64,000 bases of DNA from contig NZ_CP067134.1 of assembly GCF_028553765.1 (NCBI RefSeq), positions 1,903,001 through 1,967,000 on the forward strand, written 5' to 3'. The notes below the pieces were generated by a model that had not been told where the DNA came from, did no database searches, and worked only from the letters and a program-made list of their open reading frames with translations. Of this stretch, positions 1-64,000 are shown in pieces (the first letter of the stretch is position 1; each line of letters opens with the position of its first letter). This DNA is from Paracoccus stylophorae (lineage in GTDB: Bacteria; Pseudomonadota; Alphaproteobacteria; Rhodobacterales; Rhodobacteraceae). The position numbers and the translations under genes were made by a program.

Positions 1-1039
1 GCAGATCGCAATGGCCGCTGATCGCCGTCAGCAGATTGTTGAAATCATGCGCCACCCCGCCGGCAAGCTGGCCGATCGCCTGCATCTTCTGGCTTTGGAC
101 GAATTGCTCTTCCAGCGTCTTCAGCGCGCTTGCGTCATGCAGCACCGCGATCAGCCCCGAAGGATCTGTGGGATCCGCCGACAGCGCGACCTGAACGTGT
201 CGGTCGCCGTCGCCGTCGCCGGCCCGGGAGGCGCGCAGGCGCAGAACCTCGGGGCGGCCGGTGGCGCGTCCGGCGCAGACATCGTCGATCCAGTCGCCGA
301 CCGAACGACCGGGGCCGTCCAGCAGGCTGCCCAGATGGGACTGGCGCCCCTCGCCGGGCAGGCGCGATCCGAACAGCCGCCGGGCGGCGGCGTTGGCCCG
401 GCGGATACGACCGTCGCCGGACAGCCGCAGCAACGCGACGGGCAGCGCCTCGAAATCGTCGCGCGCCTCGTCCTCATCGGGCAGCGGGGCGAGTGCCAGC
501 GCATCGGGCCGGTCGCCGGGGCGGTGGCATGACCAGATCTGCAAGGGGGCGTCGGCGGCACGGCTGACCGCGATGACATCGCCGCAGGACAGTTCCAGCT
601 CCGCGTTGCCACTGCGCAGGGCGCGGCGCGACAGGTCCTGAAGATCGGTTTCGGCATCGGCGCGCAGCCGCGACACCAGGGCCAGGATATTCTGGCCGAC
701 GATATCGCTGAAATCGGTTCTTGAGGCACCGTTCTGAAACAGCACCGCCCCGTCCGCGTCGCAGATCCAGATCGGTTCGGGCGCCGCCGCCACCTCGGCC
801 CGGATCGCCTTCAGCGCCCGTCGCCCGGCGATCTGGCGCATCCCGTGGGACACCGACAGCGCACCGCCAAGCAGATACCAGGCGACCGCAACGGTCGCGA
901 ACACGATGGCCGCCCGACCCGCGCTGCCGCCCGGCGCCAGCAGCAAGAACAGCCCGCCAAGCGCCATCGGCAGCATCAGAAGCGGCAGGGCCGACAGCGC
1001 GCTGCGGGGAATGCCGATCTGATCGTCCCATCTTGTCAT
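1..1039 (-). CDS. cckA: Hybrid sensor histidine kinase CckA, N-terminal part (truncated by the window edge)
   Basis: CckA is the membrane kinase/phosphatase that feeds phosphate through ChpT to the alphaproteobacterial cell-cycle regulator CtrA. The 346 visible residues begin at ATG 1039 and stay open to base 1. Two membrane helices (about residues 17-36 and 43-63) are followed by PAS-like sequence (about 80-300). The phosphoacceptor region follows, with the CckA-like string [20 protein letters not shown] and the phosphorylated His near residue 331. The ATPase and receiver domains would lie outside the window. The protein has the short two-helix N terminus of CckA, not a periplasmic sensor domain. 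A CtrA-type box lies about 50 bp upstream. The family call rests on the HisKA sequence and is firm. Confidence 0.9.
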
Positions 1040-1089
1040 GCGAATCGCCTTTCTGCGACCTGTTCGGACATTCTCTAGCGCGCGAGCGT

Positions 1090-1104
1090 TTAAGATTGGG
1101 TTAA
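1090..1104. promoter_or_regulatory. CtrA-type box upstream of cckA
   Basis: The sequence reads TTAA, seven bases (GATTGGG), TTAA. This is an exact match to the full CtrA recognition pattern TTAA-N7-TTAA known from Caulobacter and other alphaproteobacteria. It lies 51 bp before the cckA start codon, inside the 83-bp gap to the upstream gene. Binding by CtrA is inferred from the motif and position. Confidence 0.55.
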
Positions 1105-1122
1105 TCCGCCTGCGACGCGCCA

Positions 1123-2280
1123 TCAGCCCGTCCGGCGAAACAGGGCCAGAAAGAACCCGTCGCCGCCCTGCATCGGCGTCCACAGACGGCGCATGACGGG
1201 GGTGAAACCGGGGTGCCGGGCCAGGAACGCATCGGCTTGCGCGTCGTTTTCGGCCCGCAGCAGCGAACAGGTCATATAGGCCAGATGCCCGCCCGGCGCG
1301 ACCAGACCCGCGACCCGGTCCAGGATCGCGGATTGCGTGCGGATCAGTTCGTCCAGCGCGGCGGGCGTCAGGCGCCATTTGGCATCCGGACTGCGCCGCC
1401 ACGTGCCCGATCCCGAACAGGGCACATCGGCCACGACCAGATCGAAAGGTCCGCGCGGATCGTCGGTCAGCCGCACCGACAGCCCGGCCCGTTCGGCGCG
1501 GGGCGGCAGATCGCGCATCCGCGCCGGATCGGCGTCGTGGGCCACCAGATCCAGACCGCTTTGCCGCCCGCCGATCGCCAGCGTCTTGCCGCCGCCCCCG
1601 GCGCAGAAATCCAGCACCCTGTCGCCGGCCTGCACGGGCAGCGCGTCGCACGCCAGTTGCGGGGACAGGTCCTGCAATTCCACCAGCCCGCCGCGATAGG
1701 CGGCACTTTGCGCGACGCCGCGTTCGCCCGAGGTGACCTTCAGCGCCGTCGGCAGATCGGGATGCGGGGTGACGGAAATGCCGTCCACGGCAAGGGCATC
1801 GACCGCAGCCGCGGATTGGCCGCGCGCGGGATTGACCCGCAGCCAGACCGGTGCACGATGGCCCATCGCCCGCGCGATGCTGGCCGCGTCAGCGCCAAGC
1901 GAGGCGTGCCATTGCGGCAGCAGCCAGTCGGGCAGGTCCGCGATATGGGCAATGTCTGCGCTGGCCGGCATCTGCGTCTCGGCAGGGTCCAGCGGTGGCG
2001 GCGCGTGCCCATGACCGGTGAAGAACGCATCAGGCTGCTGACCCGTCTCGCGCAGATAGCCGATCATCAGCCCGCGCCCGTTTTGCGCGCCGCCAAGCGC
2101 GGCAAGGGTGTTGCGCCGGCGCAGCGCCTCATAGACCAGATCGCGGACTGCGGCCCGGTCGCCCGACCCGGCAAAGCGGCTGGCCCGCGACCAGCGCAGC
2201 AGGGCCTGTTCCGCCGGCCGCCCGGCCAGCACATCATCCAATATCCCGATGGCGGCGGCGATGCGTGCAGGCGGCGTCAT
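1123..2280 (-). CDS. RsmB/NOP-family rRNA cytosine-C5 methyltransferase
   Basis: SAM-dependent RNA m5C methyltransferase of the RsmB/Fmu type, probably acting on 16S rRNA in the cytoplasm. The 385-residue protein has an N-terminal RsmB-like helical part (ADILDDVL-like start, [13 protein letters not shown]). It then carries the SAM-binding motif [16 protein letters not shown]. The two family cysteines are seen in motif VI ([15 protein letters not shown]) and motif IV ([10 protein letters not shown]). ATG 2280 is chosen because [15 protein letters not shown] fits the family N terminus; ATG 2322 is also in frame, and neither has a strong ribosome site. The exact target cytosine (967 in E. coli) is inferred from the family. 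Confidence 0.85.
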
Positions 2281-2355
2281 GGTGCGGCGGCGCAGCGTTG
2301 CGCCCTGCCCCGGACCGGGCATGGCCGCGCGTGTCGAAAATCGTGCAACGTCACG

Positions 2356-3177
2356 TCATTCGCCCGGCTGACGGGTTTCGAACAGCCGCCTTTCGATGGC
2401 GTCCAGCCGCGCCAGAACCTCGTCGCGATAGGCGCCGGTGACCTCGTTCTCCTCGGTCTGGTGCGCCTCTTGCATGGAATTGACGATCAGACCCACGACA
2501 AGGTTCATCACCGCGAAGGTGGTGACCAGGATGAACGGCACAAAGAACAGCCACGCATTCGGATACACCTCCATCACCGGGCGGACGATGCCCATGGACC
2601 AGCTTTCCAGCGTCATGATCTGGAACAGCGAATAGGCCGATTCGCCAAGCGTGCCGAACCATTCGGGGAAGGTGCGCGAAAACAGCTTCGTGGCGATCAC
2701 GGCGGCGATGTAGAAGATGATCCCCATCAGCAGGAACACGCTGGCCATGCCCGGCAACGCGGCCAGAAACCCCTCGACCACGCGGCGCAGGCGGGGCGTG
2801 ACCGACACGATCCGCAACAGCCGCAGGATGCGCAGCGCGCGCAGAACCGACAGCCCCTGCGCCGCCGGCACCAGCGCGATGCCGACCACCACGAAGTCGA
2901 AGATGTTCCAGCCGTCGCGGAAAAAGCGCAGCCCGCGCGCGACCAGCTTGGCGCCGATCTCGACCACGAAGACCGACAGGCACAGCGCGTCCAGAAACAG
3001 GATCAGAGGCCCGAACCGCGCCATGACGGTGGCCGAGGTCTCAAGCCCCAGGATCAGGGCGTTGAACAGGATCACGCCGGTGATGACGGCCTGAACCGAC
3101 CGCCGGTGGATCAGCACATCAAGCCGTTCGCGCAGGCCGGGGGCCGGCTTAGCTGTGGACGCGGGTATAGGTGCCAT
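2356..3177 (-). CDS. Bacterial voltage-gated sodium channel (NaVBac family)
   Basis: A 273-residue single-domain six-helix channel that would work as a homotetramer in the inner membrane. S1 to S3 are visible as hydrophobic stretches (for example [15 protein letters not shown] and [13 protein letters not shown]). S4 carries arginines every third residue ([12 protein letters not shown]). The pore loop holds the sodium filter TLESWSM, the same string as in NavAb. S6 ([12 protein letters not shown]) runs into a charged coiled-coil tail (residues about 235-270), as in other NaVBac tetramers. ATG 3177 is chosen for its ribosome site (GGAAGG, 5 nt away) inside the 3' end of pyrH, giving an overlap of about 29 bp. 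A longer reading frame continues upstream but is only pyrH in another frame. Confidence 0.9.
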
Positions 3178-3883
3178 TGCCTTCCAGGATCGTGCGGAAG
3201 CCGCCCGGTTCGTCCAGCGAGAAGACGATGATCGGCAGCCTGTTGTCGCGCGCCAGCGCGATGGCCGAGGCATCCATCACGCCAAGATGCTTTTGCAGCA
3301 CCTCGTCATAGGTGACGTCGCCATAGCGTTTGGCATCGGGGAATTTCTTGGGGTCCTTGTCATAGACGCCATCGACCTTGGTGCCCTTGAAGATCGCCTC
3401 GCAGTTCATCTCGTTGGCGCGCAGCGTGGCGGCCGTGTCGGTGGTGAAATAGGGATTGCCGGTGCCGGCCGCGAAGATCACGATGCGGCCCTTTTCCAGA
3501 TGCCGGATCGCGCGGCGGCGGATATAGGGTTCGCACACCTCGTCCATGCGGATGGCGCTGATGACGCGGCAATGCAGGCCCTTGGCCTCCAGCGCGGACT
3601 GCATGGCCAGCGCGTTCATCACCGTGGCCAGCATGCCCATGTAATCGGCGGTGGTGCGCTCCATTCCTTGCGCGCTGCCCTGCAAGCCGCGAAAGATGTT
3701 GCCGCCGCCGATGACCATGCTGACCTGCACGCCCATCTTGGCCACCGATTCGACCTCGTCGGCGATCCGGCTGACGGTGGGCGGGTGCAGGCCGAAGCCC
3801 TGGTCGCCCATCAGCGCCTCGCCCGAGATCTTCAGCATTACCCTTCCGTACTGGGTGGGCGCGGCGGGCGTTCGATCGGTCAT
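3149..3883 (-). CDS. pyrH: UMP kinase
   Basis: Phosphorylates UMP to UDP with ATP in pyrimidine nucleotide synthesis; a cytoplasmic hexamer of the amino-acid-kinase fold. The 244 residues show the N-terminal LKISGEAL motif, the glycine loop [10 protein letters not shown], the [14 protein letters not shown] helix and [17 protein letters not shown], all standard for bacterial PyrH. The start at 3883 has an AGGA ribosome site 9 nt upstream and gives the usual N terminus before LKISGEA. The frame is open a further 72 bp upstream but without family resemblance. It lies head to head with miaA, and its 3' end overlaps the sodium-channel start, so the two minus-strand genes are probably translationally coupled. 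Confidence 0.96.
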
Positions 3884-3964
3884 GTCCTGTCCTTTTCTGG
3901 GCGGTGCGCCGCTTTCATCGCGGCGCAAAATGTCGCAAAAGGCGGGCAGGTTCAACCTGCCGGA

Positions 3965-4870
3965 ATGCCCATGTCCGACCCCGCCCCGTCACCGCCCGAT
4001 CTGTCACGAATCGATGCCACGCGCCACCTGCTGATCGCCGGCCCCACGGCCAGCGGCAAATCCGCGCTGGCGCTGGCGGTGGCGCGGGCGCAGGGCGGGC
4101 TGATCGTGAACGCCGACGCCTTGCAGGTCTGGTCGTGCTGGCGCGTGCTGACCGCCCGCCCCTCGCCCCGGGATGAGGCTGCGGCGCCGCATGCCCTTTA
4201 CGGTCATGTGACGCCCAACCGCGACTATTCCGTGGGCGACTGGCTGCGCGAGGTCGGCGCCCTGCGGGGTCAGCGGCTGATCGTCGTGGGTGGCACAGGG
4301 CTGTATCTGACGGCGCTGACGCAGGGTCTGGCGCCGGTGCCGCCGACGCCCAGGGCGATCCGGGTGCAGGCCGATGCCCGCATGGCCGCACCGGACGGGC
4401 TTGCGCGCATGGTGGCACAGCTTGACGCCCGCACGCGCGACCGGATCGACATCCGCAACCCCGCCCGCGTCCAGCGCGCGTGGGAGGTTCTGCGCGCCAC
4501 CGGGCGCGGGCTGGCCGACTGGCAGGCCGAGACGCCGCCGCCGCTGATCGCGCCGCAGGACAGCCAGCGGGTCCTGATCACCGCCGACAGGGACTGGCTG
4601 GCCGACCGGATCGCGCGCCGGTTCCGCGCCATGATCGCCGCCGGCGCGCTGGACGAGGCGCGGGCGATGCTGCCCCGGTGGGACCCCGCGCGACAATGGG
4701 CGCGCGCCATCGGGGCGCCCGAACTGATCGCGCATCTGCGCGGCCAGATCGACCTGGCCACCGCGACCGAACGCGCGATCATCGCGACGCGGCAATACGC
4801 CAAGATGCAGCGAAGCTGGTTCCGCAACCGGATGCGCGACTGGCAGCCCTGGCCGGCGCAGGGGGATTGA
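3965..4870 (+). CDS. miaA: tRNA dimethylallyltransferase
   Basis: Transfers a dimethylallyl group to N6 of adenosine 37 in tRNAs that read UNN codons. The 301-residue protein has the P-loop [19 protein letters not shown] near residue 20 and a DSMQVYR-equivalent at NADALQVW. It also has [16 protein letters not shown] and the C-terminal [16 protein letters not shown] region that contacts tRNA. Two in-frame ATGs (3965 and 3971) are both possible; neither has a clear ribosome site, and a small hairpin (GCAGGT/ACCTGC) sits just upstream. It is divergent from pyrH and convergent with rlmE. The NADALQV variant replaces the commoner DSMQV, but the aspartate is kept. Confidence 0.93.
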
Positions 4871-4909
4871 CCGAGGGGCGGGACGCGACTGCGAACAGCC
4901 CGGCGGCGA

Positions 4910-5659
4910 TCAATCCTGCGGCCTGTCGCGCGGCGCACGCCCGCGAAAGCCGGTGGCGACCACGTATTTCTCGGACGAATCGCTGCGGCTTGCCGGTGGC
5001 TTGACGTTCGCGACTTTCTGGAAATTCTGCTTCAGCAAGGTCTGCATTTCGCTTTCGGCGCCGCCCGCCAGCACCTTGGCGATAAAGGTTCCGCCCGGTT
5101 CCAGAACGTCCAGCGCAAGCTGCGCCGCCGCCTCGACGAGCGCGACGATGCGCAGGTGATCGGTGCTTTTGTGCCCCGACGAGGCGGCGGCCATGTCCGA
5201 CATCACCACGTCCGCAGACCCGCCCAGCCACGCCTTGACCCGGTCGTCGGCGCCCTCGTCCAGAAAGTCCAGCTGATGGATCTCGGCCCCGGCGATCGCA
5301 TCGACCTCTTGCAGATCGACGCCGACGACGCGGCCGACCGGCTTGCCCGATTTGTCGCCCAGGGCGTTGACGCGATCCACCGCCACCTGGCACCAGCCGC
5401 CCGGCGCGCAGCCCAGATCGACGACCCGCGCGCCGGGCACCAGAAAGCCGTATTTGTCGTCCAGTTCCAGGATCTTGAAGGCGGCGCGTCCGCGATACCC
5501 CTCGCGCCGGGCGCGGACCACGTAGGGGTCGTTCAGTTGCCGTTCAAGCCACAGCTTGCTGCTGAGCTTGCGGCCCTTGGCGGTCTTGACCCGCACCTTC
5601 AGGTCGCGCTGTCCGCGCCCGCTGGACTTGCCCGCGCGGCTGGCCGGCTTCTTGGTCAT
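4910..5659 (-). CDS. rlmE: 23S rRNA (uridine-2'-O)-methyltransferase RlmE (FtsJ/RrmJ)
   Basis: Methylates the ribose of a universally conserved A-loop uridine of 23S rRNA late in 50S assembly. The 249-residue protein begins with a lysine/arginine-rich extension of about 40 residues. The Rossmann core follows, with the SAM motif [17 protein letters not shown] and then [10 protein letters not shown] and DVVMSDMAA. The Lys in [12 protein letters not shown] completes the K-D-K-E catalytic set. A short C-terminal tail after ATGFRG is variable. The gene starts one base after the stop of the upstream Ppx/GppA gene, so the two form an operon, an arrangement common in this group. Confidence 0.93.
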
Positions 5660-5660
5660 G

Positions 5661-6782
5661 TCACGCCACTCCCTTCACGCCGTCGGGCGTCAGCACGCCG
5701 TCGCGGACCATCTGCGCATACAGCAACCCCTCGCGCAGGCCGCGATCGGCCACCGACAGCCGCGTTGTCGGCCACACCCGCATCAAGGTCTGCAGGATCG
5801 CCACGCCCGACATGATCAGCGCGTGCCGCTCTCGGCCGATGCGGGGGTCGCGGCGCCGCCCCTCGGGGCCAAGCGCCAGATAGGAATGGATCACCCGGTC
5901 GATCTGTTCGGTCGTCATCTCAAGCCCGTCGACCTTGGTGCGGTCATAGCGGCGCAGGCCCAGATGGCTGGCCGCGACCGTCGTGACCGTTCCCGACGTG
6001 CCGATGATCTGGAACCCGCCCTCGGGCGAGCCGTCGGCATAGGGGGCGAAATCGGCCAGCAATTCCTCGAAATACCAGCTCATCAGCGCGAACCGGCCCT
6101 GATCGTCCTCGACATCGGCGAACTGGTCGCGCAGCGTCGCCACGCCCAGGGGCACGCTGATCCAGTCCACCACCCGCGCGCCGCCGGGCTGCGGATTGGC
6201 GAACCCGTCCGACAGCCGCATGATCGCGCGCGGCCGTTCCAACGGTTCGACATCCTCAAGATCGATCCAGACAAGCTCGGTCGAGCCGCCGCCGATATCG
6301 ACGACCAGCAGCGTCTTGGTCGTGTGGCTGACCAGCGGCGCGCAGGAAATCACGGCCAGCCGCGCCTCTTCCTCTGTGCCGATGATCTCGACGGGAAGGC
6401 CGGTCTCGCGCCGGATGGTGCGCAGGAAATCGCGGCTGTTGCGCGCGCGGCGGCAGGCCTCGGTCGCGACCAGCCGCAGATTGCCGACGCGATGCAGGTC
6501 CAGCTTGCGCCGACAGACCTGCAATGCGTGGACGGTGCGCGCCATCGAACTGCGGGACAGCCGCCCCGAAGCCTCCAGCCCATGCCCAAGCTGCACCGGC
6601 TTGGAAAAGCTGTCTATGACCTGGAACTGATTGCCGCGCGGTCGGGCAATCAGCATCCGGCAAGAATTCGTGCCGAGATCGAGAGCAGCATAGAGTGCCC
6701 CCTCCTCGACTTGGCGGGTGACCGACGGCTCGACCGTGATTTTCGGGAACGCGTCCGCACCCGCAGGACGCCTGGGCGCCAT
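5661..6782 (-). CDS. Ppx/GppA-family phosphatase (exopolyphosphatase or pppGpp phosphohydrolase)
   Basis: An ASKHA-fold phosphatase of 373 residues that hydrolyses polyphosphate or pppGpp; the sequence alone does not say which. The family signatures are [17 protein letters not shown] near residue 30, the catalytic-Glu region [11 protein letters not shown], and the second phosphate loop [17 protein letters not shown]. The C-terminal HD-like half of long E. coli Ppx is missing, so this is the short form. The first 28 residues precede the conserved core and could be partly untranslated. It is upstream of and adjacent to rlmE, and divergent from the one-carbon module at 6996. Confidence 0.88.
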
Positions 6783-6995
6783 GACGATACGCCCTCCGAT
6801 AACAAGTTGCTGGAAAGGTAACGTGCCACCCCGCCCCGTTCAAGGGGCGACCGCGCGCGTGGGTGGCCGCGGGACGTGCCCAGGGCGACATGTGCACCGG
6901 GCCGCATGTCGCAAACGCCGCGTTCCATGGTCGCAATCGGTGCGCGCGGGGGTGCGATCCGTGGCAGAACGGCAGCGACAGGAAAGGCGTGGACG
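6783..6995. other. Divergent promoter region between the phosphatase and one-carbon genes
   Basis: A 213-bp intergenic stretch. No ORF or riboswitch class could be recognised. It must hold the two divergent promoters. The only clear element is the purine-rich ribosome site (AGGAAAGG) a few bases before the start at 6996. Confidence 0.4.
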
Positions 6996-7280
6996 ATGAC
7001 GGAACTGACCCTTGTCCTTTGGCGCGACATCCCGGCACAGGTGATCCTGGGCAAGGGCCGCGCCGCGCGGCGGGTGCCCCTGTCCACGCGTTTCGAGCAA
7101 TCCATCGACCGCGCGGCGATGAAGGCGGGGCTGGCCGGCACCGACGATTATCTGGCCCAGTGGCGGCGCCAGCCCGCCACGGCCGACGACCCCGCAGCCC
7201 TGGCCGCGCGGATCGAGGCGGAATACGACACCGACCGGCTTCGCGCGCTGATCGCGAATGGCGGCCGCGACCCCGAATGA
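6996..7280 (+). CDS. Small conserved protein of the 'virulence factor' family (PF13769-like)
   Basis: A 94-residue soluble protein without signal peptide. It resembles the family labelled virulence factor in Rhodobacterales genomes (TELTLVLWRDIPAQVI, then a KGRAARRVPLSTRFEQSIDRAAMKAG stretch split by basic residues). The name is historical and says nothing about function. The ATG at 6996 has AGGAAAGG a few bases upstream; two longer frames upstream lack support. It is followed within 13 bp by the methylenetetrahydrofolate reductase gene and then a methyltetrahydrofolate methyltransferase. A role in folate/B12 methyl transfer is a guess from this linkage, which recurs in relatives as far as I know. 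Confidence 0.75.
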   Translation: MTELTLVLWRDIPAQVILGKGRAARRVPLSTRFEQSIDRAAMKAGLAGTDDYLAQWRRQPATADDPAALAARIEAEYDTDRLRALIANGGRDPE

Positions 7281-7293
7281 AGGACGACAGAAC

Positions 7294-8175
7294 ATGGCCC
7301 TGATGCAGTTCCGGTCCGCGCCGCGCGCGAATGCCCCGCTGGCCGCGTTCCTGCGCGACGCCTCGATCGAGGTGATGCCGCGCACGGCCGCGTCGATCCC
7401 GGATCTGACCGCGATCCTGCCCGCCGGCGCACTGGTGTTCGTGGCCCATATCGACGGCACCGACCCGGCCCGGATGCAGGAAACCGTCGCCCGGCTGGCG
7501 CGCGACGGGTTCCGCCCCGTCCCCCACATCCCCGCGCGCCTCGTGCCCGACCGCGCCACGCTGGCCGAATGGGTCTCGGCCTATCGCGCCGGCGGGGCCT
7601 GCGGCGCCTTGTTGCTGGGCGGCGGCGTGGCAACGCCAAGGGGCGCGTTCCGCGATTCGATGCAACTGCTGGACACCGGCCTGTTAGGGGATATGCCCCG
7701 GCTGTTCATCGCCGGACACCCCGAGGGCAATCGCGACATCGACCCGGACGGCGGCGAAGCCGAGGTGATGCGCGCCCTGCGCTGGAAGGCAGACTTTGCG
7801 GCCAGAACGGATGCGCGGATGCAGATCGTCACGCAGTTCGCGTTCGAGGCGCAACCGCTGATCGACTGGGCCAGACGGCTGCGCGCCCTGGGCATCGACA
7901 TGCCCGTCCGCATCGGCGTGGCCGGACCCGCCCGCCTGCAGACGATGCTGAAATTCGCCATCATGTGCGGCGTCGGGCCGTCGCTGCGGGTGCTGCAACG
8001 ACGCGCTCGCGACGTGACCCGGCTGCTGACCCCGTTCGAGCCGACGGATCTGGTGGGCGCGCTGGCCGCGGCAAAGGCGACCGATCCGGCCTTTCCGATT
8101 GCCGCCGCCCATATCTTCCCGCTTGGCGGCATCACCGAAGCGACCGACTGGCTCGCCCGCCAGCGCGGCGACTGA
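7294..8175 (+). CDS. Methylenetetrahydrofolate reductase-like protein (MetF family)
   Basis: A 293-residue TIM-barrel flavoprotein-type reductase that would make 5-methyltetrahydrofolate from 5,10-methylenetetrahydrofolate. Family-like segments are VFVAHIDGTDP, RPVPHIPARLV, LLLGGGVATPRG, FIAGHPEGNRDID and the late ARMQIVTQFAFEAQP (typically IVTQ-FD in MetF). ATG 7294 has AAGGA about 10 nt upstream; an earlier in-frame start overlaps the previous gene. It lies 10 bp before the pterin methyltransferase gene, so reduction and transfer of the methyl group are encoded side by side. It is more diverged than E. coli MetF, so use of an exact substrate is inferred. Confidence 0.82.
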   Translation: MALMQFRSAPRANAPLAAFLRDASIEVMPRTAASIPDLTAILPAGALVFVAHIDGTDPARMQETVARLARDGFRPVPHIPARLVPDRATLAEWVSAYRAGGACGALLLGGGVATPRGAFRDSMQLLDTGLLGDMPRLFIAGHPEGNRDIDPDGGEAEVMRALRWKADFAARTDARMQIVTQFAFEAQPLIDWARRLRALGIDMPVRIGVAGPARLQTMLKFAIMCGVGPSLRVLQRRARDVTRLLTPFEPTDLVGALAAAKATDPAFPIAAAHIFPLGGITEATDWLARQRGD

Positions 8176-8185
8176 AGGACCGACG

Positions 8186-9148
8186 ATGACCCGCACCGTG
8201 CTGGAATCCGCCTCGAAGACCGTCATCATCGGGTTCGACGAACCGTTCTGCGTCATCGGCGAACGAATCAACCCGACCGGCCGCAAGAAGCTGGCGGCCG
8301 AGCTGGAGGCCGGCGATTTCGCGACAGTGCGCAGGGACGCGCTGGAACAGGTGGCCTGCGGGGCGATGGTTCTGGATGTGAATGCGGGCGTCGTCTATAA
8401 CAGCAACCCCGATCCCAACATCACCGAGCCGCCGCTGATGCGGCAGATGATCCAGCTGGTGCAGGATCTGGTCGATGTGCCGCTGTGCATCGACAGCTCG
8501 GTCCCCGGCGCGCTGAAGGCGGGGCTGGAATCGGCCAGCGGACGCCCGCTTGTGAACAGCGTGACGGGCGAGGAAGAGCGGCTGGAGACCGTGCTGCCGC
8601 TGATCGCGAAATACAACGTGCCGGTGGTGGCGATCAGCAATGACGACACCGGCATCAGCGAAGACCCCGATATCCGCTTTGCCGTCGCCCGCAAGATCGT
8701 CCGGCGCGCGGCCGATTTCGGCATCCCGGCCCATGACATCGTGGTCGATCCGCTGGTCATGCCTGTGGGCGCGATGGCGACCGCCGGGCGTCAGGTCTTT
8801 GCCCTGGTCCGCCGCCTGCGCGAGGAGTTGGGCGTGAACACCACCTGCGGCGCCAGCAATATCAGCTTTGGCCTGCCCAACCGCCACGGCATCAACGCGG
8901 CGTTCCTGCCGATGGCCGTCGGCGCGGGCATGACCAGCGCGATCATGAACCCGGTCCGGCTGGCCGAGATGGAGGCGATCCGCGCCGCCAACATGCTGAT
9001 GAACCACGATGCCAACGGCGGCGAATGGATCCGCTTTGCCCGCGTGGCCGAGGCGGCGCGCGCCGGAACCCCCTTCGCCGAAGCCGCCAGCGCCGCCGCC
9101 ACCGGCACCACCGGCGGCCGCAGCGGCCGCCGCCGCAGCCGCGCCTGA
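8186..9148 (+). CDS. Methyltetrahydrofolate:corrinoid methyltransferase (pterin-binding domain protein)
   Basis: A 320-residue pterin-binding TIM barrel equivalent to the folate domain of MetH or to AcsE. It moves the methyl group of methyl-THF to a cob(I)amide on a separate corrinoid protein. Key segments are VIGERINPTGRKK (folate loop), VLDVNAGVVYNS, LCIDSSVPGALKAGL, NSVTGEEERLETVLPL and TTCGASNISFGLPNR. There is no homocysteine, B12 or reactivation domain, so it must act with separate proteins. The C terminus after about residue 300 is an Ala/Thr/Gly tract ending in an arginine-rich tail. No B12-binding partner is encoded in the window. The start at 8186 has AAGGA 9 nt upstream. Confidence 0.88.
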   Translation: MTRTVLESASKTVIIGFDEPFCVIGERINPTGRKKLAAELEAGDFATVRRDALEQVACGAMVLDVNAGVVYNSNPDPNITEPPLMRQMIQLVQDLVDVPLCIDSSVPGALKAGLESASGRPLVNSVTGEEERLETVLPLIAKYNVPVVAISNDDTGISEDPDIRFAVARKIVRRAADFGIPAHDIVVDPLVMPVGAMATAGRQVFALVRRLREELGVNTTCGASNISFGLPNRHGINAAFLPMAVGAGMTSAIMNPVRLAEMEAIRAANMLMNHDANGGEWIRFARVAEAARAGTPFAEAASAAATGTTGGRSGRRRSRA

Positions 9149-9255
9149 CGGGCGCGGCGGGCGGGCGATTGGTGTGAAACACCTGCTGCGACTCTGAACT
9201 GCCGGTCGTGGGTGACGACGGGCAGGCGGCGTCGCGATTTTTGCGGAAAATTAAT

Positions 9256-9339
9256 TGGTACCCGAGGTCGGACTCGAACCGACAAGCCTTGCGGCGGGGG
9301 ATTTTGAGTCCCCTGCGTCTACCATTCCGCCACTCGGGC
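9256..9339 (-). tRNA. tRNA-Leu, anticodon CAA
   Basis: On the minus strand the molecule begins GCCCGAG and ends CTCGGGT-ACCA, forming a seven-base-pair acceptor stem with encoded CCA (9256-9258). The anticodon stem GGGGA/TCCCC closes the loop CTCAAAA, giving anticodon CAA (codon UUG). A long variable arm (CCGCCGCAAGGCTTG) and the T loop GGTTCGAGTCC are present, as expected for a class II leucine tRNA. Confidence 0.97.
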
Positions 9340-9417
9340 CCCGTCACGTCGCCTAAGGCGGCAAGCGGCGATTTGCAAGAGGGTTCCTGCGTCGTGCGCA
9401 GGCCCCATCGGGCGGGA

Positions 9418-10377
9418 TCAGGCCCGGCCCAGCCTTTCCAGCCGCGCCGCGCGCAGCCGGGCGAAATCGTCGCCGGCGTGATACGATGACCGCGTCAGCG
9501 GCGTGGCCGACACCATCAGGAACCCCTTGCCATAGGCGGATTTCTCGTATCCCGTGAACTCTTCCGGGGTCACGAAGCGGGCCACGCGGTGATGCTTGGG
9601 TGTGGGTTGCAGATACTGGCCGATGGTCATGAAGTCGATATCGGCCGCGCGCATGTCGTCCATGACCTGCAACACGCCCTGCCGATCCTCGCCCAGCCCG
9701 ACCATGATGCCGGATTTCGTGAACATGGTCGGGTCCAGTTCCTTGACCCGCTGCAACAGGCGCAGCGAATGGAAATAGCGCGCGCCGGGGCGGACGGTCG
9801 GATACAGACCCGGCACGGTTTCAAGATTGTGGTTGAACACGTCGGGACGCGCCTCGACCACGGTTTCCAGCGCGCCGGGCTTGGTCTTCAGGAAATCGGG
9901 CGTCAGGACCTCGATGGTCGACTCGGGGCTGCGATGGCGGATCGCGCGGATCGTCTGGGCGAAATGTTCGGCCCCGCCATCGTCCAGATCGTCGCGATCC
10001 ACACTGGTAATCACGACATGGTTCAGGCCAAGCTTCTGCACCGCATGGGCGACGCGGCCGGGTTCGAACACGTCCAGCGCATCGGGCCGCCCGGTCGAGA
10101 CGTTGCAGAACGTGCAGCCGCGCGTGCAGATGTCGCCCATGATCATCATCGTGGCGTGACCCTGGCTCCAGCATTCGCCGACATTGGGGCAGCCCGCCTC
10201 CTCGCAGACGGTGGACAGCCGGTGTTCCTGCATGATGTCGCGCGTGCGTTTGTAGCCTTCGCTGACCGGCGCCTTGACCCGGATCCAGTCGGGCTTCCTG
10301 GGCTGGGCCTGATCGGGGCGATGCGCCTTTTCGGGGTGGCGAAGACGGGGCGGCTGCGGGGCGGTGATCTCGGTCAT
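9418..10377 (-). CDS. lipA: Lipoyl synthase
   Basis: Radical-SAM enzyme that inserts two sulfurs into octanoyl groups on lipoyl domains of pyruvate and oxoglutarate dehydrogenases. The 319-residue protein carries the auxiliary-cluster cysteines [12 protein letters not shown] and the radical-SAM motif CTRGCTFC. It also has [13 protein letters not shown], the [12 protein letters not shown] segment and a C-terminal [10 protein letters not shown] carrying the RSSYH serine that ligates the auxiliary cluster. ATG 10377 is chosen for its AAGG about 9 nt upstream; the frame extends 39 bp further. It is divergent from the peroxiredoxin gene. Confidence 0.96.
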
Positions 10378-10523
10378 GTCCGACCTTTCGCTGTGTTTCA
10401 TCCTCCTTAGTCCCAAACAGGGGCTTGATCAACGGCGCGCAACATGCTGCATCTGCACATCCACGCCGCAGCGCGGCATGTGGAGCCGGGGAGGAGAAAA
10501 TGCAGTTGCAAAGGAGTGTTGAG

Positions 10524-11072
<549 letters not shown>

Positions 11073-11091
11073 ACGCGGACGAAACGACAAA

Positions 11092-11116
11092 GGGCCGCAT
11101 GCAAGCGGCCCTTTTT
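11092..11116 (+). terminator. Rho-independent terminator after the peroxiredoxin gene
   Basis: GGGCCGC (11092-11098) pairs with GCGGCCC (11105-11111) around a six-base loop and is followed by five T residues. It lies 20 bp past the peroxiredoxin stop codon and before a convergent gene. Confidence 0.85.
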
Positions 11117-11156
11117 CGCGAATTGTCGCAGATCGCGGCGCCGGGCGCCCCGCCTG

Positions 11157-12299
11157 TCAGCCGATCAGGGGCGATCCGCCGCCATAGATTTCCTGGTAAT
11201 GGCGTTCCAGCCGCATCAGGGCCAGCCGCAGAACCACCTTGCCAGACCGCGCCGACCAGCCAAGACGACGCTCGGTCATCTCGATCCCTTCCAGAAAGCA
11301 GCAGACCCGCAGCACGATATCGCCCATGCCGGGGCCCAGATCGCGCAACGCCACCGCCACCCGGTCGCGCGCCGATTCCGAGCCGCCGCGATAGCCGCCG
11401 GCGCTGCGGCCCACATCGATGCCCGAGGTCATGAACCCGTCCCAGTTCTGGGTCACGCGCGGCCCCATCTGCGCCAGTTCGAAATCCTCGCGCAGCCTTT
11501 CGCCCGCCGCGACCATGCCCGCCGACAGAAACGGCCGCCCGTCCGCATCGCGTCTGCGCGCCAGGACCAGCAGCGGGCTTTCGGCGATGTTGACGCGCGC
11601 CGTCCGCCGGCGCCCGTCCTCGGGGTCCTCGATCCGGCGCTGTTCCCAGATGCGGTGACGCCCGGCATGATCGAAACCGACCGCCGCCTCGGCCATGCCC
11701 TCATGCGGGCTGCCGGGCACGGGATCGGCGTCGCGAAAATCGCCCGGACGCGGCATCGCGCGCCGGGTGCGCGACGATGCCAGCATCCGCCGCAGCGCCT
11801 CGCGCCCCGCCGGCGCAAGCGCATAGCGTTGCACCCGGCCCCCCTGCCCGCTTTGCACGACCCAGCCTTTCAGCGCCATCGCCTCGGCCTGCCTGCGTTC
11901 CAGAACCGCGGTGCGGATGTCGTCGCGCGTCACGATCGCCTTGGCCATGCCCGCGGCCGAGGCCATGACCGCCCCCGGCTCGGCCAGTCGCCGCAGCACG
12001 CGCAGGGCGGCGCGTTCGTCGAACGCCGCCTCGGTGGGCGCGGGCGGGGCCGACAACGCCCCATCGACCAGCGGATCGTCGCGCCGCGCCTCGAACCGGC
12101 GGATGCGACGCAGGATCGTCGAGGCGTGACAGCCCGCCTCGCGCGCCAGCGCCCTTATCGGCTCGCCGTCCTCGACATGGCGCAGATACAGCCTGGCGTC
12201 TTCGGGCAGGTGGGTCCGTTCCGCAGCGCCCTCGGGGGTCTCAGATCGGTGGTCCGCGCCTCCTGTCTCCATTGCGAAATCACCGGTCAAAATGGTCAT
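11157..12299 (-). CDS. DUF6456 helix-turn-helix protein
   Basis: A 380-residue cytoplasmic protein of the DUF6456 family found in alphaproteobacteria; function not established. An N-terminal helix-turn-helix (EPIRALAREAGCHASTILRRIRRFEAR, about residues 45-75, broken here only in description) suggests DNA binding. A middle region (about 100-170) looks like a second winged-helix-type module. The C-terminal domain (about 225-375) contains AESPLLVLARRRD, GERLREDFELAQMGPR, WDGFMTSG and LRVCCFLEGIEMTERRLGWSARSGKVVL-type sequence characteristic of the family. The start at 12299 has GGGACGAG upstream. It is divergent from a DUF6477 gene, a pairing that recurs in Rhodobacterales as far as I know. Confidence 0.8.
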   Translation of the reverse strand: MTILTGDFAMETGGADHRSETPEGAAERTHLPEDARLYLRHVEDGEPIRALAREAGCHASTILRRIRRFEARRDDPLVDGALSAPPAPTEAAFDERAALRVLRRLAEPGAVMASAAGMAKAIVTRDDIRTAVLERRQAEAMALKGWVVQSGQGGRVQRYALAPAGREALRRMLASSRTRRAMPRPGDFRDADPVPGSPHEGMAEAAVGFDHAGRHRIWEQRRIEDPEDGRRRTARVNIAESPLLVLARRRDADGRPFLSAGMVAAGERLREDFELAQMGPRVTQNWDGFMTSGIDVGRSAGGYRGGSESARDRVAVALRDLGPGMGDIVLRVCCFLEGIEMTERRLGWSARSGKVVLRLALMRLERHYQEIYGGGSPLIG

Positions 12300-12515
12300 G
12301 TCTCGTCCCTTGTCGTCCTTGGGCAGCCCGGCAGATGGCTCCCCTGGGTTGCGTTAGTTCCTGTAGATGACAGGCTGCTTTCTGCACATAGAGGCGACAT
12401 TCCCTAACAAAACCTAAAGATTCATTGCCCCCGCGCGCGGTGCAGGAAGGGTTTCGGCAACACACTTTAAAGTTGTGTGAAGCTGTCGGTCCGACATCCA
12501 GAAGGACCAGAATCG

Positions 12516-12917
12516 ATGACCGCCATGCCGAACGTGATCGCCTTTCGCCGCCCCTTGCCGCAGACCAGGCTGCGCCGGCCTGCCACGCTGATCCGCGCCG
12601 CTCGCGCAGGCCAACCGGGCTGGCGGAGAGAGCGGGATCTGCCCCGGCTTCTGCGCTGCGAGGGTTGCCCGGCGGCGGGCGACGCCCTGCCCCGGCTGCG
12701 CGCCCACGAGGCGATGATGAACGAGGCGCGGCTTGACCGTGATCCGGAATACGACATGCAGCGCCACGTTCTGCTGATGATCGCGATCCTGGCCGAGATG
12801 CGGGCGGCCGTCGCGGCCGCACCCCAGCCGGTGGCCGTCGCCGAAAGTGCGCTTTTCGCGGGCGTTGCCTGTCCGGCCTTCAGCGGCCCCGGAACAGCGA
12901 CCCCAGCACACCCCTGA
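12516..12917 (+). CDS. DUF6477 family protein
   Basis: A 133-residue basic protein recognised by RLRRPATLIRAARAGQPGW, RERDLPRLLRC and a helical DMQRHVLLMIAILAEMR segment, which match the short DUF6477 family of Rhodobacterales. No catalytic motif is visible. The first ten residues and an Ala/Pro-rich tail after residue 95 look unstructured. ATG 12516 has GAAGGA about 11 nt upstream. Its last 38 bp overlap the convergent HerA-like gene, so the exact C terminus could differ from relatives. Function unknown; the divergent DUF6456 gene is its steady neighbour. Confidence 0.75.
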   Translation: MTAMPNVIAFRRPLPQTRLRRPATLIRAARAGQPGWRRERDLPRLLRCEGCPAAGDALPRLRAHEAMMNEARLDRDPEYDMQRHVLLMIAILAEMRAAVAAAPQPVAVAESALFAGVACPAFSGPGTATPAHP

Positions 12918-14457
12918 CCAGCGCCTTGCCCGACCTTGTGCCCAATTGGCGGGCAAGGCTTTTGCCGAAGGTCTCGGCGATGGTATCGCTGCGTCTGGAA
13001 CGGCTTTTGGGCGCGGGCTCGGCGGCGTCGCGGCGCGGCTGGTAACGGCGCGCGTTGCGGTATTCCTCGCGGTCCATGTCGAACAGGTCCGCATCGCCGG
13101 ATGCCGCCTCCTTGCCGTCGGCACCGGCCAAGGCTGCCTCTTCGGCGCGTCGGGACAGGATTTCCTGCGCCGAGTCGCGTTCCAGCCGGGTGGCGTATTT
13201 CAGCGCCATGGGCGAGGCCGCGTTCACCCTTTGCCGTTCTGTGTCAAGGATCGGGCCCAGACGGCTGAAGGGCGGGCGGATCAGCGTGCGTTGCGCCATG
13301 CCCGGCACGCCCTTGGCTTCCAGAAAAGACGTCACGGCCTCGCCCGTGCCGACATCCCGAATGGCATCGGCGATATCGAAATCGGGGTTGGGGCGATAAT
13401 TCTGCGCCGCAAGCCGCAACGCCTTCTGGTCGCGGGCGGTAAAGGCGCGCAGCGCGTGCTGCACCCGGTTGCCAAGCTGACCCAGGATGTCTTCGGGAAT
13501 GTCGTCCGGGTTCTGGCTGATGAACCAGACGCTGACGCCCTTCGACCGGATCAGCCGCGCGACCTGTTCCACCTTCTCGATCAGCGCCTTGGGCGCGTCG
13601 TCGAACAGCAGATGCGATTCGTCGAAGAAGAACGCGATGCGCGGCCGGTCGGGGTCGCCGATCTCAGGCAACTGCTCGAACAACTCGGACAGAAGCCACA
13701 GCAGAAACGTCGCATACAGCCGGGGCGAGGCCATCAGCCGGTCGGCGGCCAGCACGTTGATGACGCCCTTTCCGGATGCGTCCTGCCGGATGATGTCGGC
13801 CAGATCCAGCGCCGGTTCCCCGAACAGGTTGTGGCCCCCCTGATTTTCCAGGATCAGCAGGGCGCGCTGGATCGCGCCGACGCTGGCCGTGCTGACATTG
13901 CCGTATTGCAGCGACAATTCGGTGGCGTTCTGGCCGACCCAGACCAGCATCGCCTGAAGATCCTTCAGATCCAGCAGCGCCAGCCCCTGTTCGTCGGCCA
14001 CGCGGAAGGCGATGTTCATCACCCCTTCCTGCACATCGGTCAGATCCAGCAGGCGCGACAGCAGCAGCGGCCCCATCTCGGCCGGGGTGGTGCGCACCGG
14101 ATGTCCGCGTTCGCCCCAGACGTCCCAGAACGTCACCGGAAATGACTGATAATCCAGCGTCAGTCCGATCTTCTCGGCGCGCTGTTGGAACGCATCGTGC
14201 AGGGGCGCATCGGCGCGGCCCGGCTGCGACAGCCCGGCCAGATCGCCCTTCACATCCGACAGAAACACCGGCACCCCCGCCAGCGACAGGCTTTCGGCAA
14301 GCGTCTGCAACGTCACCGTCTTGCCGGTGCCGGTCGCCCCGGCGATCATGCCGTGCCGGTTGGCGTATTTCAGCAGCAGCGATTGCGGCTGGCGGTGATC
14401 CGCGCCGCCTCCGCCCACGAAAACCGTGCCCGCGTCTTCATCCAGAACGCCTGTCAT
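12880..14457 (-). CDS. HerA-like ATPase/helicase (DUF853)
   Basis: A 525-residue hexameric-type FtsK/HerA ATPase of the DUF853 group. The Walker A is GMIAGATGTGKTVTLQ (near residue 45), the Walker B is RIAFFFDESHLLF, and the sensor/arginine region is KGVSVWFISQNPDDIPEDILGQLGNRVQHALRAF. The C-terminal 90 residues are charged and include an Arg/Ser-rich tail. No NurA nuclease is encoded next to it, so this is the solitary form common in proteobacteria, whose cellular role is not well known. ATG 14457 has a G-rich ribosome site (GAGGGGC). Confidence 0.87.
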   Translation of the reverse strand: MTGVLDEDAGTVFVGGGGADHRQPQSLLLKYANRHGMIAGATGTGKTVTLQTLAESLSLAGVPVFLSDVKGDLAGLSQPGRADAPLHDAFQQRAEKIGLTLDYQSFPVTFWDVWGERGHPVRTTPAEMGPLLLSRLLDLTDVQEGVMNIAFRVADEQGLALLDLKDLQAMLVWVGQNATELSLQYGNVSTASVGAIQRALLILENQGGHNLFGEPALDLADIIRQDASGKGVINVLAADRLMASPRLYATFLLWLLSELFEQLPEIGDPDRPRIAFFFDESHLLFDDAPKALIEKVEQVARLIRSKGVSVWFISQNPDDIPEDILGQLGNRVQHALRAFTARDQKALRLAAQNYRPNPDFDIADAIRDVGTGEAVTSFLEAKGVPGMAQRTLIRPPFSRLGPILDTERQRVNAASPMALKYATRLERDSAQEILSRRAEEAALAGADGKEAASGDADLFDMDREEYRNARRYQPRRDAAEPAPKSRSRRSDTIAETFGKSLARQLGTRSGKALVRGVLGSLFRGR

Positions 14458-14521
14458 GTCGCCGCCCCTCAAGGTTTTTTTGCCGTTGCGCGTCCGGTGC
14501 GCGCGCAAGAACAATACAATC

Positions 14522-14621
14522 TTAACCGCCGCGTGCCATATTCGATTTGTCCAGGGATCGCAGCCGTGCCCCGGACCTTCCTCCCTGTTGGACTGCCGCG
14601 CCCCCGGGCGCGGCTTTTTTT
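14522..14621 (+). ncRNA. Candidate small RNA with anti-Shine-Dalgarno motif
   Basis: This ORF-free stretch ends in a strong intrinsic terminator (14595-14621). Ten bases before it lies a pyrimidine-rich CCTTCCTCCC (14576-14585) that could pair with ribosome sites of the AGGAGG type. Alphaproteobacterial small RNAs with CCUCCUCCC loops (for example the CcsR RNAs of Rhodobacter) have this layout. The 5' end is a guess based on a weak promoter (TTGCGC, 18 bp, AACAAT, 14486-14515). Confidence 0.35.
14595..14621 (+). terminator. Rho-independent terminator of the first intergenic small-RNA candidate
   Basis: GCCGCGCC (14595-14602) pairs with GGCGCGGC (14607-14614) around a four-base loop, followed by seven T residues. 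No plus-strand gene ends here, which is why an upstream small RNA is proposed. Confidence 0.85.
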
Positions 14622-14645
14622 GATCGAACCTGACCTTTTGGACTG

Positions 14646-14674
14646 TTGACGGATCACGGTGCCGCGACTAGCGT
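14646..14674 (+). promoter_or_regulatory. Sigma70-type promoter in the HerA/IalB gap
   Basis: TTGACG (14646-14651), 17 bp, TAGCGT (14669-14674). The expected start site near 14681 lies just before three small hairpins and a terminator. Confidence 0.5.
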
Positions 14675-14680
14675 GCAGCG

Positions 14681-14754
14681 AATGAAGACCGGCCAGTCCG
14701 GCAGGGAGAAACGCCCAAGGCGTTGGGGTCGCGGGGAAAACTGCGGCCCTTTTT
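14681..14754 (+). ncRNA. Candidate small structured RNA of about 75 nt
   Basis: Between a good promoter (14646-14674) and an intrinsic terminator (14726-14754) lie further hairpins: CCGG-CCAGT-CCGG and AACGCC-CAA-GGCGTT. No ORF is present. The text around TCCGGCAGGGAG faintly recalls the SRP RNA apical loop, but the GGAA tetraloop is absent. A family could not be assigned. Confidence 0.45.
14726..14754 (+). terminator. Rho-independent terminator of the second intergenic small-RNA candidate
   Basis: GGGTCGC pairs with GCGGCCC (one G-T pair) around a loop of GGGGAAAACT, followed by five T residues. Confidence 0.75.
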
Positions 14755-14905
14755 AATTGTCCGATTTCGCGGGACGCCCGGCACCATGCACGCGCCTGTA
14801 TGGCCCATCGGTCAGGCCGCGTGGGCCGTCCCGACGCCCCGCCCGGATCGTATCGCCTTGCGCGGCAGGTCAACCCAAGGTGAAGCCTTGCGGCGATCTT
14901 GCCGC

Positions 14906-14934
14906 CTGACAACGCCGCCAAGACATGCTAGTCG
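14906..14934 (+). promoter_or_regulatory. Probable promoter of the IalB-family gene
   Basis: CTGACA (14906-14911), 17 bp, TAGTCG (14929-14934). The start site would fall near 14941, leaving a short leader that holds the ribosome site AAAGGAAAG before ATG 14968. Confidence 0.45.
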
Positions 14935-14967
14935 GCGAAAAAGCTTCGAGCAAAGGAAAGAACGAAC

Positions 14968-15846
14968 ATGCCGATCAAACCCTCGCAGGCATTGCTGGCG
15001 GCGCTGGCGCTTGTCGCAGCCCCGGCCTTCGCCCAGGACACGACCGGGACCGCGACCGCGGACGAGTCCGGAACGGCTTCGCAGGACGCCGCCCCGTCCG
15101 AACCCGCCGCCGCAGAGGACGCATCGGACGCGGCCCCCGCAGCGACCCCCGCCGAGCCTGCGGACGCGGATGCACCGGCCGCGACGGCAGAGACGCAGGC
15201 CGAACCGGCGACCGACGCGGCCCCCGCAGATGCGGCCCCGGCCACCGGGCAGCCCGCGCAGGATCAGGCCGCAGCCGAGCCGCAGGTCGGCAGCTATTAC
15301 GTGAAATCGACCCATAACGACTGGTCGCTGCGCTGCATCAACGCCGATCAGAACAAGGACCCGTGCGAACTGTATCAGCTGATGAAGGACGCCGAGGGCA
15401 ATTCGGTGGCCGAGATGACGCTGATCCCGCTGACCAACGGCGAAGTTGCCGCCGGCGCGACACTGGTCGCGCCGCTGGAAACCGACCTGATCCGCGGTCT
15501 GGGCTTTGCCGTCGACAGCGGCCAGGCGCGGGAATATCCGTTCAGCTTCTGCGCGCCGGTGGGCTGCGTGTCGCGGATGGGCTTTACCGCGGCCGAGTTG
15601 AACCAGCTGAAGCGCGGCGGCAAGGCCACCGTGACGCTGATGCCCTTTGGCGGCGATCCGAAGAACCCGGTCGAGCTGAACCTGTCGCTGGCAGGGTTCA
15701 CGGCGGCGTTCGAGGAGCTGAGCGAGTATACCACGCAGCCCGCGCCGCAGGCATCCGCGCCGGAGGAACCTGCCGCAGACGCACCTGCCGCAGACGCACC
15801 TGCCGCGGGCGCGCCCGCCGAAGACGCGGCCCCGGCCAGCGAATAA
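14968..15846 (+). CDS. Invasion-associated locus B (IalB) family secreted protein
   Basis: A 292-residue exported protein. A signal peptide (LLAALALVAAPAFAQ, cleavage near residue 22) leads into an Ala/Pro/Glu/Asp-rich linker of about 85 residues. The IalB domain follows (about 105-255), with DWSLRCI, CELYQLM, PFSFCAPVGCVSRMGF and a closing LSLAGFTAAFEEL. Its cysteines fit the disulfides expected in the periplasm. The tail repeats ADAPA-like units. IalB-family proteins are common in non-pathogenic alphaproteobacteria, and the name does not imply virulence here. It has its own promoter and a terminator at 15872. Confidence 0.88.
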   Translation: MPIKPSQALLAALALVAAPAFAQDTTGTATADESGTASQDAAPSEPAAAEDASDAAPAATPAEPADADAPAATAETQAEPATDAAPADAAPATGQPAQDQAAAEPQVGSYYVKSTHNDWSLRCINADQNKDPCELYQLMKDAEGNSVAEMTLIPLTNGEVAAGATLVAPLETDLIRGLGFAVDSGQAREYPFSFCAPVGCVSRMGFTAAELNQLKRGGKATVTLMPFGGDPKNPVELNLSLAGFTAAFEELSEYTTQPAPQASAPEEPAADAPAADAPAAGAPAEDAAPASE

Positions 15847-15871
15847 CGCCCGCATCGCGGTAAACGACACG

Positions 15872-15897
15872 AACCGCGCCCCGTGGGCGCGGTTTTT
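15872..15897. terminator. Intrinsic terminator between convergent IalB and KAS genes
   Basis: AACCGCGCC (15872-15880) pairs with GGCGCGGTT (15886-15894) around a five-base loop, and T residues follow on the plus strand. The minus-strand sequence beyond the hairpin is less T-rich, so it mainly serves the IalB gene. Confidence 0.8.
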
Positions 15898-15915
15898 ACG
15901 TGGCGACGTGACGGA

Positions 15916-17232
15916 TCAGACCCGGCGCAGCGCGATCACGGCGTTCAGCCCCCCGAACGCAAACGCGTTCGACAGCACCGCATCGACCTGCGCCTCGCGC
16001 GCCTCGTTCGGGACGACATCCAGCGCGCATTCAGGGTCCGGTTCCTGATAACCGATGGTCGGCGCGATCACCCCGTCGCGCAGCGCCATGATACAGGCCA
16101 GCAATTCGACCGCGCCGGTCGCGCCGATCAGATGCCCGTGCATGGATTTCGTGGACGAGATCATCAGCCGGTCGGCATGGTGGCCAAAGGCATGCGCCAC
16201 CGCCGCGCATTCGGTCTTGTCGTTCGCTGCGGTGCCGGTGCCGTGGGCGTTGATATAGCCGATCTGATCGCCGTTCAGACCGGCATCCTCCAGCGCGCCG
16301 CGAATCGCGCGTTCCGCGCCCTGCGCCGACGGCATCACGATGTCCTGCGCATCCGACGACATCGCGAATCCGACAACCTCGGCCAGGATCTGGGCGCCGC
16401 GCGCGCGCGCATGCTCGAAATCCTCGAACACGAAGACGCCCGCGCCCTCGCCCTGCACCATGCCGTTGCGGTTGGCGCTGAACGGGCGGCAGGCATCGCG
16501 CGACATGACCCGCAACCCCTCCCACGCCTTGATGCCGCCGAAACACAGCATCGCCTCGGATCCGCCGGTCAGCATCACCTGCGCCGCGCCCGACCGGATC
16601 ATCTGGAACGCCAGACCCATCGCGTGGTTCGAACTGGCGCAGGCGGTGGCGACCGTAAAGGACGGGCCGCGCAGCCCGTATTCCATCGAGGTGTGGCTGG
16701 CCGCGGCGTTGTTCATCAGCTTGGGCACGACGAACGGGTGGACCCGGTTCTTGCCCTCTTCATAGACGGCGCGGTAATTCTCGTCCCAGGTGTTCAGCCC
16801 GCCGCCCGCCGTGCCCAGCACGACGCCCGACCGCAGGCCCAATTCGCCCTGAAAGCTGAGGCCGGACTGCGCCACCGCCTGCTTGGCGGCCAGCAAGGTG
16901 AACTGGGTGAACTTGTCATACAGCAGGATCTGCTGGCGGTTGAAATAATCCTCGGGCCGCCAGTCATGGACCTGCGCGCCGATCTGGATCGACAGCCGGT
17001 CGACATCGCGGAAATCCAGCGCCGAAATGCCGCACCGCCCCTCGCGGAACGCGGCCAGGGTGGTGTCGACGTCATGTCCAAGCGCGTTGATCGTGCCGGC
17101 CCCGGTGATCGCCACGCGACGCATGCCCTGCGCGTTCACCGGCTGCGGCCCCTGCGCGACCGCCGGTGTGGGCGTGGCCCCGGCGCGGACGGCCGGGGCA
17201 TCGGCGGTGTTGGCGGGTGAGGTGTCGCTCAT
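15916..17232 (-). CDS. Beta-ketoacyl-ACP synthase (KAS II-like)
   Basis: A condensing enzyme that extends acyl chains held on an acyl carrier protein. The 438 residues contain the nucleophile in VATACASSNHA, the first histidine in NAHGTGTAANDKTE, and the second in STKSMHGHLIGATGAVE. The C-terminal NAFAFGGLNAVI is standard for KAS II. The first 36 residues are an Ala/Pro/Thr-rich leader before MRRVAITGAG. The start at 17232 overlaps the ACP stop by four bases (ATGA), which supports coupling, but a second start at 17124 is possible. It is last in the operon Ldt-lpxD-acp-KAS, which suggests work on a specific acyl chain, perhaps for lipid A; that is inference. Confidence 0.9.
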   Translation of the reverse strand: MSDTSPANTADAPAVRAGATPTPAVAQGPQPVNAQGMRRVAITGAGTINALGHDVDTTLAAFREGRCGISALDFRDVDRLSIQIGAQVHDWRPEDYFNRQQILLYDKFTQFTLLAAKQAVAQSGLSFQGELGLRSGVVLGTAGGGLNTWDENYRAVYEEGKNRVHPFVVPKLMNNAAASHTSMEYGLRGPSFTVATACASSNHAMGLAFQMIRSGAAQVMLTGGSEAMLCFGGIKAWEGLRVMSRDACRPFSANRNGMVQGEGAGVFVFEDFEHARARGAQILAEVVGFAMSSDAQDIVMPSAQGAERAIRGALEDAGLNGDQIGYINAHGTGTAANDKTECAAVAHAFGHHADRLMISSTKSMHGHLIGATGAVELLACIMALRDGVIAPTIGYQEPDPECALDVVPNEAREAQVDAVLSNAFAFGGLNAVIALRRV

Positions 17233-17495
17233 GCAGCTTTCTGCGCCACCAGACGCTCGACCGCGCGCATGATCGTGGCCATGTTCGAGATGTCGAAATC
17301 CGAATTCTCGGGCTCGTTGGCGTTGAAGGGGATGGTGATGTCGAACTCTTCCTCAAGCGCAAAGATGGATTCGACCAGCCCCAGACTGTCGATGCCCAGA
17401 TCCTCCGGCGTCGCGTCGTCGTCGATCTGGTGCGGTTCCAGCATGGCCTGTTCGGCAATGATGGCCCGGATGCGGGATTTGATCGTATCGGTCAT
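17229..17495 (-). CDS. Dedicated acyl carrier protein
   Basis: An 88-residue acyl carrier protein. The phosphopantetheine attachment serine is in LGIDSLGLVESIFALEEEF near residue 37, and an AGGAGG ribosome site precedes ATG 17495. It differs from the housekeeping AcpP: it is longer after the prosthetic-group helix and has an acidic loop (NEPENSDFDIS). In this it resembles specialised carriers such as AcpXL of rhizobia, though it is not clearly the same protein. It lies between lpxD and a KAS gene with an ATGA overlap, so it probably carries a chain that those enzymes make or use. Confidence 0.88.
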   Translation of the reverse strand: MTDTIKSRIRAIIAEQAMLEPHQIDDDATPEDLGIDSLGLVESIFALEEEFDITIPFNANEPENSDFDISNMATIMRAVERLVAQKAA

Positions 17496-17507
17496 GGAGC
17501 CTCCTGC

Positions 17508-18614
17508 TCAGCCCTTTTCCATCAGGCGTGTAACAGTTTCCTGAAGCTTTGCTAGCTGTTGTGCGAAACGCGGCAGGCGGCGCAGGGCCTTCTGGATTTC
17601 CATCTGCGTTTCCATCTTCACCGCCGGATTGCCCAGAATCACGCGGCCCGCCGGCACGCGGGTAAAGATCTTCGATGCGCCGCCCGCGATCACGTCGTCG
17701 CCGATCTCGATATTGTCATTGACGCCGACGCGGCCGGCCAGAACCACGCGGTTGCCGATCCGCGCCGATCCGGCGATGCCGGCCATGCCGCAGATCAGGC
17801 AATCCTCGCCGATGACGACGTTGTGGCCGATCTGCACAAGGCTGTCGATCTTGGTTCCCGACCCGACGCGCGTCGCGCGGATGGTGCCGCGATCCACGCT
17901 GGAATTGGCGCCGATCTCGACATCGTCGCCCAGGTCCACCCCGCCCAGGGAATGGATGCGGGTCCAGTGCTGTTGCACGATGCGGTCGCGGGGGCCAAGG
18001 GTGCGCCGGATCTCCTCGATCCCGGATTCCTCGGGCGTGACAAAGGAAAATCCGTCGCCCCCGATCACCGCGCCGGGCTGCACGATCAGCCGGTCGCCCG
18101 CCGTGACGCCCTGCGCGATCTTCGCGCCAGCAAGGATGATCGCGTCGTGGCCGATCGCCGTGGCCTTGCCGATGCAGACGTGCGGGCCGATGCGGGCATT
18201 GTCGCCGATCCGCACCTCGGGCCCGATCACCGCCAGCGGACCGATCGCCGCCCCGGCACCGATCTGCGCCGTCGGGTCGATCACCGCCGACGGGTGGATG
18301 CCCGGCGCGATGTCGGGGCCGGGATCGAAGGCGCGCGTCAGCCCGGCCATCAGCAGGCGCGGACGCGGCGCGAAGATCGCGGCCTTCAGGTCGTATTCCG
18401 CCGGGTCCATCCCCTCGGCAAGGATCGCCATGCTGCCCGGTTGCAGCGCGCGGGCATATTCCGACGACATCGCCATCGCGATCACGCCGCCATCCGGACC
18501 CACGGGACCTGCGGCCGAAGGTTCCGCCGCGCCGGTGACGGACAGCGTCTCATCGCCCCAGCATCGCGCGTCCAGCGCGCGCGCCAATTCACCGATGGTC
18601 ACGGATTTCGTCAT
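17508..18614 (-). CDS. lpxD: UDP-3-O-acylglucosamine N-acyltransferase (LpxD family)
   Basis: Adds the N-linked 3-hydroxyacyl chain of lipid A from acyl-ACP. The 368-residue protein has an N-terminal uridine-binding domain (to about residue 100). A left-handed beta-helix of many hexapeptide repeats follows (for example IGAGAAIGPLAVIG, IGDNARIGPHVCIG) and then a helical tail. The catalytic-His region is ...SLVQIGHNVVIGEDCLI. It is longer than the usual 340 residues, mainly in the middle loop (about 215-235). The start at 18614 has GAGGG upstream. It is not next to lpxA, lpxB or fabZ here; it sits with an ACP, a KAS and an L,D-transpeptidase. Whether this is the only lpxD of the genome cannot be seen. 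Confidence 0.88.
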   Translation of the reverse strand: MTKSVTIGELARALDARCWGDETLSVTGAAEPSAAGPVGPDGGVIAMAMSSEYARALQPGSMAILAEGMDPAEYDLKAAIFAPRPRLLMAGLTRAFDPGPDIAPGIHPSAVIDPTAQIGAGAAIGPLAVIGPEVRIGDNARIGPHVCIGKATAIGHDAIILAGAKIAQGVTAGDRLIVQPGAVIGGDGFSFVTPEESGIEEIRRTLGPRDRIVQQHWTRIHSLGGVDLGDDVEIGANSSVDRGTIRATRVGSGTKIDSLVQIGHNVVIGEDCLICGMAGIAGSARIGNRVVLAGRVGVNDNIEIGDDVIAGGASKIFTRVPAGRVILGNPAVKMETQMEIQKALRRLPRFAQQLAKLQETVTRLMEKG

Positions 18615-18636
18615 CGCACCCTCTTTCAAGGGCGAC

Positions 18637-20271
18637 TTAATCGCTTTCGCCGACCGAATCCAGCCCGAGCGCCTGCAACCGGTCCCAGACCGCCGCGTCG
18701 CGGCCATAGATATCCTCGTGAAAGCGGATCTGCCCGGACTGGTCGGGAAAGGCCGTGAAATAGACCAGATGCACCGGCACGTTCGGGGTCAGCGCCAGCC
18801 ATCTTTCGCGGCCGCTGTCCAGCGCGCGCTGAAACAGGCCGCGCGGATCGTCGCTTTGGGGCGACAAAAGCTGTGTGGCCAGATCGAACGGGTCGCCCAC
18901 CCGGACGCAGCCATGGGAATAGGCGCGGCTGCTGTTGCGGAACAGATGCTTGGTCGGCGTGTCGTGCAGATAGATGTTCCACGGATTGGGAAAGATGAAC
19001 TTCACCAGCCCAAGCGCATTGTCGTCACTGGGTTTCTGCCGCATCCGATAGGGGAAATTCGCCGCCGTGTAGCGCGAGAAATCGATCCGGCTGCGGGGGA
19101 TCACATTGCCGCGCCCGTCCACGACATCCAGATGCGACACCGCGTGGCGGTTGGCCTTCAGGCGCGGCAGATATTCCTTGACGGTGATCGACCGAGGCAC
19201 GTTCCAGCGCGGGTTCACGACCACATATTCCATCCGGTCCGAGAATTCGGGCGTGCGCATGTCGGGGGCGGTCTTGCCGACGACGACGCGCGTGCGAAAG
19301 ATCTCGTCGCCGCGATCCATGATCCGGGCGGTGAATTCGGGGATGTTCACCCATACGTGCCGCGCCTGCAGATCCTCGCCGCCCATCCAGCGCATCCGTT
19401 CCAGCGCGACCGCGATCATCCGGCTGCGCCAGTCGCCGAGGCCGGGCAGATCGCCGTTCAGACGCCCGATCGTGTCGGGCCCGGCCACGCCGTCGGAATG
19501 CAGGCCCGCAGCCCTTTGATACTCTGCCACCGCGCCGGACAGCGCGGCGTCATATACGCTTGGATCGTCCGACGGCGCGGAAAAGCCGATACTGGCCAGT
19601 CGGGTGCGCAGCGCCACGACCCCGTCGCCCGACATGCCGATCCGCCACAGCGCGACCGGCGCGGGCGCGATCCCGTCGGGCACCGTCAGATCCGCGCTGC
19701 CGGCCAGCGCATCCTGCAGCGCCAGATAGGCCGGCGCGTCGGGCGCAAGCCCGGCCAGATAGGCGGCCGGGTCGGGCGCAGCGACAAAGTCGCGGATCAG
19801 CCGGGCGGCGTCGGGCCGGTTGACCTGCCGCCGGATCTGGGGGTCGGCATCGGCTGGCCGGATCGCCCCGCCGGTCATGTCCAGATCATAGCGCAGCAGG
19901 ATCTGGGCGTGGATCACCTCGGATTCCAGCCCCTGACCTGCGGCGGCCGGATCGCGGGGACGATAACGCCCGGCGGGCAGACCGTGGCGCTGTGCGGTCG
20001 CCGCGACCTCGCGCAGCGCATCGCGCAGACGGGCGCCGTCCGCACCCTGAAAGATAGGCCGCAGACCGTTGCTGCCGTAAAAAGAGGCAAGCTGCGGGCT
20101 GTCGGCCACCGCCTCGGCCAACGCCATCTCGTCTGCCGAAAAGTTCAGCTGTGGCGCCAGGGCAACAGCCGCCTGCCGCCCCGAGGCCAGCACCGCCTGC
20201 GCAACCGCCGGTTGAGGCATCGCGCCAAGCATCGACAGACCCAATATGACCGGCAGGCAGAAACGCACCAT
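18637..20271 (-). CDS. L,D-transpeptidase of the YcbB/LdtD type
   Basis: A periplasmic enzyme that forms 3-3 crosslinks in peptidoglycan or attaches partners to it. The 544-residue protein starts with a signal peptide (LPVILGLSMLGAMPQPAVAQ). It has a helical scaffold, a peptidoglycan-binding domain (about 280-350, AVAEYQRAAGLHSDGVAGPDT) and the YkuD catalytic domain (about 375-500) with SHGCVRVGDPFDLA. The nucleophile is the cysteine of HGCVR. ATG 20271 is chosen for the signal peptide and a GAGGGTG ribosome site; an upstream extension of 68 codons has no such support. It is divergent from a MepK-like peptidase and heads the lpxD-acp-KAS operon. Confidence 0.9.
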   Translation of the reverse strand: MVRFCLPVILGLSMLGAMPQPAVAQAVLASGRQAAVALAPQLNFSADEMALAEAVADSPQLASFYGSNGLRPIFQGADGARLRDALREVAATAQRHGLPAGRYRPRDPAAAGQGLESEVIHAQILLRYDLDMTGGAIRPADADPQIRRQVNRPDAARLIRDFVAAPDPAAYLAGLAPDAPAYLALQDALAGSADLTVPDGIAPAPVALWRIGMSGDGVVALRTRLASIGFSAPSDDPSVYDAALSGAVAEYQRAAGLHSDGVAGPDTIGRLNGDLPGLGDWRSRMIAVALERMRWMGGEDLQARHVWVNIPEFTARIMDRGDEIFRTRVVVGKTAPDMRTPEFSDRMEYVVVNPRWNVPRSITVKEYLPRLKANRHAVSHLDVVDGRGNVIPRSRIDFSRYTAANFPYRMRQKPSDDNALGLVKFIFPNPWNIYLHDTPTKHLFRNSSRAYSHGCVRVGDPFDLATQLLSPQSDDPRGLFQRALDSGRERWLALTPNVPVHLVYFTAFPDQSGQIRFHEDIYGRDAAVWDRLQALGLDSVGESD

Positions 20272-20572
20272 CACACCCTCGGAAAACCTTGATTTATCCT
20301 GCCATTGCCGGCGGAACATTGCCATTGCCACGCGCATGTCGACAGGCAGACGCCGCCGCCGCGTTGCTTTCGCGCCACAGCCATGCGGCGAATTAACCAC
20401 TTTCGGCGCTTTGAGCGATTTCTTGCCGATGCGGGACGTGTTCCGGCTTTTTCCGCAATCAAACTGTTCCAGCACGCACGGGAATTTGACATATTGTTAG
20501 CAAGTCGGGGCTAAAACCCGGCGGGTCGCGGCAAACGCGGCGAACAGAACGAAGCAGGACAGGCGATCAGAC
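20272..20572. other. Divergent regulatory region between the L,D-transpeptidase and MepK-like genes
   Basis: A 301-bp gap. On the plus strand TTGACA (20486-20491) is followed by a TATTGTTAG-rich tract and GCTAAA (20510-20515), a possible promoter with an 18-bp spacer for the gene at 20573. A lone TTAACCAC (20394-20401) resembles a CtrA half-site. No gene was recognised. Confidence 0.4.
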
Positions 20573-21133
20573 ATGACAATGGACCTTATCTCGCGCCGCG
20601 GCATTCTTGGTGTGTTCGCGGCAACCTCTGTGGCTGCGGCACCGGTGATGGCCAACGCGTTCGGCTTTCTGCGCGGCGCCGGCGACATGCGGCGCATCCG
20701 CATGTATAACGGGCGGACGGGCGAAAGCCTTGACACCGTGTATTGGGTGAACGGCAAATACGTCCGGGAAGCCCTGAACGAAGTGAACATCTTCATGCGC
20801 GACTGGCGCACGGGGACCGCGATCGGTATCGACCCGCGGGCAATCGACGTGGCCGCCGCCTCGCACCGGCTGCTGCAGACGAACGAGCCTTACATGATGC
20901 TGTCGGGCTATCGCTCGCCGCAGACCAACGCGATGCTGCGCCGCAGTTCGCGCGGGGTGGCCAGAAACTCGTTGCACATGGTCGGCAAGGCCGCCGATCT
21001 GCGACTGAAATCGCGCTCGGTCAACCAGATGTTCTCGGCGGCATCGGCCTGCAAGGCGGGCGGCGTCGGCAAATACTCGCGCTCGAACTTCGTGCACATG
21101 GATTGCGGCCCGATCCGCACCTGGGGCGCCTGA
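20573..21133 (+). CDS. DUF882 / YcbK (MepK-like) murein endopeptidase
   Basis: A 186-residue exported M15-type peptidase. The N terminus carries a twin-arginine-like motif (ISRRGILGVFAATS) followed by a hydrophobic stretch. The mature part has the family zinc-binding layout: LSGYRSPQTNAMLR, then SLHMVGKAADLRL (His and Asp ligands) and FVHMDCGPIRTWG (final His). E. coli MepK, of this family, cuts 3-3 crosslinks made by L,D-transpeptidases. It is divergent from such a transpeptidase here, and the E. coli genes ycbB and ycbK are also neighbours. Substrate is inferred from that context. Confidence 0.88.
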   Translation: MTMDLISRRGILGVFAATSVAAAPVMANAFGFLRGAGDMRRIRMYNGRTGESLDTVYWVNGKYVREALNEVNIFMRDWRTGTAIGIDPRAIDVAAASHRLLQTNEPYMMLSGYRSPQTNAMLRRSSRGVARNSLHMVGKAADLRLKSRSVNQMFSAASACKAGGVGKYSRSNFVHMDCGPIRTWGA

Positions 21134-21300
21134 ACCGGCCTGCGCGAAGGCCCGATCTTCCGTGACGCTGCCCGCCTTGTGCGGGCGGCGCGGTTTGCCG
21201 TTCACCGGGCGCATGTCCGCCCGCCGCGCAGGCGCTTGACGCGGCGGCGCCATTCCTGAACGCTGAGGACATCGACCAAGGCAGATCGGACAATTCCCGG

Positions 21301-21897
21301 ATGAACCCGCAGACAATCCGCCGTTACCGCACCGCCAAGAAGATCCAGTCGGCAGCCGTCGCGCTGGCGGTGCAGGAGGGGCTTGCGAATGTCACGACCG
21401 AGGCGATTGCACGCGAAGCCGGGATCAGCACGCGCACCTTCTTCAACTATTATCCGTATAAAGAGGCCGCTTTGGCCGGCCCGCCGCCGGACTATCCCGC
21501 CGATGCCGCCGAACGCTTCGTGCATGGCAAGGCCACGCTGATCGAGGATCTGGACCGGCTGATGGAGGCGCATCTGAGCCGGTTCCTGACCGAGCGCGAG
21601 ATGCTGGCGCAGATGTTCCGCCTGGCCGAAACCGACGCCAAGCTGGACGCGCTGCGCAACAATGCGGTGCTGTCGCGGCGGGCGCAGATGCGCGAATTGC
21701 TGACCCGGCGCATTCCCGACGCCGATCCGCAGGTCGTCGAAATCCTTGCCGCCGCGATCATCGCCGCGACCAATGCCGCGACGAAACAGTGGCTGTCGGG
21801 CGAACGCGACGATTTTATCGCCGCGGCGCGCGAAAACCTTGGGCTGATCCTGCCGGCGGCGCAGATGCTGCACCGGCCGGCCGGCCCGGACGCCTAG
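21301..21897 (+). CDS. TetR/AcrR-family transcriptional regulator
   Basis: A 198-residue repressor-type protein. The helix-turn-helix is VTTEAIAREAGISTRTFFNYYPYKEAAL (about residues 31-58; the motif GISTRTFFNYY is the recognition helix). The C-terminal ligand-binding part has no recognisable specificity. No ribosome site is strong; ATG 21301 is the only start near the conserved N terminus. Its stop codon overlaps that of the convergent rutR in a CTAG palindrome. No obvious target gene adjoins it, so its regulon is unknown. Confidence 0.85.
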   Translation: MNPQTIRRYRTAKKIQSAAVALAVQEGLANVTTEAIAREAGISTRTFFNYYPYKEAALAGPPPDYPADAAERFVHGKATLIEDLDRLMEAHLSRFLTEREMLAQMFRLAETDAKLDALRNNAVLSRRAQMRELLTRRIPDADPQVVEILAAAIIAATNAATKQWLSGERDDFIAAARENLGLILPAAQMLHRPAGPDA

Positions 21898-22511
21898 GGC
21901 GTCAGCATCCGCCGGAACAGGTTGTCCAGAAATATCTCTGCCTCGGCATAGGGATCGTGGCCCGGCCCCAGCACGGCGCGCACCTGCACGTCGAAATCGG
22001 CGTAATGCTGCGTCAGCGCCCAGATCGAGAAGATCAGGTGGTGCGGATCGACCGGCGCCAGCCGCCCGTCCTCGATCCAGCCGGCCAGCGTCTTCACCGC
22101 CTCGTCCACCAGTTCGCGCAGCCGCCCGCCCAGGATCTCGCTGAGATGGGGCGCGCCCTGCAGGATCTCATAGGCGAAAAGCCGGCTTTCGCGCGGATAG
22201 TCGCGCGACAGATCCAGCTTGGCGCGGACATAGCGCAGCACCTCGTCCAGCGGCTCTCCGGACGGGTCGAGGCTCAGCATGGGGGCCAGCCACATATCCA
22301 GCAGCGCGGTCAGCAGGGTCTTGTGGATGTCGTCCTTGGAATCGAAATAATACAGCACGTTGGGTTTCGACAGCCCCGACGCCTCGGCGATCTGGTCGAT
22401 GGTGGCGCCGCGAAAACCCTTGGCCGAAAACGCGGTCAGCGCGCCTTCCAGGATCAATTCGCGGTTCTTCTGCTGGATCCGCGTCAACTGACGCTCATTC
22501 CGGTCTGTCAT
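21894..22511 (-). CDS. rutR: RutR-type pyrimidine-responsive TetR repressor
   Basis: A 205-residue TetR regulator resembling RutR, which in E. coli senses uracil and thymine. The DNA-binding part contains GFRGATIDQIAEASGLSKPNVLYYF (about 35-60), and the rest shows SRLFAYEILQGAPHL and DPHHLIFSIWALTQHYADF, both close to RutR. It is divergent from the pyrimidine-degradation genes, whose promoter carries RutR-like palindromes (22584-22631). Autoregulation is possible because the operator lies about 100 bp from its own start. ATG 22511 follows the family N terminus; 27 bp more are open upstream. Confidence 0.88.
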   Translation of the reverse strand: MTDRNERQLTRIQQKNRELILEGALTAFSAKGFRGATIDQIAEASGLSKPNVLYYFDSKDDIHKTLLTALLDMWLAPMLSLDPSGEPLDEVLRYVRAKLDLSRDYPRESRLFAYEILQGAPHLSEILGGRLRELVDEAVKTLAGWIEDGRLAPVDPHHLIFSIWALTQHYADFDVQVRAVLGPGHDPYAEAEIFLDNLFRRMLTP

Positions 22512-22583
22512 CGTCCATCCCGCTCTGGCATGATCCATTTCTGGGGACGAGATCGCGATTTGTCACGCACTGGTTTTGGATGC

Positions 22584-22611
22584 TTGACTGGTCAAGGCCC
22601 CGTGCTAGCCT
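22584..22611 (+). promoter_or_regulatory. Promoter of the pyrimidine catabolism operon
   Basis: TTGACT (22584-22589), 16 bp, TAGCCT (22606-22611). The predicted start site is near 22619, inside the RutR-like operator. A 12-bp palindrome TTGAC-TG-GTCAA (22584-22595) covers the -35 box. Confidence 0.55.
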
Positions 22612-22615
22612 GATC

Positions 22616-22631
22616 CTGACCGTTCGGTCAA
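22616..22631. promoter_or_regulatory. RutR-like operator
   Basis: CTGACCGTTCGGTCAA matches the E. coli RutR pattern TTGACC-N4-GGTCAA at all but the first base. It sits on the predicted transcription start of the pyrimidine operon, 20 bp before ATG 22651, and rutR itself is divergent. Repression relieved by uracil or thymine is the inferred mode. Confidence 0.7.
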
Positions 22632-22650
22632 CAATCCTTGAGGTGTCACG

Positions 22651-23976
22651 ATGCCGCTCGACCGCAAATCCGCGCCCAACGATCTGCGCGCGTTCTGGAT
22701 GCCGTTCACCGCGAACCGCCAGTTCAAGTCCCAACCGCGCATGCTGGTCGCGGCAAAGGACATGCATTACACCACCTCGGACGGGCGGCAGATCCTGGAC
22801 GGCACCGCCGGGCTGTGGTGCTGCAACGCCGGCCATTGCCGGCCCCGCATCACCGAGGCCGTGCAGACCCAGGTGGCCGAGATGGATTACGCCCCGGCCT
22901 TCCAGATGGGTCATCCGCTGGCGTTTGAACTGGCCAATCGCATCGTCGATATCGCGCCTGACGGGATCGAACATGTCTTCTACTGCAATTCGGGCAGCGA
23001 GGCGGTCGATACCGCGCTGAAGATCGCCCTGGCCTGGCACCGGGCGCGCGGCGATTCGGCGCGCACGCGGCTGATCGGGCGCGAACGCGGCTATCACGGC
23101 GTGGGCTTCGGCGGCATCTCGGTCGGCGGCATCGTCAACAACCGCCGCGTCTTCGGCAGCCTGCTGACCGGCGTGGATCACCTGCCCCACACGCATCTGC
23201 CCGAAAACGCCTTTACCAAGGGCCAGCCCGATCACGGCGCGACTCTGGCGGATGAGCTGGAACGGATCGTCGCGCTGCACGGCGCCGAAACCGTCGCCGC
23301 CGTCATCGTCGAGCCGATGGCCGGATCGACCGGCGTTCTGCTGCCGCCCAAGGGCTATCTTCAGCGCCTGCGCGAGATCACCCGCAAACATGGCATCCTG
23401 CTGATCTTCGATGAGGTGATCACCGGCTTTGGCCGTCTGGGCAGCCCGTTCGCGGCCCAGCATTTCGACGTGATGCCCGACATGATCACCTGCGCCAAGG
23501 GGCTGACCAACGGGGTCATCCCGATGGGCGCGGTCCTGACCACGGCGGAAATCCACGATGCCTTCATGCAAGGGCCGGAACATGTGATCGAACTGTTCCA
23601 CGGCTATACCTATTCCGGCAACCCGGTCGCCTGCGCCGCGGGACTTGCGACGCTGGACACCTATGCCGAGGAAGGGTTGCTGACCCGCGCCGCCGAACTG
23701 GAAACCTATTGGCAGGATGCGCTGCACGGGCTGAAGGACCTGCCCCATGTGATCGACATCCGCAACATGGGCCTGATCGGCGCGGTCGAACTGGCCCCGA
23801 TCGAGGGTCAGCCCGGCAAGCGCGCCTTTGACGCGTTCGTCCGGGCGTTCGAGGCCGGCATCATGATCCGCATCACCGGCGACATCATCGCGCTGTCGCC
23901 GCCGCTGATCATCGACAAGGACCAGATCGACGAATTGATCGGAACGCTGGCCGAGGTTCTGAAACAAACCGGTTGA
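22651..23976 (+). CDS. Beta-alanine:pyruvate aminotransferase (class III, PLP)
   Basis: A 441-residue omega-amino acid transaminase. It moves the amino group of beta-alanine (or 3-aminoisobutyrate from thymine) to pyruvate, giving malonate semialdehyde and alanine. The N-terminal FWMPFTANRQFK and YTTSDGRQILDGTAGLWCCNAGH are typical of the beta-alanine group. Other motifs are VFYCNSGSEAVDTALK, the cofactor Asp in LLIFDEVITGFGRLG, and the Schiff-base lysine in CAKGLTNGVIPMGAV. It is first in the RutR-controlled operon and forms the last catabolic step encoded here. No malonate semialdehyde dehydrogenase is encoded in the window. Confidence 0.92.
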   Translation: MPLDRKSAPNDLRAFWMPFTANRQFKSQPRMLVAAKDMHYTTSDGRQILDGTAGLWCCNAGHCRPRITEAVQTQVAEMDYAPAFQMGHPLAFELANRIVDIAPDGIEHVFYCNSGSEAVDTALKIALAWHRARGDSARTRLIGRERGYHGVGFGGISVGGIVNNRRVFGSLLTGVDHLPHTHLPENAFTKGQPDHGATLADELERIVALHGAETVAAVIVEPMAGSTGVLLPPKGYLQRLREITRKHGILLIFDEVITGFGRLGSPFAAQHFDVMPDMITCAKGLTNGVIPMGAVLTTAEIHDAFMQGPEHVIELFHGYTYSGNPVACAAGLATLDTYAEEGLLTRAAELETYWQDALHGLKDLPHVIDIRNMGLIGAVELAPIEGQPGKRAFDAFVRAFEAGIMIRITGDIIALSPPLIIDKDQIDELIGTLAEVLKQTG

Positions 23977-24070
23977 CGCCGACCGGCGGCGCGCGCCGGT
24001 CCGCGCGCCGCCGGAACCCATCACGCCGAACCCGCGACAAGACGGGACGGTCAGACAGGAAGGACAGACC

Positions 24071-25336
24071 ATGACCGACACCGTTGCGGCGGGTTCTGCC
24101 GCCAATATCAGGATCGACGGCGAAAGGCTGTGGGACAGCCTGATGCAGATGGCCAGGATCGGACCCGGCGTGGCCGGCGGCAACAACCGCCAGACCCTGA
24201 CAGATGCGGATGCCGAGGGTCGCGCCCTGTTCCGCGACTGGTGCGAAGCGGCGGGCATGACCATGGGCCTCGACCGGATGGGCAACATGTTCATGCGCCA
24301 CGAGGGGGCCGAGCCCGATCTGGACCCGGTCTATATCGGCAGCCATCTGGACACCCAACCGACCGGCGGCAAATATGACGGGGTTCTGGGCGTGCTGTCG
24401 GGGCTGGAGGTGATCCGCTCGATCCGCGATCTGGGGCTGCGGACCCGCCGCCCGATCGTGGTGGTGAACTGGACCAACGAGGAAGGCACCCGGTTCGCGC
24501 CGGCCATGCTGGCCTCGGGCGTCTTTGCCGGGGTCCATGACGAGGATTTCGCCAACAGCCGCGAGGATGCCGAGGGCAAGCGGTTCGGGGACGAGCTGGA
24601 CCGGATCGGCTGGCGCGGCGACGAGGAACCGGGCCGGCGCAAGATCCACGCGATGTTCGAATACCATATCGAACAGGGCCCGATCCTCGAGGCCGAGGGC
24701 AGGCAGATCGGCGTGGTGACGCAGGGTCAGGGTCTGTGGTGGTTGCAGGTCACGCTGACCGGCAAGGACGCGCATACCGGGTCGACCCCGATGAAGATGC
24801 GCGTGAATGCCGGGCTGGGGATGGCGCGGATCACCGAGGCCGTGCACCGCATCGCGATGGATCATCAGCCGAACGCCGTGGGCGCGGTGGGTCAGGCCAA
24901 TGTCTATCCCAACAGCCGCAACGTGATCCCCGGCAAGGCCGTCTTCACCATCGATTTCCGCAGCCCGGACCTGGAGAAGCTGACCTCGATGCGCTCGAAG
25001 CTTGAGGCGGAGGCGGTTGATATCGCGAAAGGACTTGGCCTTGGACTCGAAATCGAGCCGGTCGGCCATTTCGACCCGGTGACCTTCGATCCGGGCCTGG
25101 CGCAGACCCTGCGCGACGCCGCCGACCGCCTGGGCTATTCGCACATGGATCTTGTGTCGGGGGCCGGCCACGACGCCTGCTGGATCAACCGGGTCGCGCC
25201 CACGGTGATGATCATGTGCCCCTGCGTTGACGGGCTGAGCCATAACGAGGCCGAAGAAATCAGCCCCGAATGGGCCAGAGCCGGGGCCGACGTGCTGCTG
25301 CACGCGGTGCTGGATACGGCCGAGATTGTCCGCTGA
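24071..25336 (+). CDS. N-carbamoyl-beta-alanine amidohydrolase (beta-ureidopropionase), M20 family
   Basis: Hydrolyses N-carbamoyl-beta-alanine to beta-alanine, CO2 and ammonia, step three of reductive pyrimidine breakdown. The 421-residue zinc hydrolase shows GSHLDTQPTGGKYDGVLG (His and bridging Asp), WTNEEGTRFAPAM (Glu pair), EYHIEQGPILE, LTGKDAHTGSTPM and a late CPCVDGLSHNEAEE with the last His ligand. The fold is shared with allantoate amidohydrolase and hydantoin-pathway carbamoylases; the neighbouring dihydropyrimidinase and PreTA decide the assignment. AGGA stands upstream of ATG 24071. A GC-rich repeat separates it from the next gene. Confidence 0.9.
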   Translation: MTDTVAAGSAANIRIDGERLWDSLMQMARIGPGVAGGNNRQTLTDADAEGRALFRDWCEAAGMTMGLDRMGNMFMRHEGAEPDLDPVYIGSHLDTQPTGGKYDGVLGVLSGLEVIRSIRDLGLRTRRPIVVVNWTNEEGTRFAPAMLASGVFAGVHDEDFANSREDAEGKRFGDELDRIGWRGDEEPGRRKIHAMFEYHIEQGPILEAEGRQIGVVTQGQGLWWLQVTLTGKDAHTGSTPMKMRVNAGLGMARITEAVHRIAMDHQPNAVGAVGQANVYPNSRNVIPGKAVFTIDFRSPDLEKLTSMRSKLEAEAVDIAKGLGLGLEIEPVGHFDPVTFDPGLAQTLRDAADRLGYSHMDLVSGAGHDACWINRVAPTVMIMCPCVDGLSHNEAEEISPEWARAGADVLLHAVLDTAEIVR

Positions 25337-25346
25337 CGCGGATCGT

Positions 25347-25400
25347 GGCCGGGGGGCCAGCCCCCCGGACCCCCCGGGGTATTTGGACAAAGAAGAAGGG
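25347..25400. repeat. Rhodobacterales-type intergenic palindromic repeat (copy 1)
   Basis: GGGGGGC-CAG-CCCCCC forms a hairpin, followed by GGACCCCCCGGGGTATTTGG and an AG-rich end. The GGTATTTGG core and purine tail recur at 47951-48010. The purine tail (AAGAAGAAGGG) also supplies the ribosome site of the next gene. Confidence 0.75.
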
Positions 25401-25408
25401 ATCGCGCC

Positions 25409-26860
25409 ATGACCACAGCCATCAGGAACGGAACCATCGTCGCGGCCGATCTGACCTACAAGGCGGATGTGCTGATCGAGGGCGGGCGGATCGTGGCGAT
25501 CGGGCAGAACCTGACCGGCGAGAACACGCTGGATGCGACCGGCTGCTATGTCATGCCGGGCGGGATCGACCCGCATACGCATCTGGAAATGCCGTTCATG
25601 GGCACCTATTCCGCCGATGATTTTGACTCCGGCACCCGCGCGGCGCTGGCGGGCGGGACGACGATGGTGGTGGATTTCGCCCTGCCCGCGCCCGGTCAGG
25701 GGCTGCTGGACGCGCTGAAGATGTGGGACAACAAGTCCGGCCGCGCGCATTGCGACTATTCCTATCACATGGCCGTCACCTGGTGGGGCGAGCAGGTGTT
25801 CGACGAGATGGAACAGGTGGTCGGGCGCGGCATCACCAGCTTCAAGCATTTCATGGCCTACAAGGGCGCGCTGATGGTGAACGACGACGAATTGTTTGCC
25901 AGTTTCAGCCGCGTGGGCGATCTGGGCGGGATCGCGATGGTGCATGCCGAGAATGGCGACGTGGTGGCCGAACTGTCCGCAAGGCTGCTGGCCGCGGGCA
26001 ATACCGGCCCCGAGGCGCATGCCTATTCCCGCCCGCCGCAGGTCGAGGGCGAGGCGACGAACCGCGCCATCATGGTGGCCGACATGGCCGGTGTGCCGCT
26101 GTATGTGGTCCATGTCAGCTGCGAGGACAGCCACGAGGCGATCCGCCGCGCCCGGCAACAGGGCAAGCGGGTTTGGGGCGAGCCGCTGATCCAGCACCTG
26201 ACGCTGGATGAAAGCGAATATTTCGACAAGGATTGGGACCATGCGGCGCGGCGCGTGATGTCGCCGCCCTTCCGCGACAGGAAGCACCAGGACAGCCTGT
26301 GGGCGGGGCTGCAATCGGGCAGCCTGTCGGTCGTCGCGACCGATCACTGCGCCTTCACGACCGAACAGAAACGCTATGGCGTTGGCGATTTCACCAGGAT
26401 CCCGAACGGCACCGGGGGACTGGAGGACCGGATGCCGATGCTGTGGACGCACGGGGTCGGCACGGGGCGGCTGACGCCGAACGAATTCGTGGCCGTCACC
26501 TCGACCAACAGCGCCAAGATTTTGGGGATGTATCCGAAAAAGGGCGCGGTGCTGGTCGGCAGCGACGCCGATCTGGTCGTCTGGGACCCGCAGGCGGAAA
26601 AGACCATCAGCGCGGGCAGCCAGCAATCCGCCATCGATTACAACGTGTTCGAGGGGCAGAAGGTCAGGGGGCTGCCCCGCTATACGATCACGCGCGGCGT
26701 CGTGGCCGTGACCGAAGGCAAGATCGACAGCCGTGAAGGCCACGGCGAATTCGTCCCCCGCGAGCCGCGCGGCACCGTCAACCGGGCGCTGTCGCAATGG
26801 AAGGAACTGACCGCGCCCCGGCCGGTGGAGCGGTCGGGGATTCCGGCGACGGGGGTCTAG
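25409..26860 (+). CDS. Dihydropyrimidinase (D-hydantoinase family)
   Basis: Opens the ring of dihydrouracil or dihydrothymine to the N-carbamoyl beta-amino acid. The 483-residue amidohydrolase has the binuclear-zinc ligands in PGGIDPHTHLEMPFMG, the carboxylated lysine in SFKHFMAYKGALMVND, and histidines in MVHAENGD and LYVVHVSCED. The catalytic aspartate is in VVATDHCAF, and NGTGGLEDRMPMLWT is typical of the dihydropyrimidinase branch. Its start follows the GC-rich repeat, whose purine tail gives the ribosome site. It sits between the ureidopropionase gene and an atypical SDR gene only 2 bp away. Symbols pydB and hydA are both used for this family. Confidence 0.94.
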   Translation: MTTAIRNGTIVAADLTYKADVLIEGGRIVAIGQNLTGENTLDATGCYVMPGGIDPHTHLEMPFMGTYSADDFDSGTRAALAGGTTMVVDFALPAPGQGLLDALKMWDNKSGRAHCDYSYHMAVTWWGEQVFDEMEQVVGRGITSFKHFMAYKGALMVNDDELFASFSRVGDLGGIAMVHAENGDVVAELSARLLAAGNTGPEAHAYSRPPQVEGEATNRAIMVADMAGVPLYVVHVSCEDSHEAIRRARQQGKRVWGEPLIQHLTLDESEYFDKDWDHAARRVMSPPFRDRKHQDSLWAGLQSGSLSVVATDHCAFTTEQKRYGVGDFTRIPNGTGGLEDRMPMLWTHGVGTGRLTPNEFVAVTSTNSAKILGMYPKKGAVLVGSDADLVVWDPQAEKTISAGSQQSAIDYNVFEGQKVRGLPRYTITRGVVAVTEGKIDSREGHGEFVPREPRGTVNRALSQWKELTAPRPVERSGIPATGV

Positions 26861-26862
26861 GC

Positions 26863-27558
26863 GTGAAGGTCGCGCTGATCACCGCCGGCGGGTCCGGCAT
26901 GGGTGCCGCCGCCGCAAGACGGCTGGCGGCGGACGGGTTTGCCGTCGCGGTCCTGTCGTCTTCCGGCAAGGGCGAGGCGCTGGCGGGTGAGCTGGGCGGG
27001 TTCGGCATCACCGGATCGAACGAATCGCCCGACGATCTTGCGCGTCTGGTCGATGGCGCGATGCAGCGTTGGGGCCGCATCGACGTTCTGGTCAACAGCG
27101 CCGGGCACGGCCCGCGCGCGCCGGTTCTGGAGCTGACGGACGAGGACTGGCATCGCGGGATGGAGGTGTATTTCCTGAATGTCGTGCGCCCGACCCGGCT
27201 GGTGGTGCCGCACATGCTGGCGCAGGAGGGCGGCGCGATCGTCAACATCTCGACCTTCGCGGCGTTCGAGCCCGATCCGGTGTTTCCGACCTCGGGCGTG
27301 TTCCGCGCCGGGCTTGCCGCCTTCTGCAAGCTGGTGGCGGACCGATATGGCAGCGACAATATCCGCATCAACAACGTCCTGCCCGGCTTTATCGATTCGC
27401 TGCCCGAAACGGATGAGCGTCGCGCCCGCATCCCGATGGGCCGCTATGGTCACGAGGCCGAGATCGCCGCGACCATCGCCTTCCTTGCCTCGGACGGCGG
27501 CGCCTATATCACCGGGCAGAACATCCGCGTCGATGGTGGCCTGACGAGGTCGGTATGA
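26863..27558 (+). CDS. Atypical short-chain dehydrogenase/reductase-fold protein
   Basis: A 231-residue Rossmann protein that starts with GTG two bases after the dihydropyrimidinase stop. The cofactor loop ITAGGSGMGAAAARRLA and the VLVNSAG strand are present, as is the serine position (IVNISTFAAF). The usual YxxxK is not seen: aligning the FRAGLAAFCKL helix places Ser and Arg where Tyr and Lys should be. The C terminus (YITGQNIRVDGGLTRS) is normal. Loss of the classic catalytic pair suggests a changed reaction, or a binding rather than catalytic role. Its position between ring-opening and import genes suggests a link to pyrimidine breakdown, for example malonate semialdehyde handling; this is a guess. 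It overlaps the next gene by four bases. Confidence 0.8.
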   Translation: MKVALITAGGSGMGAAAARRLAADGFAVAVLSSSGKGEALAGELGGFGITGSNESPDDLARLVDGAMQRWGRIDVLVNSAGHGPRAPVLELTDEDWHRGMEVYFLNVVRPTRLVVPHMLAQEGGAIVNISTFAAFEPDPVFPTSGVFRAGLAAFCKLVADRYGSDNIRINNVLPGFIDSLPETDERRARIPMGRYGHEAEIAATIAFLASDGGAYITGQNIRVDGGLTRSV

Positions 27559-28331
27559 ACGACGTCATCCGGGCAGAGGATATCGGCCTGACCTTCCAGA
27601 CCGCCGACGGGCCTGTGCATGCGCTGAAGGACGTGAACCTGACCGTCGCGCAGGGCGATTTCGTCAGCTTCATCGGACCCTCGGGCTGCGGCAAGACCAC
27701 GTTCCTGCGCGCCATCGCCGCGCTGGAGACGCCCACCGCCGGTCGGCTGAGCGTCAACGGCATGACGCCGGATGCGGCCCGCCGCGCGCGCGCCTATGGC
27801 TATGTGTTCCAGGCGCCGGGGCTGTATCCGTGGCGCACGATTGCAGGCAATGTCAGCCTGCCGCTGGAGATCATGGGGTTTGGGCGCGCCGAACGCCGTC
27901 AGCGCGTCGCCCATGTTCTGGACCTTGTCGATCTGGCCGGGTTCGGCGGCAAATATCCTTGGCAACTGTCCGGCGGCATGCAGCAGCGGGCCAGCATCGC
28001 TCGCGCGCTGGCCTTCGACGCCGATATCCTGCTGATGGACGAGCCGTTCGGCGCGCTGGACGAGATCGTGCGCGACCGCCTGAACGAGGCGCTGCTGGAG
28101 TTGTGGGCCAAGACCGGCAAGACCATCGCCTTCGTCACCCACTCGATCCCCGAGGCGGTGTATCTGTCCACCCGGATCGTGGTCATGTCGCCGCGACCGG
28201 GCCGGATCACCCGGATCATCGACAGCCCCCTGCCCCGCAACCGGCCGCTGGACATTCGCGAAACCGCCGCCTTCATCGCGCTGGCCCACGAGGTGCGCGA
28301 AGGTCTGCGCGAAGGGCACGGCCATGACTGA
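27555..28331 (+). CDS. ABC transporter ATP-binding protein (NitT/TauT type)
   Basis: The 258-residue ATPase of an importer. Walker A is GPSGCGKTT, the Q-loop is VFQAPGLYPWRT, the signature is LSGGMQQR, Walker B is ILLMDEPFGALDE and the switch is VTHSI. It is closest to the subfamily that powers nitrate, taurine, aliphatic sulfonate and thiamine-precursor uptake. It overlaps the SDR gene by four bases and the first permease gene by eight, so the four transport genes are one transcript with the catabolic enzymes. The substrate is inferred to be a pyrimidine or its breakdown product. Confidence 0.92.
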   Translation: MNDVIRAEDIGLTFQTADGPVHALKDVNLTVAQGDFVSFIGPSGCGKTTFLRAIAALETPTAGRLSVNGMTPDAARRARAYGYVFQAPGLYPWRTIAGNVSLPLEIMGFGRAERRQRVAHVLDLVDLAGFGGKYPWQLSGGMQQRASIARALAFDADILLMDEPFGALDEIVRDRLNEALLELWAKTGKTIAFVTHSIPEAVYLSTRIVVMSPRPGRITRIIDSPLPRNRPLDIRETAAFIALAHEVREGLREGHGHD

Positions 28332-29241
28332 GGCGCTGGCGCGGGGGCCGTTCGTGCGGGCGCTGCGGCGCGGCGCGGGCGGTCGCACCCTGCCGGTCCT
28401 GACCGTGCTGCTGGCCATCGGGATCGTGTGGTATGTCGCCGCCATCGGCATGAACGCGCAATGGGTGCGCGATCAGGCCGCGCGCAGCGACACGGAGCTG
28501 AGCATTCCCGCCTTCATCGGGCAGACCCTGACGCTGGACCGCCCGGTCCTGCCGGCGCCGCATCAGGTGGCGGCCGGGCTGTGGGACGGGCTTGCGGGGC
28601 AGAAGATCACCTCGAAACGCAGTCTGGTCTATCACGGCTGGATGACGCTGTCGGCCACGCTGGCGGGCTTTGCGATGGGCAGTCTGGCCGGCATGGTTCT
28701 GGCCATCGGCATCGTGCACAGCCGGGCGATGGATCAGTCGGTGATGCCCTGGGCGGTGGCCAGCCAGACCGTGCCGATCCTGGCCATCGCGCCGATGGTG
28801 ATCGTGGTCTTTGCCAGCGCCGGCGTCACCGGATTGCTGCCCAAGGCGATCATCGCGGCCTGGCTGTCGTTCTTTCCGGTGCTGGTCGGCATGGTCAAGG
28901 GCCTGCGCACCCCCGACGCCATGCAGCTTGACCTGATGCGATCCTGGAGCGCGTCTGCACGGCAGGTGTTCTGGCGGCTGCGCCTGCCCTCGTCGATGCC
29001 CTATCTGTTCGCCAGCCTGAAGGTCGGCGTCGCCGCCGCACTCGTCGGCACCATCGTGGGCGAGTTGCCGGCGGGCGCAAGTTCGGGTCTGGGCGCGCGC
29101 CTGCTGTCGGGCAGCTATTACGGCCAGACCGTGCAGATCTGGGCCGCCCTGTTCACCGCCGCGGCACTGGCCGCGCTGCTGGTCGCCACGATCTCGCTGA
29201 TCGAAAGGCTCACGCTGACGCGCATGGGTCTGGCGCGATGA
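28324..29241 (+). CDS. ABC transporter permease 1 (NitT/TauT type)
   Basis: A 305-residue inner-membrane protein with about six helices. The first (VLTVLLAIGIVWYVAAIG, near residue 30) is followed by an external loop that includes a VLPAPHQVAAGLWDGL motif typical of this subfamily. The coupling loop reads around GMVKGLRTPDAMQLDLMRSW, close to the EAA consensus. Together with the following permease it would make a heterodimer. It starts inside the ATPase gene and overlaps the second permease gene by four bases. Confidence 0.9.
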   Translation: MTEALARGPFVRALRRGAGGRTLPVLTVLLAIGIVWYVAAIGMNAQWVRDQAARSDTELSIPAFIGQTLTLDRPVLPAPHQVAAGLWDGLAGQKITSKRSLVYHGWMTLSATLAGFAMGSLAGMVLAIGIVHSRAMDQSVMPWAVASQTVPILAIAPMVIVVFASAGVTGLLPKAIIAAWLSFFPVLVGMVKGLRTPDAMQLDLMRSWSASARQVFWRLRLPSSMPYLFASLKVGVAAALVGTIVGELPAGASSGLGARLLSGSYYGQTVQIWAALFTAAALAALLVATISLIERLTLTRMGLAR

Positions 29242-30086
29242 CGGGCGCATTGGCGGGCACGCTGCCCATCCTTGCGGTCTGGGCCGGGGGCTGGGCGCTG
29301 AATGCGTGGCTGGCCCGGTTCGACACACGGCTGACGCGGATTCTGGTGGCGGCGATCTTCGGGATCACCGTGATCGTTCTGTGGGAAATGATCGTGCGGA
29401 TCTACAGGGTTCCGACCGTGATCCTGCCCGCACCCGGCCAGATCGCCGCCAGCTTTGCCGCCAATACCGCCATCCTGTGGACCGATTTCGTCCAGACCAT
29501 CGTCAAGGGCGCGCTGACCGGCTGGCTGATCGGTGCCGCGGCCGCGATCCTGACCGCCATTGCCATCGACCGCAGCCCGTTTCTGCAACGCGGCCTGCTG
29601 CCCATCGGCAATTTCGTCGCCGCCCTGCCCATCGTGGGCATCGCGCCCATCCTGGTGATGTGGTTCGGCTTCGACTGGCAGTCCAAGGCGGCGGTGGTGG
29701 TGGTGATGGTGTTCTTTCCCATCCTTGTGAACATGGTCGCGGGGCTGGCCGCGACCGATGCGATGCAGCGCGACCTGATGGCCACATGGGCCGCGCCCTA
29801 TGGCGCGTCGCTGTGGAAGCTGCGCCTGCCCGCCGCGATGCCGTTCCTGTTCAACGGGCTGAAGATCACCACCACGCTGGCCCTGATCGGCGCTATCGTC
29901 GCGGAATTCTTCGGCAGCCCGACGCATGGCATGGGGTTTCGCATCTCGACCGCCGTGGGGCGGCTGGACCTGCCATTGGTCTGGGCCGAAATCCTTGTGG
30001 CGGCGATTGCCGGAACGCTGTTTTATGGACTCGTGGCGCTGATCGAGAAGAAGGTGACGTTCTGGCACCCGTCGCAGCGCGCTTAA
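29238..30086 (+). CDS. ABC transporter permease 2 (NitT/TauT type)
   Basis: A 282-residue permease homologous to the gene before it, with the same PTVILPAPGQIAASFA loop and an EAA-like loop around NMVAGLAATDAMQRDLMATW. About six helices are visible, including a hydrophobic VVVVMVFFPILVNMVAGL stretch before that loop. The pair probably arose by duplication, since both share the order of helices and the loop motifs. A short gap of 34 bp separates it from the solute-binding protein. Confidence 0.9.
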   Translation: MTGALAGTLPILAVWAGGWALNAWLARFDTRLTRILVAAIFGITVIVLWEMIVRIYRVPTVILPAPGQIAASFAANTAILWTDFVQTIVKGALTGWLIGAAAAILTAIAIDRSPFLQRGLLPIGNFVAALPIVGIAPILVMWFGFDWQSKAAVVVVMVFFPILVNMVAGLAATDAMQRDLMATWAAPYGASLWKLRLPAAMPFLFNGLKITTTLALIGAIVAEFFGSPTHGMGFRISTAVGRLDLPLVWAEILVAAIAGTLFYGLVALIEKKVTFWHPSQRA

Positions 30087-30120
30087 CGGGGCTGACGCCC
30101 CCCAACAGGAGAGGCAAGTG

Positions 30121-31113
30121 ATGACAAGACGGATAATGGCCGCCATCGCCGGCGCGCTGATCGCGGGCCCTGCCCTTGCGCAGGACAAGGACGATCTGAC
30201 GCTGCAACTGAAATGGGTCACGCAGGCGCAGTTCGCCGGGTATTACGTGGCCCAGGAAAAGGGCTTCTATGACGAGGAAGGGCTGAACGTCACGATCCGG
30301 CCGGGCGGGCCCGACATCGCCCCCACGCAGGTTCTGGCCGGCGGCGGGGCCGACGTGATCGTCGAATGGATGCCCGCCGCGCTGGCCGCGCGCGAAAAGG
30401 GTCTGCCGCTGGTCAACATCGCGCAGCCCTTCAAGTCGTCGGGCATGATGCTGACCTGTCTGAAGGAATCGGGGATCAGCGACCCGCAGACGGATTTCAG
30501 CGGCAAGACACTGGGCGTCTGGTTCTCGGGCAACGAATACCCGTTTCTCAGCTGGATGAGCACGCTTGGCCTGTCCACCGAGGGCGGCCCCGACGGGGTG
30601 ACGGTGCTGAAACAGGGGTTCAACGTCGATCCGCTGTTGCAGAAACAGGCGGCCTGCATCAGCACCATGACCTATAACGAATACTGGCAGGTGATCGACG
30701 CAGGGCTGACGCCGGACGATCTGGTAACGTTCAAGTATTCCGATCAGGGCGTGGCGACGCTGGAGGACGGGCTTTACACCCTGCAATCCACGCTGGAGGA
30801 CGAGGACAGGGTCGACGCGCTGGCGCGCTTTGTCCGCGCCAGCATGAAGGGCTGGAAATACGCCGAGGAACACCCCGAGGAAGCCGCCGAAATCGTGCTG
30901 GAAAACGATGAGACCGGCGCCCAGACGATCGAGCATCAGACCCGCATGGCGTCCGAGGTCGCCAAGCTGACCGCGGGTTCCGACGGCACGCTGGACGAGG
31001 CCGATTATCAGCAGACGGTCAAGACATTGCTGTCGGGCGGATCGGACCCGGTCATCTCGCGCGAACCCGAGGGGGCGTTTACCCATATCATCACCGACCG
31101 CGCCTTGAACTGA
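30121..31113 (+). CDS. NMT1/THI5-like periplasmic substrate-binding protein
   Basis: The solute receptor of the importer, 330 residues with a signal peptide (IMAAIAGALIAGPALAQ). The mature protein opens LTLQLKWVTQAQFAGYYVAQEKGFY, seen here as the NMT1/THI5 fold used for thiamine pyrimidine, riboflavin and similar ligands (motif LKWVTQAQFAGYYVA). Aromatic and acidic residues (FSGNEYPFLSW, TYNEYWQ) probably line the site. ATG 30121 is preceded by AGGAGAGG; a GTG directly upstream is also in frame. A pyrimidine ligand is inferred from the operon, and databases often call such proteins hydroxymethylpyrimidine binders without proof. Confidence 0.88.
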   Translation: MTRRIMAAIAGALIAGPALAQDKDDLTLQLKWVTQAQFAGYYVAQEKGFYDEEGLNVTIRPGGPDIAPTQVLAGGGADVIVEWMPAALAAREKGLPLVNIAQPFKSSGMMLTCLKESGISDPQTDFSGKTLGVWFSGNEYPFLSWMSTLGLSTEGGPDGVTVLKQGFNVDPLLQKQAACISTMTYNEYWQVIDAGLTPDDLVTFKYSDQGVATLEDGLYTLQSTLEDEDRVDALARFVRASMKGWKYAEEHPEEAAEIVLENDETGAQTIEHQTRMASEVAKLTAGSDGTLDEADYQQTVKTLLSGGSDPVISREPEGAFTHIITDRALN

Positions 31114-31130
31114 GGCAACGGGTCGCATCA

Positions 31131-31156
31131 GCCCGCGCCGCCCCGGCGGCGCGGGC
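31131..31156. terminator. Strong GC hairpin closing the first pyrimidine transcript
   Basis: GCCCGCGCCG (31131-31140) is an exact inverted copy of CGGCGCGGGC (31147-31156) with a six-base loop. No T-run follows, so it may slow rather than end transcription. A possible promoter (TTGATA, 17 bp, CAGCCT, 31221-31249) precedes the next gene. Confidence 0.5.
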
Positions 31157-31282
31157 AGTCGCCGGGTTTCCGACCATGCGGCGCAAAACGCGCAAAACGG
31201 CCCGGCGCGGGTTTTACCGTTTGATAAAAATTCGGGCCTGTGTCAGCCTGATATGCACCAGCAGGTGAGCCAGGAGACGCAA

Positions 31283-32644
31283 ATGTCCCAAGCCAGACTG
31301 TCGCCCGGAATTCGTGCCGGCCGGCTGACACAAGCCGAGATTGCCGCCAACTTTGCCGATGTCGCCCCGCCGCTTGACCGGCACGAGGCGCAGGTGGCCG
31401 CAGATCGCTGTTATTTCTGTCACGACGCGCCTTGCATCACCGCCTGCCCCACCGCCATCGACATCCCGCTGTTCATCCGCCAGATCGCGACCGGCACGCC
31501 CGATGCCGCCGCCATGACGATCTTTCACGCCAATATCCTGGGCGGCATGTGCGCCCGCGTCTGCCCGACCGAAAATCTGTGCGAGGGTGCGTGCGTGCGG
31601 ATGGAGGCCGAGGGCGATCCGGTCCGCATCGGCGCGTTGCAGCGTTTCGCGACCGACGGGTTGATGGCGCAGCAGGGACACCCGTTCCGCCGCGCCGACC
31701 CGACGGGCAGGCGCATCGCGGTGGTGGGCGCCGGCCCCGCCGGGCTGTCCTGCGCGCATCGTCTGGCCGCCAAGGGCCACGAGGTCGTCATCTTCGAAGC
31801 GCGCGCCAAGCCCGGCGGGCTGAACGAATACGGCATCGCCAGCTACAAGACGGTGGACGGTTTCGCGCAGGCCGAGGTGGAGTGGTTGCTGGGCATCGGC
31901 GGCATCACGATCCGGACCGGCCAGGCCTTGGGCGGCGATCTGACGCTGACGGCGCTTGCGGCCGAATACGACGCCGTGTTTCTGGGCGTCGGGCTGGGTG
32001 CGGTGAACCGGCTGCGGCTTGAGGCCGAGGACGCCGGCAATATCCGCGACGCGGTCGATTTCATCGCGGAACTGCGGCAGGCCTCCGATCTGCTGTCGCT
32101 GCCCATCGGGCGCGACGTGGTGGTGATCGGCGGCGGAATGACCGCCGTGGACGCCGCCGTGCAGGCCCGGCTTCTGGGGGCCGAGAACGTGACCATCGTC
32201 TATCGTCGCGCGCGCGAGATGATGGGCGCCTCGCAGCACGAACAGGATCACGCCACCAGAAGCGGGGTGCGCATCATCGCCGGCGCGACCCCGGTTGCGG
32301 TGATCGCCGCGGATGGCCGGGTCGAGACGGTCGAGTTTGCCCATACCGCCGTCACCGATGGCCGCATTCAGCCGACCGGCACCGGTTTCCGGCTGAAGGC
32401 CGATCAGGTCTTCAAGGCCATCGGACAGCGTCTGGACATGGCGCTGGACGGGCTGGACATCGACGCAGGCGGCAAGATCGCCGTGACCGGCCCCGGCCGG
32501 ACCGGCATCGACGGCGTCTGGGCCGGCGGCGATTGCGCCGCGGGCGGCGACGATCTGACCGTCACGGCCGTCGCGCAGGGCCGCGACGCCGCCGAAGATA
32601 TCGACGCCCGGCTGATGGGCCGCCCCGTGGAAATCCCCGGCTGA
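31283..32644 (+). CDS. preT: NAD(P)-dependent dihydropyrimidine dehydrogenase small subunit (PreT/PydX type)
   Basis: The electron-input subunit that takes electrons from NAD(P)H for pyrimidine reduction. The 453-residue flavoprotein resembles the glutamate-synthase small subunit. N-terminal cysteines for two 4Fe-4S clusters (CYFCHDAPCITACPT and CARVCPTENLCEGAC) are followed by the FAD loop VVGAGPAGLSCAHRL and the NAD(P) loop VVIGGGMTAVDAAV. A C-terminal VWAGGDCAAGGDDLTVTAVAQG closes the FAD site. ATG 31283 has GGAG upstream. Thirty bases later follows preA. Fused eukaryotic dihydropyrimidine dehydrogenase joins both proteins in one chain. Confidence 0.92.
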   Translation: MSQARLSPGIRAGRLTQAEIAANFADVAPPLDRHEAQVAADRCYFCHDAPCITACPTAIDIPLFIRQIATGTPDAAAMTIFHANILGGMCARVCPTENLCEGACVRMEAEGDPVRIGALQRFATDGLMAQQGHPFRRADPTGRRIAVVGAGPAGLSCAHRLAAKGHEVVIFEARAKPGGLNEYGIASYKTVDGFAQAEVEWLLGIGGITIRTGQALGGDLTLTALAAEYDAVFLGVGLGAVNRLRLEAEDAGNIRDAVDFIAELRQASDLLSLPIGRDVVVIGGGMTAVDAAVQARLLGAENVTIVYRRAREMMGASQHEQDHATRSGVRIIAGATPVAVIAADGRVETVEFAHTAVTDGRIQPTGTGFRLKADQVFKAIGQRLDMALDGLDIDAGGKIAVTGPGRTGIDGVWAGGDCAAGGDDLTVTAVAQGRDAAEDIDARLMGRPVEIPG

Positions 32645-32673
32645 CCCCGGCGCGGAAGGAAAGGACGCAACCT

Positions 32674-33972
32674 ATGACCGATCTGCGCAGCGACTTTGTG
32701 GGGATCAGATCCCCGAACCCGTTCTGGCTGGCCTCGGCCCCGCCGACCGACAAGGAGTACAATGTCCGCCGTGCCTTTCAGGCCGGTTGGGGCGGCGTCG
32801 TATGGAAGACACTGGGCTCCGAAGGGCCGCCCGTCGTCAACGTGAACGGCCCCCGCTACGGGGTGATCCACGGGCCGGACCGCCGCGTTCTGGGCCTGAA
32901 CAATATCGAGCTGATCACCGACCGCCCGCTGGAGGTGAACCTGCGCGAGATCAAGCAGGTCAAGCGCGACTATCCCGACCGGGCCCTGGTGATCAGCCTG
33001 ATGGTCCCCTGCGACGAGGACAGCTGGCGCACGATCCTGGCCCAGATCGAGGATACCGGCGCCGACGGGGTCGAGCTGAATTTCGGCTGCCCGCACGGCA
33101 TGTCCGAACGCGGCATGGGCAGCGCCGTGGGTCAGGTGCCCGAATATATCGAAATGGTGACGCGGTGGGTGAAACAGTATTCGCGCATGCCCTGCATCGT
33201 GAAGCTGACGCCCAACGTCACCGATATCCGCCAGCCGGCCGAGGCCGCCGCGCGCGGCGGCGCCGACGCCGTCAGCCTGATCAACACGATCAACTCGATC
33301 ACCTCGGTCGATCTGGACCTGTTCGCGCCCCAGCCCACCATCGACGGCAAGGGCGCGCATGGCGGCTATTGCGGCCCGGCGGTCAAGCCCATCGCCCTGA
33401 ACATGGTGGCCGAGATCGCCCGGAATCACGACACCCGCGGATTGCCCATCAGCGGCATCGGCGGGGTGACGACATGGCGCGACGCGGCCGAGTTCATGGC
33501 CCTTGGCGCGGCCAACGTGCAGGTCTGCACGGCGGCGATGACCTATGGGTTCCGGATCGTGCAGGACATGATCTCGGGGCTGCGCGAGTATCTGGACCGC
33601 CGCGACATGGCGCTGAGCGATCTGGTCGGCCGCGCCGTGCCGAACGTCACCGACTGGAACCAGCTGAACCTGAACTATGTCACCAAGGCGGTGATCGACC
33701 AGTCCGCCTGCATCAAGTGCGGCCGCTGCTTTGCGGCGTGCGAGGATACCAGCCATCAGGCCATCGCGATGAAGCCCGGCCGCATCTTCGAGGTGATCGA
33801 GGAGGAATGCGTGGCCTGCAACCTGTGCGTCGATGTCTGCCCGGTCGAGAACTGCATCACCATGCGCGAACTGGAACCGGGCGAATTGGACCGACGCACC
33901 GGGCAAAGGCGCGGAGATTACGCCAACTGGACCACCCATCCCAACAACCCGATGGCGAAGGCGGCCGAATAA
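32674..33972 (+). CDS. preA: NAD(P)-dependent dihydropyrimidine dehydrogenase catalytic subunit (PreA/PydA)
   Basis: Reduces uracil and thymine to the 5,6-dihydro forms, step one of the pathway. The 432 residues begin with a dihydroorotate-dehydrogenase-like FMN barrel (SPNPFWLASAPPTDKEYNV, ELNFGCPHGMSERGMG, PCIVKLTPNVTDI, ISGIGGVTTWRDA). It ends in a ferredoxin domain with two 4Fe-4S motifs (CIKCGRCFAACED and CVACNLCVDVCPVENC). ATG 32674 follows GGAAGGAAAGGA. It is the last gene of the pyrimidine locus, with a large non-coding region beyond. Confidence 0.95.
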   Translation: MTDLRSDFVGIRSPNPFWLASAPPTDKEYNVRRAFQAGWGGVVWKTLGSEGPPVVNVNGPRYGVIHGPDRRVLGLNNIELITDRPLEVNLREIKQVKRDYPDRALVISLMVPCDEDSWRTILAQIEDTGADGVELNFGCPHGMSERGMGSAVGQVPEYIEMVTRWVKQYSRMPCIVKLTPNVTDIRQPAEAAARGGADAVSLINTINSITSVDLDLFAPQPTIDGKGAHGGYCGPAVKPIALNMVAEIARNHDTRGLPISGIGGVTTWRDAAEFMALGAANVQVCTAAMTYGFRIVQDMISGLREYLDRRDMALSDLVGRAVPNVTDWNQLNLNYVTKAVIDQSACIKCGRCFAACEDTSHQAIAMKPGRIFEVIEEECVACNLCVDVCPVENCITMRELEPGELDRRTGQRRGDYANWTTHPNNPMAKAAE

Positions 33973-34522
33973 GGCGGCGGGTCGTGAAAAAGCCCCGCGC
34001 CGTCTGCTGCGCGGGGCCAAGGGATCAGCCGGTCGGCAAGACTGCCGACGATATTCTTGTCTGTCACAGGGCCGACTACGGAACTGCCCGCAGATTTGCC
34101 CGGATGAAAACGTCCCGCCGGCCGCGACCGCGCACCATGAACCTTCGCCATAACAACGGCGCATCACCACCAAACACATGCCGTCCCCTGCGGGACGGGC
34201 CAAGCGCGGTTCGCAGGCCGGGGACATACTCGTGACCTACGCGTCAACATCTATTCAGGCGGTATGGGGAAGTCATTGGGTATCATTGCCTAGTTGAAAT
34301 GCCGGCACGGCGTCGCGCGAATCACCTGACCCGCTTCGAATGGCCCGCAGCCGTGACGCCCATCGCGAAATTGCGTATCCTGCACAAATCTCTGCGGCTA
34401 ATTGCGCGCGGGGCCGGCGCGCCTTTGCAGATGATCCTGTGCTTGCAAAACGCCGCATCTGCCGTTTTCTGATCGCGGATCGGCGCGGTATCGGGGCCGG
34501 CCGCATCGAGGAGGACACCGGA
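33973..34522. other. 550-bp intergenic region with several hairpins
   Basis: No convincing gene was found. Clear inverted repeats are GCCCCGCGC/GCGCGGGGC (33992-34017), GTCGGCA-AGAC-TGCCGAC (34032-34049) and CCGTCCC-CTGC-GGGACGG (34181-34198). The right part (34230-34300 and 34365-34420) is richer in A and T and probably holds the promoter of the dehydrogenase at 34523. Confidence 0.5.
33992..34017. terminator. Hairpin terminator after preA, with its T-run on the minus strand
   Basis: A nine-base-pair perfect stem lies 20 bp after the preA stop. On the plus strand no T-run follows. On the minus strand the stem is followed by five T residues, so in that direction it is a full intrinsic terminator. 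Confidence 0.65.
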
Positions 34523-35569
34523 ATGGGACTAAAACTGACCGATCTCGACACCGAACCGGGGTTCGAGCGTCTGGTGCTGGCCGAGGATCGTGACGCGGGG
34601 CTGCGCGCGCTGATCTGCATCCACTCGACGGCGCTTGGACCGGCGGCGGGCGGGTGCCGCATGTGGCCCTATGCCAGCGACGCGGACGCCATCGCGGACG
34701 TCACCCGGCTTGCGCGCGGCATGACCTTCAAGAACGCGATGGCCGGGCTGGGGCTGGGCGGCGGGAAATCGGTCATCATCGGCGATGCGCGCAAGGACAA
34801 GACGCCGCAGCTGATGCGCGCCTATGGCCGCGCGGTGGATGCGCTGAAGGGCACCTATTACACCGCCGAGGATGTGGGCATCTCGCCCGAGGACATGGCC
34901 CATGCGGCGACCGAGACGCGATATGCCGTCGGGCTGTCGGCCGGATCGGGCGATCCGTCGCCCTGGACCGCCGAGGGCGTGTTCCGCTGCCTGAAGGTCG
35001 GGGCGCGCGACGTTTTCGGCAGCGACGACCTGACGGGGCGGCGCGTGCTGGTGCAGGGGCTGGGCCATGTCGGATTTGCGCTGGCCGAAAAGCTGCATGA
35101 CGCCGGGGCGACGCTGATCGTGACCGATATCCACGACACCGCGCTGGATGCCGCGCGCGACCGGCTGGACGCCGCGATCTGCGCGCCGGATGCGATCTTC
35201 GACCAGCAGATCGACATTTTCGCGCCCTGCGCCCTTGGCGGCGTGCTGACCGAGGATGCCGTTGCGCGTCTGACCGCGCGTCTGGTCTGCGGGGCGGCCA
35301 ACAACCAGCTTGCCACCCCCGGCGTCGCGGATGCGCTGCGCGCGCGGCAGATCGCCTATCTGCCCGATTACGTGGTCAATGCCGGCGGCATCATCAGCGT
35401 GGCCAGCGAGATCCACGGCCAGGACGACGACTGGCGACGTGCCCGTCTGGACAAGATCACCGACCGCGTGGCCGAGATGCTGCGCCGCGCGCGGCAGGAA
35501 GATCGCAGCACGGTCCAGATCGCGGATGCCATGGTGGAACGGATGCTGGCCGAAAATACCCCCGCCTGA
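34523..35569 (+). CDS. Glu/Leu/Phe/Val dehydrogenase family protein (leucine dehydrogenase-like)
   Basis: NAD-dependent oxidative deamination of a branched-chain or aromatic amino acid. The 348-residue protein has the substrate-binding glycine/lysine region LGLGGGKSVIIGDAR and the earlier GPAAGGCRMWPY typical of leucine dehydrogenases. It also has TAEDVGISPEDM and the NAD loop VLVQGLGHVGFALAEKL. The catalytic lysine is that of TFKNAMAGLGLGGGK. The start at 34523 is fixed by an excellent GAGGAGGA ribosome site; about 60 codons of open frame upstream are not used. Substrate (Leu versus Val or Phe) cannot be told from sequence alone. Confidence 0.88.
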   Translation: MGLKLTDLDTEPGFERLVLAEDRDAGLRALICIHSTALGPAAGGCRMWPYASDADAIADVTRLARGMTFKNAMAGLGLGGGKSVIIGDARKDKTPQLMRAYGRAVDALKGTYYTAEDVGISPEDMAHAATETRYAVGLSAGSGDPSPWTAEGVFRCLKVGARDVFGSDDLTGRRVLVQGLGHVGFALAEKLHDAGATLIVTDIHDTALDAARDRLDAAICAPDAIFDQQIDIFAPCALGGVLTEDAVARLTARLVCGAANNQLATPGVADALRARQIAYLPDYVVNAGGIISVASEIHGQDDDWRRARLDKITDRVAEMLRRARQEDRSTVQIADAMVERMLAENTPA

Positions 35570-35612
35570 AGGTGTGAGCCGGCCGGAACCGCCCGATGCC
35601 GGGGCAGTCGGG

Positions 35613-36944
35613 TCAGCCCAGTTCGGCGCCCAGTTCCCGCATCAAGGGCAGGAAATCCGGAAACGAGGTGGCGATGGGGCCGCCATCGTCGATGCTGGCA
35701 GGCTCCTGCGCGCCCAGTCCCAGGATCAGGAACGACATCGCGATGCGGTGGTCCAGATGGGTGGCGGCGGTGCCGCCGCCCGGCACCCGGCCCATGCCGT
35801 GAACGGTCATGCTGTCATGCGTCTCCTCGACCCTGACGCCGTTTGCCTCAAGCCCGCGCGCCATGGCGTCGATCCGGTCGCTTTCCTTCACGCGCAGCTC
35901 GGCCACGCCGTTCATCACCGTCGCGCCCTCGGCAAAGGCGGCGATCACCGACAGGATCGGAAATTCGTCGATCATGCGCGAGGCGCGTTCGGCCGGCACG
36001 GTCACGCCGGTCAGCCGGGAATGGCGGACGATCAGATCGGCGACCGGCTCTCCGCCTTCTTCGCGCGGGTTCCGGAACGCGATGTCGGCGCCCATGTCCA
36101 ACAGCGTCTCATACAGCCCGTCGCGGGTCGGGTTGCGGCTGACGCCCGGCACACGGATTTCCGACCCCGGCACGATCAGCGCCGCCGCGACCGGAAACGC
36201 CGCGCTGGAGGGGTCGCGCGGCACCGCGACGGGCTGCGCGCGCAGTTCGGGGCGGCCCGTCAGCGTGATCACATGCCCCTCATCGGTGGTCTCGGCGGTG
36301 ATCTGCGCGCCGAAACCCGCCAGCATCCGTTCGGAATGATCGCGGGTCTGCTCGGCCTCGATCACCACCGTCTGTCCCGGCGCGTTCAACCCGGCCAGCA
36401 GGATCGCCGACTTGATCTGCGCGCTGGCCACCGGCGTGGAATAGCGCAGCGGCACCGGGTCCTCGGCACCCTGGATGGTGATGGGCAGGCGCCCGCCCTC
36501 GCGCGCGGTGATGCGCGCGCCGAACCGTTCCAGCGGATCGGTCACGCGCGCCATGGGCCGGCGCGACAGGCTGGCATCGCCCGAAAAGGTCGCGGTGATC
36601 GCGGTCGTCGCCATCGCGCCCATGATCAGCCGCACCCCGGTGCCGGAATTGCCGCAATCGATCACCGTGTCGGGCTCGCAAAACCCGCCCACGCCCACGC
36701 CATGCACCGACCAGTCGCCCGGTCCCACCCGCTCGATCCGGGCACCGAAGGCGGTCATGGCGCGGGCGGTGTCCAGCACGTCCTGCCCTTCCAGCAGCCC
36801 GGTGATCCGCGTCTGGCCGACCGACAGCGCCCCCAGGATCAGCGCACGGTGGCTGATCGACTTGTCGCCCGGAACCTGCGCCTCGCCCTTCAGCGGGCCG
36901 CTGCGGCGCGACGTCATCGGGCGGGGATCGGCGGAATGCGACAT
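35613..36944 (-). CDS. aroA: 3-phosphoshikimate 1-carboxyvinyltransferase (EPSP synthase), class II type
   Basis: Joins shikimate-3-phosphate and phosphoenolpyruvate in the shikimate pathway. The 443 residues have the N-terminal [18 protein letters not shown], the phosphoenolpyruvate site RVKESDR and the C-terminal [16 protein letters not shown]. The interdomain motif [14 protein letters not shown] (R-x-H-x-E) and DCGNSGTG place it with class II enzymes such as CP4 of Agrobacterium. At the position where CP4 has the alanine that gives insensitivity to glyphosate, this protein has glycine (NSGTG). The start at 36944 matches the family N terminus. It is convergent with the dehydrogenase at 34523. 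Confidence 0.94.
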
Positions 36945-37039
36945 GGGACACCTTTCGATTGCGCCGATCTTCTAGCCCCGCGCCGCGCGGGCTGCCACCA
37001 TGATCTTGCTAACCCGCGTGCGGGCCGGCCAATGCGGGG

Positions 37040-37555
37040 TCAGGACCGGAACACCTCGATCGTCGGCAGATCGGTCAGGGACACGCCGATCAGCTGCAGC
37101 GCCGGCAGCGAGACCTGGCTGCCGCCGCTGGCCGGCCCGTCCAGCGGGATCAGATCGACCTTGGCCGACTTGCCGTTGGCGGGATTGACGATGCGGCCGA
37201 TGCCGCGCGCGCTGACCAGCGGTGTCTTGATCCAGAACCCGCCCTCGGTCGGATCGCCAAGCGAGGCGATGGTGGTGCCCAGCCTCGTCTCGGCCGCCTG
37301 CGGGGCCTGGGCTGCGGCGGCCTTCTGTTCGGCGGTGGTGGTGTCCATCTGCGCGGCACTGGCGCGGGCGGCGGCGCGCGGGGCGGGCGCGCGGGTGATC
37401 GCGGTGGCGGCGGCCACCTGTTCGGGCGTCAGGGCGGTCTCGATCGGGGCCGCCCGGTCCGCGGCGGCGGGGCGGTCCTGCGTCGTGGTGACCGCAGCCG
37501 GGGTGCAGGCGGCAAGCGCAAGCGTGGCCAGAACGGCCGGTGTGGACATCCGCAT
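37040..37555 (-). CDS. Predicted lipoprotein of unknown function
   Basis: A 171-residue lipoprotein: the signal VLATLALAAC ends in a lipobox (LAAC), so Cys17 would be lipidated. An Ala/Thr-rich linker follows (about 20-90). The conserved C-terminal domain (about 92-171) has LGTTIASLGDPTEGGFWIKT, GRIVNPANGKSAKVDLIPLD and LPALQLIGVSLTDLPTIEVF. Relatives in Rhodobacterales are often labelled D-galactarate dehydratase, which does not fit a small lipoprotein. AAGGAG stands before ATG 37555. It is divergent from moaA. Confidence 0.75.
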   Translation of the reverse strand: MRMSTPAVLATLALAACTPAAVTTTQDRPAAADRAAPIETALTPEQVAAATAITRAPAPRAAARASAAQMDTTTAEQKAAAAQAPQAAETRLGTTIASLGDPTEGGFWIKTPLVSARGIGRIVNPANGKSAKVDLIPLDGPASGGSQVSLPALQLIGVSLTDLPTIEVFRS

Positions 37556-37676
37556 TGGGGCGCTCCTTCGCGTGGCAGTTGCGGCAGGTTAGACCGGCTT
37601 GGCCGTGCGCGTCCACCGGCGGTTGCGTGATCGCGCGCGGCTTGTGTGTTCGCCGTCACATGCCTAGATTGGTTGT

Positions 37677-38690
37677 ATGGAGACCGCATTGCACCCGCCC
37701 CTTGTCGACCCGTTCGCCCGGCCGATCACCTATCTGCGGGTCTCGGTCACGGATCGCTGCGATTTTCGCTGCGTCTATTGCATGTCCGAACATATGCAGT
37801 TCCTGCCCAAGGTCGAGTTGCTGACGCTGGAGGAGCTGGACCGGCTGTGTTCGGCCTTTGTCGGGCTGGGCGTGCGCAAGCTGCGCATCACCGGCGGCGA
37901 ACCGTTGGTCCGGCGCGGCATCATGCAGTTCTTTCGCGGCATGTCGCGCCATCTGGGCGCCGGTCTGGACGAGTTGACCCTGACCACCAATGGCAGCCAG
38001 CTTGGCCGCTTTGCCGGCGAACTGGTCGATTGCGGCGTGCGGCGCGTCAATGTGTCGCTGGACACGCTGGATGCCGGCAAATTCGCCCGGATCACCCGGT
38101 GGGGCCGTCTGCCGCAGGTGCTGGACGGCATCCGCGCCGCGCAGGATGCGGGGCTGCGCGTCAAGATCAACGCCGTCGCGCTGAAAGGCGTCAATGATGA
38201 CGAATTGTTCGATCTGGTCGGATGGTGCGGCGATCAGGGCCACGATCTGACCTTCATCGAGGTCATGCCGATGGGCGATCTGGGGAATGAGGATCGGCTG
38301 GACCAGTACTGGTCGCTGTCGGATCTGCGCGCGCGTCTGGCCGAACGGTTCACGCTGACCGAACTGGCCGAACGCACCGGCGGGCCGGCCCGCTATGTCA
38401 GGCTGGACGAGACGGGGCAGAAGATCGGCTTCATCACCCCGCTGACGCATAATTTCTGCGAAAGCTGCAACCGCGTGCGGCTGACCTGCACGGGCGAGTT
38501 GTTCATGTGCCTGGGACAAGAGGATCGCGCCGATCTGCGCGGGCCGCTGCGGGCGGGGCCGGACGATCACGCGCTGCGCCAGACCATCCGCGCCGCCATC
38601 GCCCGCAAACCCAAGGGTCACGATTTCGACTATTCCCGCCAGCAGGTCACCGGCCAGATGAGCCGCCACATGAGCCATACCGGCGGCTGA
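37677..38690 (+). CDS. moaA: GTP 3',8-cyclase
   Basis: Radical-SAM enzyme for the first step of molybdenum cofactor synthesis, acting with MoaC. The 337-residue protein has the radical-SAM motif CDFRCVYC (Cys 28, 32, 35), [20 protein letters not shown] and [10 protein letters not shown]. The C-terminal cluster site is [12 protein letters not shown] plus a later cysteine in GELFMCLGQ. The extreme C terminus ends in Gly-Gly (HTGG), which is needed for activity in MoaA. No strong ribosome site is seen before ATG 37677, which is supported by homology. moaC is not in the window. Confidence 0.95.
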
Positions 38691-38716
38691 TCCCTGATCT
38701 TGCGATGAAATTTCGG

Positions 38717-38746
38717 TCCGGGCGCAGGGTTTGCCGCGCGCCCGGA
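38717..38746. terminator. Hairpin between convergent moaA and gamma-glutamyltransferase genes
   Basis: TCCGGGCGC (38717-38725) pairs with GCGCCCGGA (38738-38746). No long T-run follows on either side. A role in ending both transcripts is likely from position. Confidence 0.45.
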
Positions 38747-38765
38747 TGCAAGATTTGGCCGTTTG

Positions 38766-40577
38766 TCAGCCGCCCAATGCGATGCCTTCGCGGCGCGGAT
38801 CGGCGCCGCCCGACAGCCCGTCCGGCGTGATGGCGATGCCGTGCAGGCCGGAATTCAGGTCGGTCTCCTCGACCTCGAACCCCAGATCGGTCAGCGCCTG
38901 CGTCAGCCCGGTCGCATCCGTCCCCTGTTCGACATCCATCGTGCCGAAGCGGTTGACGATATTGGGCAGCGCGATGGCCTGCTGCACATCCATCCCCCAG
39001 TCCAGATGGCCGATGATTGCCTTGGCGACATAGCCGATGATCCGGCTGCCACCGGGCGAGCCGATCACCAGTACCGGCTTGTCGTCCTTCATCACGATGC
39101 TGGGCGCCATCGAGGACCGCGGCCGCTTGCCCGGCTCAAGCCGGTTGGCGATGGGGTATCCGGCGTCGTCATGGGTTTCGAAGCTGAAATCGGTCAGCTC
39201 GTTGTTCAGCAGAAAGCCTTGCGTGAACAGCCGCGATCCGAAACCGTTTTCGATGGTCGTGGTCATCGACAGCGCGTTGCCGTCCGCATCCACGATCGAG
39301 ATATGCGAGGTCGAGGGAAACTCGATCGCGCCGTCCTGCCCCCACAGCATCGCGTGGCTCCAGCCGGGGCTGCCGGCGCTGACTTCGGGCAGGGCGTCGT
39401 CGCCCGCCAGCAGCTTGCCGCGTTCGGACAAGTAATCCGGGGCGACCAGACCCTCGGTCGGCACCGGCACGAAATCGCTGTCGGCCATGTAGCGGCCGCG
39501 ATCCGCGAAGGCCAGGCGCGAGGCATCGCCGATCAGCCGCCAGCTTTCGGGGTTCTGCGCCCCCAGACCGGCCAGATCGTAACCGCCCAGCATCCCCAGG
39601 ATCTGGCCCACGGTCAGCGCGCCCGACGATGGCGGCCCCATCCCGCAGATGTCGTGGTCGCGATATTCGGCGCAGACGGCGGGCCGTTCGATCACGCGAT
39701 AGCGGGCCAGATCCTCGGTCGACAACAGGCCGGGATTGCCCTCGGCGTTGCGGACCGTGTCCACGATCCCCTCGGCGATCTGGCCGTGATAGAACGCATC
39801 GCTTCCCTCGGCCGCCAGCCGGCGCAGGACATCTGCGTAATCGGCGTTCGTGATCGTATCGCCGGCCGCGATGGCGTTTCCGTCGGGAAAGAAATAGTCC
39901 CTGGTGGCCGCGAATCTGCCCAACCGCTCGCTGTCCTCGGCCACCAGATCGGCCAGGCGCGGCGAGACGGCGAACCCGTCCTCGGCCAGGTCGATGGCGG
40001 GCTGGAACAGGCTGCCCCAGTTGACCTTGCCCCACCGCCGATGCGCGGCTTGCAGCAGCGCGGGCGTGCCGGGCGTCCCGACCGAGCGTCCGCCGACCAC
40101 GGCATCGTAAAATTCCAGCGGCTCGCCCTGATCGTTCAGGAAATAGGTCGGCGTCGCGGCCAGCGGCGCGGTTTCGCGCGCATCCAGCGTCGTCAACTCG
40201 CCGCTTTCGGCGTCATACCAGACCAGAAACGCGCCGCCGCCCAGACCCGAGCTTTGCGGCTCGACCAGCCCCAGCACGGTCTGCACGGCGATCATCGCAT
40301 CGGCGGCGCTGCCGCCGCGTTCCAGCACGCCGGCCCCCGCCTCGACCGCCAGCGGATTGGCGGCCGCGACCATCCAGTTCTGCGCCGTGACCGGCTGGCC
40401 CTGATCGCGGGACGTGATCGCGTCGCGGGCGGCCTGACCCAGACCGGCGAATGCGTCCTGTCCCGCGGCCTCGCTGGCCGGTTCGGGCGCTATGGCGTCG
40501 GTGGCTTGCTGGGCCGTGGCGGGCATGGCCCAGGCGCTGCCAAGCAGCACCGCGATTGCAAGGCTGTTCCGTGTCAT
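38766..40577 (-). CDS. ggt: Gamma-glutamyltransferase
   Basis: A periplasmic enzyme that cleaves glutathione and other gamma-glutamyl compounds. The 603-residue precursor has a signal peptide (LAIAVLLGSAWAMPATAQQ). The nucleophile that also drives self-cleavage is the first Thr of TSHISIVDADGNALSM. Other motifs are GLGGGAFLVWYD, GPPSSGALTVGQIL, RPRSSMAPSIV and IGSPGGSRIIGYVAKAI. The start at 40577 follows GGGGAGG at a good distance. Processing would give large and small subunits of about 380 and 200 residues. Confidence 0.94.
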   Translation of the reverse strand: MTRNSLAIAVLLGSAWAMPATAQQATDAIAPEPASEAAGQDAFAGLGQAARDAITSRDQGQPVTAQNWMVAAANPLAVEAGAGVLERGGSAADAMIAVQTVLGLVEPQSSGLGGGAFLVWYDAESGELTTLDARETAPLAATPTYFLNDQGEPLEFYDAVVGGRSVGTPGTPALLQAAHRRWGKVNWGSLFQPAIDLAEDGFAVSPRLADLVAEDSERLGRFAATRDYFFPDGNAIAAGDTITNADYADVLRRLAAEGSDAFYHGQIAEGIVDTVRNAEGNPGLLSTEDLARYRVIERPAVCAEYRDHDICGMGPPSSGALTVGQILGMLGGYDLAGLGAQNPESWRLIGDASRLAFADRGRYMADSDFVPVPTEGLVAPDYLSERGKLLAGDDALPEVSAGSPGWSHAMLWGQDGAIEFPSTSHISIVDADGNALSMTTTIENGFGSRLFTQGFLLNNELTDFSFETHDDAGYPIANRLEPGKRPRSSMAPSIVMKDDKPVLVIGSPGGSRIIGYVAKAIIGHLDWGMDVQQAIALPNIVNRFGTMDVEQGTDATGLTQALTDLGFEVEETDLNSGLHGIAITPDGLSGGADPRREGIALGG

Positions 40578-40706
40578 CGTCACCTCCCCTGATGTTCTGA
40601 CCGGATCAGTCTGTCCCCTGACACCCTCGGGCGCAAGCCGCGCGTGATCGGCGGGGCGGCGGCTCGCCCATTGCGACGCCGCACACCGTGTCGCGACGCG
40701 GCGGCG

Positions 40707-41249
40707 TCAGCCTTCGGCGTCCAGCGCCTTTTGCAGTTCGGGCAGAAAGCGGGTCTGATAATCCTCGCGCACCAGGGGGCCGGCAAAGCGGAACAGCACC
40801 CTGCCCTGCCCGTCGATGATGAACGTCTCGGGCGGGGCGGTCACGCCCCAGTCGATGGCCGCGCGTCCCTTGGGATCGGTGGCAAGGGCGTGATAGGGGT
40901 CGCCGTCCTGTTCCAGAAAGGCCAGCGCGTTTGCCGGCGGGTCCTTCAGGTCCACGCCATAGACTGGCAGATCCTGCGAAAGCCGGGTCAGCGTCGGATG
41001 TTCGGCGCGGCAGGGCGGGCACCAGCTGGCCCAGAAATTCACCAGCTTCACCCCCGGCTCGCGCAGCATCGCATCGGTCAGCTGCACCTTGTCCGGCAGG
41101 GTCGTGGCGGGGATCGCCGGCGCCTCGCGCCCGACCATGGTCGAGGGCAGACCGGACGGGTCCTCGCGCCCCATGCCCCACAGGAACACCCCCGCAATCG
41201 CCGCGAAGACCAGCGGCGGAACCGCGACGAGGGGCGAAAATCTAGCCAT
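40707..41249 (-). CDS. ccmG: Cytochrome c maturation thioredoxin CcmG (DsbE)
   Basis: Membrane-anchored periplasmic thiol reductase that keeps apocytochrome c or CcmH reduced before haem attachment. The 180 residues contain an N-terminal anchor (LVAVPPLVFAAIAGVFLWGM), the active site NFWASWCPPCRAEHPTL (WCPPC), and the cis-proline region GVTAPPETFIIDGQGRVLFRFAGPL with the GVxGxPETF pattern of CcmG. It is the last gene of the ccm block and overlaps ccmD by eight bases. Confidence 0.93.
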   Translation of the reverse strand: MARFSPLVAVPPLVFAAIAGVFLWGMGREDPSGLPSTMVGREAPAIPATTLPDKVQLTDAMLREPGVKLVNFWASWCPPCRAEHPTLTRLSQDLPVYGVDLKDPPANALAFLEQDGDPYHALATDPKGRAAIDWGVTAPPETFIIDGQGRVLFRFAGPLVREDYQTRFLPELQKALDAEG

Positions 41250-41385
41250 GCTTCACCTGTTTCTCCAACGCGCGCCGGGCGCGGGCGTTGGCCGCGATGC
41301 TGTGCCAGATGATTCCGGCCAGCAGTAGCCCCGACACGCCATAGGCGGTCAGCACCGTGCCCGCATATTTTCCCAGTTCGATCAT
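41242..41385 (-). CDS. ccmD: Haem exporter protein CcmD
   Basis: A 47-residue single-span membrane protein that binds the CcmABC complex and helps release holo-CcmE. It has a short start (MIELGKYAGTVLTAYG), one helix (VSGLLLAGIIWHSIAA) and a positive tail (ARARRALEKQVKHG). The tyrosine before the helix and the basic tail are the family signature. It overlaps ccmC by four bases (ATGA) and ccmG by eight. The gene is easy to miss because of its size. Confidence 0.88.
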   Translation of the reverse strand: MIELGKYAGTVLTAYGVSGLLLAGIIWHSIAANARARRALEKQVKHG

Positions 41386-42107
41386 GTCCGCATCTCTCTT
41401 GCCTGCAATGCGGCCAGACGCCGCCGTCGGATCTCGGTCCGGGTGCGGACCAGCAGCAGGGCCAGAAACAGCAGGAAGAACCCCAGCATCGACAGATACA
41501 GCGGATAGCGATAGACCGCGCTCATCCTTTCGCCCGGCGCGACGGACAGGCTTGCGCCCTGATGCAGCCCCTGATTCCAGAACAGCACGGCATAGCGCGA
41601 CAACAGCGCGAAGACCGATCCGACCAGACACAGCACCCCGGTCAGATCGGCGGCGCTGTCGGCATCGTCGATGGCGGACCACAGCGCGATATAGCCGACA
41701 TAGAACAAAAACAGCACCAGAAAGCTGGTCAGCCGCGGGTCCCATTCCCACCATGTGCCCCACATGGGCTGGCCCCAGATCGCGCCGGTCGCCAGCGCGA
41801 TCAGCGTCATCACCGCGCCCACCGGGGCGGCGGCCTTGGCGGCCAGCGCGCTGACATGGTGGCGCCGGATCAGCCAGATCAGCGAGGCGATCAGCATCAT
41901 CACCCAGATATTGATCGCCATCATCGCGGCGGGCACGTGCAGGAACACGATCTTGACCGTCGATCCCTGCCGGTAATCCTGCGGCGTCAGGAACCCCCAG
42001 ACCAGTCCGCCCACCGTGCAGATCGCGGCCGCAGCCGCGACCCAGGGCAGGATCGCGCCCGACAGGCGCATGAACTTGACGGGGTTGGCGTATTCCCAGA
42101 TCGACAT
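41382..42107 (-). CDS. ccmC: Haem handling protein CcmC
   Basis: An inner-membrane protein that places haem on CcmE. The 241 residues have six helices and the tryptophan-rich motif WGTWWEWDPRLTS (WWxWD) in a periplasmic loop. The haem-ligand histidines lie in KIVFLHVPAAMM and in the later YAVLFWNQGLHQGASL. It lies 41 bp after ccmB in a block that also has ccmA, ccmD and ccmG. ccmE, ccmF and ccmH must be elsewhere. Confidence 0.95.
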   Translation of the reverse strand: MSIWEYANPVKFMRLSGAILPWVAAAAAICTVGGLVWGFLTPQDYRQGSTVKIVFLHVPAAMMAINIWVMMLIASLIWLIRRHHVSALAAKAAAPVGAVMTLIALATGAIWGQPMWGTWWEWDPRLTSFLVLFLFYVGYIALWSAIDDADSAADLTGVLCLVGSVFALLSRYAVLFWNQGLHQGASLSVAPGERMSAVYRYPLYLSMLGFFLLFLALLLVRTRTEIRRRRLAALQAREMRT

Positions 42108-42148
42108 AGCGTTTCCCTAGCCGCGGCGGGGGCCGGGCTCAAGTCACA

Positions 42149-42805
42149 TCAGCGCAGGTTGACGCGCAAGGCGGCGGCTGCGGCAAATGGCATCAGCGCC
42201 ACGACCAGGGCGGTGATCCCGGCCAGAAACAGCATCGGCGTGGCCGGATCGCCGCCGGCGGCGGCGCGGCGGACGATATCGGTTCCGAAGATCAGCGTCG
42301 GGATATACAGCGGCAGGACCAGCAGCGACAGCAGCAGCCCGCCGCGCCGCAGCCCGACCGTCAGCGCCGCCCCGAACGCGCCCAGCATCGACAGCGCCGG
42401 TGTGCCGACCAGCAGCGAGGCGATCAGCCACGGCGTGGCGGCACCGGGCAGATGCAGCAGCACCCCGAACAGCGGCGCGGCGGCGACCAGCGGCAGGCCG
42501 GTGGTGATCCAGTGGGCGATGGCCTTGACCGCCACGACCCCCTCCAGCGGGACGGGCGCGGTTGCCAGCAGGTCCAGACTGCCATCCTCGTGATCCAGCG
42601 CAAAGATGCGATCCAGCGACAACAGGCAGGCCAGCAGCGCGCCGATCCACAACATGCCGGGCGCGATGGGCCGCAGCGCGGCAGTCTGCGGGCCGACGCC
42701 AAAGGGCACCAACGCGCACAGGATCAGGAAAAAGGCGACGGCCAGGCCGAAACCGCCGCCCGCGCGGGTGGCCAGCACCAGATCGCGCGTCAGCAGCGCC
42801 AGCAT
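42149..42805 (-). CDS. ccmB: Haem exporter permease CcmB
   Basis: The membrane subunit of the CcmAB ABC module that releases holo-CcmE from CcmC. The 218-residue protein has about six helices, with GFGLAVAFFLILCALVPFGVG near the N terminus and the conserved LDRIFALDHEDGSLDLLATAP loop (key part DHEDGSLDLL). A first start at 42881 is possible but has no family sequence. It is about 90 bp downstream of ccmA; that gap has no gene. Confidence 0.93.
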   Translation of the reverse strand: MLALLTRDLVLATRAGGGFGLAVAFFLILCALVPFGVGPQTAALRPIAPGMLWIGALLACLLSLDRIFALDHEDGSLDLLATAPVPLEGVVAVKAIAHWITTGLPLVAAAPLFGVLLHLPGAATPWLIASLLVGTPALSMLGAFGAALTVGLRRGGLLLSLLVLPLYIPTLIFGTDIVRRAAAGGDPATPMLFLAGITALVVALMPFAAAAALRVNLR

Positions 42806-42896
42806 CGCGCGCCCCCGGATGAGGCGGGCAAAGCTGGGATGGCCGCGCGATGGCCGCCGCGGCGCGTCGGGCAGACGGCACCCGCGTCCGGTGCGC

Positions 42897-43532
42897 TCAT
42901 GCGAACGCCTCGTTGAAGCCGGCCGGTTCTGCGCGACGTCCGGGGACGGCGCGGAACGCGGTCAGGTCCAGCACGCGTGCCTCGGCCAGCCCCAGATCCA
43001 GATGCGTGGCCATCAGCGCCGCCCCGCCCTGGGCCAGATGGGCGCGGATCACGGCGCCGAAACGCGCGACCGACGCGCCATCCAGCGAGACCGTCGGTTC
43101 ATCCAGAATCCACAGCCTGCGCCCCGTCACCAGCAGGCGCGCCAAGCCCAGACGCCGTTTCTGGCCCGCCGACAGAAAGCCCGCCGGACGATCGGCCAGC
43201 GCCGCCAGATCCATCGCGGCCAGTGCCGTGCCGATGCCGCCGTCATCGCCGCCGAACACGCGCGCCCAGAAGCGCAGGTTTTCGGCCACTGTCAGCGCCA
43301 GTTTCAGCCCGTCTGCGTGGGCGGCATAGGCGGCCGCATCCTCGGGCATCGCGATCTGGCCCGCGACCGGCGGCTGAAGACCCGCGATGGTGCGCAGAAG
43401 CGTCGTCTTGCCGATGCCGTTGGGGCCGCGCAGGATCAGCGCCTGACCGGCAGACAGGGAAAAGCCGACACCCTCGACCGCCCGGATCCCGCCGCGCGCC
43501 ACGGCAAGGTCGTGGACGGACAGCAGCGTCAT
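42897..43532 (-). CDS. ccmA: Haem exporter ATP-binding protein CcmA
   Basis: The ATPase that powers release of holo-CcmE. The 211-residue protein has Walker [19 protein letters not shown], the signature [15 protein letters not shown], Walker [13 protein letters not shown] and the switch MATHLDLGL. The ASAGQ-like signature without the second Gly is normal in CcmA. It overlaps the upstream Mth938 gene by four bases and is transcribed from the secDF direction. Confidence 0.94.
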
Positions 43533-43882
43533 ACCGGCAAAAGCGCGCAGGCGACGCGGCGACCTTCGGACAGGGTCACGTTATAGGTGCGCGCGGCGGT
43601 GGGCGAGGCCATCGCCTCGACCGCGATCCCCGCCTGTTCCAGATCCTGCGCCAGATCGGCGGGCAGATGCGCGATCTGCGCACCGGTGCCCACGAACAGC
43701 ACGTCGATCCGGCCGGCCAGGTCCAGCAGCGCGGCCCGATCCTGCAATCCGGCCCAGTCGCGGCACCCCTCGCCCGTGGCCAGGACCGGGCCGTGAAACA
43801 CCTTGCCGCCGACCCGGAAAAAGCCGGGGCCATAACCGTCCACCGGAACGGCACCGTCGAAATCCGTGGGGTTCATCGCCAT
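43529..43882 (-). CDS. Mth938-like domain protein (DUF498/NDUFAF3 family)
   Basis: A 117-residue soluble protein of the Mth938 fold. Family features are the early [22 protein letters not shown] [34 protein letters not shown] (short form [14 protein letters not shown]) and VACALLPV. The mitochondrial relative NDUFAF3 helps assemble complex I; the bacterial role is not established. It begins in a TGATG overlap with secF and overlaps ccmA by four bases, so it is locked into the sec-ccm operon. A second ATG (43876) is equally possible. Confidence 0.85.
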
Positions 43883-44862
43883 CAGGGCGCCTCGGCGTTC
43901 GAAAAGGGCGAGCCGTCCTGTTCGGGGTCCTTTTTCGACCAGTCGCGCTTGACCCCCAGCCACAGCACCACGTTCTTGGCGATATAGACCGAGGAATAGG
44001 TGCCGATCAGGATGCCGAAGGTGATCGCGAAGACAAAGCCGCGAATCACGTCGCCGCCCAGGATCAGCAGCGCGATCAGCGCCACCAGCGTCGTCCCCGA
44101 GGTCATCACCGTGCGCGACAGCGTCTCGTTCACCGACAGGTTCATCAGGTCGCGCAACGGACGTTTCTTGTATTTCATCAGGTTTTCGCGCAGCCGGTCG
44201 AAGACGACGACGGTGTCGTTGATCGAATAGCCGACGATGGTCAGCAGCGCGGCGATGGTGGTCAGGTCGAACTTGATCTGGAAGGCGGCAAAGACGCCCA
44301 TCGTGATCAGCACGTCATGCAGCAGCGACACGATGGCGCCGACGGCGAACTGCCATTCGAACCGCAGCCAGATATATACCGAGATCGCGGCAAGCGAGGC
44401 CAGCACGGCATAGATCGCGGTCTGGATCAGCTCGCCCGAAACCTTGGGGCCGACCGATTCGATCTGCGGGAAGGTGATCGACGGATCGACCTCTTGCAGG
44501 GCGGCCTCGATGGCGCTGATGGTTTCGGGGGTGACGGCCTCGGTCCCCTCCTGCGCGCTGACGCGGACCTGGGCGACGTGCTGATCCTCGCGGAAGGTGG
44601 GGTCATAGACCTGCGTGATCGCCACATCGCCCAGATCCAGCGGTTGCAGCGCCTGGCGATATTCGCCCACATCCACCGCCTGCGTCGATTCGGTGCGGAT
44701 CGTGGTGCCGCCCTTGAAGTCGATGCCGAAATTCAGCCCGAACACGAACAGCGCCACCACCGACAGCACCGCCGCCACCGAGGATAGCCCGAAGGTCAGC
44801 ACCTGCCAGCGAAAGAAGTCGATATTGGTGTTGTCGGGAACCAGTTTCAGTCGGAAAGCCAT
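43882..44862 (-). CDS. secF: Protein translocase subunit SecF
   Basis: Works with SecD to draw proteins across the inner membrane using the proton gradient. The 326-residue protein has six helices and one large periplasmic loop. It shows FGIDFKGGTTIRTES at the start of the loop, and the transmembrane part VGYSINDTVVVFDRLRENL with the conserved Asp and Arg, then SRTVMTSGTTLVALIAL. The start at 44862 is chosen because the SecF N terminus and FRLKLVPDNT fit. It follows secD by one base. Confidence 0.95.
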   Translation of the reverse strand: MAFRLKLVPDNTNIDFFRWQVLTFGLSSVAAVLSVVALFVFGLNFGIDFKGGTTIRTESTQAVDVGEYRQALQPLDLGDVAITQVYDPTFREDQHVAQVRVSAQEGTEAVTPETISAIEAALQEVDPSITFPQIESVGPKVSGELIQTAIYAVLASLAAISVYIWLRFEWQFAVGAIVSLLHDVLITMGVFAAFQIKFDLTTIAALLTIVGYSINDTVVVFDRLRENLMKYKKRPLRDLMNLSVNETLSRTVMTSGTTLVALIALLILGGDVIRGFVFAITFGILIGTYSSVYIAKNVVLWLGVKRDWSKKDPEQDGSPFSNAEAP

Positions 44863-44863
44863 G

Positions 44864-46528
44864 TCATACCTCGATCTGGCGCGGACGGGCGCGTTCGAAC
44901 CAGGCAATCGTCAGCAGCCGGGTCACGAACAGGGCGGTGAAGACCGAGGTGACGATGCCGATGGTCAGCGTCACAGCGAACCCCTTGACCGGACCCGAAC
45001 CAAGCACGAACAGGATCGCGGCGACGATCAGCGTGGTGATGTTGGCGTCGATGATCGCCGACATCGCGCGTTCATAACCCTGCTCGATGGCGCGCGCCGG
45101 ACCGCGGGCGGTCTTCTTTTCCTCGCGGATCCGCTCGAACACCAGCACGTTGGCGTCCACGGCCATGCCGATGGTCAGCACGATCCCGGCGATGCCCGGC
45201 AGCGTCAGCGTGGCCCCGATCATCGACAGCACGCCGAAGATCAGCCCCATATTGACCGCCAGCGCGACCGAGGCGAACAGGCCGAACAGCCCGTAGGACA
45301 GGATCATCAGCACGATGACCGCCACGAACCCCACGGCCGAGGCGATGCGGCCCGCGTCGATGCTGTCCTGCCCCAGCTCGGGCCCGACGGTGCGTTCTTC
45401 CAGAAATGTCAGCTCGGCCGGCAGCGCGCCTGCGCGCAGCAGCACCGCCAGCCGGTTCGCCTCTTCATAATCCATCGAGCCCGAGATCTGGCCCGACCCG
45501 GTGGTGATCGCCTGCCGGATGACCGGGGCCGAGATCACCTGATCGTCCAGCACGATCGCAAAGGGTTGGCCGACATTGGCGCTGGTATAGGCGCCGAACT
45601 TGCGCGCGCCGGTCGGGTTGAAGCGGAAATCGACCGACGGCATGCCGTTCTGGTCGGTCGAGGGCAGCGCGTCGGTCAGTTCCTCGCCGGTGACGACCGG
45701 CGTTTCTTCGACCGTGTAATAGACGCCTTCCTGATCGGCGGCGGGCAGAACGACCTGGCCGATGCCCACGCGGGCATCCGGGTCCGCGCCCGTTCCCACC
45801 ACCGGATTGAAGGTCAGCTTCGCCGTCGTGCCGATCAGCGCCTTCAGTTCGGCCGCCGATCCGATGCCCGGAACCTGGATCAGGATGCGGTCGGTGCCCT
45901 GGCGCATGATCGTCGGCTCTCGCGTGCCGACCTCGTCCACGCGGCGGCGGATGATTTCCAGCGATTGCTGGATCGTGCGGTCGTCGGTGACGGCCTTTTC
46001 GGCGTCGGACAGCCGGATCGTGATGGCGTTGCCCTGCGCGTCGATGGCAAGGCTGGATTGTCCCGCCCCGGTCAGGGTCGTCACCGGTTCGGAAAATCCG
46101 CGCACGATCTCGACCGCGCGGGCCAGCTGGTCGGGCTGCCCGATCTCGATCTTCAGGACGCCGTCGGGGGCGGGCACGCGGCGCACCGCGCCGATGGTCG
46201 CACGTTCGTCGGCCAGCGCGCGGCGCAGTTCCGGCCACAGCGAATCCATCCGCGCCTTGTAGACCTGATCGACCTGCACCTCGCCCAGAAGATGCGCGCC
46301 GCCGCGCAGATCCAGCCCCAGATTGACCAGCCCGCTTGGCAGCCAGCCCGGCCAGCCGTCGCGCGCCTGCACCAGTTCGGGCGTCGTCACACCGGTCTTT
46401 TCAATAGTGGCCACGGCGTCGTTATGCGCCTCGACCCGGTTGTAGAACAGGTTGGGCATGGCATAGGCCAGCCCCAGAAGGCAAATCCCGATGATCAGGA
46501 TGCGCTTCCATCGGTCGATCTGAAGCAT
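44864..46528 (-). CDS. secD: Protein translocase subunit SecD
   Basis: The larger partner of SecF. The 554-residue protein opens with one helix and then LGLDLRGGAHLL (the D1 motif). A long periplasmic P1 domain follows (about 70-350), with RRRVDEVGTREPTI and the head region. Transmembrane helices 2-6 contain GMAVDANVLVFERIREE, the conserved DANVLxxERIRE motif. Length is normal for alphaproteobacteria. It is 32 bp after yajC and one base before secF, so the three are one transcript. Confidence 0.96.
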   Translation of the reverse strand: MLQIDRWKRILIIGICLLGLAYAMPNLFYNRVEAHNDAVATIEKTGVTTPELVQARDGWPGWLPSGLVNLGLDLRGGAHLLGEVQVDQVYKARMDSLWPELRRALADERATIGAVRRVPAPDGVLKIEIGQPDQLARAVEIVRGFSEPVTTLTGAGQSSLAIDAQGNAITIRLSDAEKAVTDDRTIQQSLEIIRRRVDEVGTREPTIMRQGTDRILIQVPGIGSAAELKALIGTTAKLTFNPVVGTGADPDARVGIGQVVLPAADQEGVYYTVEETPVVTGEELTDALPSTDQNGMPSVDFRFNPTGARKFGAYTSANVGQPFAIVLDDQVISAPVIRQAITTGSGQISGSMDYEEANRLAVLLRAGALPAELTFLEERTVGPELGQDSIDAGRIASAVGFVAVIVLMILSYGLFGLFASVALAVNMGLIFGVLSMIGATLTLPGIAGIVLTIGMAVDANVLVFERIREEKKTARGPARAIEQGYERAMSAIIDANITTLIVAAILFVLGSGPVKGFAVTLTIGIVTSVFTALFVTRLLTIAWFERARPRQIEV

Positions 46529-46560
46529 CTTGGCCTACGCCCTTCCGGTGTTGTGACGGC

Positions 46561-46890
46561 TCAGCCGTTGGCGGCCGCCGGTTCGGTCTTGTTCAGCACC
46601 TGCGCCACGGTGGAACGGACGATGCGGACCTTGACGCCCTGCGCGATCTCGACCTCAAGCTCGTCGTCGCGCACGGTGGCGACCTTGCCCAGAATTCCCC
46701 CCTGGGTGACGACGTGATCGCCCTTCTTCAGCGCCTCGACCATCGCGCGGTGCTGCTTGACCCGCTTTTGCTGCGGCCGGATCATCAGGAAATACATGAT
46801 CGCGAAGATCAGGATCAGCGGGATGAACTGCGCAAAGGCGGCACCGGAACCGGCACCGGCAGCCTGGGCAAAGGCGGGGGTTGCGAACAT
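46561..46890 (-). CDS. yajC: Sec accessory protein YajC
   Basis: A small inner-membrane subunit that associates with SecDF. The 109-residue protein has one helix (FIPLILIFAIMYFLMI) followed by RPQQKRVKQHRAM and the cytoplasmic beta-rich part GDHVVTQGGILGKV, all family signatures. ATG 46890 is preceded by AGAGGAAG at a good distance; a longer open frame upstream is not needed. It is the first gene of the sec-ccm block. Confidence 0.94.
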   Translation of the reverse strand: MFATPAFAQAAGAGSGAAFAQFIPLILIFAIMYFLMIRPQQKRVKQHRAMVEALKKGDHVVTQGGILGKVATVRDDELEVEIAQGVKVRIVRSTVAQVLNKTEPAAANG

Positions 46891-47123
46891 CAAACTTCCT
46901 CTCGGTGTGCGGACCGGATAACCCGGCCCCTTCGAATTGGCGCGCAACCTATCTGCGCGGCCGGTCCTTGGCAAGAAAGCCCGCAGCGTTCCGCGCGCGA
47001 CAGCGGCCCACGCCTGCGTGAGGGGGGCGGCGCCGGACGATGCGGCGGACCCGCTTGCAGGTGGACTTGGCCGCCCCGCTGTGGCAGTCGGGCGGCATCC
47101 GCATCTTGCAAGGCGATGTTGCC

Positions 47124-47951
47124 ATGACCGACCAAGCCCGCGACGACATCCGCGATCCGGCGGCCCAGATCGTCCGCCTGATCGACATCATGGCCGCGCT
47201 GCGCGATCCCCGAACCGGCTGTCCGTGGGACATCGAACAGGATTTCGCCTCGATCGCGCCCTATACCATCGAAGAGGCGCACGAGGTCGAGGACGCGATC
47301 CAGCGTCAGGCCTGGGACGAGTTGCCGGGCGAACTGGGCGATCTGCTGTTGCAGGTGGTCTTTCACGCCCAGATGGCGCGCGAGGCGGGCATGTTCGATT
47401 TCGCCGACTGCGCCGCCGCGATCGCAGACAAGCTGGTGTTTCGCCATCCCCATGTCTTCGGCAGCGAATCGCGCGACAAATCGGCCGAGCAGCAGGTCCG
47501 GGACTGGGAGGCGATCAAGGCGGTCGAACGCGCCGGCAAGGCCGAGCGCGGAACGCTGGACGGGGTGGCGTTGGGCCTGCCCGCGCTGACGCGGGCGGTC
47601 AAGTTGCAGAATCGCGCGGCCCGCGTGGGCTTTGATTGGCCGGGGCCTGAAGACGTGCTGGACAAGATCGCCGAGGAAACCGCCGAACTGGTCGAGGCGC
47701 GCGACGATCTTGGCCCCGACGCGCTGGAGGAGGAGTTCGGCGATCTGCTGTTCGTGATGGCCAATCTGGCGCGGCACCTGAAGATCGACCCGGAACTGGC
47801 CCTGCGTCGCGCCAACGCCAAGTTCACCCGCCGTTTTCAGGCGATCGAGGCCGCGCTGGCCGCCCAGGGCCGCCGCCCCGAAGACAGCGATCTGGCCGAG
47901 ATGGACGGGCTGTGGAACCGCGCCAAGGCGGCCGAGAAGGCAGCCGGGTAA
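47124..47951 (+). CDS. mazG: Nucleoside triphosphate pyrophosphohydrolase MazG
   Basis: Hydrolyses NTPs and dNTPs to monophosphates, probably to clean the nucleotide pool. The 275-residue protein has two MazG modules. The first shows GCPWDIEQDFASIAPYTIEEAHE and the metal-binding ELGDLLLQVVFHAQM. The second has DKIAEETAELVEA and EEEFGDLLFVMANLARHL. ATG 47124 gives the usual family start before the DPAAQIVRLIDIMAALRDP region, although its ribosome site is weak. A GC-rich palindromic repeat follows its stop. Confidence 0.93.
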   Translation: MTDQARDDIRDPAAQIVRLIDIMAALRDPRTGCPWDIEQDFASIAPYTIEEAHEVEDAIQRQAWDELPGELGDLLLQVVFHAQMAREAGMFDFADCAAAIADKLVFRHPHVFGSESRDKSAEQQVRDWEAIKAVERAGKAERGTLDGVALGLPALTRAVKLQNRAARVGFDWPGPEDVLDKIAEETAELVEARDDLGPDALEEEFGDLLFVMANLARHLKIDPELALRRANAKFTRRFQAIEAALAAQGRRPEDSDLAEMDGLWNRAKAAEKAAG

Positions 47952-48010
47952 AGGGGGGCGCTGCCCCCCGTCGCGTTCCGCGACGCCCCCCGAGGTATTT
48001 GGCAAGAGGG
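47951..48010. repeat. Rhodobacterales-type intergenic palindromic repeat (copy 2)
   Basis: Two hairpins (GGGGGGC-GCT-GCCCCCC and GTCGCG-TTC-CGCGAC) lead into CCCCCCGAGGTATTTGG and a purine-rich end. The core CCCCCC-(G)-GGTATTTGG matches the copy at 25347-25400. It lies between the convergent mazG and TauE/SafE genes. Confidence 0.8.
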
Positions 48011-48025
48011 CGAGGGGCGGGCCGG

Positions 48026-48841
48026 TCAGCCCGCCAGCGCCTTGCGCAGCATGTTCAGCGCAACGAGGAACAGGAAAATCGCGAAGTAACGCTTGAGCCG
48101 GGGCGGATCGGTGCGATGGGCCAGCGCCGCCCCCATCGGCGCGGTGATCAGCGTCATGCTGATCGTGACCAGAAACGCCGGCAGGTTGACCGACCCCACG
48201 GTCCATGGAGGCGCGTTCGTCGCCGGCAGCAGCAGGAAGGTCGCCACCGACGGCACCGCGATCAGCACGCCGAACCCCGCCGAGGTGGCGACCGCGCGGT
48301 GGATCGGACGCCCGTGCAGCGACATCAGCGGCACGCCGATACTGCCGCCGCCGATCCCCAGAAGCACCGACAGAAACCCGATCAGCGGCGAGATCAGCCG
48401 GCGCCGCCAGCCCTCGGGCATCCGGTCGGCCAGACGCCAGTGCGGACGCGAGACGGCCATATAGGTCGCGATGACGATGACCAGCACCGCAAAGATCATC
48501 TGCAACACGTGGGTGCGCAGCGATCCGACCGTCAGCACGCCCAGCAACGCGCCGATGGCGATGCCCGGCGCCCAGCCCTTCAGGATCGGCCAGTCCACCG
48601 CGCCCTTGCGATGATGGGACGAGACCGACCGCAGCGAGGTGACGATGATCGTGGCCAGCGACGTCGCCAGACAGATCTGCATCAGGTCCGGCCCGTCATA
48701 CCCGGCCTGCGCGAACACGAACAGGAAGGCAGGCACCAGCACGATGCCGCCGCCCACGCCCAGCAACCCCGCCAGCACGCCGGCAAACGCCCCTGTGGCC
48801 AGCAATGTCAGGCCGGGAAGGACCAGATCGGCCATGGCCAT
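48026..48841 (-). CDS. TauE/SafE-family anion permease
   Basis: A 271-residue inner-membrane protein with about eight helices. The two family repeats are visible as GVLAGLLGVGGGIVLVPAFL and GFLSVLLGIGGGSIGVPLMSL. The family exports or imports sulfite, sulfoacetate and related anions; nothing nearby shows the substrate. Two ATGs at 48841 and 48835 are possible. It lies four bases after the dusA stop, so the two may be transcribed together. Confidence 0.88.
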   Translation of the reverse strand: MAMADLVLPGLTLLATGAFAGVLAGLLGVGGGIVLVPAFLFVFAQAGYDGPDLMQICLATSLATIIVTSLRSVSSHHRKGAVDWPILKGWAPGIAIGALLGVLTVGSLRTHVLQMIFAVLVIVIATYMAVSRPHWRLADRMPEGWRRRLISPLIGFLSVLLGIGGGSIGVPLMSLHGRPIHRAVATSAGFGVLIAVPSVATFLLLPATNAPPWTVGSVNLPAFLVTISMTLITAPMGAALAHRTDPPRLKRYFAIFLFLVALNMLRKALAG

Positions 48842-48845
48842 CCGG

Positions 48846-49862
48846 TCAGGCCGGTCCTGCCGCGCCGGCCAGCGCTGTGGCGTCCCGAGTGTCGGGTCCG
48901 CTTACCAGGGCCAGCGCGGCGTCATAGACCTCGATCCCGCCGGACGATGCGCCCTCGGACAGGGTGCGCCGCCAGGCTCGGGCGCCGGGCTGGCCGTGAA
49001 ACAGGCCCAGCATGTGGCGGGTGATCTGGTGCAGGCGTCCGCCCGCCCGCAGATGCGACCGGATGCGCGGGCGCATCGCGCGGGCCACATCAAGGGCGCT
49101 GCCCGCCACGGGTGCCGCACCCCACAGGCGGTCCGCCTCGCCCAGCATGTCCCAGGGCCGGTGATAGGCCGCCCGCCCGATCATCACCCCGTCCATCGCA
49201 CGAAGATGGTCGCGCACCGCATCCATGCTGTCGATGCCGCCGTTCACGGACAGGTGCAGGTCGGGAAATTGGCGCTTCATCGCGTGGACCAATTCGTGAT
49301 CCAGCGGCGGAATCTCGCGGTTCTCGCGCGGGCTCAGCCCTTGCAGCCACGCCTTGCGCGCGTGGATGGCGATGCGGCCGATACCGGCATCGCGCATCCG
49401 CGCCAGAAAATCGGGCAGCACCTGTTCGGGGATCTGGTCGTCGACGCCGATCCGGCATTTCACCGTCACCTCGACCGGGCTGACCGATTGCATCGCGGCC
49501 ACGCAATCCGCGACAAGGCCGGGCTGTTTCATCAGGACCGCCCCGAAACAGCCGGACTGCACCCGGTCACTGGGACAGCCGACATTCAGATTGATCTCGT
49601 CATAGCCCCAGTCGGCGGCAATGGCGGTCGCCTGACGCAGCTCTGCCGGGTCCGAGCCGCCCAGTTGCAGCGCCAGCGGACGTTCGACCGCGTTGAAATC
49701 CAGCAGCCGCGCGCGGTCCCCGTGCACGATGGCGGCCGAGGTGACCATCTCGGTATACAGCAGCGCGTGGCGCGACATCATCCGGTGAAACATCCGGCAA
49801 TGCCTGTCCGTCCAGTCCATCATCGGGGCGACGGATAATCTTGCGTGTTCGGCCAGTTTCAT
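48846..49862 (-). CDS. dusA: tRNA-dihydrouridine synthase DusA
   Basis: FMN enzyme that reduces uridines in the tRNA D-loop with NADPH. The 338-residue protein has the N-terminal VAPMMDWTDRHCRMFHR that marks the DusA branch. Further motifs are INLNVGCPSDRVQSGCFGAVLM (catalytic Cys in GCPS), VTVKCRIGVDD, HARKAWLQGLSPRENR and MIGRAAYHRPW. The start at 49862 fits the family. It is the first gene of a possible dusA-TauE pair. Confidence 0.94.
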   Translation of the reverse strand: MKLAEHARLSVAPMMDWTDRHCRMFHRMMSRHALLYTEMVTSAAIVHGDRARLLDFNAVERPLALQLGGSDPAELRQATAIAADWGYDEINLNVGCPSDRVQSGCFGAVLMKQPGLVADCVAAMQSVSPVEVTVKCRIGVDDQIPEQVLPDFLARMRDAGIGRIAIHARKAWLQGLSPRENREIPPLDHELVHAMKRQFPDLHLSVNGGIDSMDAVRDHLRAMDGVMIGRAAYHRPWDMLGEADRLWGAAPVAGSALDVARAMRPRIRSHLRAGGRLHQITRHMLGLFHGQPGARAWRRTLSEGASSGGIEVYDAALALVSGPDTRDATALAGAAGPA

Positions 49863-50157
49863 CTTCTTTGCAACTTCACCAGAAAAACGCGCGCCTGTCG
49901 GCCTTGAGAGGGGCAGGATGGCCCGTTGTCCCGCCTATAGACCATGCGCGCGGCAGAGGGAAACCCGCCAGCACCGGCACCCTGCCGGCCTGCCGATGTC
50001 CGCCCGCATGAAAGAGGCTGGCGATATTCGTCATTCATAATGGAAAACAGTCTGCCGCATTATGTGCGATCATATTTGGATTTTTCCAGACATTCGGCGA
50101 TGAATATTGACATGAAGGCCACAATTCGCATCCTTGACATCCAGCCTGGAGAAAGTC
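49863..50157. other. Divergent regulatory region between dusA and the coiled-coil gene
   Basis: A 295-bp stretch whose right half (50020-50130) is unusually rich in A and T for this genome. A good -35 box TTGACA (50107-50112) is followed at 16 bp by CATCCT (50129-50134), a likely promoter for the gene at 50158. No gene was recognised inside. Confidence 0.45.
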
Positions 50158-51801
50158 GTGGCGCGTTTGTGTTTGTCAGCCGGCCCGGCGGCGATGTTTC
50201 TTGCGACCGCCCTTCTTGCGCCCTTGTCGGCGCAGGCCCAGCAACAGGATGCTGAACGCGCCCATGCGCTGCGGCAGATCATCGCGACGATGGATGAGGA
50301 AGTCGCCCAGCTTGAGGCGCGGGCACAGGCGGCGCGCGACCAGCTGGACGATCTGGCGGAACGGCAGGACAAGGCGAAACGGCTGGAGGCCGAGATTGCC
50401 GCGCAACAGGCCGCTTTGCCCGATCTGGAACAGAAAGCCGCCGAATTGCAGCAGGATATTCTTGGCCTGAGGGAAGAACGCGATGCCATGCGGGCCGATC
50501 TGGAACAGCGCGCAGCCATCGCGGTGGAAACCGACCGGCTGGCCGACGAAATGGCGGCGGAACAAGCCGCGCTGGAACAGCTGTCGCAGACCGTCGCGGA
50601 TCGGCAGTCGTTTCTGACCGGAACCGAGGCGCGGACGGATCGGCTGCGTGCCACCCTGCGCCGCCTTGTTGCCGCACGCGATGCCGCGCGATCCGAGGCA
50701 GAGGCGGCAGACCGCAAGCGCCGCGAGGCACAAGAGACGCTGGCGGCGCAGATCGGACCGCTTCGGACCACCATCGACACCATGACCGAACGCATCGCAC
50801 GCGGGCAGAAGGAAGCGTCGGATCTGGATGCGCGGACGGCCGATCTGCGCGCCTCGGTTCAGCAACTGACCGCCGATCGCGACGCGCTGACGGCCGAGGC
50901 CGCAGAGGCGCGCGATACGGCCGACGCGCAGCAGGCAAGGCTGGACGCGCTGCGCGAAGAGGCCGATGCGCTGCGCCGCGACATCGCCGGCCTGACCGAA
51001 GAACGCGACGGGCTGACGGCGGCTTCCGAACGCGCCGCCGCCCTTGCGGCACAGAATGACAGCCTGAGCCGGACAATCGCGGATCAGCAGGCGCAGGCCG
51101 ACCGCCTGCAAGCCAGCATCGCCGAACGCCGGCGCAGCGTCGAGACGCTGGCGGCGCGCGAAGACGAACTGCAACGCGCCATCGGTGAACTGGACGAAAA
51201 CCGTCAGGCGCTGCGCGAAACGGCGGGACGCGCGGATCAGGCCGAACGCGCCGCGCTGCAAGCCGACATCGCAGACATGCGGCAACAGAGGGATGCCGGG
51301 ATGCAGGAACTGTCGGGTCTGCGCGACCAGCTTGCCCGCCTGTCGCAACAGCGCAACGCCTTGGCCGAGGTCGCGACGCAGCTGCAACAGCAGCAGGACC
51401 AAAGCGCGCAGCTGAGCCGGGCGATCGAGGCGCAGCAGCAGGAATCGCAGCAACTGGCCGACCGGATCGCCGCGCAGCGTGACCGGCTTGCGCAGATGGA
51501 AGAAGATGAAGATGCCGCCGAGCCGGCTCAGCCCCCGGACCAGGCCGTGCCACAGATCGGTGCGGCGGTGGCCGTGGACGACACGCCGGATGCGGCCGCG
51601 TCCGCGCCGGGTCGGCGCGCGGCTGACGTGGATGCGGTTCTGTCCAGCGCGCCCGGCCTGCCCCGCGCCGCGGACCGGCTGGACCGGCTGCGCGAATCGC
51701 TCATTGCGGGCGCATGTGCGCCCGATGCACTGCAACAGGTCCAGGACCCCATCAACCGGCAGGCCCTGCTGGCGCTGCTGTCGCGTCTGTCACCCTGCTG
51801 A
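50158..51801 (+). CDS. Secreted long coiled-coil protein of unknown function
   Basis: I do not recognise a family. The 547-residue protein has a signal peptide (GPAAMFLATALLAPLSAQAQ) and then a nearly unbroken heptad pattern rich in Ala, Arg, Glu, Gln and Leu from about residue 30 to 440, as in long periplasmic coiled coils. An acidic linker (EEDEDAAEPAQPPDQ) leads to a C-terminal part (about 480-547) with two cysteines, one of them the last residue (ALLALLSRLSPC). GTG 50158 is chosen because GGAGAA stands 6 nt upstream and gives a compact signal; a TTG 24 bp earlier is possible. It lies 30 bp before a TAXI-type receptor gene, and the two are probably cotranscribed. Confidence 0.85.
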   Translation: MARLCLSAGPAAMFLATALLAPLSAQAQQQDAERAHALRQIIATMDEEVAQLEARAQAARDQLDDLAERQDKAKRLEAEIAAQQAALPDLEQKAAELQQDILGLREERDAMRADLEQRAAIAVETDRLADEMAAEQAALEQLSQTVADRQSFLTGTEARTDRLRATLRRLVAARDAARSEAEAADRKRREAQETLAAQIGPLRTTIDTMTERIARGQKEASDLDARTADLRASVQQLTADRDALTAEAAEARDTADAQQARLDALREEADALRRDIAGLTEERDGLTAASERAAALAAQNDSLSRTIADQQAQADRLQASIAERRRSVETLAAREDELQRAIGELDENRQALRETAGRADQAERAALQADIADMRQQRDAGMQELSGLRDQLARLSQQRNALAEVATQLQQQQDQSAQLSRAIEAQQQESQQLADRIAAQRDRLAQMEEDEDAAEPAQPPDQAVPQIGAAVAVDDTPDAAASAPGRRAADVDAVLSSAPGLPRAADRLDRLRESLIAGACAPDALQQVQDPINRQALLALLSRLSPC

Positions 51802-51831
51802 AAGACCGGCGTCACAACAAAGGAGAGACGC

Positions 51832-52872
51832 ATGCGACTGTCAAAGCCCCTTCGGACCCTGGCGCTTGGCCTTGGTCTTGTTCTTGCGTCGCTGTCGTCC
51901 GGCGCGGCGCAGGAACCGCCCATCAACATCATGACGGGATCGCCGACGGGCACCTATATCCAGTTCGGGCGCGACATGCAGAACCTGATGGCGAATTGCG
52001 GGCAGCAGATGGGCGTGGTCGAATCCGCCGGCTCGCTTGAGAATTTCCTGGGCGTGCGGCAACGGCGGCAGACGCAGTTCGGGATCGTGCAGAACGATGT
52101 GCTGGAATACATGCAGACCTTTGCCGGGCAGGACCCGGCCGTGGCGCGGACGATCCGCGGCGTGCGCATCGCCTTTCCGCTTTACGACGAAGAGGTGCAT
52201 ATCCTGGGCGTGAAGGACATTGGCAGCCTTGCCGATCTTGCCGGCCGGCGCGTGGCCATCGGCACGGAAAACAGCGGCACCTTCCTGACATCGTCGTTGA
52301 TGCTGTCGCTGACCGGGATCGAGCCGGCCGAAAAGCTGACCATCGGCCCGCAAGAGGCGCTGGCCGCGCTGAAGGCCGGCGATCTGGACGCGTTCTTCTA
52401 TGTCACCGGCGCGCCGGCCCCGATCTATGCCGATGAGGACATCGACGGCGACCGGTTTCATCTGGTGCCGGTGGCCGACGACACGTTGCGCAGCGTCTAT
52501 ACGCCGACCACGCTGGCGGCGGGCACCTATCCGTTCCAGACCGAGCCCGTCGATCTGGTCGCGGTCAAGGCGGTGCTGATGACGTTCGAATACGACATGC
52601 GCGGCAACGCCTATCACCGTGCGGCCTGCGACGCGGTGTCGGACCTGTCCTCGCTGATCCTGACCCGGCTGGACGATCTGCGCGAAGACGGTCATCCGAA
52701 ATGGCAACAGGTGGATCTTGAGGCGATCCCGCCGGGCTGGGACATCAGCGCCTGCGTCAATCGCGGCATCAGCCCCGATTACGTTGCGTCCTGCACGGCA
52801 CCCGAGGCCTCGCCCGACAGCGATGCGAACGCCGCCTATCGGCGCAATATCTGCGCGGTGATGGGCTGCTGA
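51832..52872 (+). CDS. TAXI-type TRAP transporter solute receptor without a nearby permease
   Basis: A 346-residue periplasmic solute-binding protein. The signal peptide (TLALGLGLVLASLSSGAAQ) precedes the TAXI-like opening INIMTGSPTGTYIQFGRDM. Further family segments are GIVQNDVLEYM, DLAGRRVAIGTENSGTFLTSSLML and GDLDAFFYVTGAPAPIY. No DctQ/DctM permease is encoded in the window. Six cysteines cluster mostly at the C terminus (ACDAVSD, SACVNRG, ASCTAPE, NICAVMGC), which is unusual for a receptor and suggests disulfides. It ends in Cys, like its coiled-coil neighbour. A sensing or scaffold role is a guess. Confidence 0.88.
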   Translation: MRLSKPLRTLALGLGLVLASLSSGAAQEPPINIMTGSPTGTYIQFGRDMQNLMANCGQQMGVVESAGSLENFLGVRQRRQTQFGIVQNDVLEYMQTFAGQDPAVARTIRGVRIAFPLYDEEVHILGVKDIGSLADLAGRRVAIGTENSGTFLTSSLMLSLTGIEPAEKLTIGPQEALAALKAGDLDAFFYVTGAPAPIYADEDIDGDRFHLVPVADDTLRSVYTPTTLAAGTYPFQTEPVDLVAVKAVLMTFEYDMRGNAYHRAACDAVSDLSSLILTRLDDLREDGHPKWQQVDLEAIPPGWDISACVNRGISPDYVASCTAPEASPDSDANAAYRRNICAVMGC

Positions 52873-53199
52873 CGGGCGCTGCATCCCGCCGCCGCGCACG
52901 CGGAACGTCCCCGCTGCCGGAACGGGATTGTTGACGGCGCGCGCTGCTGTTCAAATCGGCACCTGATTCGGCACTTTGGAAAGGGACAGCCCATGCAGCC
53001 TGCGATTCGACCGCCACTTGCCGCCAAGGCTGGCCGTCCTGACGATCGGGGTGGCGATCTGCCTAACTTGATCAGCATGGCGCCCGCGACGGGGTGGCTG
53101 GCGCAGGATCGCGCGCGGTCCTGATCCCGCCCGCCGCAACAGGGCCGGAACCGCGCGGGTCACAGCCCCCCGCGCCGTCCGGCTGCCAAGGAGATATTC
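52873..53199. other. 327-bp gap between the TAXI receptor and MOSC genes
   Basis: Apart from one doubtful small ORF (52993-53124) nothing is recognised. TTGACG at 52931-52936 could be a -35 box, but no good -10 follows. The ribosome site of the MOSC gene (AAGGAGAT) is at its right end. Confidence 0.4.
52993..53124 (+). CDS. Doubtful 43-residue ORF with a good ribosome site
   Basis: An ATG at 52993 is preceded by GGAAAGGGA at a fair distance and opens a frame of 43 codons ending in TGA. The product (start MQPAIRPPLAAKAGRP, end WLAQDRARS) is basic and has no signal or membrane segment. Composition is that of the surrounding DNA. It could be a real small protein, a leader, or chance. Confidence 0.2.
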   Translation: MQPAIRPPLAAKAGRPDDRGGDLPNLISMAPATGWLAQDRARS

Positions 53200-53880
53200 A
53201 TGCCGCGCCTGACCATCCTGACCGGCCGCGCCGCGCCGCTGGCCGACAGCGGACAGCTGAGCGGGATCGACAAGACCCCGGTTTCCGCCGCGCTGATGCT
53301 GGACACGAACGGTCTTGCCGGCGACGAACAGGGCGATCTGCGCCATCATGGCGGGCCGGAAAAGGCCGTGCATCACTATGCCCGCGATCATTACGCGGCG
53401 TGGCAGGCGGAGATCGGCGATCTTCCGGTGCTGGCGGCGCCGGGGGCATTTGGCGAGAACCTGTCGCAGCACGGCCTGACCGAAAGCGACGTGGCCGTGG
53501 GCGACATCTTTCGCTTGGGCAAGGCGCTGATCCAGGTCAGCCAGGGCCGCCAGCCCTGCTGGAAGCTGAACCACCGTTTCGGGGTCCGCGACATGGCCCG
53601 GCGCGTGCAGGACAGCGGGCGCACCGGCTGGTATTACCGCGTCTTGCAGCCGGGCATCGTCGCGCCCGGCGACGATCTGCACCTGATCGACCGGATCGCG
53701 CCGGACTGGACGATCCGCCGTCTGTGGCACGTCATGTATGTGGACCGCCTGAACCGGCACGATCTGGCGCAGATGGCCGCGCTGGACGTTCTGGCCGAGG
53801 GGTGGCGGCGTTATGCCGCGCGCCGCCTTGACAGCGGCCGGGTCGAGGATTGGCGCGGGCGTCTGGAGGGATCGACATGA
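53200..53880 (+). CDS. MOSC domain protein (YiiM-like)
   Basis: A 226-residue MOSC protein of the kind that carries sulfur or reduces N-hydroxylated compounds with a molybdenum cofactor. Motifs are GLAGDEQGDLRHHGGPEKAVHHY, GAFGENLSQHGLTESDVAVGD and the conserved cysteine in SQGRQPCWKLNHRF. These match YiiM/YuaD-type single-domain MOSC proteins. ATG 53200 has AAGGAGAT upstream. It overlaps pdxY by four bases (ATGA), so the two form an operon. Its physiological substrate is not known. Confidence 0.88.
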   Translation: MPRLTILTGRAAPLADSGQLSGIDKTPVSAALMLDTNGLAGDEQGDLRHHGGPEKAVHHYARDHYAAWQAEIGDLPVLAAPGAFGENLSQHGLTESDVAVGDIFRLGKALIQVSQGRQPCWKLNHRFGVRDMARRVQDSGRTGWYYRVLQPGIVAPGDDLHLIDRIAPDWTIRRLWHVMYVDRLNRHDLAQMAALDVLAEGWRRYAARRLDSGRVEDWRGRLEGST

Positions 53881-54731
53881 CGTCCGCCACGCCGGATCGT
53901 CCGCCGCTGGTGATCTCGGCGCAAAGCCAGGTCGTGCACGGCCATGTCGGCAACTCGGCCGCGATCTTTCCCATGCAGGCGGCGGGGCTTGAGGTTGCGG
54001 CGATCCCGACGGTGGTGTTTTCCAACACCCCCGACTATCCGACGCTGCGCGGCGCGGCGCTGGCCCCGGCGATGTTCGCCGACCTGCTTCTGGGCGCGGA
54101 GGAACGCGCCCTGCCGCAGCGCGCCAGTTTCCTGATGACGGGCTATATCGGCTCGGTCGAGGTGGCGGCGCTGCTGGTCGATTTCGTGACGCGCTGCAAG
54201 CGGACCAACCCCGATCTGGTCTATGTCTGCGATCCGGTGATGGGCGATCACGCGCCGGGGCTGTATGTCCCTAAGGCGATTGCCGACATCATGCGCGAAG
54301 GGCTGCTGCCGCTGGCCGATCTGGCGACGCCGAATTCGTTCGAGCTGACGCATCTGACCGGACACCCCATCGCCACGCTGGCGGATCTGAAGGCCGCCGC
54401 GCAGACGCTGCGGCTGGCGCCGAGCGCGCGGCTGATCGCCACCGGCTGCATCCTTCAGGACACGCCCCGCAATCATCTGGAAAGCGTGGTGCTGGGGCCG
54501 GACTCTGTCAGCCGCCATCCGACCCCGCATCTTCCGGTCGCGCTGCCCGGGACGGGCGATCTGTTCGCGGGGCTGCTGGTGGCCGGGCTGGGCCGGGGTC
54601 TGGCCACGCCGCAGGCCGTGGATCAGGCGCAGGCGCTGACCGGCATGGCGCTGGACCACGCGCGCATGATCGGCGCGCGCGAGGTGGTGCTGTTCGCCCC
54701 GGATTTCCGCCGCGCCCTGTTGCAGATGTGA
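53877..54731 (+). CDS. pdxY: Pyridoxal kinase PdxY
   Basis: Phosphorylates pyridoxal to PLP in vitamin B6 salvage. The 284-residue ribokinase-fold protein has ISAQSQVVHGHVGNSAAIFPMQ, LMTGYIGSVE, VYVCDPVMGDHAPGLYVP, DLATPNSFELTHLTG and the anion-hole/catalytic Asp in LPGTGDLFAGLLVA. The start overlaps the MOSC stop (ATGA). Linkage of a B6 kinase with a MOSC protein (which often sit near PLP or Moco genes) is noted without a proven link. Confidence 0.93.
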   Translation: MTSATPDRPPLVISAQSQVVHGHVGNSAAIFPMQAAGLEVAAIPTVVFSNTPDYPTLRGAALAPAMFADLLLGAEERALPQRASFLMTGYIGSVEVAALLVDFVTRCKRTNPDLVYVCDPVMGDHAPGLYVPKAIADIMREGLLPLADLATPNSFELTHLTGHPIATLADLKAAAQTLRLAPSARLIATGCILQDTPRNHLESVVLGPDSVSRHPTPHLPVALPGTGDLFAGLLVAGLGRGLATPQAVDQAQALTGMALDHARMIGAREVVLFAPDFRRALLQM

Positions 54732-54773
54732 CCCGCCACGCGGCCTGACCCAAGACGAAGGAAGGAACAGAGA

Positions 54774-55244
54774 ATGGAACTTGGCGCGCAACTGGACGAG
54801 GCCGCCATCCGCCGGGTGCGCGGCAGTTTCGAACGGCAAGGGCTGATGCGGCATCTTGGCGCGCGCATGACCGATCTGCGCGCCGGGATCGTGACGCTGC
54901 ATCTGCCCTTTCGCGCCGAATTGACGCAGCAGCACGGGTTTTTCCACGCCGGCGGCACTGCGGCGATTGCCGATTCGGCGGGCGGTTATGCCGGCTACAC
55001 GCTGTTTGCGGACGGGACCGAGGTTCTGACGACGGAATTCAAGCTGAACCTGATCAACCCCGCCCGCGGCGACCTGCTGGAGGCGACGGGCCGCGTGATC
55101 AAGCCCGGTCGCACGCTGACCGTGTGCCATCTGGATGTCTGGGCCATCGCCGGCGAAACCCGCATCCATTGCGCCACCGGCCTGCAAACGCTGATCTGCG
55201 TCCGTGCGGATCGCGCCGATGCAGCCCCGACGGAACGCGGCTGA
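54774..55244 (+). CDS. PaaI-family hotdog thioesterase
   Basis: A 156-residue acyl-CoA thioesterase of the PaaI/YigI type. The active-site region is QQHGFFHAGGTAAIADSAGGYAGYT, with HGFFHAGG in place of the usual HGGxxxxLAD. The second half of the fold is EFKLNLINPARGDLLEATGRVI. A ribosome site AAGGAAGGAA precedes ATG 54774. It lies 42 bp after pdxY on the same strand and may share its transcript. The acyl substrate is unknown. Confidence 0.87.
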   Translation: MELGAQLDEAAIRRVRGSFERQGLMRHLGARMTDLRAGIVTLHLPFRAELTQQHGFFHAGGTAAIADSAGGYAGYTLFADGTEVLTTEFKLNLINPARGDLLEATGRVIKPGRTLTVCHLDVWAIAGETRIHCATGLQTLICVRADRADAAPTERG

Positions 55245-55311
55245 CCGCGTCGCGTGACTTTGCCCGGCCGCGCGCATAGAACGCAGGCGGCAGGCATCAC
55301 GGGGGGCAGGC

Positions 55312-56709
55312 ATGGCGCAACAGGCACGGATCGGGCTGATCGGGCTGGGAACCATGGGCGCGGCGCTGGCGCAGAACATCGCCGAAAAGGGTTTCTCGAT
55401 TGCCGTCTGGAACCGCACCACGCAGGTCACGCGACAGTTTCACGCCGAGGCGGGCGATCTGGCGGACCGGATCGTGCCGACCGAGACGCTGGCCGATCTG
55501 GTCGACGCCGTCGCCGCCCCGCGCATCATCGTCCTGATGGTGCCGGCGGGCCAGCCGGTGGACGACCAGCTTGCCGCCCTGTCGCCGCTGCTGGCTGCCG
55601 AAGATCTGGTCATCGACGCCGGCAACGCCGATTTCCACAGCACCACGCTGCGCACCGATGCGGGCCTGCCCTTCGGTTTCATGGGCATCGGCGTCTCGGG
55701 TGGCGAGGACGGGGCGCGGCACGGCCCCTCGATCATGGCGGGCGGCACGCGGGCGCAATGGGATCTGGTGCAGCCGATCCTGACCGCCATCGCCGCCCGG
55801 GCCGAGGACGGAACGCCCTGCGCCGCCTGGATGGGTCCCCAAGGGGCGGGCCATTTCGTCAAGATGGTCCATAACGGCATCGAATATGCCGACATGCAGA
55901 TGATCGCCGAAATCTACGGGCTGATGCGCGACGGCATGGCGATGGATGCCGGTGCGATCAGCCGGGTCTTTGCGGGCTGGAATGACGGCGCGCTGCGATC
56001 TTATCTGATCGAGATTACGGCCAGCGCCACCGCCACCGAAGATCCGCACACCGGCAGGCCTTTGGTGGACATGATCGTGGATCGGGCGGGCCAAAAGGGC
56101 ACCGGCCGCTGGACCGCGATCGAGGCGCAGCATCTGGCCGCGCCGATCCCGGTGATCGAGGCGGCAGTGATGGCGCGCAACGTCTCGGCCCAACCGGACC
56201 AGAGACGGGCGGCAGAAGATCGCTTCGGCGCCGCGCCCACGCCGTGCCGCCTGGACACGGCGACGCTGGAACAGGCGCTGATCGCGGGCAAGATCCTGTG
56301 CTATGCGCAGGGATTCGCGATGATCTCGGCGGGGTCGGGCATGTTCGGCTGGTCGCTGCCGCTGCCGCAGATCGCGCGGATCTGGCGGGCCGGCTGCATC
56401 ATCCGTTCGACCATGCTGAACGACATGGCGCGGGCGCTGGACGACCATCCCGACCGCAATCTGGTCCTGGCACCGCTGTTCGCCGACCGGATCGAGGCGG
56501 CGCTGCCCGCGCTGCGGCAGGTGGTGTCGCAGGGCATCGCCGCCGGCCACCCCCTGCCCGCGCTGGCCGGCGGGCTGATGTGGTTCGACATGATCCGGAC
56601 CGCGCGCGGCACCGCCAACCTGATCCAGGCGCAGCGCGATTTCTTTGGCGCGCACGGATTTTCGCGCATCGACGGCATCGACGACAGCCATGGGCCGTGG
56701 GGCGGCTGA
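55312..56709 (+). CDS. gnd: 6-phosphogluconate dehydrogenase (decarboxylating)
   Basis: Oxidises 6-phosphogluconate to ribulose 5-phosphate with CO2 and NADPH in the pentose phosphate pathway. The 465-residue protein is the long homodimer form. It has the cofactor loop IGLIGLGTMGAALAQNIAEKG and IVLMVPAGQPVDDQ. The active-site segment is MGIGVSGGEDGARHGPSIM, followed by GAGHFVKMVHNGIEYADMQ with the catalytic Lys. The C-terminal tail is HGFSRIDG. It is convergent with ectR. There are no other pentose pathway genes close by. Confidence 0.95.
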   Translation: MAQQARIGLIGLGTMGAALAQNIAEKGFSIAVWNRTTQVTRQFHAEAGDLADRIVPTETLADLVDAVAAPRIIVLMVPAGQPVDDQLAALSPLLAAEDLVIDAGNADFHSTTLRTDAGLPFGFMGIGVSGGEDGARHGPSIMAGGTRAQWDLVQPILTAIAARAEDGTPCAAWMGPQGAGHFVKMVHNGIEYADMQMIAEIYGLMRDGMAMDAGAISRVFAGWNDGALRSYLIEITASATATEDPHTGRPLVDMIVDRAGQKGTGRWTAIEAQHLAAPIPVIEAAVMARNVSAQPDQRRAAEDRFGAAPTPCRLDTATLEQALIAGKILCYAQGFAMISAGSGMFGWSLPLPQIARIWRAGCIIRSTMLNDMARALDDHPDRNLVLAPLFADRIEAALPALRQVVSQGIAAGHPLPALAGGLMWFDMIRTARGTANLIQAQRDFFGAHGFSRIDGIDDSHGPWGG

Positions 56710-56726
56710 TCGCCCGCGCCTTCCCG

Positions 56727-57233
56727 TCAGGTCCGGGGCCGGCCCACCCTGATGTCGCCGGTCGCCAGCACCGGCGCGGCGTCGATCCACTGGGCGTTCA
56801 GCATCGCCGCCACCCGTTCCAGAGTGGCGATCATCATCGCCTGTTCCCAGTCGGCCATCGCCGCGAATCCGTCGACGAATTGCTGTTGCAGAGCGTTCGG
56901 CGCGGTGGCCAGCGCGGAGGCACCCTCGGCGGTGATGACCACATCGGTCTGCCGCCGGTCGGCCGCCGACCGGTGCCGCGCCGCAAAGCCGCGCTTGACC
57001 AGCTGATCGACCAGGGCGGTCACGGTCGCCTGGCTGACCCCCATCTGATAGGCCAGCGCGGTCGGCGTCGCGCCCTCACGCTCTTTCAGGGCCAGCAGTT
57101 GCAACACCCGCAGCTTGGCCGGGGTCAGCCCGACCGCCTGCGCCAGGTCGCGCTCGTGCAGTTCGGTCGCGCGCAGGATGCGGCGCAACGCGATCAGCGC
57201 GTCATCGATACGGTCGGGATCGGCCTCGGTCAT
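56727..57233 (-). CDS. ectR: MarR-type ectoine operon regulator EctR
   Basis: A 168-residue MarR-family repressor divergent from ectA, the position held by EctR in many ectoine producers. The winged helix reads LTPAKLRVLQLLALKEREGATPTALAY and QMGVSQATVTALVDQLVKRG (recognition helix VSQATVTALVDQL), and the wing is RHRSAADRRQTDVVIT. The start at 57233 matches family length; 57 bp more are open upstream. A 13-bp palindrome in the shared intergenic region (57287-57299) is a candidate operator. The signal it senses is not known, though control by salinity is typical. Confidence 0.88.
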   Translation of the reverse strand: MTEADPDRIDDALIALRRILRATELHERDLAQAVGLTPAKLRVLQLLALKEREGATPTALAYQMGVSQATVTALVDQLVKRGFAARHRSAADRRQTDVVITAEGASALATAPNALQQQFVDGFAAMADWEQAMMIATLERVAAMLNAQWIDAAPVLATGDIRVGRPRT

Positions 57234-57286
57234 GCGCAAATCATGCCCACAGCGCGGATTCCGATCAATCCACAAAGCGGATTCGG

Positions 57287-57299
57287 GCAAATAATTTGC
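57287..57299. promoter_or_regulatory. Palindrome GCAAAT-A-ATTTGC, candidate MarR operator
   Basis: A perfect inverted repeat with six-base arms, 54 bp before the ectR start on its own strand. Position suggests autoregulation or shared control of ectR and ectA. Binding by EctR is inference. Confidence 0.4.
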
Positions 57300-57398
57300 T
57301 TGACTAAGCGATTTTTCTGCACCTGCAGCATCGAAAGCGCCGAAAACCGGTTTTTTTATAGTTAGTTACCTGATTTGGCCCAAAGATTCGCCTTTTTG

Positions 57399-57427
57399 TT
57401 GAAACTCGGCTTCGGTTTCACTAGTTA
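57399..57427 (+). promoter_or_regulatory. Sigma70-type promoter of the ectoine operon
   Basis: TTGAAA (57399-57404), 17 bp, TAGTTA (57422-57427). The spacer holds an inverted repeat GAAAC/GTTTC (57401-57405 and 57415-57419) that could be an operator. The start site near 57434 leaves about 25 nt before ATG 57460. TATAGT at 57357-57362 may mark a second start. Confidence 0.5.
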
Positions 57428-57459
57428 GATAGTCGAAGCAAATGAGGATCAGAGATCGC

Positions 57460-58023
57460 ATGCCCAAGGACATGTCTGACATCGAAACCCTGCGTCCCCG
57501 GACGCTGACCCTGCGCAAGCCCACCAGCGAGGATGGCTCGGCCATCTGGGAACTGGTGCGCAGCTGCAAGCCGCTTGATGAAAACTCGATGTATTGCAAC
57601 ATCGTGCAGGCCGAACATTTCAGCGACACCTGCGTCGTGGCCGAGATGGATGGCGAGATCGTCGGCTGGATCTCGGGTCACATGATCCCGAACGAGGACG
57701 CGCTGTTCGTCTGGCAGGTCGCGGTCAGCCCCAAGGCCCGCGGTCTGGGACTTGGCCGCAAAATGCTGGAGCATCTGATCGGGCGCGACGCCTGCGCCGA
57801 GGCCAACCAGCTGAACACCACGATCACCAAGGATAACGAGGCATCCTGGGCGCTGTTCCGCAGCTTTGCCAACCATGTTGGCGGCGAGCTGTCGGACCAG
57901 GCGCATTACCGGCGTGACGAGCATTTCGACGGCAGGCATGCGACCGAACACATGGTCACGATCACCCTGCCCGAGGATACCGACGCCGACGCCGCCGACG
58001 CGGATTCCGCCGACGCCGCCTGA
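57460..58023 (+). CDS. ectA: L-2,4-diaminobutyrate N-acetyltransferase EctA
   Basis: Acetylates diaminobutyrate in ectoine synthesis. The 187-residue GNAT protein shows TLTLRKPTSEDGSAIWELV, DENSMYCNIVQAEHF, ALFVWQVAVSPKARGLGLGRKML (acetyl-CoA loop GLGLGRKM) and NTTITKDNEASWALFRSFA, all typical of EctA. It ends in an acidic Asp/Ala tail of about 15 residues. ATG 57460 is preferred because the predicted transcription start is only 8 nt from the earlier ATG 57442. The first five codons (MPKDM) are identical to those of ectB. Confidence 0.93.
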   Translation: MPKDMSDIETLRPRTLTLRKPTSEDGSAIWELVRSCKPLDENSMYCNIVQAEHFSDTCVVAEMDGEIVGWISGHMIPNEDALFVWQVAVSPKARGLGLGRKMLEHLIGRDACAEANQLNTTITKDNEASWALFRSFANHVGGELSDQAHYRRDEHFDGRHATEHMVTITLPEDTDADAADADSADAA

Positions 58024-58082
58024 TCCCCAGGATTGCCAATTTTCGGAAATTCAAGAACGCACATGGTGCGAAAGGACTTCTC

Positions 58083-59369
58083 ATGCCCAAGGACATGACT
58101 GCCACAACCGACATTTTCACACGACGCGAAAGCGAGGCACGTTCCTATTGCCGCAGCATTCCGGCCGTGTTCACCAAGGCCCAGGGCTCGATCCTGACGG
58201 ATGAGGACGGACGCGAGTATATCGACTTTCTGGCCGGCTGTTCGTCGCTGAACTATGGCCACAACGATCCCGACATGAAGGCCGCGCTGATCGACCACAT
58301 CTCCAATGACGGGCTGGCGCATGGGCTGGATCTGCACACCACCACCAAGGCCGCGTTCCTCGAGGCGTTCGACCGCCATATCCTGACGCCGCGCGGCATG
58401 GATCATCGCGTGATGTTCATGGGTCCGACCGGCGCGAACGCGGTCGAGGCGGCGATGAAGATCGCCCGCAAGAAGACCGGCCGCACCAATATCGTGGCCT
58501 TCACCAACGGCTTTCACGGCGTGACGATGGGCGCGCTGGCGGCCACCGGCAACAGCTATCATCGCGGCGGTGCCGGGATGGACACGCATGGCGTGACGCG
58601 CATGCCCTATGACCGCTTTGCCGATGGCGTCGATGGCGCCGATCTGCTGGACCGGATGCTGTCCGATGCCTCGGGCGGGGTCGATGCGCCGGCCGGGATC
58701 ATGCTGGAAACCATCCAGGGCGAAGGCGGGCTGAACGCAGCCTCGGCCGAGTTCGTGCGCAAGATCGCGAAGGTTGCGCACAAGCACGGCGCGCTGCTGA
58801 TCGTCGACGACATCCAGGCCGGCTGCGGACGCAGCGGCACCTTCTTCTCGTTCGACGAGATGGGCGTGACGCCGGACATCGTGACGATGGCGAAATCCAT
58901 TTCCGGGTTCGGGCTGCCGCTGGCGCTGTTGCTGGTGCGTCCGGAACACGACGTGTTCGGCCCCGCCGAACATAACGGCACGTTCCGCGGCAACACCCAC
59001 GCCTTCGTCACCGGTCGTGTTGCGATCGAGAAATTCTGGTCAGACGATGCCTTCCGGACCGAACTGGCCGACAAGGCCGCGCTGATCGAGCGTCGGCTGA
59101 CCGAACTGGCCGACATGGTGCCCGGCGCCTATCTGAAGGGGCGTGGACTGATGCGCGGCGTCGATGTCGGATCGGGCGAACTGGCCGGCAAGATCTGCGC
59201 CCGCGCCTATGAGAACGGGCTGATCATCGAAACCTCGGGCAGCGAAGGCCAGGTCGTCAAGGTTCTGGCGCCGCTGACCACGCCGGTCGAGACGTTCGAA
59301 AAGGGCTTCGACATCCTGATGCAGGCGGCCCGTGATGTGCTGGAAGCCACCAACATCGCTGCGGAGTAA
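58083..59369 (+). CDS. ectB: L-2,4-diaminobutyrate transaminase EctB
   Basis: Converts aspartate semialdehyde and glutamate to 2,4-diaminobutyrate. The 428-residue class III aminotransferase begins with [15 protein letters not shown] and [18 protein letters not shown], which are diagnostic for EctB. Further motifs are [49 protein letters not shown] and the cofactor lysine in [22 protein letters not shown] stands upstream of ATG 58083. Sixty bases separate it from ectA, and five from ectC. Confidence 0.95.
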
Positions 59370-59374
59370 AAGAC

Positions 59375-59767
59375 ATGATCGTTCGTGATTTCAACAAACT
59401 GAAGGACACCGACCGTTCGGTGTCGGATGCCGGCTGGAACTCGGTCCGGATGCTGCTGGCCGAAGACGGGATGGGATTTTCCTTCCACATCACCACGCTG
59501 CGGGCGGGTTCGGAACACACGTTCCACTACAAGCATCATTTCGAAAGCGTCTACTGCATGTCCGGGCGCGGCTCGATCACCGATCTGGCGACCGGTCAGA
59601 CGCACGAGATCAAGCCGGGCGTGATGTATGCGCTGAACGACCACGACAAGCATACCCTGCGCGCCGAGGAAGAACTGGTCATGGCCTGTTGCTTCAACCC
59701 GCCCGTGACCGGCAACGAGGTTCACCGCGAGGACGGTTCCTACGCCCCCGCACAGGGAACGGCATAA
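59375..59767 (+). CDS. ectC: Ectoine synthase EctC
   Basis: Closes N-acetyl-diaminobutyrate to ectoine. The 130-residue cupin shows [62 protein letters not shown] and [19 protein letters not shown]. The metal and substrate residues sit in the [11 protein letters not shown] and LNDHDKH segments. No ectD hydroxylase follows, so the operon should yield ectoine and not 5-hydroxyectoine unless ectD is elsewhere. Confidence 0.95.
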
Positions 59768-59770
59768 GAC

Positions 59771-61210
59771 ATGGCAGACACCCAGAAACATCATACGGTC
59801 GAAAAGATCGGCGGCACGTCGATGTCGCGGGTGAACGAGTTGCGCGACACGCTGTTCATCGGCGGCAGGCAGGATGCGGGCCTGTATAACCGCATCTTCG
59901 TCGTCTCCGCATTCGGCGGCATCACCAATCTTCTGCTGGAACACAAGAAATCCGGCGAGGCCGGCGTCTATGCGGCCTTTGCCAATTCCGACGGCGATCA
60001 CGGCTGGCACAAGGCGCTGGACCGCGTGGAACGCGAGATGATCCGCGCCCATGTCGCGGTGCTGGACCATCCCGGCGACATCGAGCGCGCCGACGCCTTC
60101 GTGCGCGACCGCCTTCTGGGCGCGCGCAACTGTCTGATCGACCTTCAGCGCCTGTGTTCCTATGGCCATTTCCGCCTGTCCGAACACATGCTGCAGATCC
60201 GCGAATTGCTGTCGGGGCTGGGCGAGGCGCATGCCGCCTTCGCCACCTCGCTGATGTTGCAGCGCGCCGGGGTCAACGCCCGCTTCGTCGATCTGTCGGG
60301 CTGGCGCGACGAGGGCGACGTGACGCTGGACCAGCGCATCGAAGGCGCGCTGAAAGACATCGACCCCGCGTCCGAAATGCCCATCGTCACAGGATTCGCG
60401 CAATGCGCCGAGGGGCTGATGCGCGAATTCGATCGCGGCTATTCCGAGGTGACGTTCTCGCGGCTGGCGGCGCTGACCGGCGCGCGCGAGGCGATCATCC
60501 ACAAGGAATTTCACCTCAGCTCGGCCGATCCGAACCTTGTCGGTCACGACGCGGTGCGCAAGCTGGGCCGGACGAACTACGACGTGGCCGATCAGCTGTC
60601 GAATCTGGGGATGGAGGCGATCCACCCCAAGGCCGCCAAGACCCTGCGCCAGTCGGGCGTTCCGCTGCGCGTGACCAACGCGTTCGAGCCTGACGATCCC
60701 GGCACGCTGATCGACGATCAGCCGGCCGAGACGCCGGCGGTCGAGATCGTCACCGGCCTCGATCTGTTCGCGCTGGAGGTGTTCGAACAGGACATGGTGG
60801 GCGTCAAGGGTTACGACGCGACCATCATCGACATCCTGACCCGCCACAATGTGCGGATCGTGTCGAAAGTGTCGAACGCCAACACGATCACCCATTACGT
60901 GGACAGCAGCCTCAAGGTGCTGCGCCGGGTCGAGAAGGATATCCAGCAGAAATATCCGGCGGCCCTGATCACGTCGCGCTCGATCTCGATGGTGGCGGCG
61001 GTGGGCCGCGATCTGGACACGCTTGCCGTGCTGAGCCGGGGCCTGAACGCGCTGGCCGATGCCGGGCTTGAGGCGATCGGCGCCACCCAGGGTCCCCGCC
61101 CCGTCGATGTGCAGTTCATCGTCGAGCGCGAGATCATGAACCCCGCGATCAAGACGCTGCATCGCGCCCTGGTCGAAACCGACGCGCAAGCGGTGAAAGC
61201 GGCGGCCTGA
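59771..61210 (+). CDS. ask: Ectoine-specific aspartate kinase Ask_Ect
   Basis: Makes aspartyl phosphate for the ectoine branch; such copies escape normal feedback control. The 479-residue protein has VEKIGGTSMSRV near residue 10, VVSAFGGITNLLLEH, SEVTFSRLAAL (substrate loop) and two C-terminal ACT-like parts with VRIVSKVSNANTITHYVDS. It belongs to the branch of kinases found in ect operons, not to LysC. It starts three bases after the ectC stop and is the last gene before the tmRNA promoter. Confidence 0.93.
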   Translation: MADTQKHHTVEKIGGTSMSRVNELRDTLFIGGRQDAGLYNRIFVVSAFGGITNLLLEHKKSGEAGVYAAFANSDGDHGWHKALDRVEREMIRAHVAVLDHPGDIERADAFVRDRLLGARNCLIDLQRLCSYGHFRLSEHMLQIRELLSGLGEAHAAFATSLMLQRAGVNARFVDLSGWRDEGDVTLDQRIEGALKDIDPASEMPIVTGFAQCAEGLMREFDRGYSEVTFSRLAALTGAREAIIHKEFHLSSADPNLVGHDAVRKLGRTNYDVADQLSNLGMEAIHPKAAKTLRQSGVPLRVTNAFEPDDPGTLIDDQPAETPAVEIVTGLDLFALEVFEQDMVGVKGYDATIIDILTRHNVRIVSKVSNANTITHYVDSSLKVLRRVEKDIQQKYPAALITSRSISMVAAVGRDLDTLAVLSRGLNALADAGLEAIGATQGPRPVDVQFIVEREIMNPAIKTLHRALVETDAQAVKAAA

Positions 61211-61229
61211 AAAACGTCATTCCCATCGC

Positions 61230-61258
61230 TTGCGAAGGCGCCCCGACGTCTCTATATT
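61230..61258 (+). promoter_or_regulatory. Promoter of the tmRNA gene
   Basis: TTGCGA (61230-61235), 17 bp, TATATT (61253-61258). It is among the best sigma70 matches in the window and lies right before the acceptor half of tmRNA. Confidence 0.7.
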
Positions 61259-61264
61259 GGTCGT

Positions 61265-61550
61265 GTCCGGCGCAAGTCGGACTATGGACATAAACGCGCT
61301 CGTAATAAGCGGATCGGACCCGGGGGCGGTACCCGGCGGCTCCACCAGATACCCTCGTTGGGGGACCATGGGGCCGAAACAGGATCGACGAACGTCTAAA
61401 GGAGTTTGCTTTGTCCCGGTGAGCCACCACCGTTATCGGTGCAAAATGTACAGTTGCCAACGACAACCGTGCTCCGGTCGCTCTGGCTGCGTAAGCAGCT
61501 CGGGTAACCGAAACCTAACTCCTTGCGCCTAGCAGCGTAAGGCGGGGCCC
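61265..61550 (+). ncRNA. ssrA: Permuted two-piece tmRNA (ssrA)
   Basis: Rescues stalled ribosomes and tags their products for breakdown. The order is permuted, as known for alphaproteobacteria. The acceptor half comes first, with a T-arm region (GACCCGGGGGCGGTACCCG) and ends GGCTCCACCA at 61347. After a short spacer the coding half begins at 61370 with GGGGCCGAAACAGGATCGAC. The outer strands GGGGCCG and CGGCTCC pair with a G-T at position three, the alanine identity mark. The tag frame runs from GCC 61456 to TAA 61492-61494 and encodes ANDNRAPVALAA. The ends of the pieces are approximate. Confidence 0.93.
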
Positions 61551-61551
61551 G

Positions 61552-61595
61552 CAGGAGCCTTGCAACAGAATCCTGCACCTTTTCCCCTTTTTTTC
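61552..61595 (+). terminator. Terminator of the tmRNA gene
   Basis: GCAGGA (61552-61557) pairs with TCCTGC (61572-61577), followed by runs of T (61581-61584 and 61589-61595). Confidence 0.7.
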
Positions 61596-61718
61596 CATTC
61601 TGCATGCCGTTCACGCGCCGCCGAAGGTTCCTGAAATTTCGGCGCGCCCGCATCGGCCCGCCCCTTTTCATCGCCTCTCATTTCCCTATGCTTGAGGCCA
61701 AGAGACAGAGGTGGCTTC

Positions 61719-62201
61719 ATGGCGCGATCAGAGATCGATTACGGCGGAATGATGCATCGCGCGATGCAGGGACTGATCGCGGACGTGCTTGAAAGCGTCG
61801 CGCGCGAGGGGCTGCCGGGCGATCATCATTTCTTCATCACCTTCGACACCCGCGACGACGGCGTCGAGATGGCCGACTGGCTGCGAGAGCGTTATCCGGA
61901 AGAGATGACGATCGTGATCCAGAACTGGTTCGACGATCTCAGGATCGACGAGGACGGCTTCAACATCACCCTCAATTTCGGCAACTCGCCCGAACCGATG
62001 CGTATCCCCTTCGACGCGCTGCGCACCTTTGTCGATCCGTCGGTCGAATTCGGCCTGCGCTTCGAGACCCAGGACGGTGAGGACGACGAGGACGAGGACG
62101 GCGAATTCCAGATCGAGGAAGGGGACGGCGGCGACGACAGCCCCGACGATTCGCCGCCGGGCGGCGGTGAGGTCGTGCAGCTTGACCGCTGGCGGAAATA
62201 G
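61719..62201 (+). CDS. sspB: ClpXP adaptor SspB (alpha type)
   Basis: Binds ssrA-tagged proteins and hands them to ClpXP. The 160-residue protein has the alphaproteobacterial SspB core: IDYGGMMHRAMQGLIADVL, HHFFITFDTRDDGVEMADWL, MTIVIQNWFDDL and FNITLNFGNSPEPMRIPFDAL. An acidic, flexible stretch (DDEDEDGEFQIEEGDGGDD) follows, and then a conserved end VVQLDRWRK that probably docks on ClpX. The start at 61719 has GAGG upstream. It is the next gene after the tmRNA, so tag and adaptor are neighbours. Confidence 0.92.
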   Translation: MARSEIDYGGMMHRAMQGLIADVLESVAREGLPGDHHFFITFDTRDDGVEMADWLRERYPEEMTIVIQNWFDDLRIDEDGFNITLNFGNSPEPMRIPFDALRTFVDPSVEFGLRFETQDGEDDEDEDGEFQIEEGDGGDDSPDDSPPGGGEVVQLDRWRK

Positions 62202-62329
62202 CCGATCCGCGCGGTTCCTCCGTTACCCGATCTGACTGCGGCAGGTCAAAATCGGCATGCCATGGCATACGAATTGCCAAGCGGCGCGCCCCCCGCTAAA
62301 ACCGCCGAAACCGCGAGGGAGCCTTTCTC

Positions 62330-63724
62330 ATGACCAAGACCCGCACCGAGACCGACAGCTTCGGCGAGCTGGAGGTTGATGCCAGCAAATACTGGGGCGC
62401 GCAGACGCAGCGTTCGATCATGAATTTCCCCATCGGGTGGGAACGCCAGCCGGTCGCGATCATCCGCGCGCTTGGCGCGATCAAGCTTGCCGCGGCGCGG
62501 ATCAACATGGCCGAAGGCCGGCTGGACGAACGGATCGGGCGGGCGATGGAACAGGCCGCGACCGAGGTGTTCGAGGGCAGGTTCGACGACAACTTTCCGC
62601 TTGTGGTCTGGCAGACCGGATCGGGCACGCAGTCGAACATGAACGCCAACGAGGTCATCAGCAACCGCGCCATCGAGATCCTGGGCGGTCAGATGGGCAG
62701 CAAGGACCCGGTTCACCCCAACGACCACGTGAATATGGGCCAGTCCAGCAACGATACTTTCCCGACCGCGATGCATGTGGGCATCGGCATGATGGCGCGC
62801 GACGTGCTGATTCCCGGTCTGGAAAAGCTGCACAAGGCGCTGGCGGACAAGGCGGACGAGTTTCGCGACATCATCAAGATCGGGCGCACCCATACGCAGG
62901 ACGCCACGCCCCTGACGCTGGGTCAGGAATTCGGCGGCTATGCCCATCAGGTGAAGATGGGGATCGAGCGGGTACGCCTGTGCCTGCCTCATATCTACGA
63001 GCTGGCGCAGGGCGGCACCGCGGTCGGCACCGGGCTGAACACGAAAAAGGGCTGGGACACGGCCATCGCCGCCGAGATCGCCAGGATCACCGACCTGCCC
63101 TTCGTCACCGCCCCCAACAAGTTCGAGGCGCTGGCCGCCCACGATGCGATGGTGTTCTTTTCCGGCGCGCTGAAGACCGTGGCCGCCTCGCTGTTCAAGA
63201 TCGCCAACGACATCCGGTTTCTGGGGTCCGGCCCGCGTTCCGGTCTGGGCGAATTGATCCTGCCCGAAAACGAGCCGGGATCGTCGATCATGCCGGGCAA
63301 GGTCAACCCGACCCAGGCCGAGGCGCTGACGATGGCCTGCGCGCATGTGATGGGCAACGACGCGGCGGTGACGTTCGCGGGCAGCCAGGGGCATTTCGAA
63401 CTGAACGTCTTCAACCCGATGATGTCCTATAACGTCATGCAGTCGATGCAGCTTCTGGGCGACGCGGCCAGCAGCTTTACCGACAACATGGTGTCGGGCA
63501 TCGAGGCCAATACCGACCGCATCGAAAAGCTGATGAAGGAATCGCTGATGCTGGTGACGGCGCTGGCGCCGACCATCGGTTACGACAACGCCACCAAGGT
63601 CGCCAAGACCGCCCACAAGAACGGCACGACGCTGCGCGAAGAGGCCATCGCCCTGGGCTTTGTCGATGGCGAGACGTTCGACCGGATCGTGCGCCCCGAG
63701 GACATGATCGGCCCGCGCGACTGA
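62330..63724 (+). CDS. fumC: Fumarate hydratase, class II
   Basis: Interconverts fumarate and malate in the TCA cycle. The 464-residue protein has the iron-free class II motifs: [53 protein letters not shown], and [17 protein letters not shown] with the flexible catalytic loop. Length is normal. A GAGGGAG ribosome site stands before ATG 62330. A separate promoter follows for the DUF4169 gene. Confidence 0.96.
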
Positions 63725-63754
63725 TCGGGCCGACCTTGCGCGGCGCGGCAGCGG

Positions 63755-63783
63755 GTGAAAAACCTGTCGCGCCGCGCTATACT
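63755..63783 (+). promoter_or_regulatory. Probable promoter of the DUF4169 gene
   Basis: GTGAAA (63755-63760), 17 bp, TATACT (63778-63783), inside the gap after fumC. The -10 box is good; the -35 box is weak. Confidence 0.45.
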
Positions 63784-63841
63784 GGTCGCGCCATTCGGGG
63801 CGCATGGCTGGCCCGTGCGCGCCGGCCAACAGGGGTAAGCC

Positions 63842-64000
63842 ATGTCCGGCACGATCAATCTGCGGCAGGTCCGCAAGCAGCGTCAACGCGCCAAAAAGCG
63901 GGCGCAGGCCGACGCGAACGCCGCAAAGTTCGGCGAGTCCAAGCCGATCCGCGCCGCGCGCGCGGCCGAATCGGCCCGCGCCGCGCGCGATCACGACGCC
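63842..64000 (+). CDS. DUF4169 family small basic protein (cut by the window end)
   Basis: The first 53 codons of a small Arg/Ala/Lys-rich protein: INLRQVRKQRQRAKKRAQ, NAAKFGESKPIRAAR and a helical ARAARDHDA. This matches DUF4169, a family of about 60 residues found after fumC in many Rhodobacterales. AGGGG stands upstream of ATG 63842. The frame is open at base 64000, so only a few residues and the stop should be missing. Function unknown; the charge pattern suggests nucleic-acid or ribosome contact, which is a guess. Confidence 0.82.
   Translation, partial: MSGTINLRQVRKQRQRAKKRAQADANAAKFGESKPIRAARAAESARAARDHDA

Follow-up and report, generated by a model that had tools for sequence, protein, structure and literature searches.

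A TAXI-family receptor paired with a coiled-coil protein and lacking a dedicated permease in two orders of Alphaproteobacteria

Introduction

TAXI receptors are poorly understood and have mostly been treated as parts of TRAP transporters. The receptor described here, which is encoded in a window of 64,000 nucleotides (the whole stretch of DNA that was analyzed) from Paracoccus stylophorae, shares 23-24% identity over aligned residues with VcGluP (VC0430; 8s4j, 9ibo; PMC11574862) and TtGluBP (1us4), from both of which it differs in having no adjoining permease, in the coiled-coil partner gene beside it, and in its four-cysteine tail. A different arrangement was described in 2025 for the TAXI-GltS system of Bordetella pertussis, in which the protein BP0403 combines a helical part and a receptor in one lipoprotein that is coupled to gltS (PMC12344293). 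The two systems share several features, namely a TAXI receptor, a glutamate pocket, a helical dimerising element and the lack of a TRAP permease; however, in the present system stalk and receptor are two proteins, and gltS is missing from all pair-containing genomes of the genus (11/11).

Solute receptors without adjacent permeases are already known, such as the Bug/TctC proteins, and the orphan members of this group likewise have no membrane-partner gene beside the receptor (PMC5812351, available part). The same part of the source describes no obligate partner gene for Bug/TctC, whereas the window receptor type has one in 80/80 loci. A third gene found near many of the pairs resembles ExeA/GspA-type ATPases (TIGR03015) in its AAA domain with Walker motifs, its hydrophobic segment and a predicted periplasmic C-terminal part, but the three proteins tested fall below the TIGR03015 cut-off, and the C-terminal part consists of a Sel1 repeat and an unnamed domain. 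Searches of an open-access library turned up no published description of a TAXI receptor whose partner is a separate coiled-coil protein.

The pair thus described represents a sharply defined TAXI subfamily in two orders of Alphaproteobacteria, in which a coiled-coil partner replaces the permease while the glutamate-type pocket is kept. It delimits a set of proteins that currently carry annotations as TRAP transporter subunits or hypothetical proteins, adds an end domain without a Pfam or NCBIfam match, and offers a testable case for solute receptors recruited to tasks other than import.

The gene pair and its receptor

The original prediction, which was based on the nucleotide sequence, proposed that a gene for an exported coiled coil of no recognised family lies 30 bp before a TAXI receptor gene, both behind one AT-rich promoter region and with no permease nearby. 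Checking of the open reading frames confirmed the coordinates of both genes (Table 1) and the gap of 30 bp between the partner stop and the receptor ATG; an alternative TTG start at 50134 would give a partner protein of 555 aa. Export signals can be read by eye on both proteins, in support of the signal peptides that had been proposed, and no permease gene adjoins the pair in the window. The upstream stretch is indeed AT-rich, with a G+C content of 0.42 at 50020-50139 versus 0.61-0.80 inside both genes (120-base steps). A search for a sigma-70-like site upstream of the pair on the + strand found none, so that one promoter common to both genes is no more than plausible. The distinctive end domain, the glutamate-type pocket and the ExeA-like ATPase described below did not form part of the original prediction.

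Table 1. Features of the gene pair (positions within the 64,000-nucleotide window)
Feature	Position	Strand	Details
Coiled-coil partner gene	50158..51801	+	547 aa, GTG start at 50158, stop ending 51801
TAXI-family solute receptor gene	51832..52872	+	346 aa, ATG start, stop ending 52872, glutamate-type pocket Y42, S68, Q87, E120, Y190
Ribosome-binding site AAGGAGAG of receptor gene	51820..51827	+	Read from sequence
AT-rich stretch before the pair, probable promoter region	50020..50139	+	G+C content
Predicted signal peptide, coiled-coil protein	50158..50238	+	Residues 1-27, ends AQA, read by eye
Coiled-coil region, about residues 30-465	50245..51552	+	Length varies among relatives
C-terminal end domain, 60 aa, cysteines 520 and 547 conserved	51619..51798	+	Alignment; precedes receptor in 80/80 loci
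Receptor C-terminal tail, cysteines 308, 321, 341 and 346, without H[PE]G[AS] motif	52726..52869	+	Alignment, motif count

The proposed TAXI identity of the receptor is well founded, since it scores 122 bits against TIGR02122 (cut-off 84.35) and 90 bits against the Pfam model NMT1_3 (cut-off 27), and its fold is that of TAXI proteins; a relative from Hyphomicrobiales (L203) reaches 124.6 bits with TIGR02122. Relatives were collected by a pattern scan of GTDB species genomes, from which the best 80 of 169 were taken, comprising 62 Rhodobacterales-type loci (including two MAGs classed only as Alphaproteobacteria) and 18 loci of Hyphomicrobiales. All five side chains that contact glutamate in VcGluP are identical in the window receptor (5/5, Table 1), and each of these positions is kept in 79 or 80 of the 80 relatives, implying that ligand binding matters. 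Three other pocket positions differ from VcGluP, M201 being replaced by V and the water-holding Y46 and H123 by I and Y, respectively, so that the exact ligand may not be that of VcGluP. At the C-terminus, an H[PE]G[AS] motif was detected in 7/7 of the other TAXI proteins of the window genome versus 0/80 of the receptor relatives; this motif was defined from those seven proteins rather than from a published criterion, and the VcGluP fragment that was compared ends before it.

The coiled-coil partner and its end domain

The partner protein begins with a signal peptide (by eye) and a coiled coil of ~435 residues, which a short linker with many prolines and acidic residues connects to a compact end. 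The heptads proposed for it were confirmed: when V/I/L/M/F were scored over residues 29-480, the periodicity was strongest at 3.50, with a power of 5.6, compared to a maximum of 1.4 in 500 shuffles, and a broader residue set (A/V/I/L/M/F/W/Y) gives a weaker heptad signal that was reached by 7 of the 500 shuffles. No Pfam or NCBIfam model matches the protein at cut-off, in agreement with the absence of a recognised family, and the matches listed are coiled-coil or other helical families. From the N-terminal hydrophobic segment to the stop, partner length ranges from 289 to 1,017 residues (median 613) in 56 Rhodobacterales-type loci and from 295 to 485 residues in the 18 Hyphomicrobiales loci, statistics that leave aside one split gene (L149), three loci at contig ends (L162, L191 and L193), L138, which did not pass the filter, and L150. 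The last of these, from Paracoccus albicereus, has an intact ORF of only 171 residues, which comprises a signal peptide, a short helix-like stretch and the end domain. In Hyphomicrobiales, the N-terminus as read from the sequence is a short tail with WGR followed by a hydrophobic helix (18/18 loci).

An extended coiled coil rises ~0.15 nm per residue. Fully extended, a coil of 435 residues would measure ~65 nm, which is longer than the depth of the periplasm, and a simple upright stalk is thus unlikely unless the coil is folded back or lies flat. The coil itself is variable, and the constant part of the partner is the end domain of ~60 residues. In Rhodobacterales this domain contains APGL near its start, followed by G.C...AL, iNRQtL and a final LG.C, and the Hyphomicrobiales version has the same two cysteines, with VP..TLRNL in most sequences. 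Searches of Pfam and NCBIfam with the end domain gave no match.

Distribution of the pair

The receptor was found in 10/36 genomes of the same genus at 62-70% identity, a further distant match (36% identity, G026) having no coiled-coil partner, and in 0/24 genomes of the same class at E<=1e-20. In the family sample, it occurs in 14/394 genomes including the window genome, with 40-63% identity outside the window; the absences here and in the other large samples hold within limits, since scoring was restricted to a few top candidates per genome (5 for the receptor, 16 for the end domain and 8 for the ATPase). One genome of the genus that belongs to the family sample (G083) has neither a receptor match nor an ATPase match. 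Counts within the genus for the ATPase, GltS, the ABC transporter and the end domain are given without four genomes of 71-88% completeness (G017, G030, G033 and G034).

At all 80 loci, the end domain, with its two cysteines retained, is encoded directly 5' of the receptor in the same orientation, and three plasmid records also show an end domain before a receptor. This count, which spans Rhodobacterales and Hyphomicrobiales, demonstrates the conservation of the pair beyond the strain, and together with the genus and family counts rules out that it is private to one strain. When 63 genomes were searched, the end domain was present in 41/41 pair genomes and 0/22 genus genomes without the pair. 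Among the 43 copies from these 41 genomes, 41 belong to pairs, and the remaining two, a second copy in G789 and one at a contig start in G032, have no close receptor, so that the link between domain and receptor is not a strict one. A profile built from the C-terminal 60 residues of the partner recovered the same 14 of 394 family genomes as the receptor at E<=2e-22, in each case adjoining the receptor, the other six matches having E values of 0.002 to 0.009. Across the class, the end domain was found in 2 of 337 genomes, which points to a patchy system.

One possible use of such a pair is that the receptor only buffers or retains glutamate, in the periplasm or outside the cell, on a large filament. 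Export signals on both proteins (by eye) and a coil too long for an upright periplasmic span would be compatible with a store or scavenger of this kind; however, the narrow occurrence in the family and the dedicated end domain suggest a more specific task, and one partner has no long coil. We regard this explanation as very improbable.

Permeases and GltS

In the window genome, eight TAXI genes were found, together with six fused TRAP permeases that exceed the TIGR02123 cut-off. A search of the rest of this genome for a permease linked to the receptor found none, each of the six adjoining a TAXI gene other than that of the pair. A second TAXI gene (C1:1661124-1662092) also has no fused permease over cut-off beside it, and orphan TAXI genes are thus not remarkable in themselves. 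Among the 80 loci, 13 of which have shortened flanks, a fused permease was detected near the pair only in L195, as two partial matches (tblastn, one permease as query). With all 80 loci paired, no fused permease detected nearby in 79 of them, and receptor and end domain found in the same 14 family genomes, it is strongly supported that the pair forms one unit without a dedicated permease.

It is still conceivable that the receptor feeds a TAXI permease or another secondary carrier in trans, in which case the coiled coil would serve just to tether or dimerise it or to raise its concentration at the membrane, like the helical region of the Bordetella TAXI-GltS protein. The binding pocket is complete and highly conserved, and fused TRAP permeases over cut-off exist somewhere in each of the 24 pair genomes examined, which makes docking in trans possible. 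In addition, a TAXI protein of the window genome that stands beside a permease (L002) has the same five pocket residues, so a suitable permease may exist. Published precedents include the use of a TAXI protein with a dimerising helical domain by a non-TRAP carrier in Bordetella TAXI-GltS (PMC12344293) and, in the related Cereibacter sphaeroides, a TAXI system that is linked to a permease and reported to serve L-glutamate (PMC12632250). On the other hand, the six permeases of the window genome are each provided with a TAXI neighbour of their own, nearly all loci showed no fused permease beside the pair, and the terminal motif of the seven other TAXI proteins is missing in 80/80 relatives. The lack of both a neighbouring permease and this motif makes it unlikely that the receptor mainly serves to supply a cognate permease. 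GltS (PF03616) is missing from the window genome and from each of the 11 pair genomes in the genus, for which reason it was rejected as the partner, and it is present in 3/13 of the other pair genomes. Taken as a whole, feeding in trans appears rather unlikely. In Paracoccus seriniphilus, a DctP-type TRAP operon lies ~3 kb past the pair, from which it is separated by the ATPase and a regulator gene, although systems of the DctP type come with a receptor of their own.

An ExeA-like ATPase near many pairs

In 41/62 Rhodobacterales-type loci, the pair is followed by a convergent gene for an ATPase (40/60 when only loci having room are considered, as two have <1.5 kb downstream), whose profile match starts 7-545 bp past the receptor match. 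The encoded protein is composed of an ExeA-type AAA ATPase, a hydrophobic segment, a Sel1 repeat and a further conserved unnamed domain. Inspection of 20 neighbourhoods revealed the gene in 15, one copy being located at a contig end and one split in two. All 13 aligned ATPases have Walker A and Walker B, the Walker A of the window genome's copy reading AxxxxGKT and thus lying outside the strict regular expression, and all have the hydrophobic segment before the Sel1 part, which is weak in some (mean hydropathy 1.3-2.2). Three of the proteins scored 226, 171 and 46 bits with TIGR03015, all under the cut-off of 324.5; this XrtA/PEP-CTERM-associated ATPase model represents a GspA/ExeA-type family.

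Within the genus, the C-terminal part of the ATPase occurs in 11/11 pair genomes versus 0/22 others, and in the family sample this part was found at E<=1e-40 in 7/14 pair genomes versus 0/380 others. When the window genome was left out, Fisher tests gave p values of 1.6e-8 for the genus (10/10 vs 0/22) and 3.5e-10 for the family (6/13 vs 0/380), which ignore relatedness and should be used as a guide only. A search of 15 Hyphomicrobiales pair genomes yielded nothing better than 4e-9. Among 15 Rhodobacterales pair genomes without an adjoining ATPase, the best matches were 2e-39, 1.5e-33 and 2e-22 and the other 12 genomes had weak matches or none, so that 13/15 have no ATPase at E<=1e-30 (L171, L172 and L175 are also part of the family sample). 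It seems from this pattern that the ATPase depends on the pair and not the reverse.

Unlinked copies were also identified. The single ATPase gene of the window genome (C1:8459-10180) is not linked to the pair; its surroundings comprise genes for a LuxR-type regulator, for two proteins that match no family, and for type I secretion. In a phylogenetic tree, it clusters (99/97) with the copy of G003, which has a similar location, and the two fall within a clade of pair-linked copies. The matches at 2e-39 and 1.5e-33 were inspected as well. In Aliiroseovarius sp. S1339, an unlinked ATPase gene is convergent with a gene for a second exported coiled coil that bears the end domain, with no receptor in 20 kb, and in P. 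albicereus an unlinked copy converges on a long coiled-coil-like ORF that does not carry the end domain. The occurrence of the ATPase beside coiled coils that have no receptor suggests that the ATPase accompanies the coiled coil, and the receptor the end domain. Pfam returned nothing over cut-off for the coiled-coil-like proteins of L222 and L223. Not every match to the C-terminal profile represents an ATPase. G108 has three strong matches, one of which sits in a protein without an AAA domain; the moderate matches of G371 and G188 were rejected as Sel1-type genes without AAA, each beside a gene that is OmpA-like by eye, and for that of G781 none of the frames listed contained a Walker A.

Based on these findings, the coiled coil and the ATPase could be regarded as an envelope assembly factor, i.e., a scaffold for a secretion or polysaccharide export structure to which the receptor is a structural or regulatory add-on. 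The two genomes with an ATPase convergent to a receptor-less coiled-coil gene would fit such a role, as would the resemblance to TIGR03015 seen in the two higher, still sub-threshold scores and the position within ~10 kb of type I secretion genes of four unlinked ATPase copies (L116, L117, L118 and L120) and one pair-linked copy (L042). Moreover, ExeA is reported to act in secretin assembly (PMC4098917). Nevertheless, a close type I ABC transporter is present in only 5/24 pair genomes and also in 5/22 genus genomes without the pair, the pocket residues are kept almost without exception, and Hyphomicrobiales have the pair and no strong ATPase match. An assembly factor is considered improbable on this evidence.

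The same transporter counts led us to reject the type I secretion cluster as a regular part of the system. It may be mentioned against this rejection that the ABC copies of pair genomes are more alike (75-100% identity) than those of genomes without the pair (68-70%), and that four unlinked ATPase copies lie near type I secretion genes. A role in anti-phage defence was rejected as well, as PADLOC returned six matches on the coiled coil, all of them weak, and nothing on the receptor; of two ATPases, one gave no match and the other a single weak one (TRIP13).

A possible receptor-stalk module

A receptor on a dedicated holder is the simplest reading of these data, the constant part of the partner nearly always adjoining the receptor. 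We infer that the coiled coil holds the receptor, in keeping with the conservation of the end domain. More broadly, the pair may constitute an extracytoplasmic receptor-stalk module that acts independently of a permease, a view that we consider about as likely as not. In such a module, the TAXI receptor would bind L-glutamate or a close analogue, as its pocket suggests, and would be mounted on a dedicated coiled-coil stalk, probably docking at its two-cysteine end domain. It would then be more likely to report its ligand, or to be displayed or positioned in the envelope, than to feed a transporter, and sensing, display and positioned scavenging are all candidate tasks.

The two orders would differ in how the stalk is connected to the cell. 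In Hyphomicrobiales, the N-terminal helix of the stalk probably anchors it in the inner membrane and leaves the short WGR tail in the cytoplasm. In many Rhodobacterales, the stalk would be exported free, and the predicted inner-membrane ExeA-like AAA ATPase with its periplasmic Sel1 repeat is the likely cytoplasmic link. A more specific proposal, which is possible and put forward tentatively, is that a glutamate-binding TAXI protein on the stalk end domain reports an external amino acid, via the WGR-tailed helix in Hyphomicrobiales or the ExeA-like ATPase in many Rhodobacterales. Disulphides between the conserved cysteines, the membrane topology, sensing and any action on the ATPase are presumed in this proposal. 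If it is true, permease-free reporting would be a new wiring of a solute-binding protein, apart from transport and sensor-kinase docking. No constant regulator or kinase was recognised among the neighbours of the pair, so that the output of any signalling is guesswork; signalling by the receptor through the coiled coil is an inference.

In Hyphomicrobiales, a glnA-like gene lies near the pair in 15/18 loci and a P-II-like gene in 13/18, their identities being confirmed on one locus. Although a link to glutamate is tempting, a functional connection with these neighbours was rejected, and their presence is read as conserved gene order.

Partial occurrences of the pair and its associated genes

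Convergent genes for the ExeA-like ATPase and the coiled coil were also detected without the receptor gene in two organisms (see table). The coiled coil of Aliiroseovarius sp. S1339 bears the two-cysteine end domain, and that of Paracoccus albicereus has an unnamed C-terminus that differs from it. In addition, the C-terminal profile of the ATPase matched Sel1-type genes lacking the AAA part in two loci (L121 and L123); these genes adjoin genes judged by eye to be OmpA-like, with which they perhaps form a related envelope module.

The P. stylophorae genome has a further TAXI receptor gene, in whose product the glutamate-site residues Y, S, and Q are retained; no fused permease scored above the cut-off beside it.

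Coordinates of additional features
Feature	Organism	Position
Convergent ATPase and coiled-coil genes, without receptor	Aliiroseovarius sp. S1339	L223:7900-11150
Convergent ATPase and coiled-coil genes, without receptor	Paracoccus albicereus	L222:7557-11719
Further TAXI receptor gene	P. stylophorae (G000)	C1:1661124-1662092 (L003, L215)
Type I secretion cluster near chromosome start, outside the window	P. stylophorae (G000)	C1:8459-20823 (L116, L126)

Gene neighborhoods and minor observations

The type I secretion cluster of P. stylophorae encodes an ExeA-like ATPase, a LuxR-type regulator, a PrtD-type ABC transporter (TIGR01842, 702 bits), HlyD, and two further proteins, one of 1,099 aa in which S, D, G, and N are abundant and one of 705 aa without a match in Pfam or NCBIfam. 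Relatives of these genes are likewise grouped in two other genomes (G003:C33 and G108:C37). Another type I secretion set (ABC, HlyD), adjoining a cyanophycin synthetase-like protein, was observed in L117/L128, with a PGA_cap domain in L117, and in L042, approximately 6 kb from the pair.

In most Hyphomicrobiales loci (e.g., L189, L203, and L204), glnA is convergent with the pair and is followed by a P-II gene, possibly reflecting a link to nitrogen metabolism or merely conserved gene order. The coiled-coil ORF of Paracoccus acridae (L038, L149) is in two pieces, which is a frameshift or an assembly error, and the receptor frame is open. Genome G032 has a second end-domain copy at the extreme start of a contig (C29:10-183), on which no close receptor was found; its unlinked ATPase lies on the same contig, approximately 78 kb beyond this copy.
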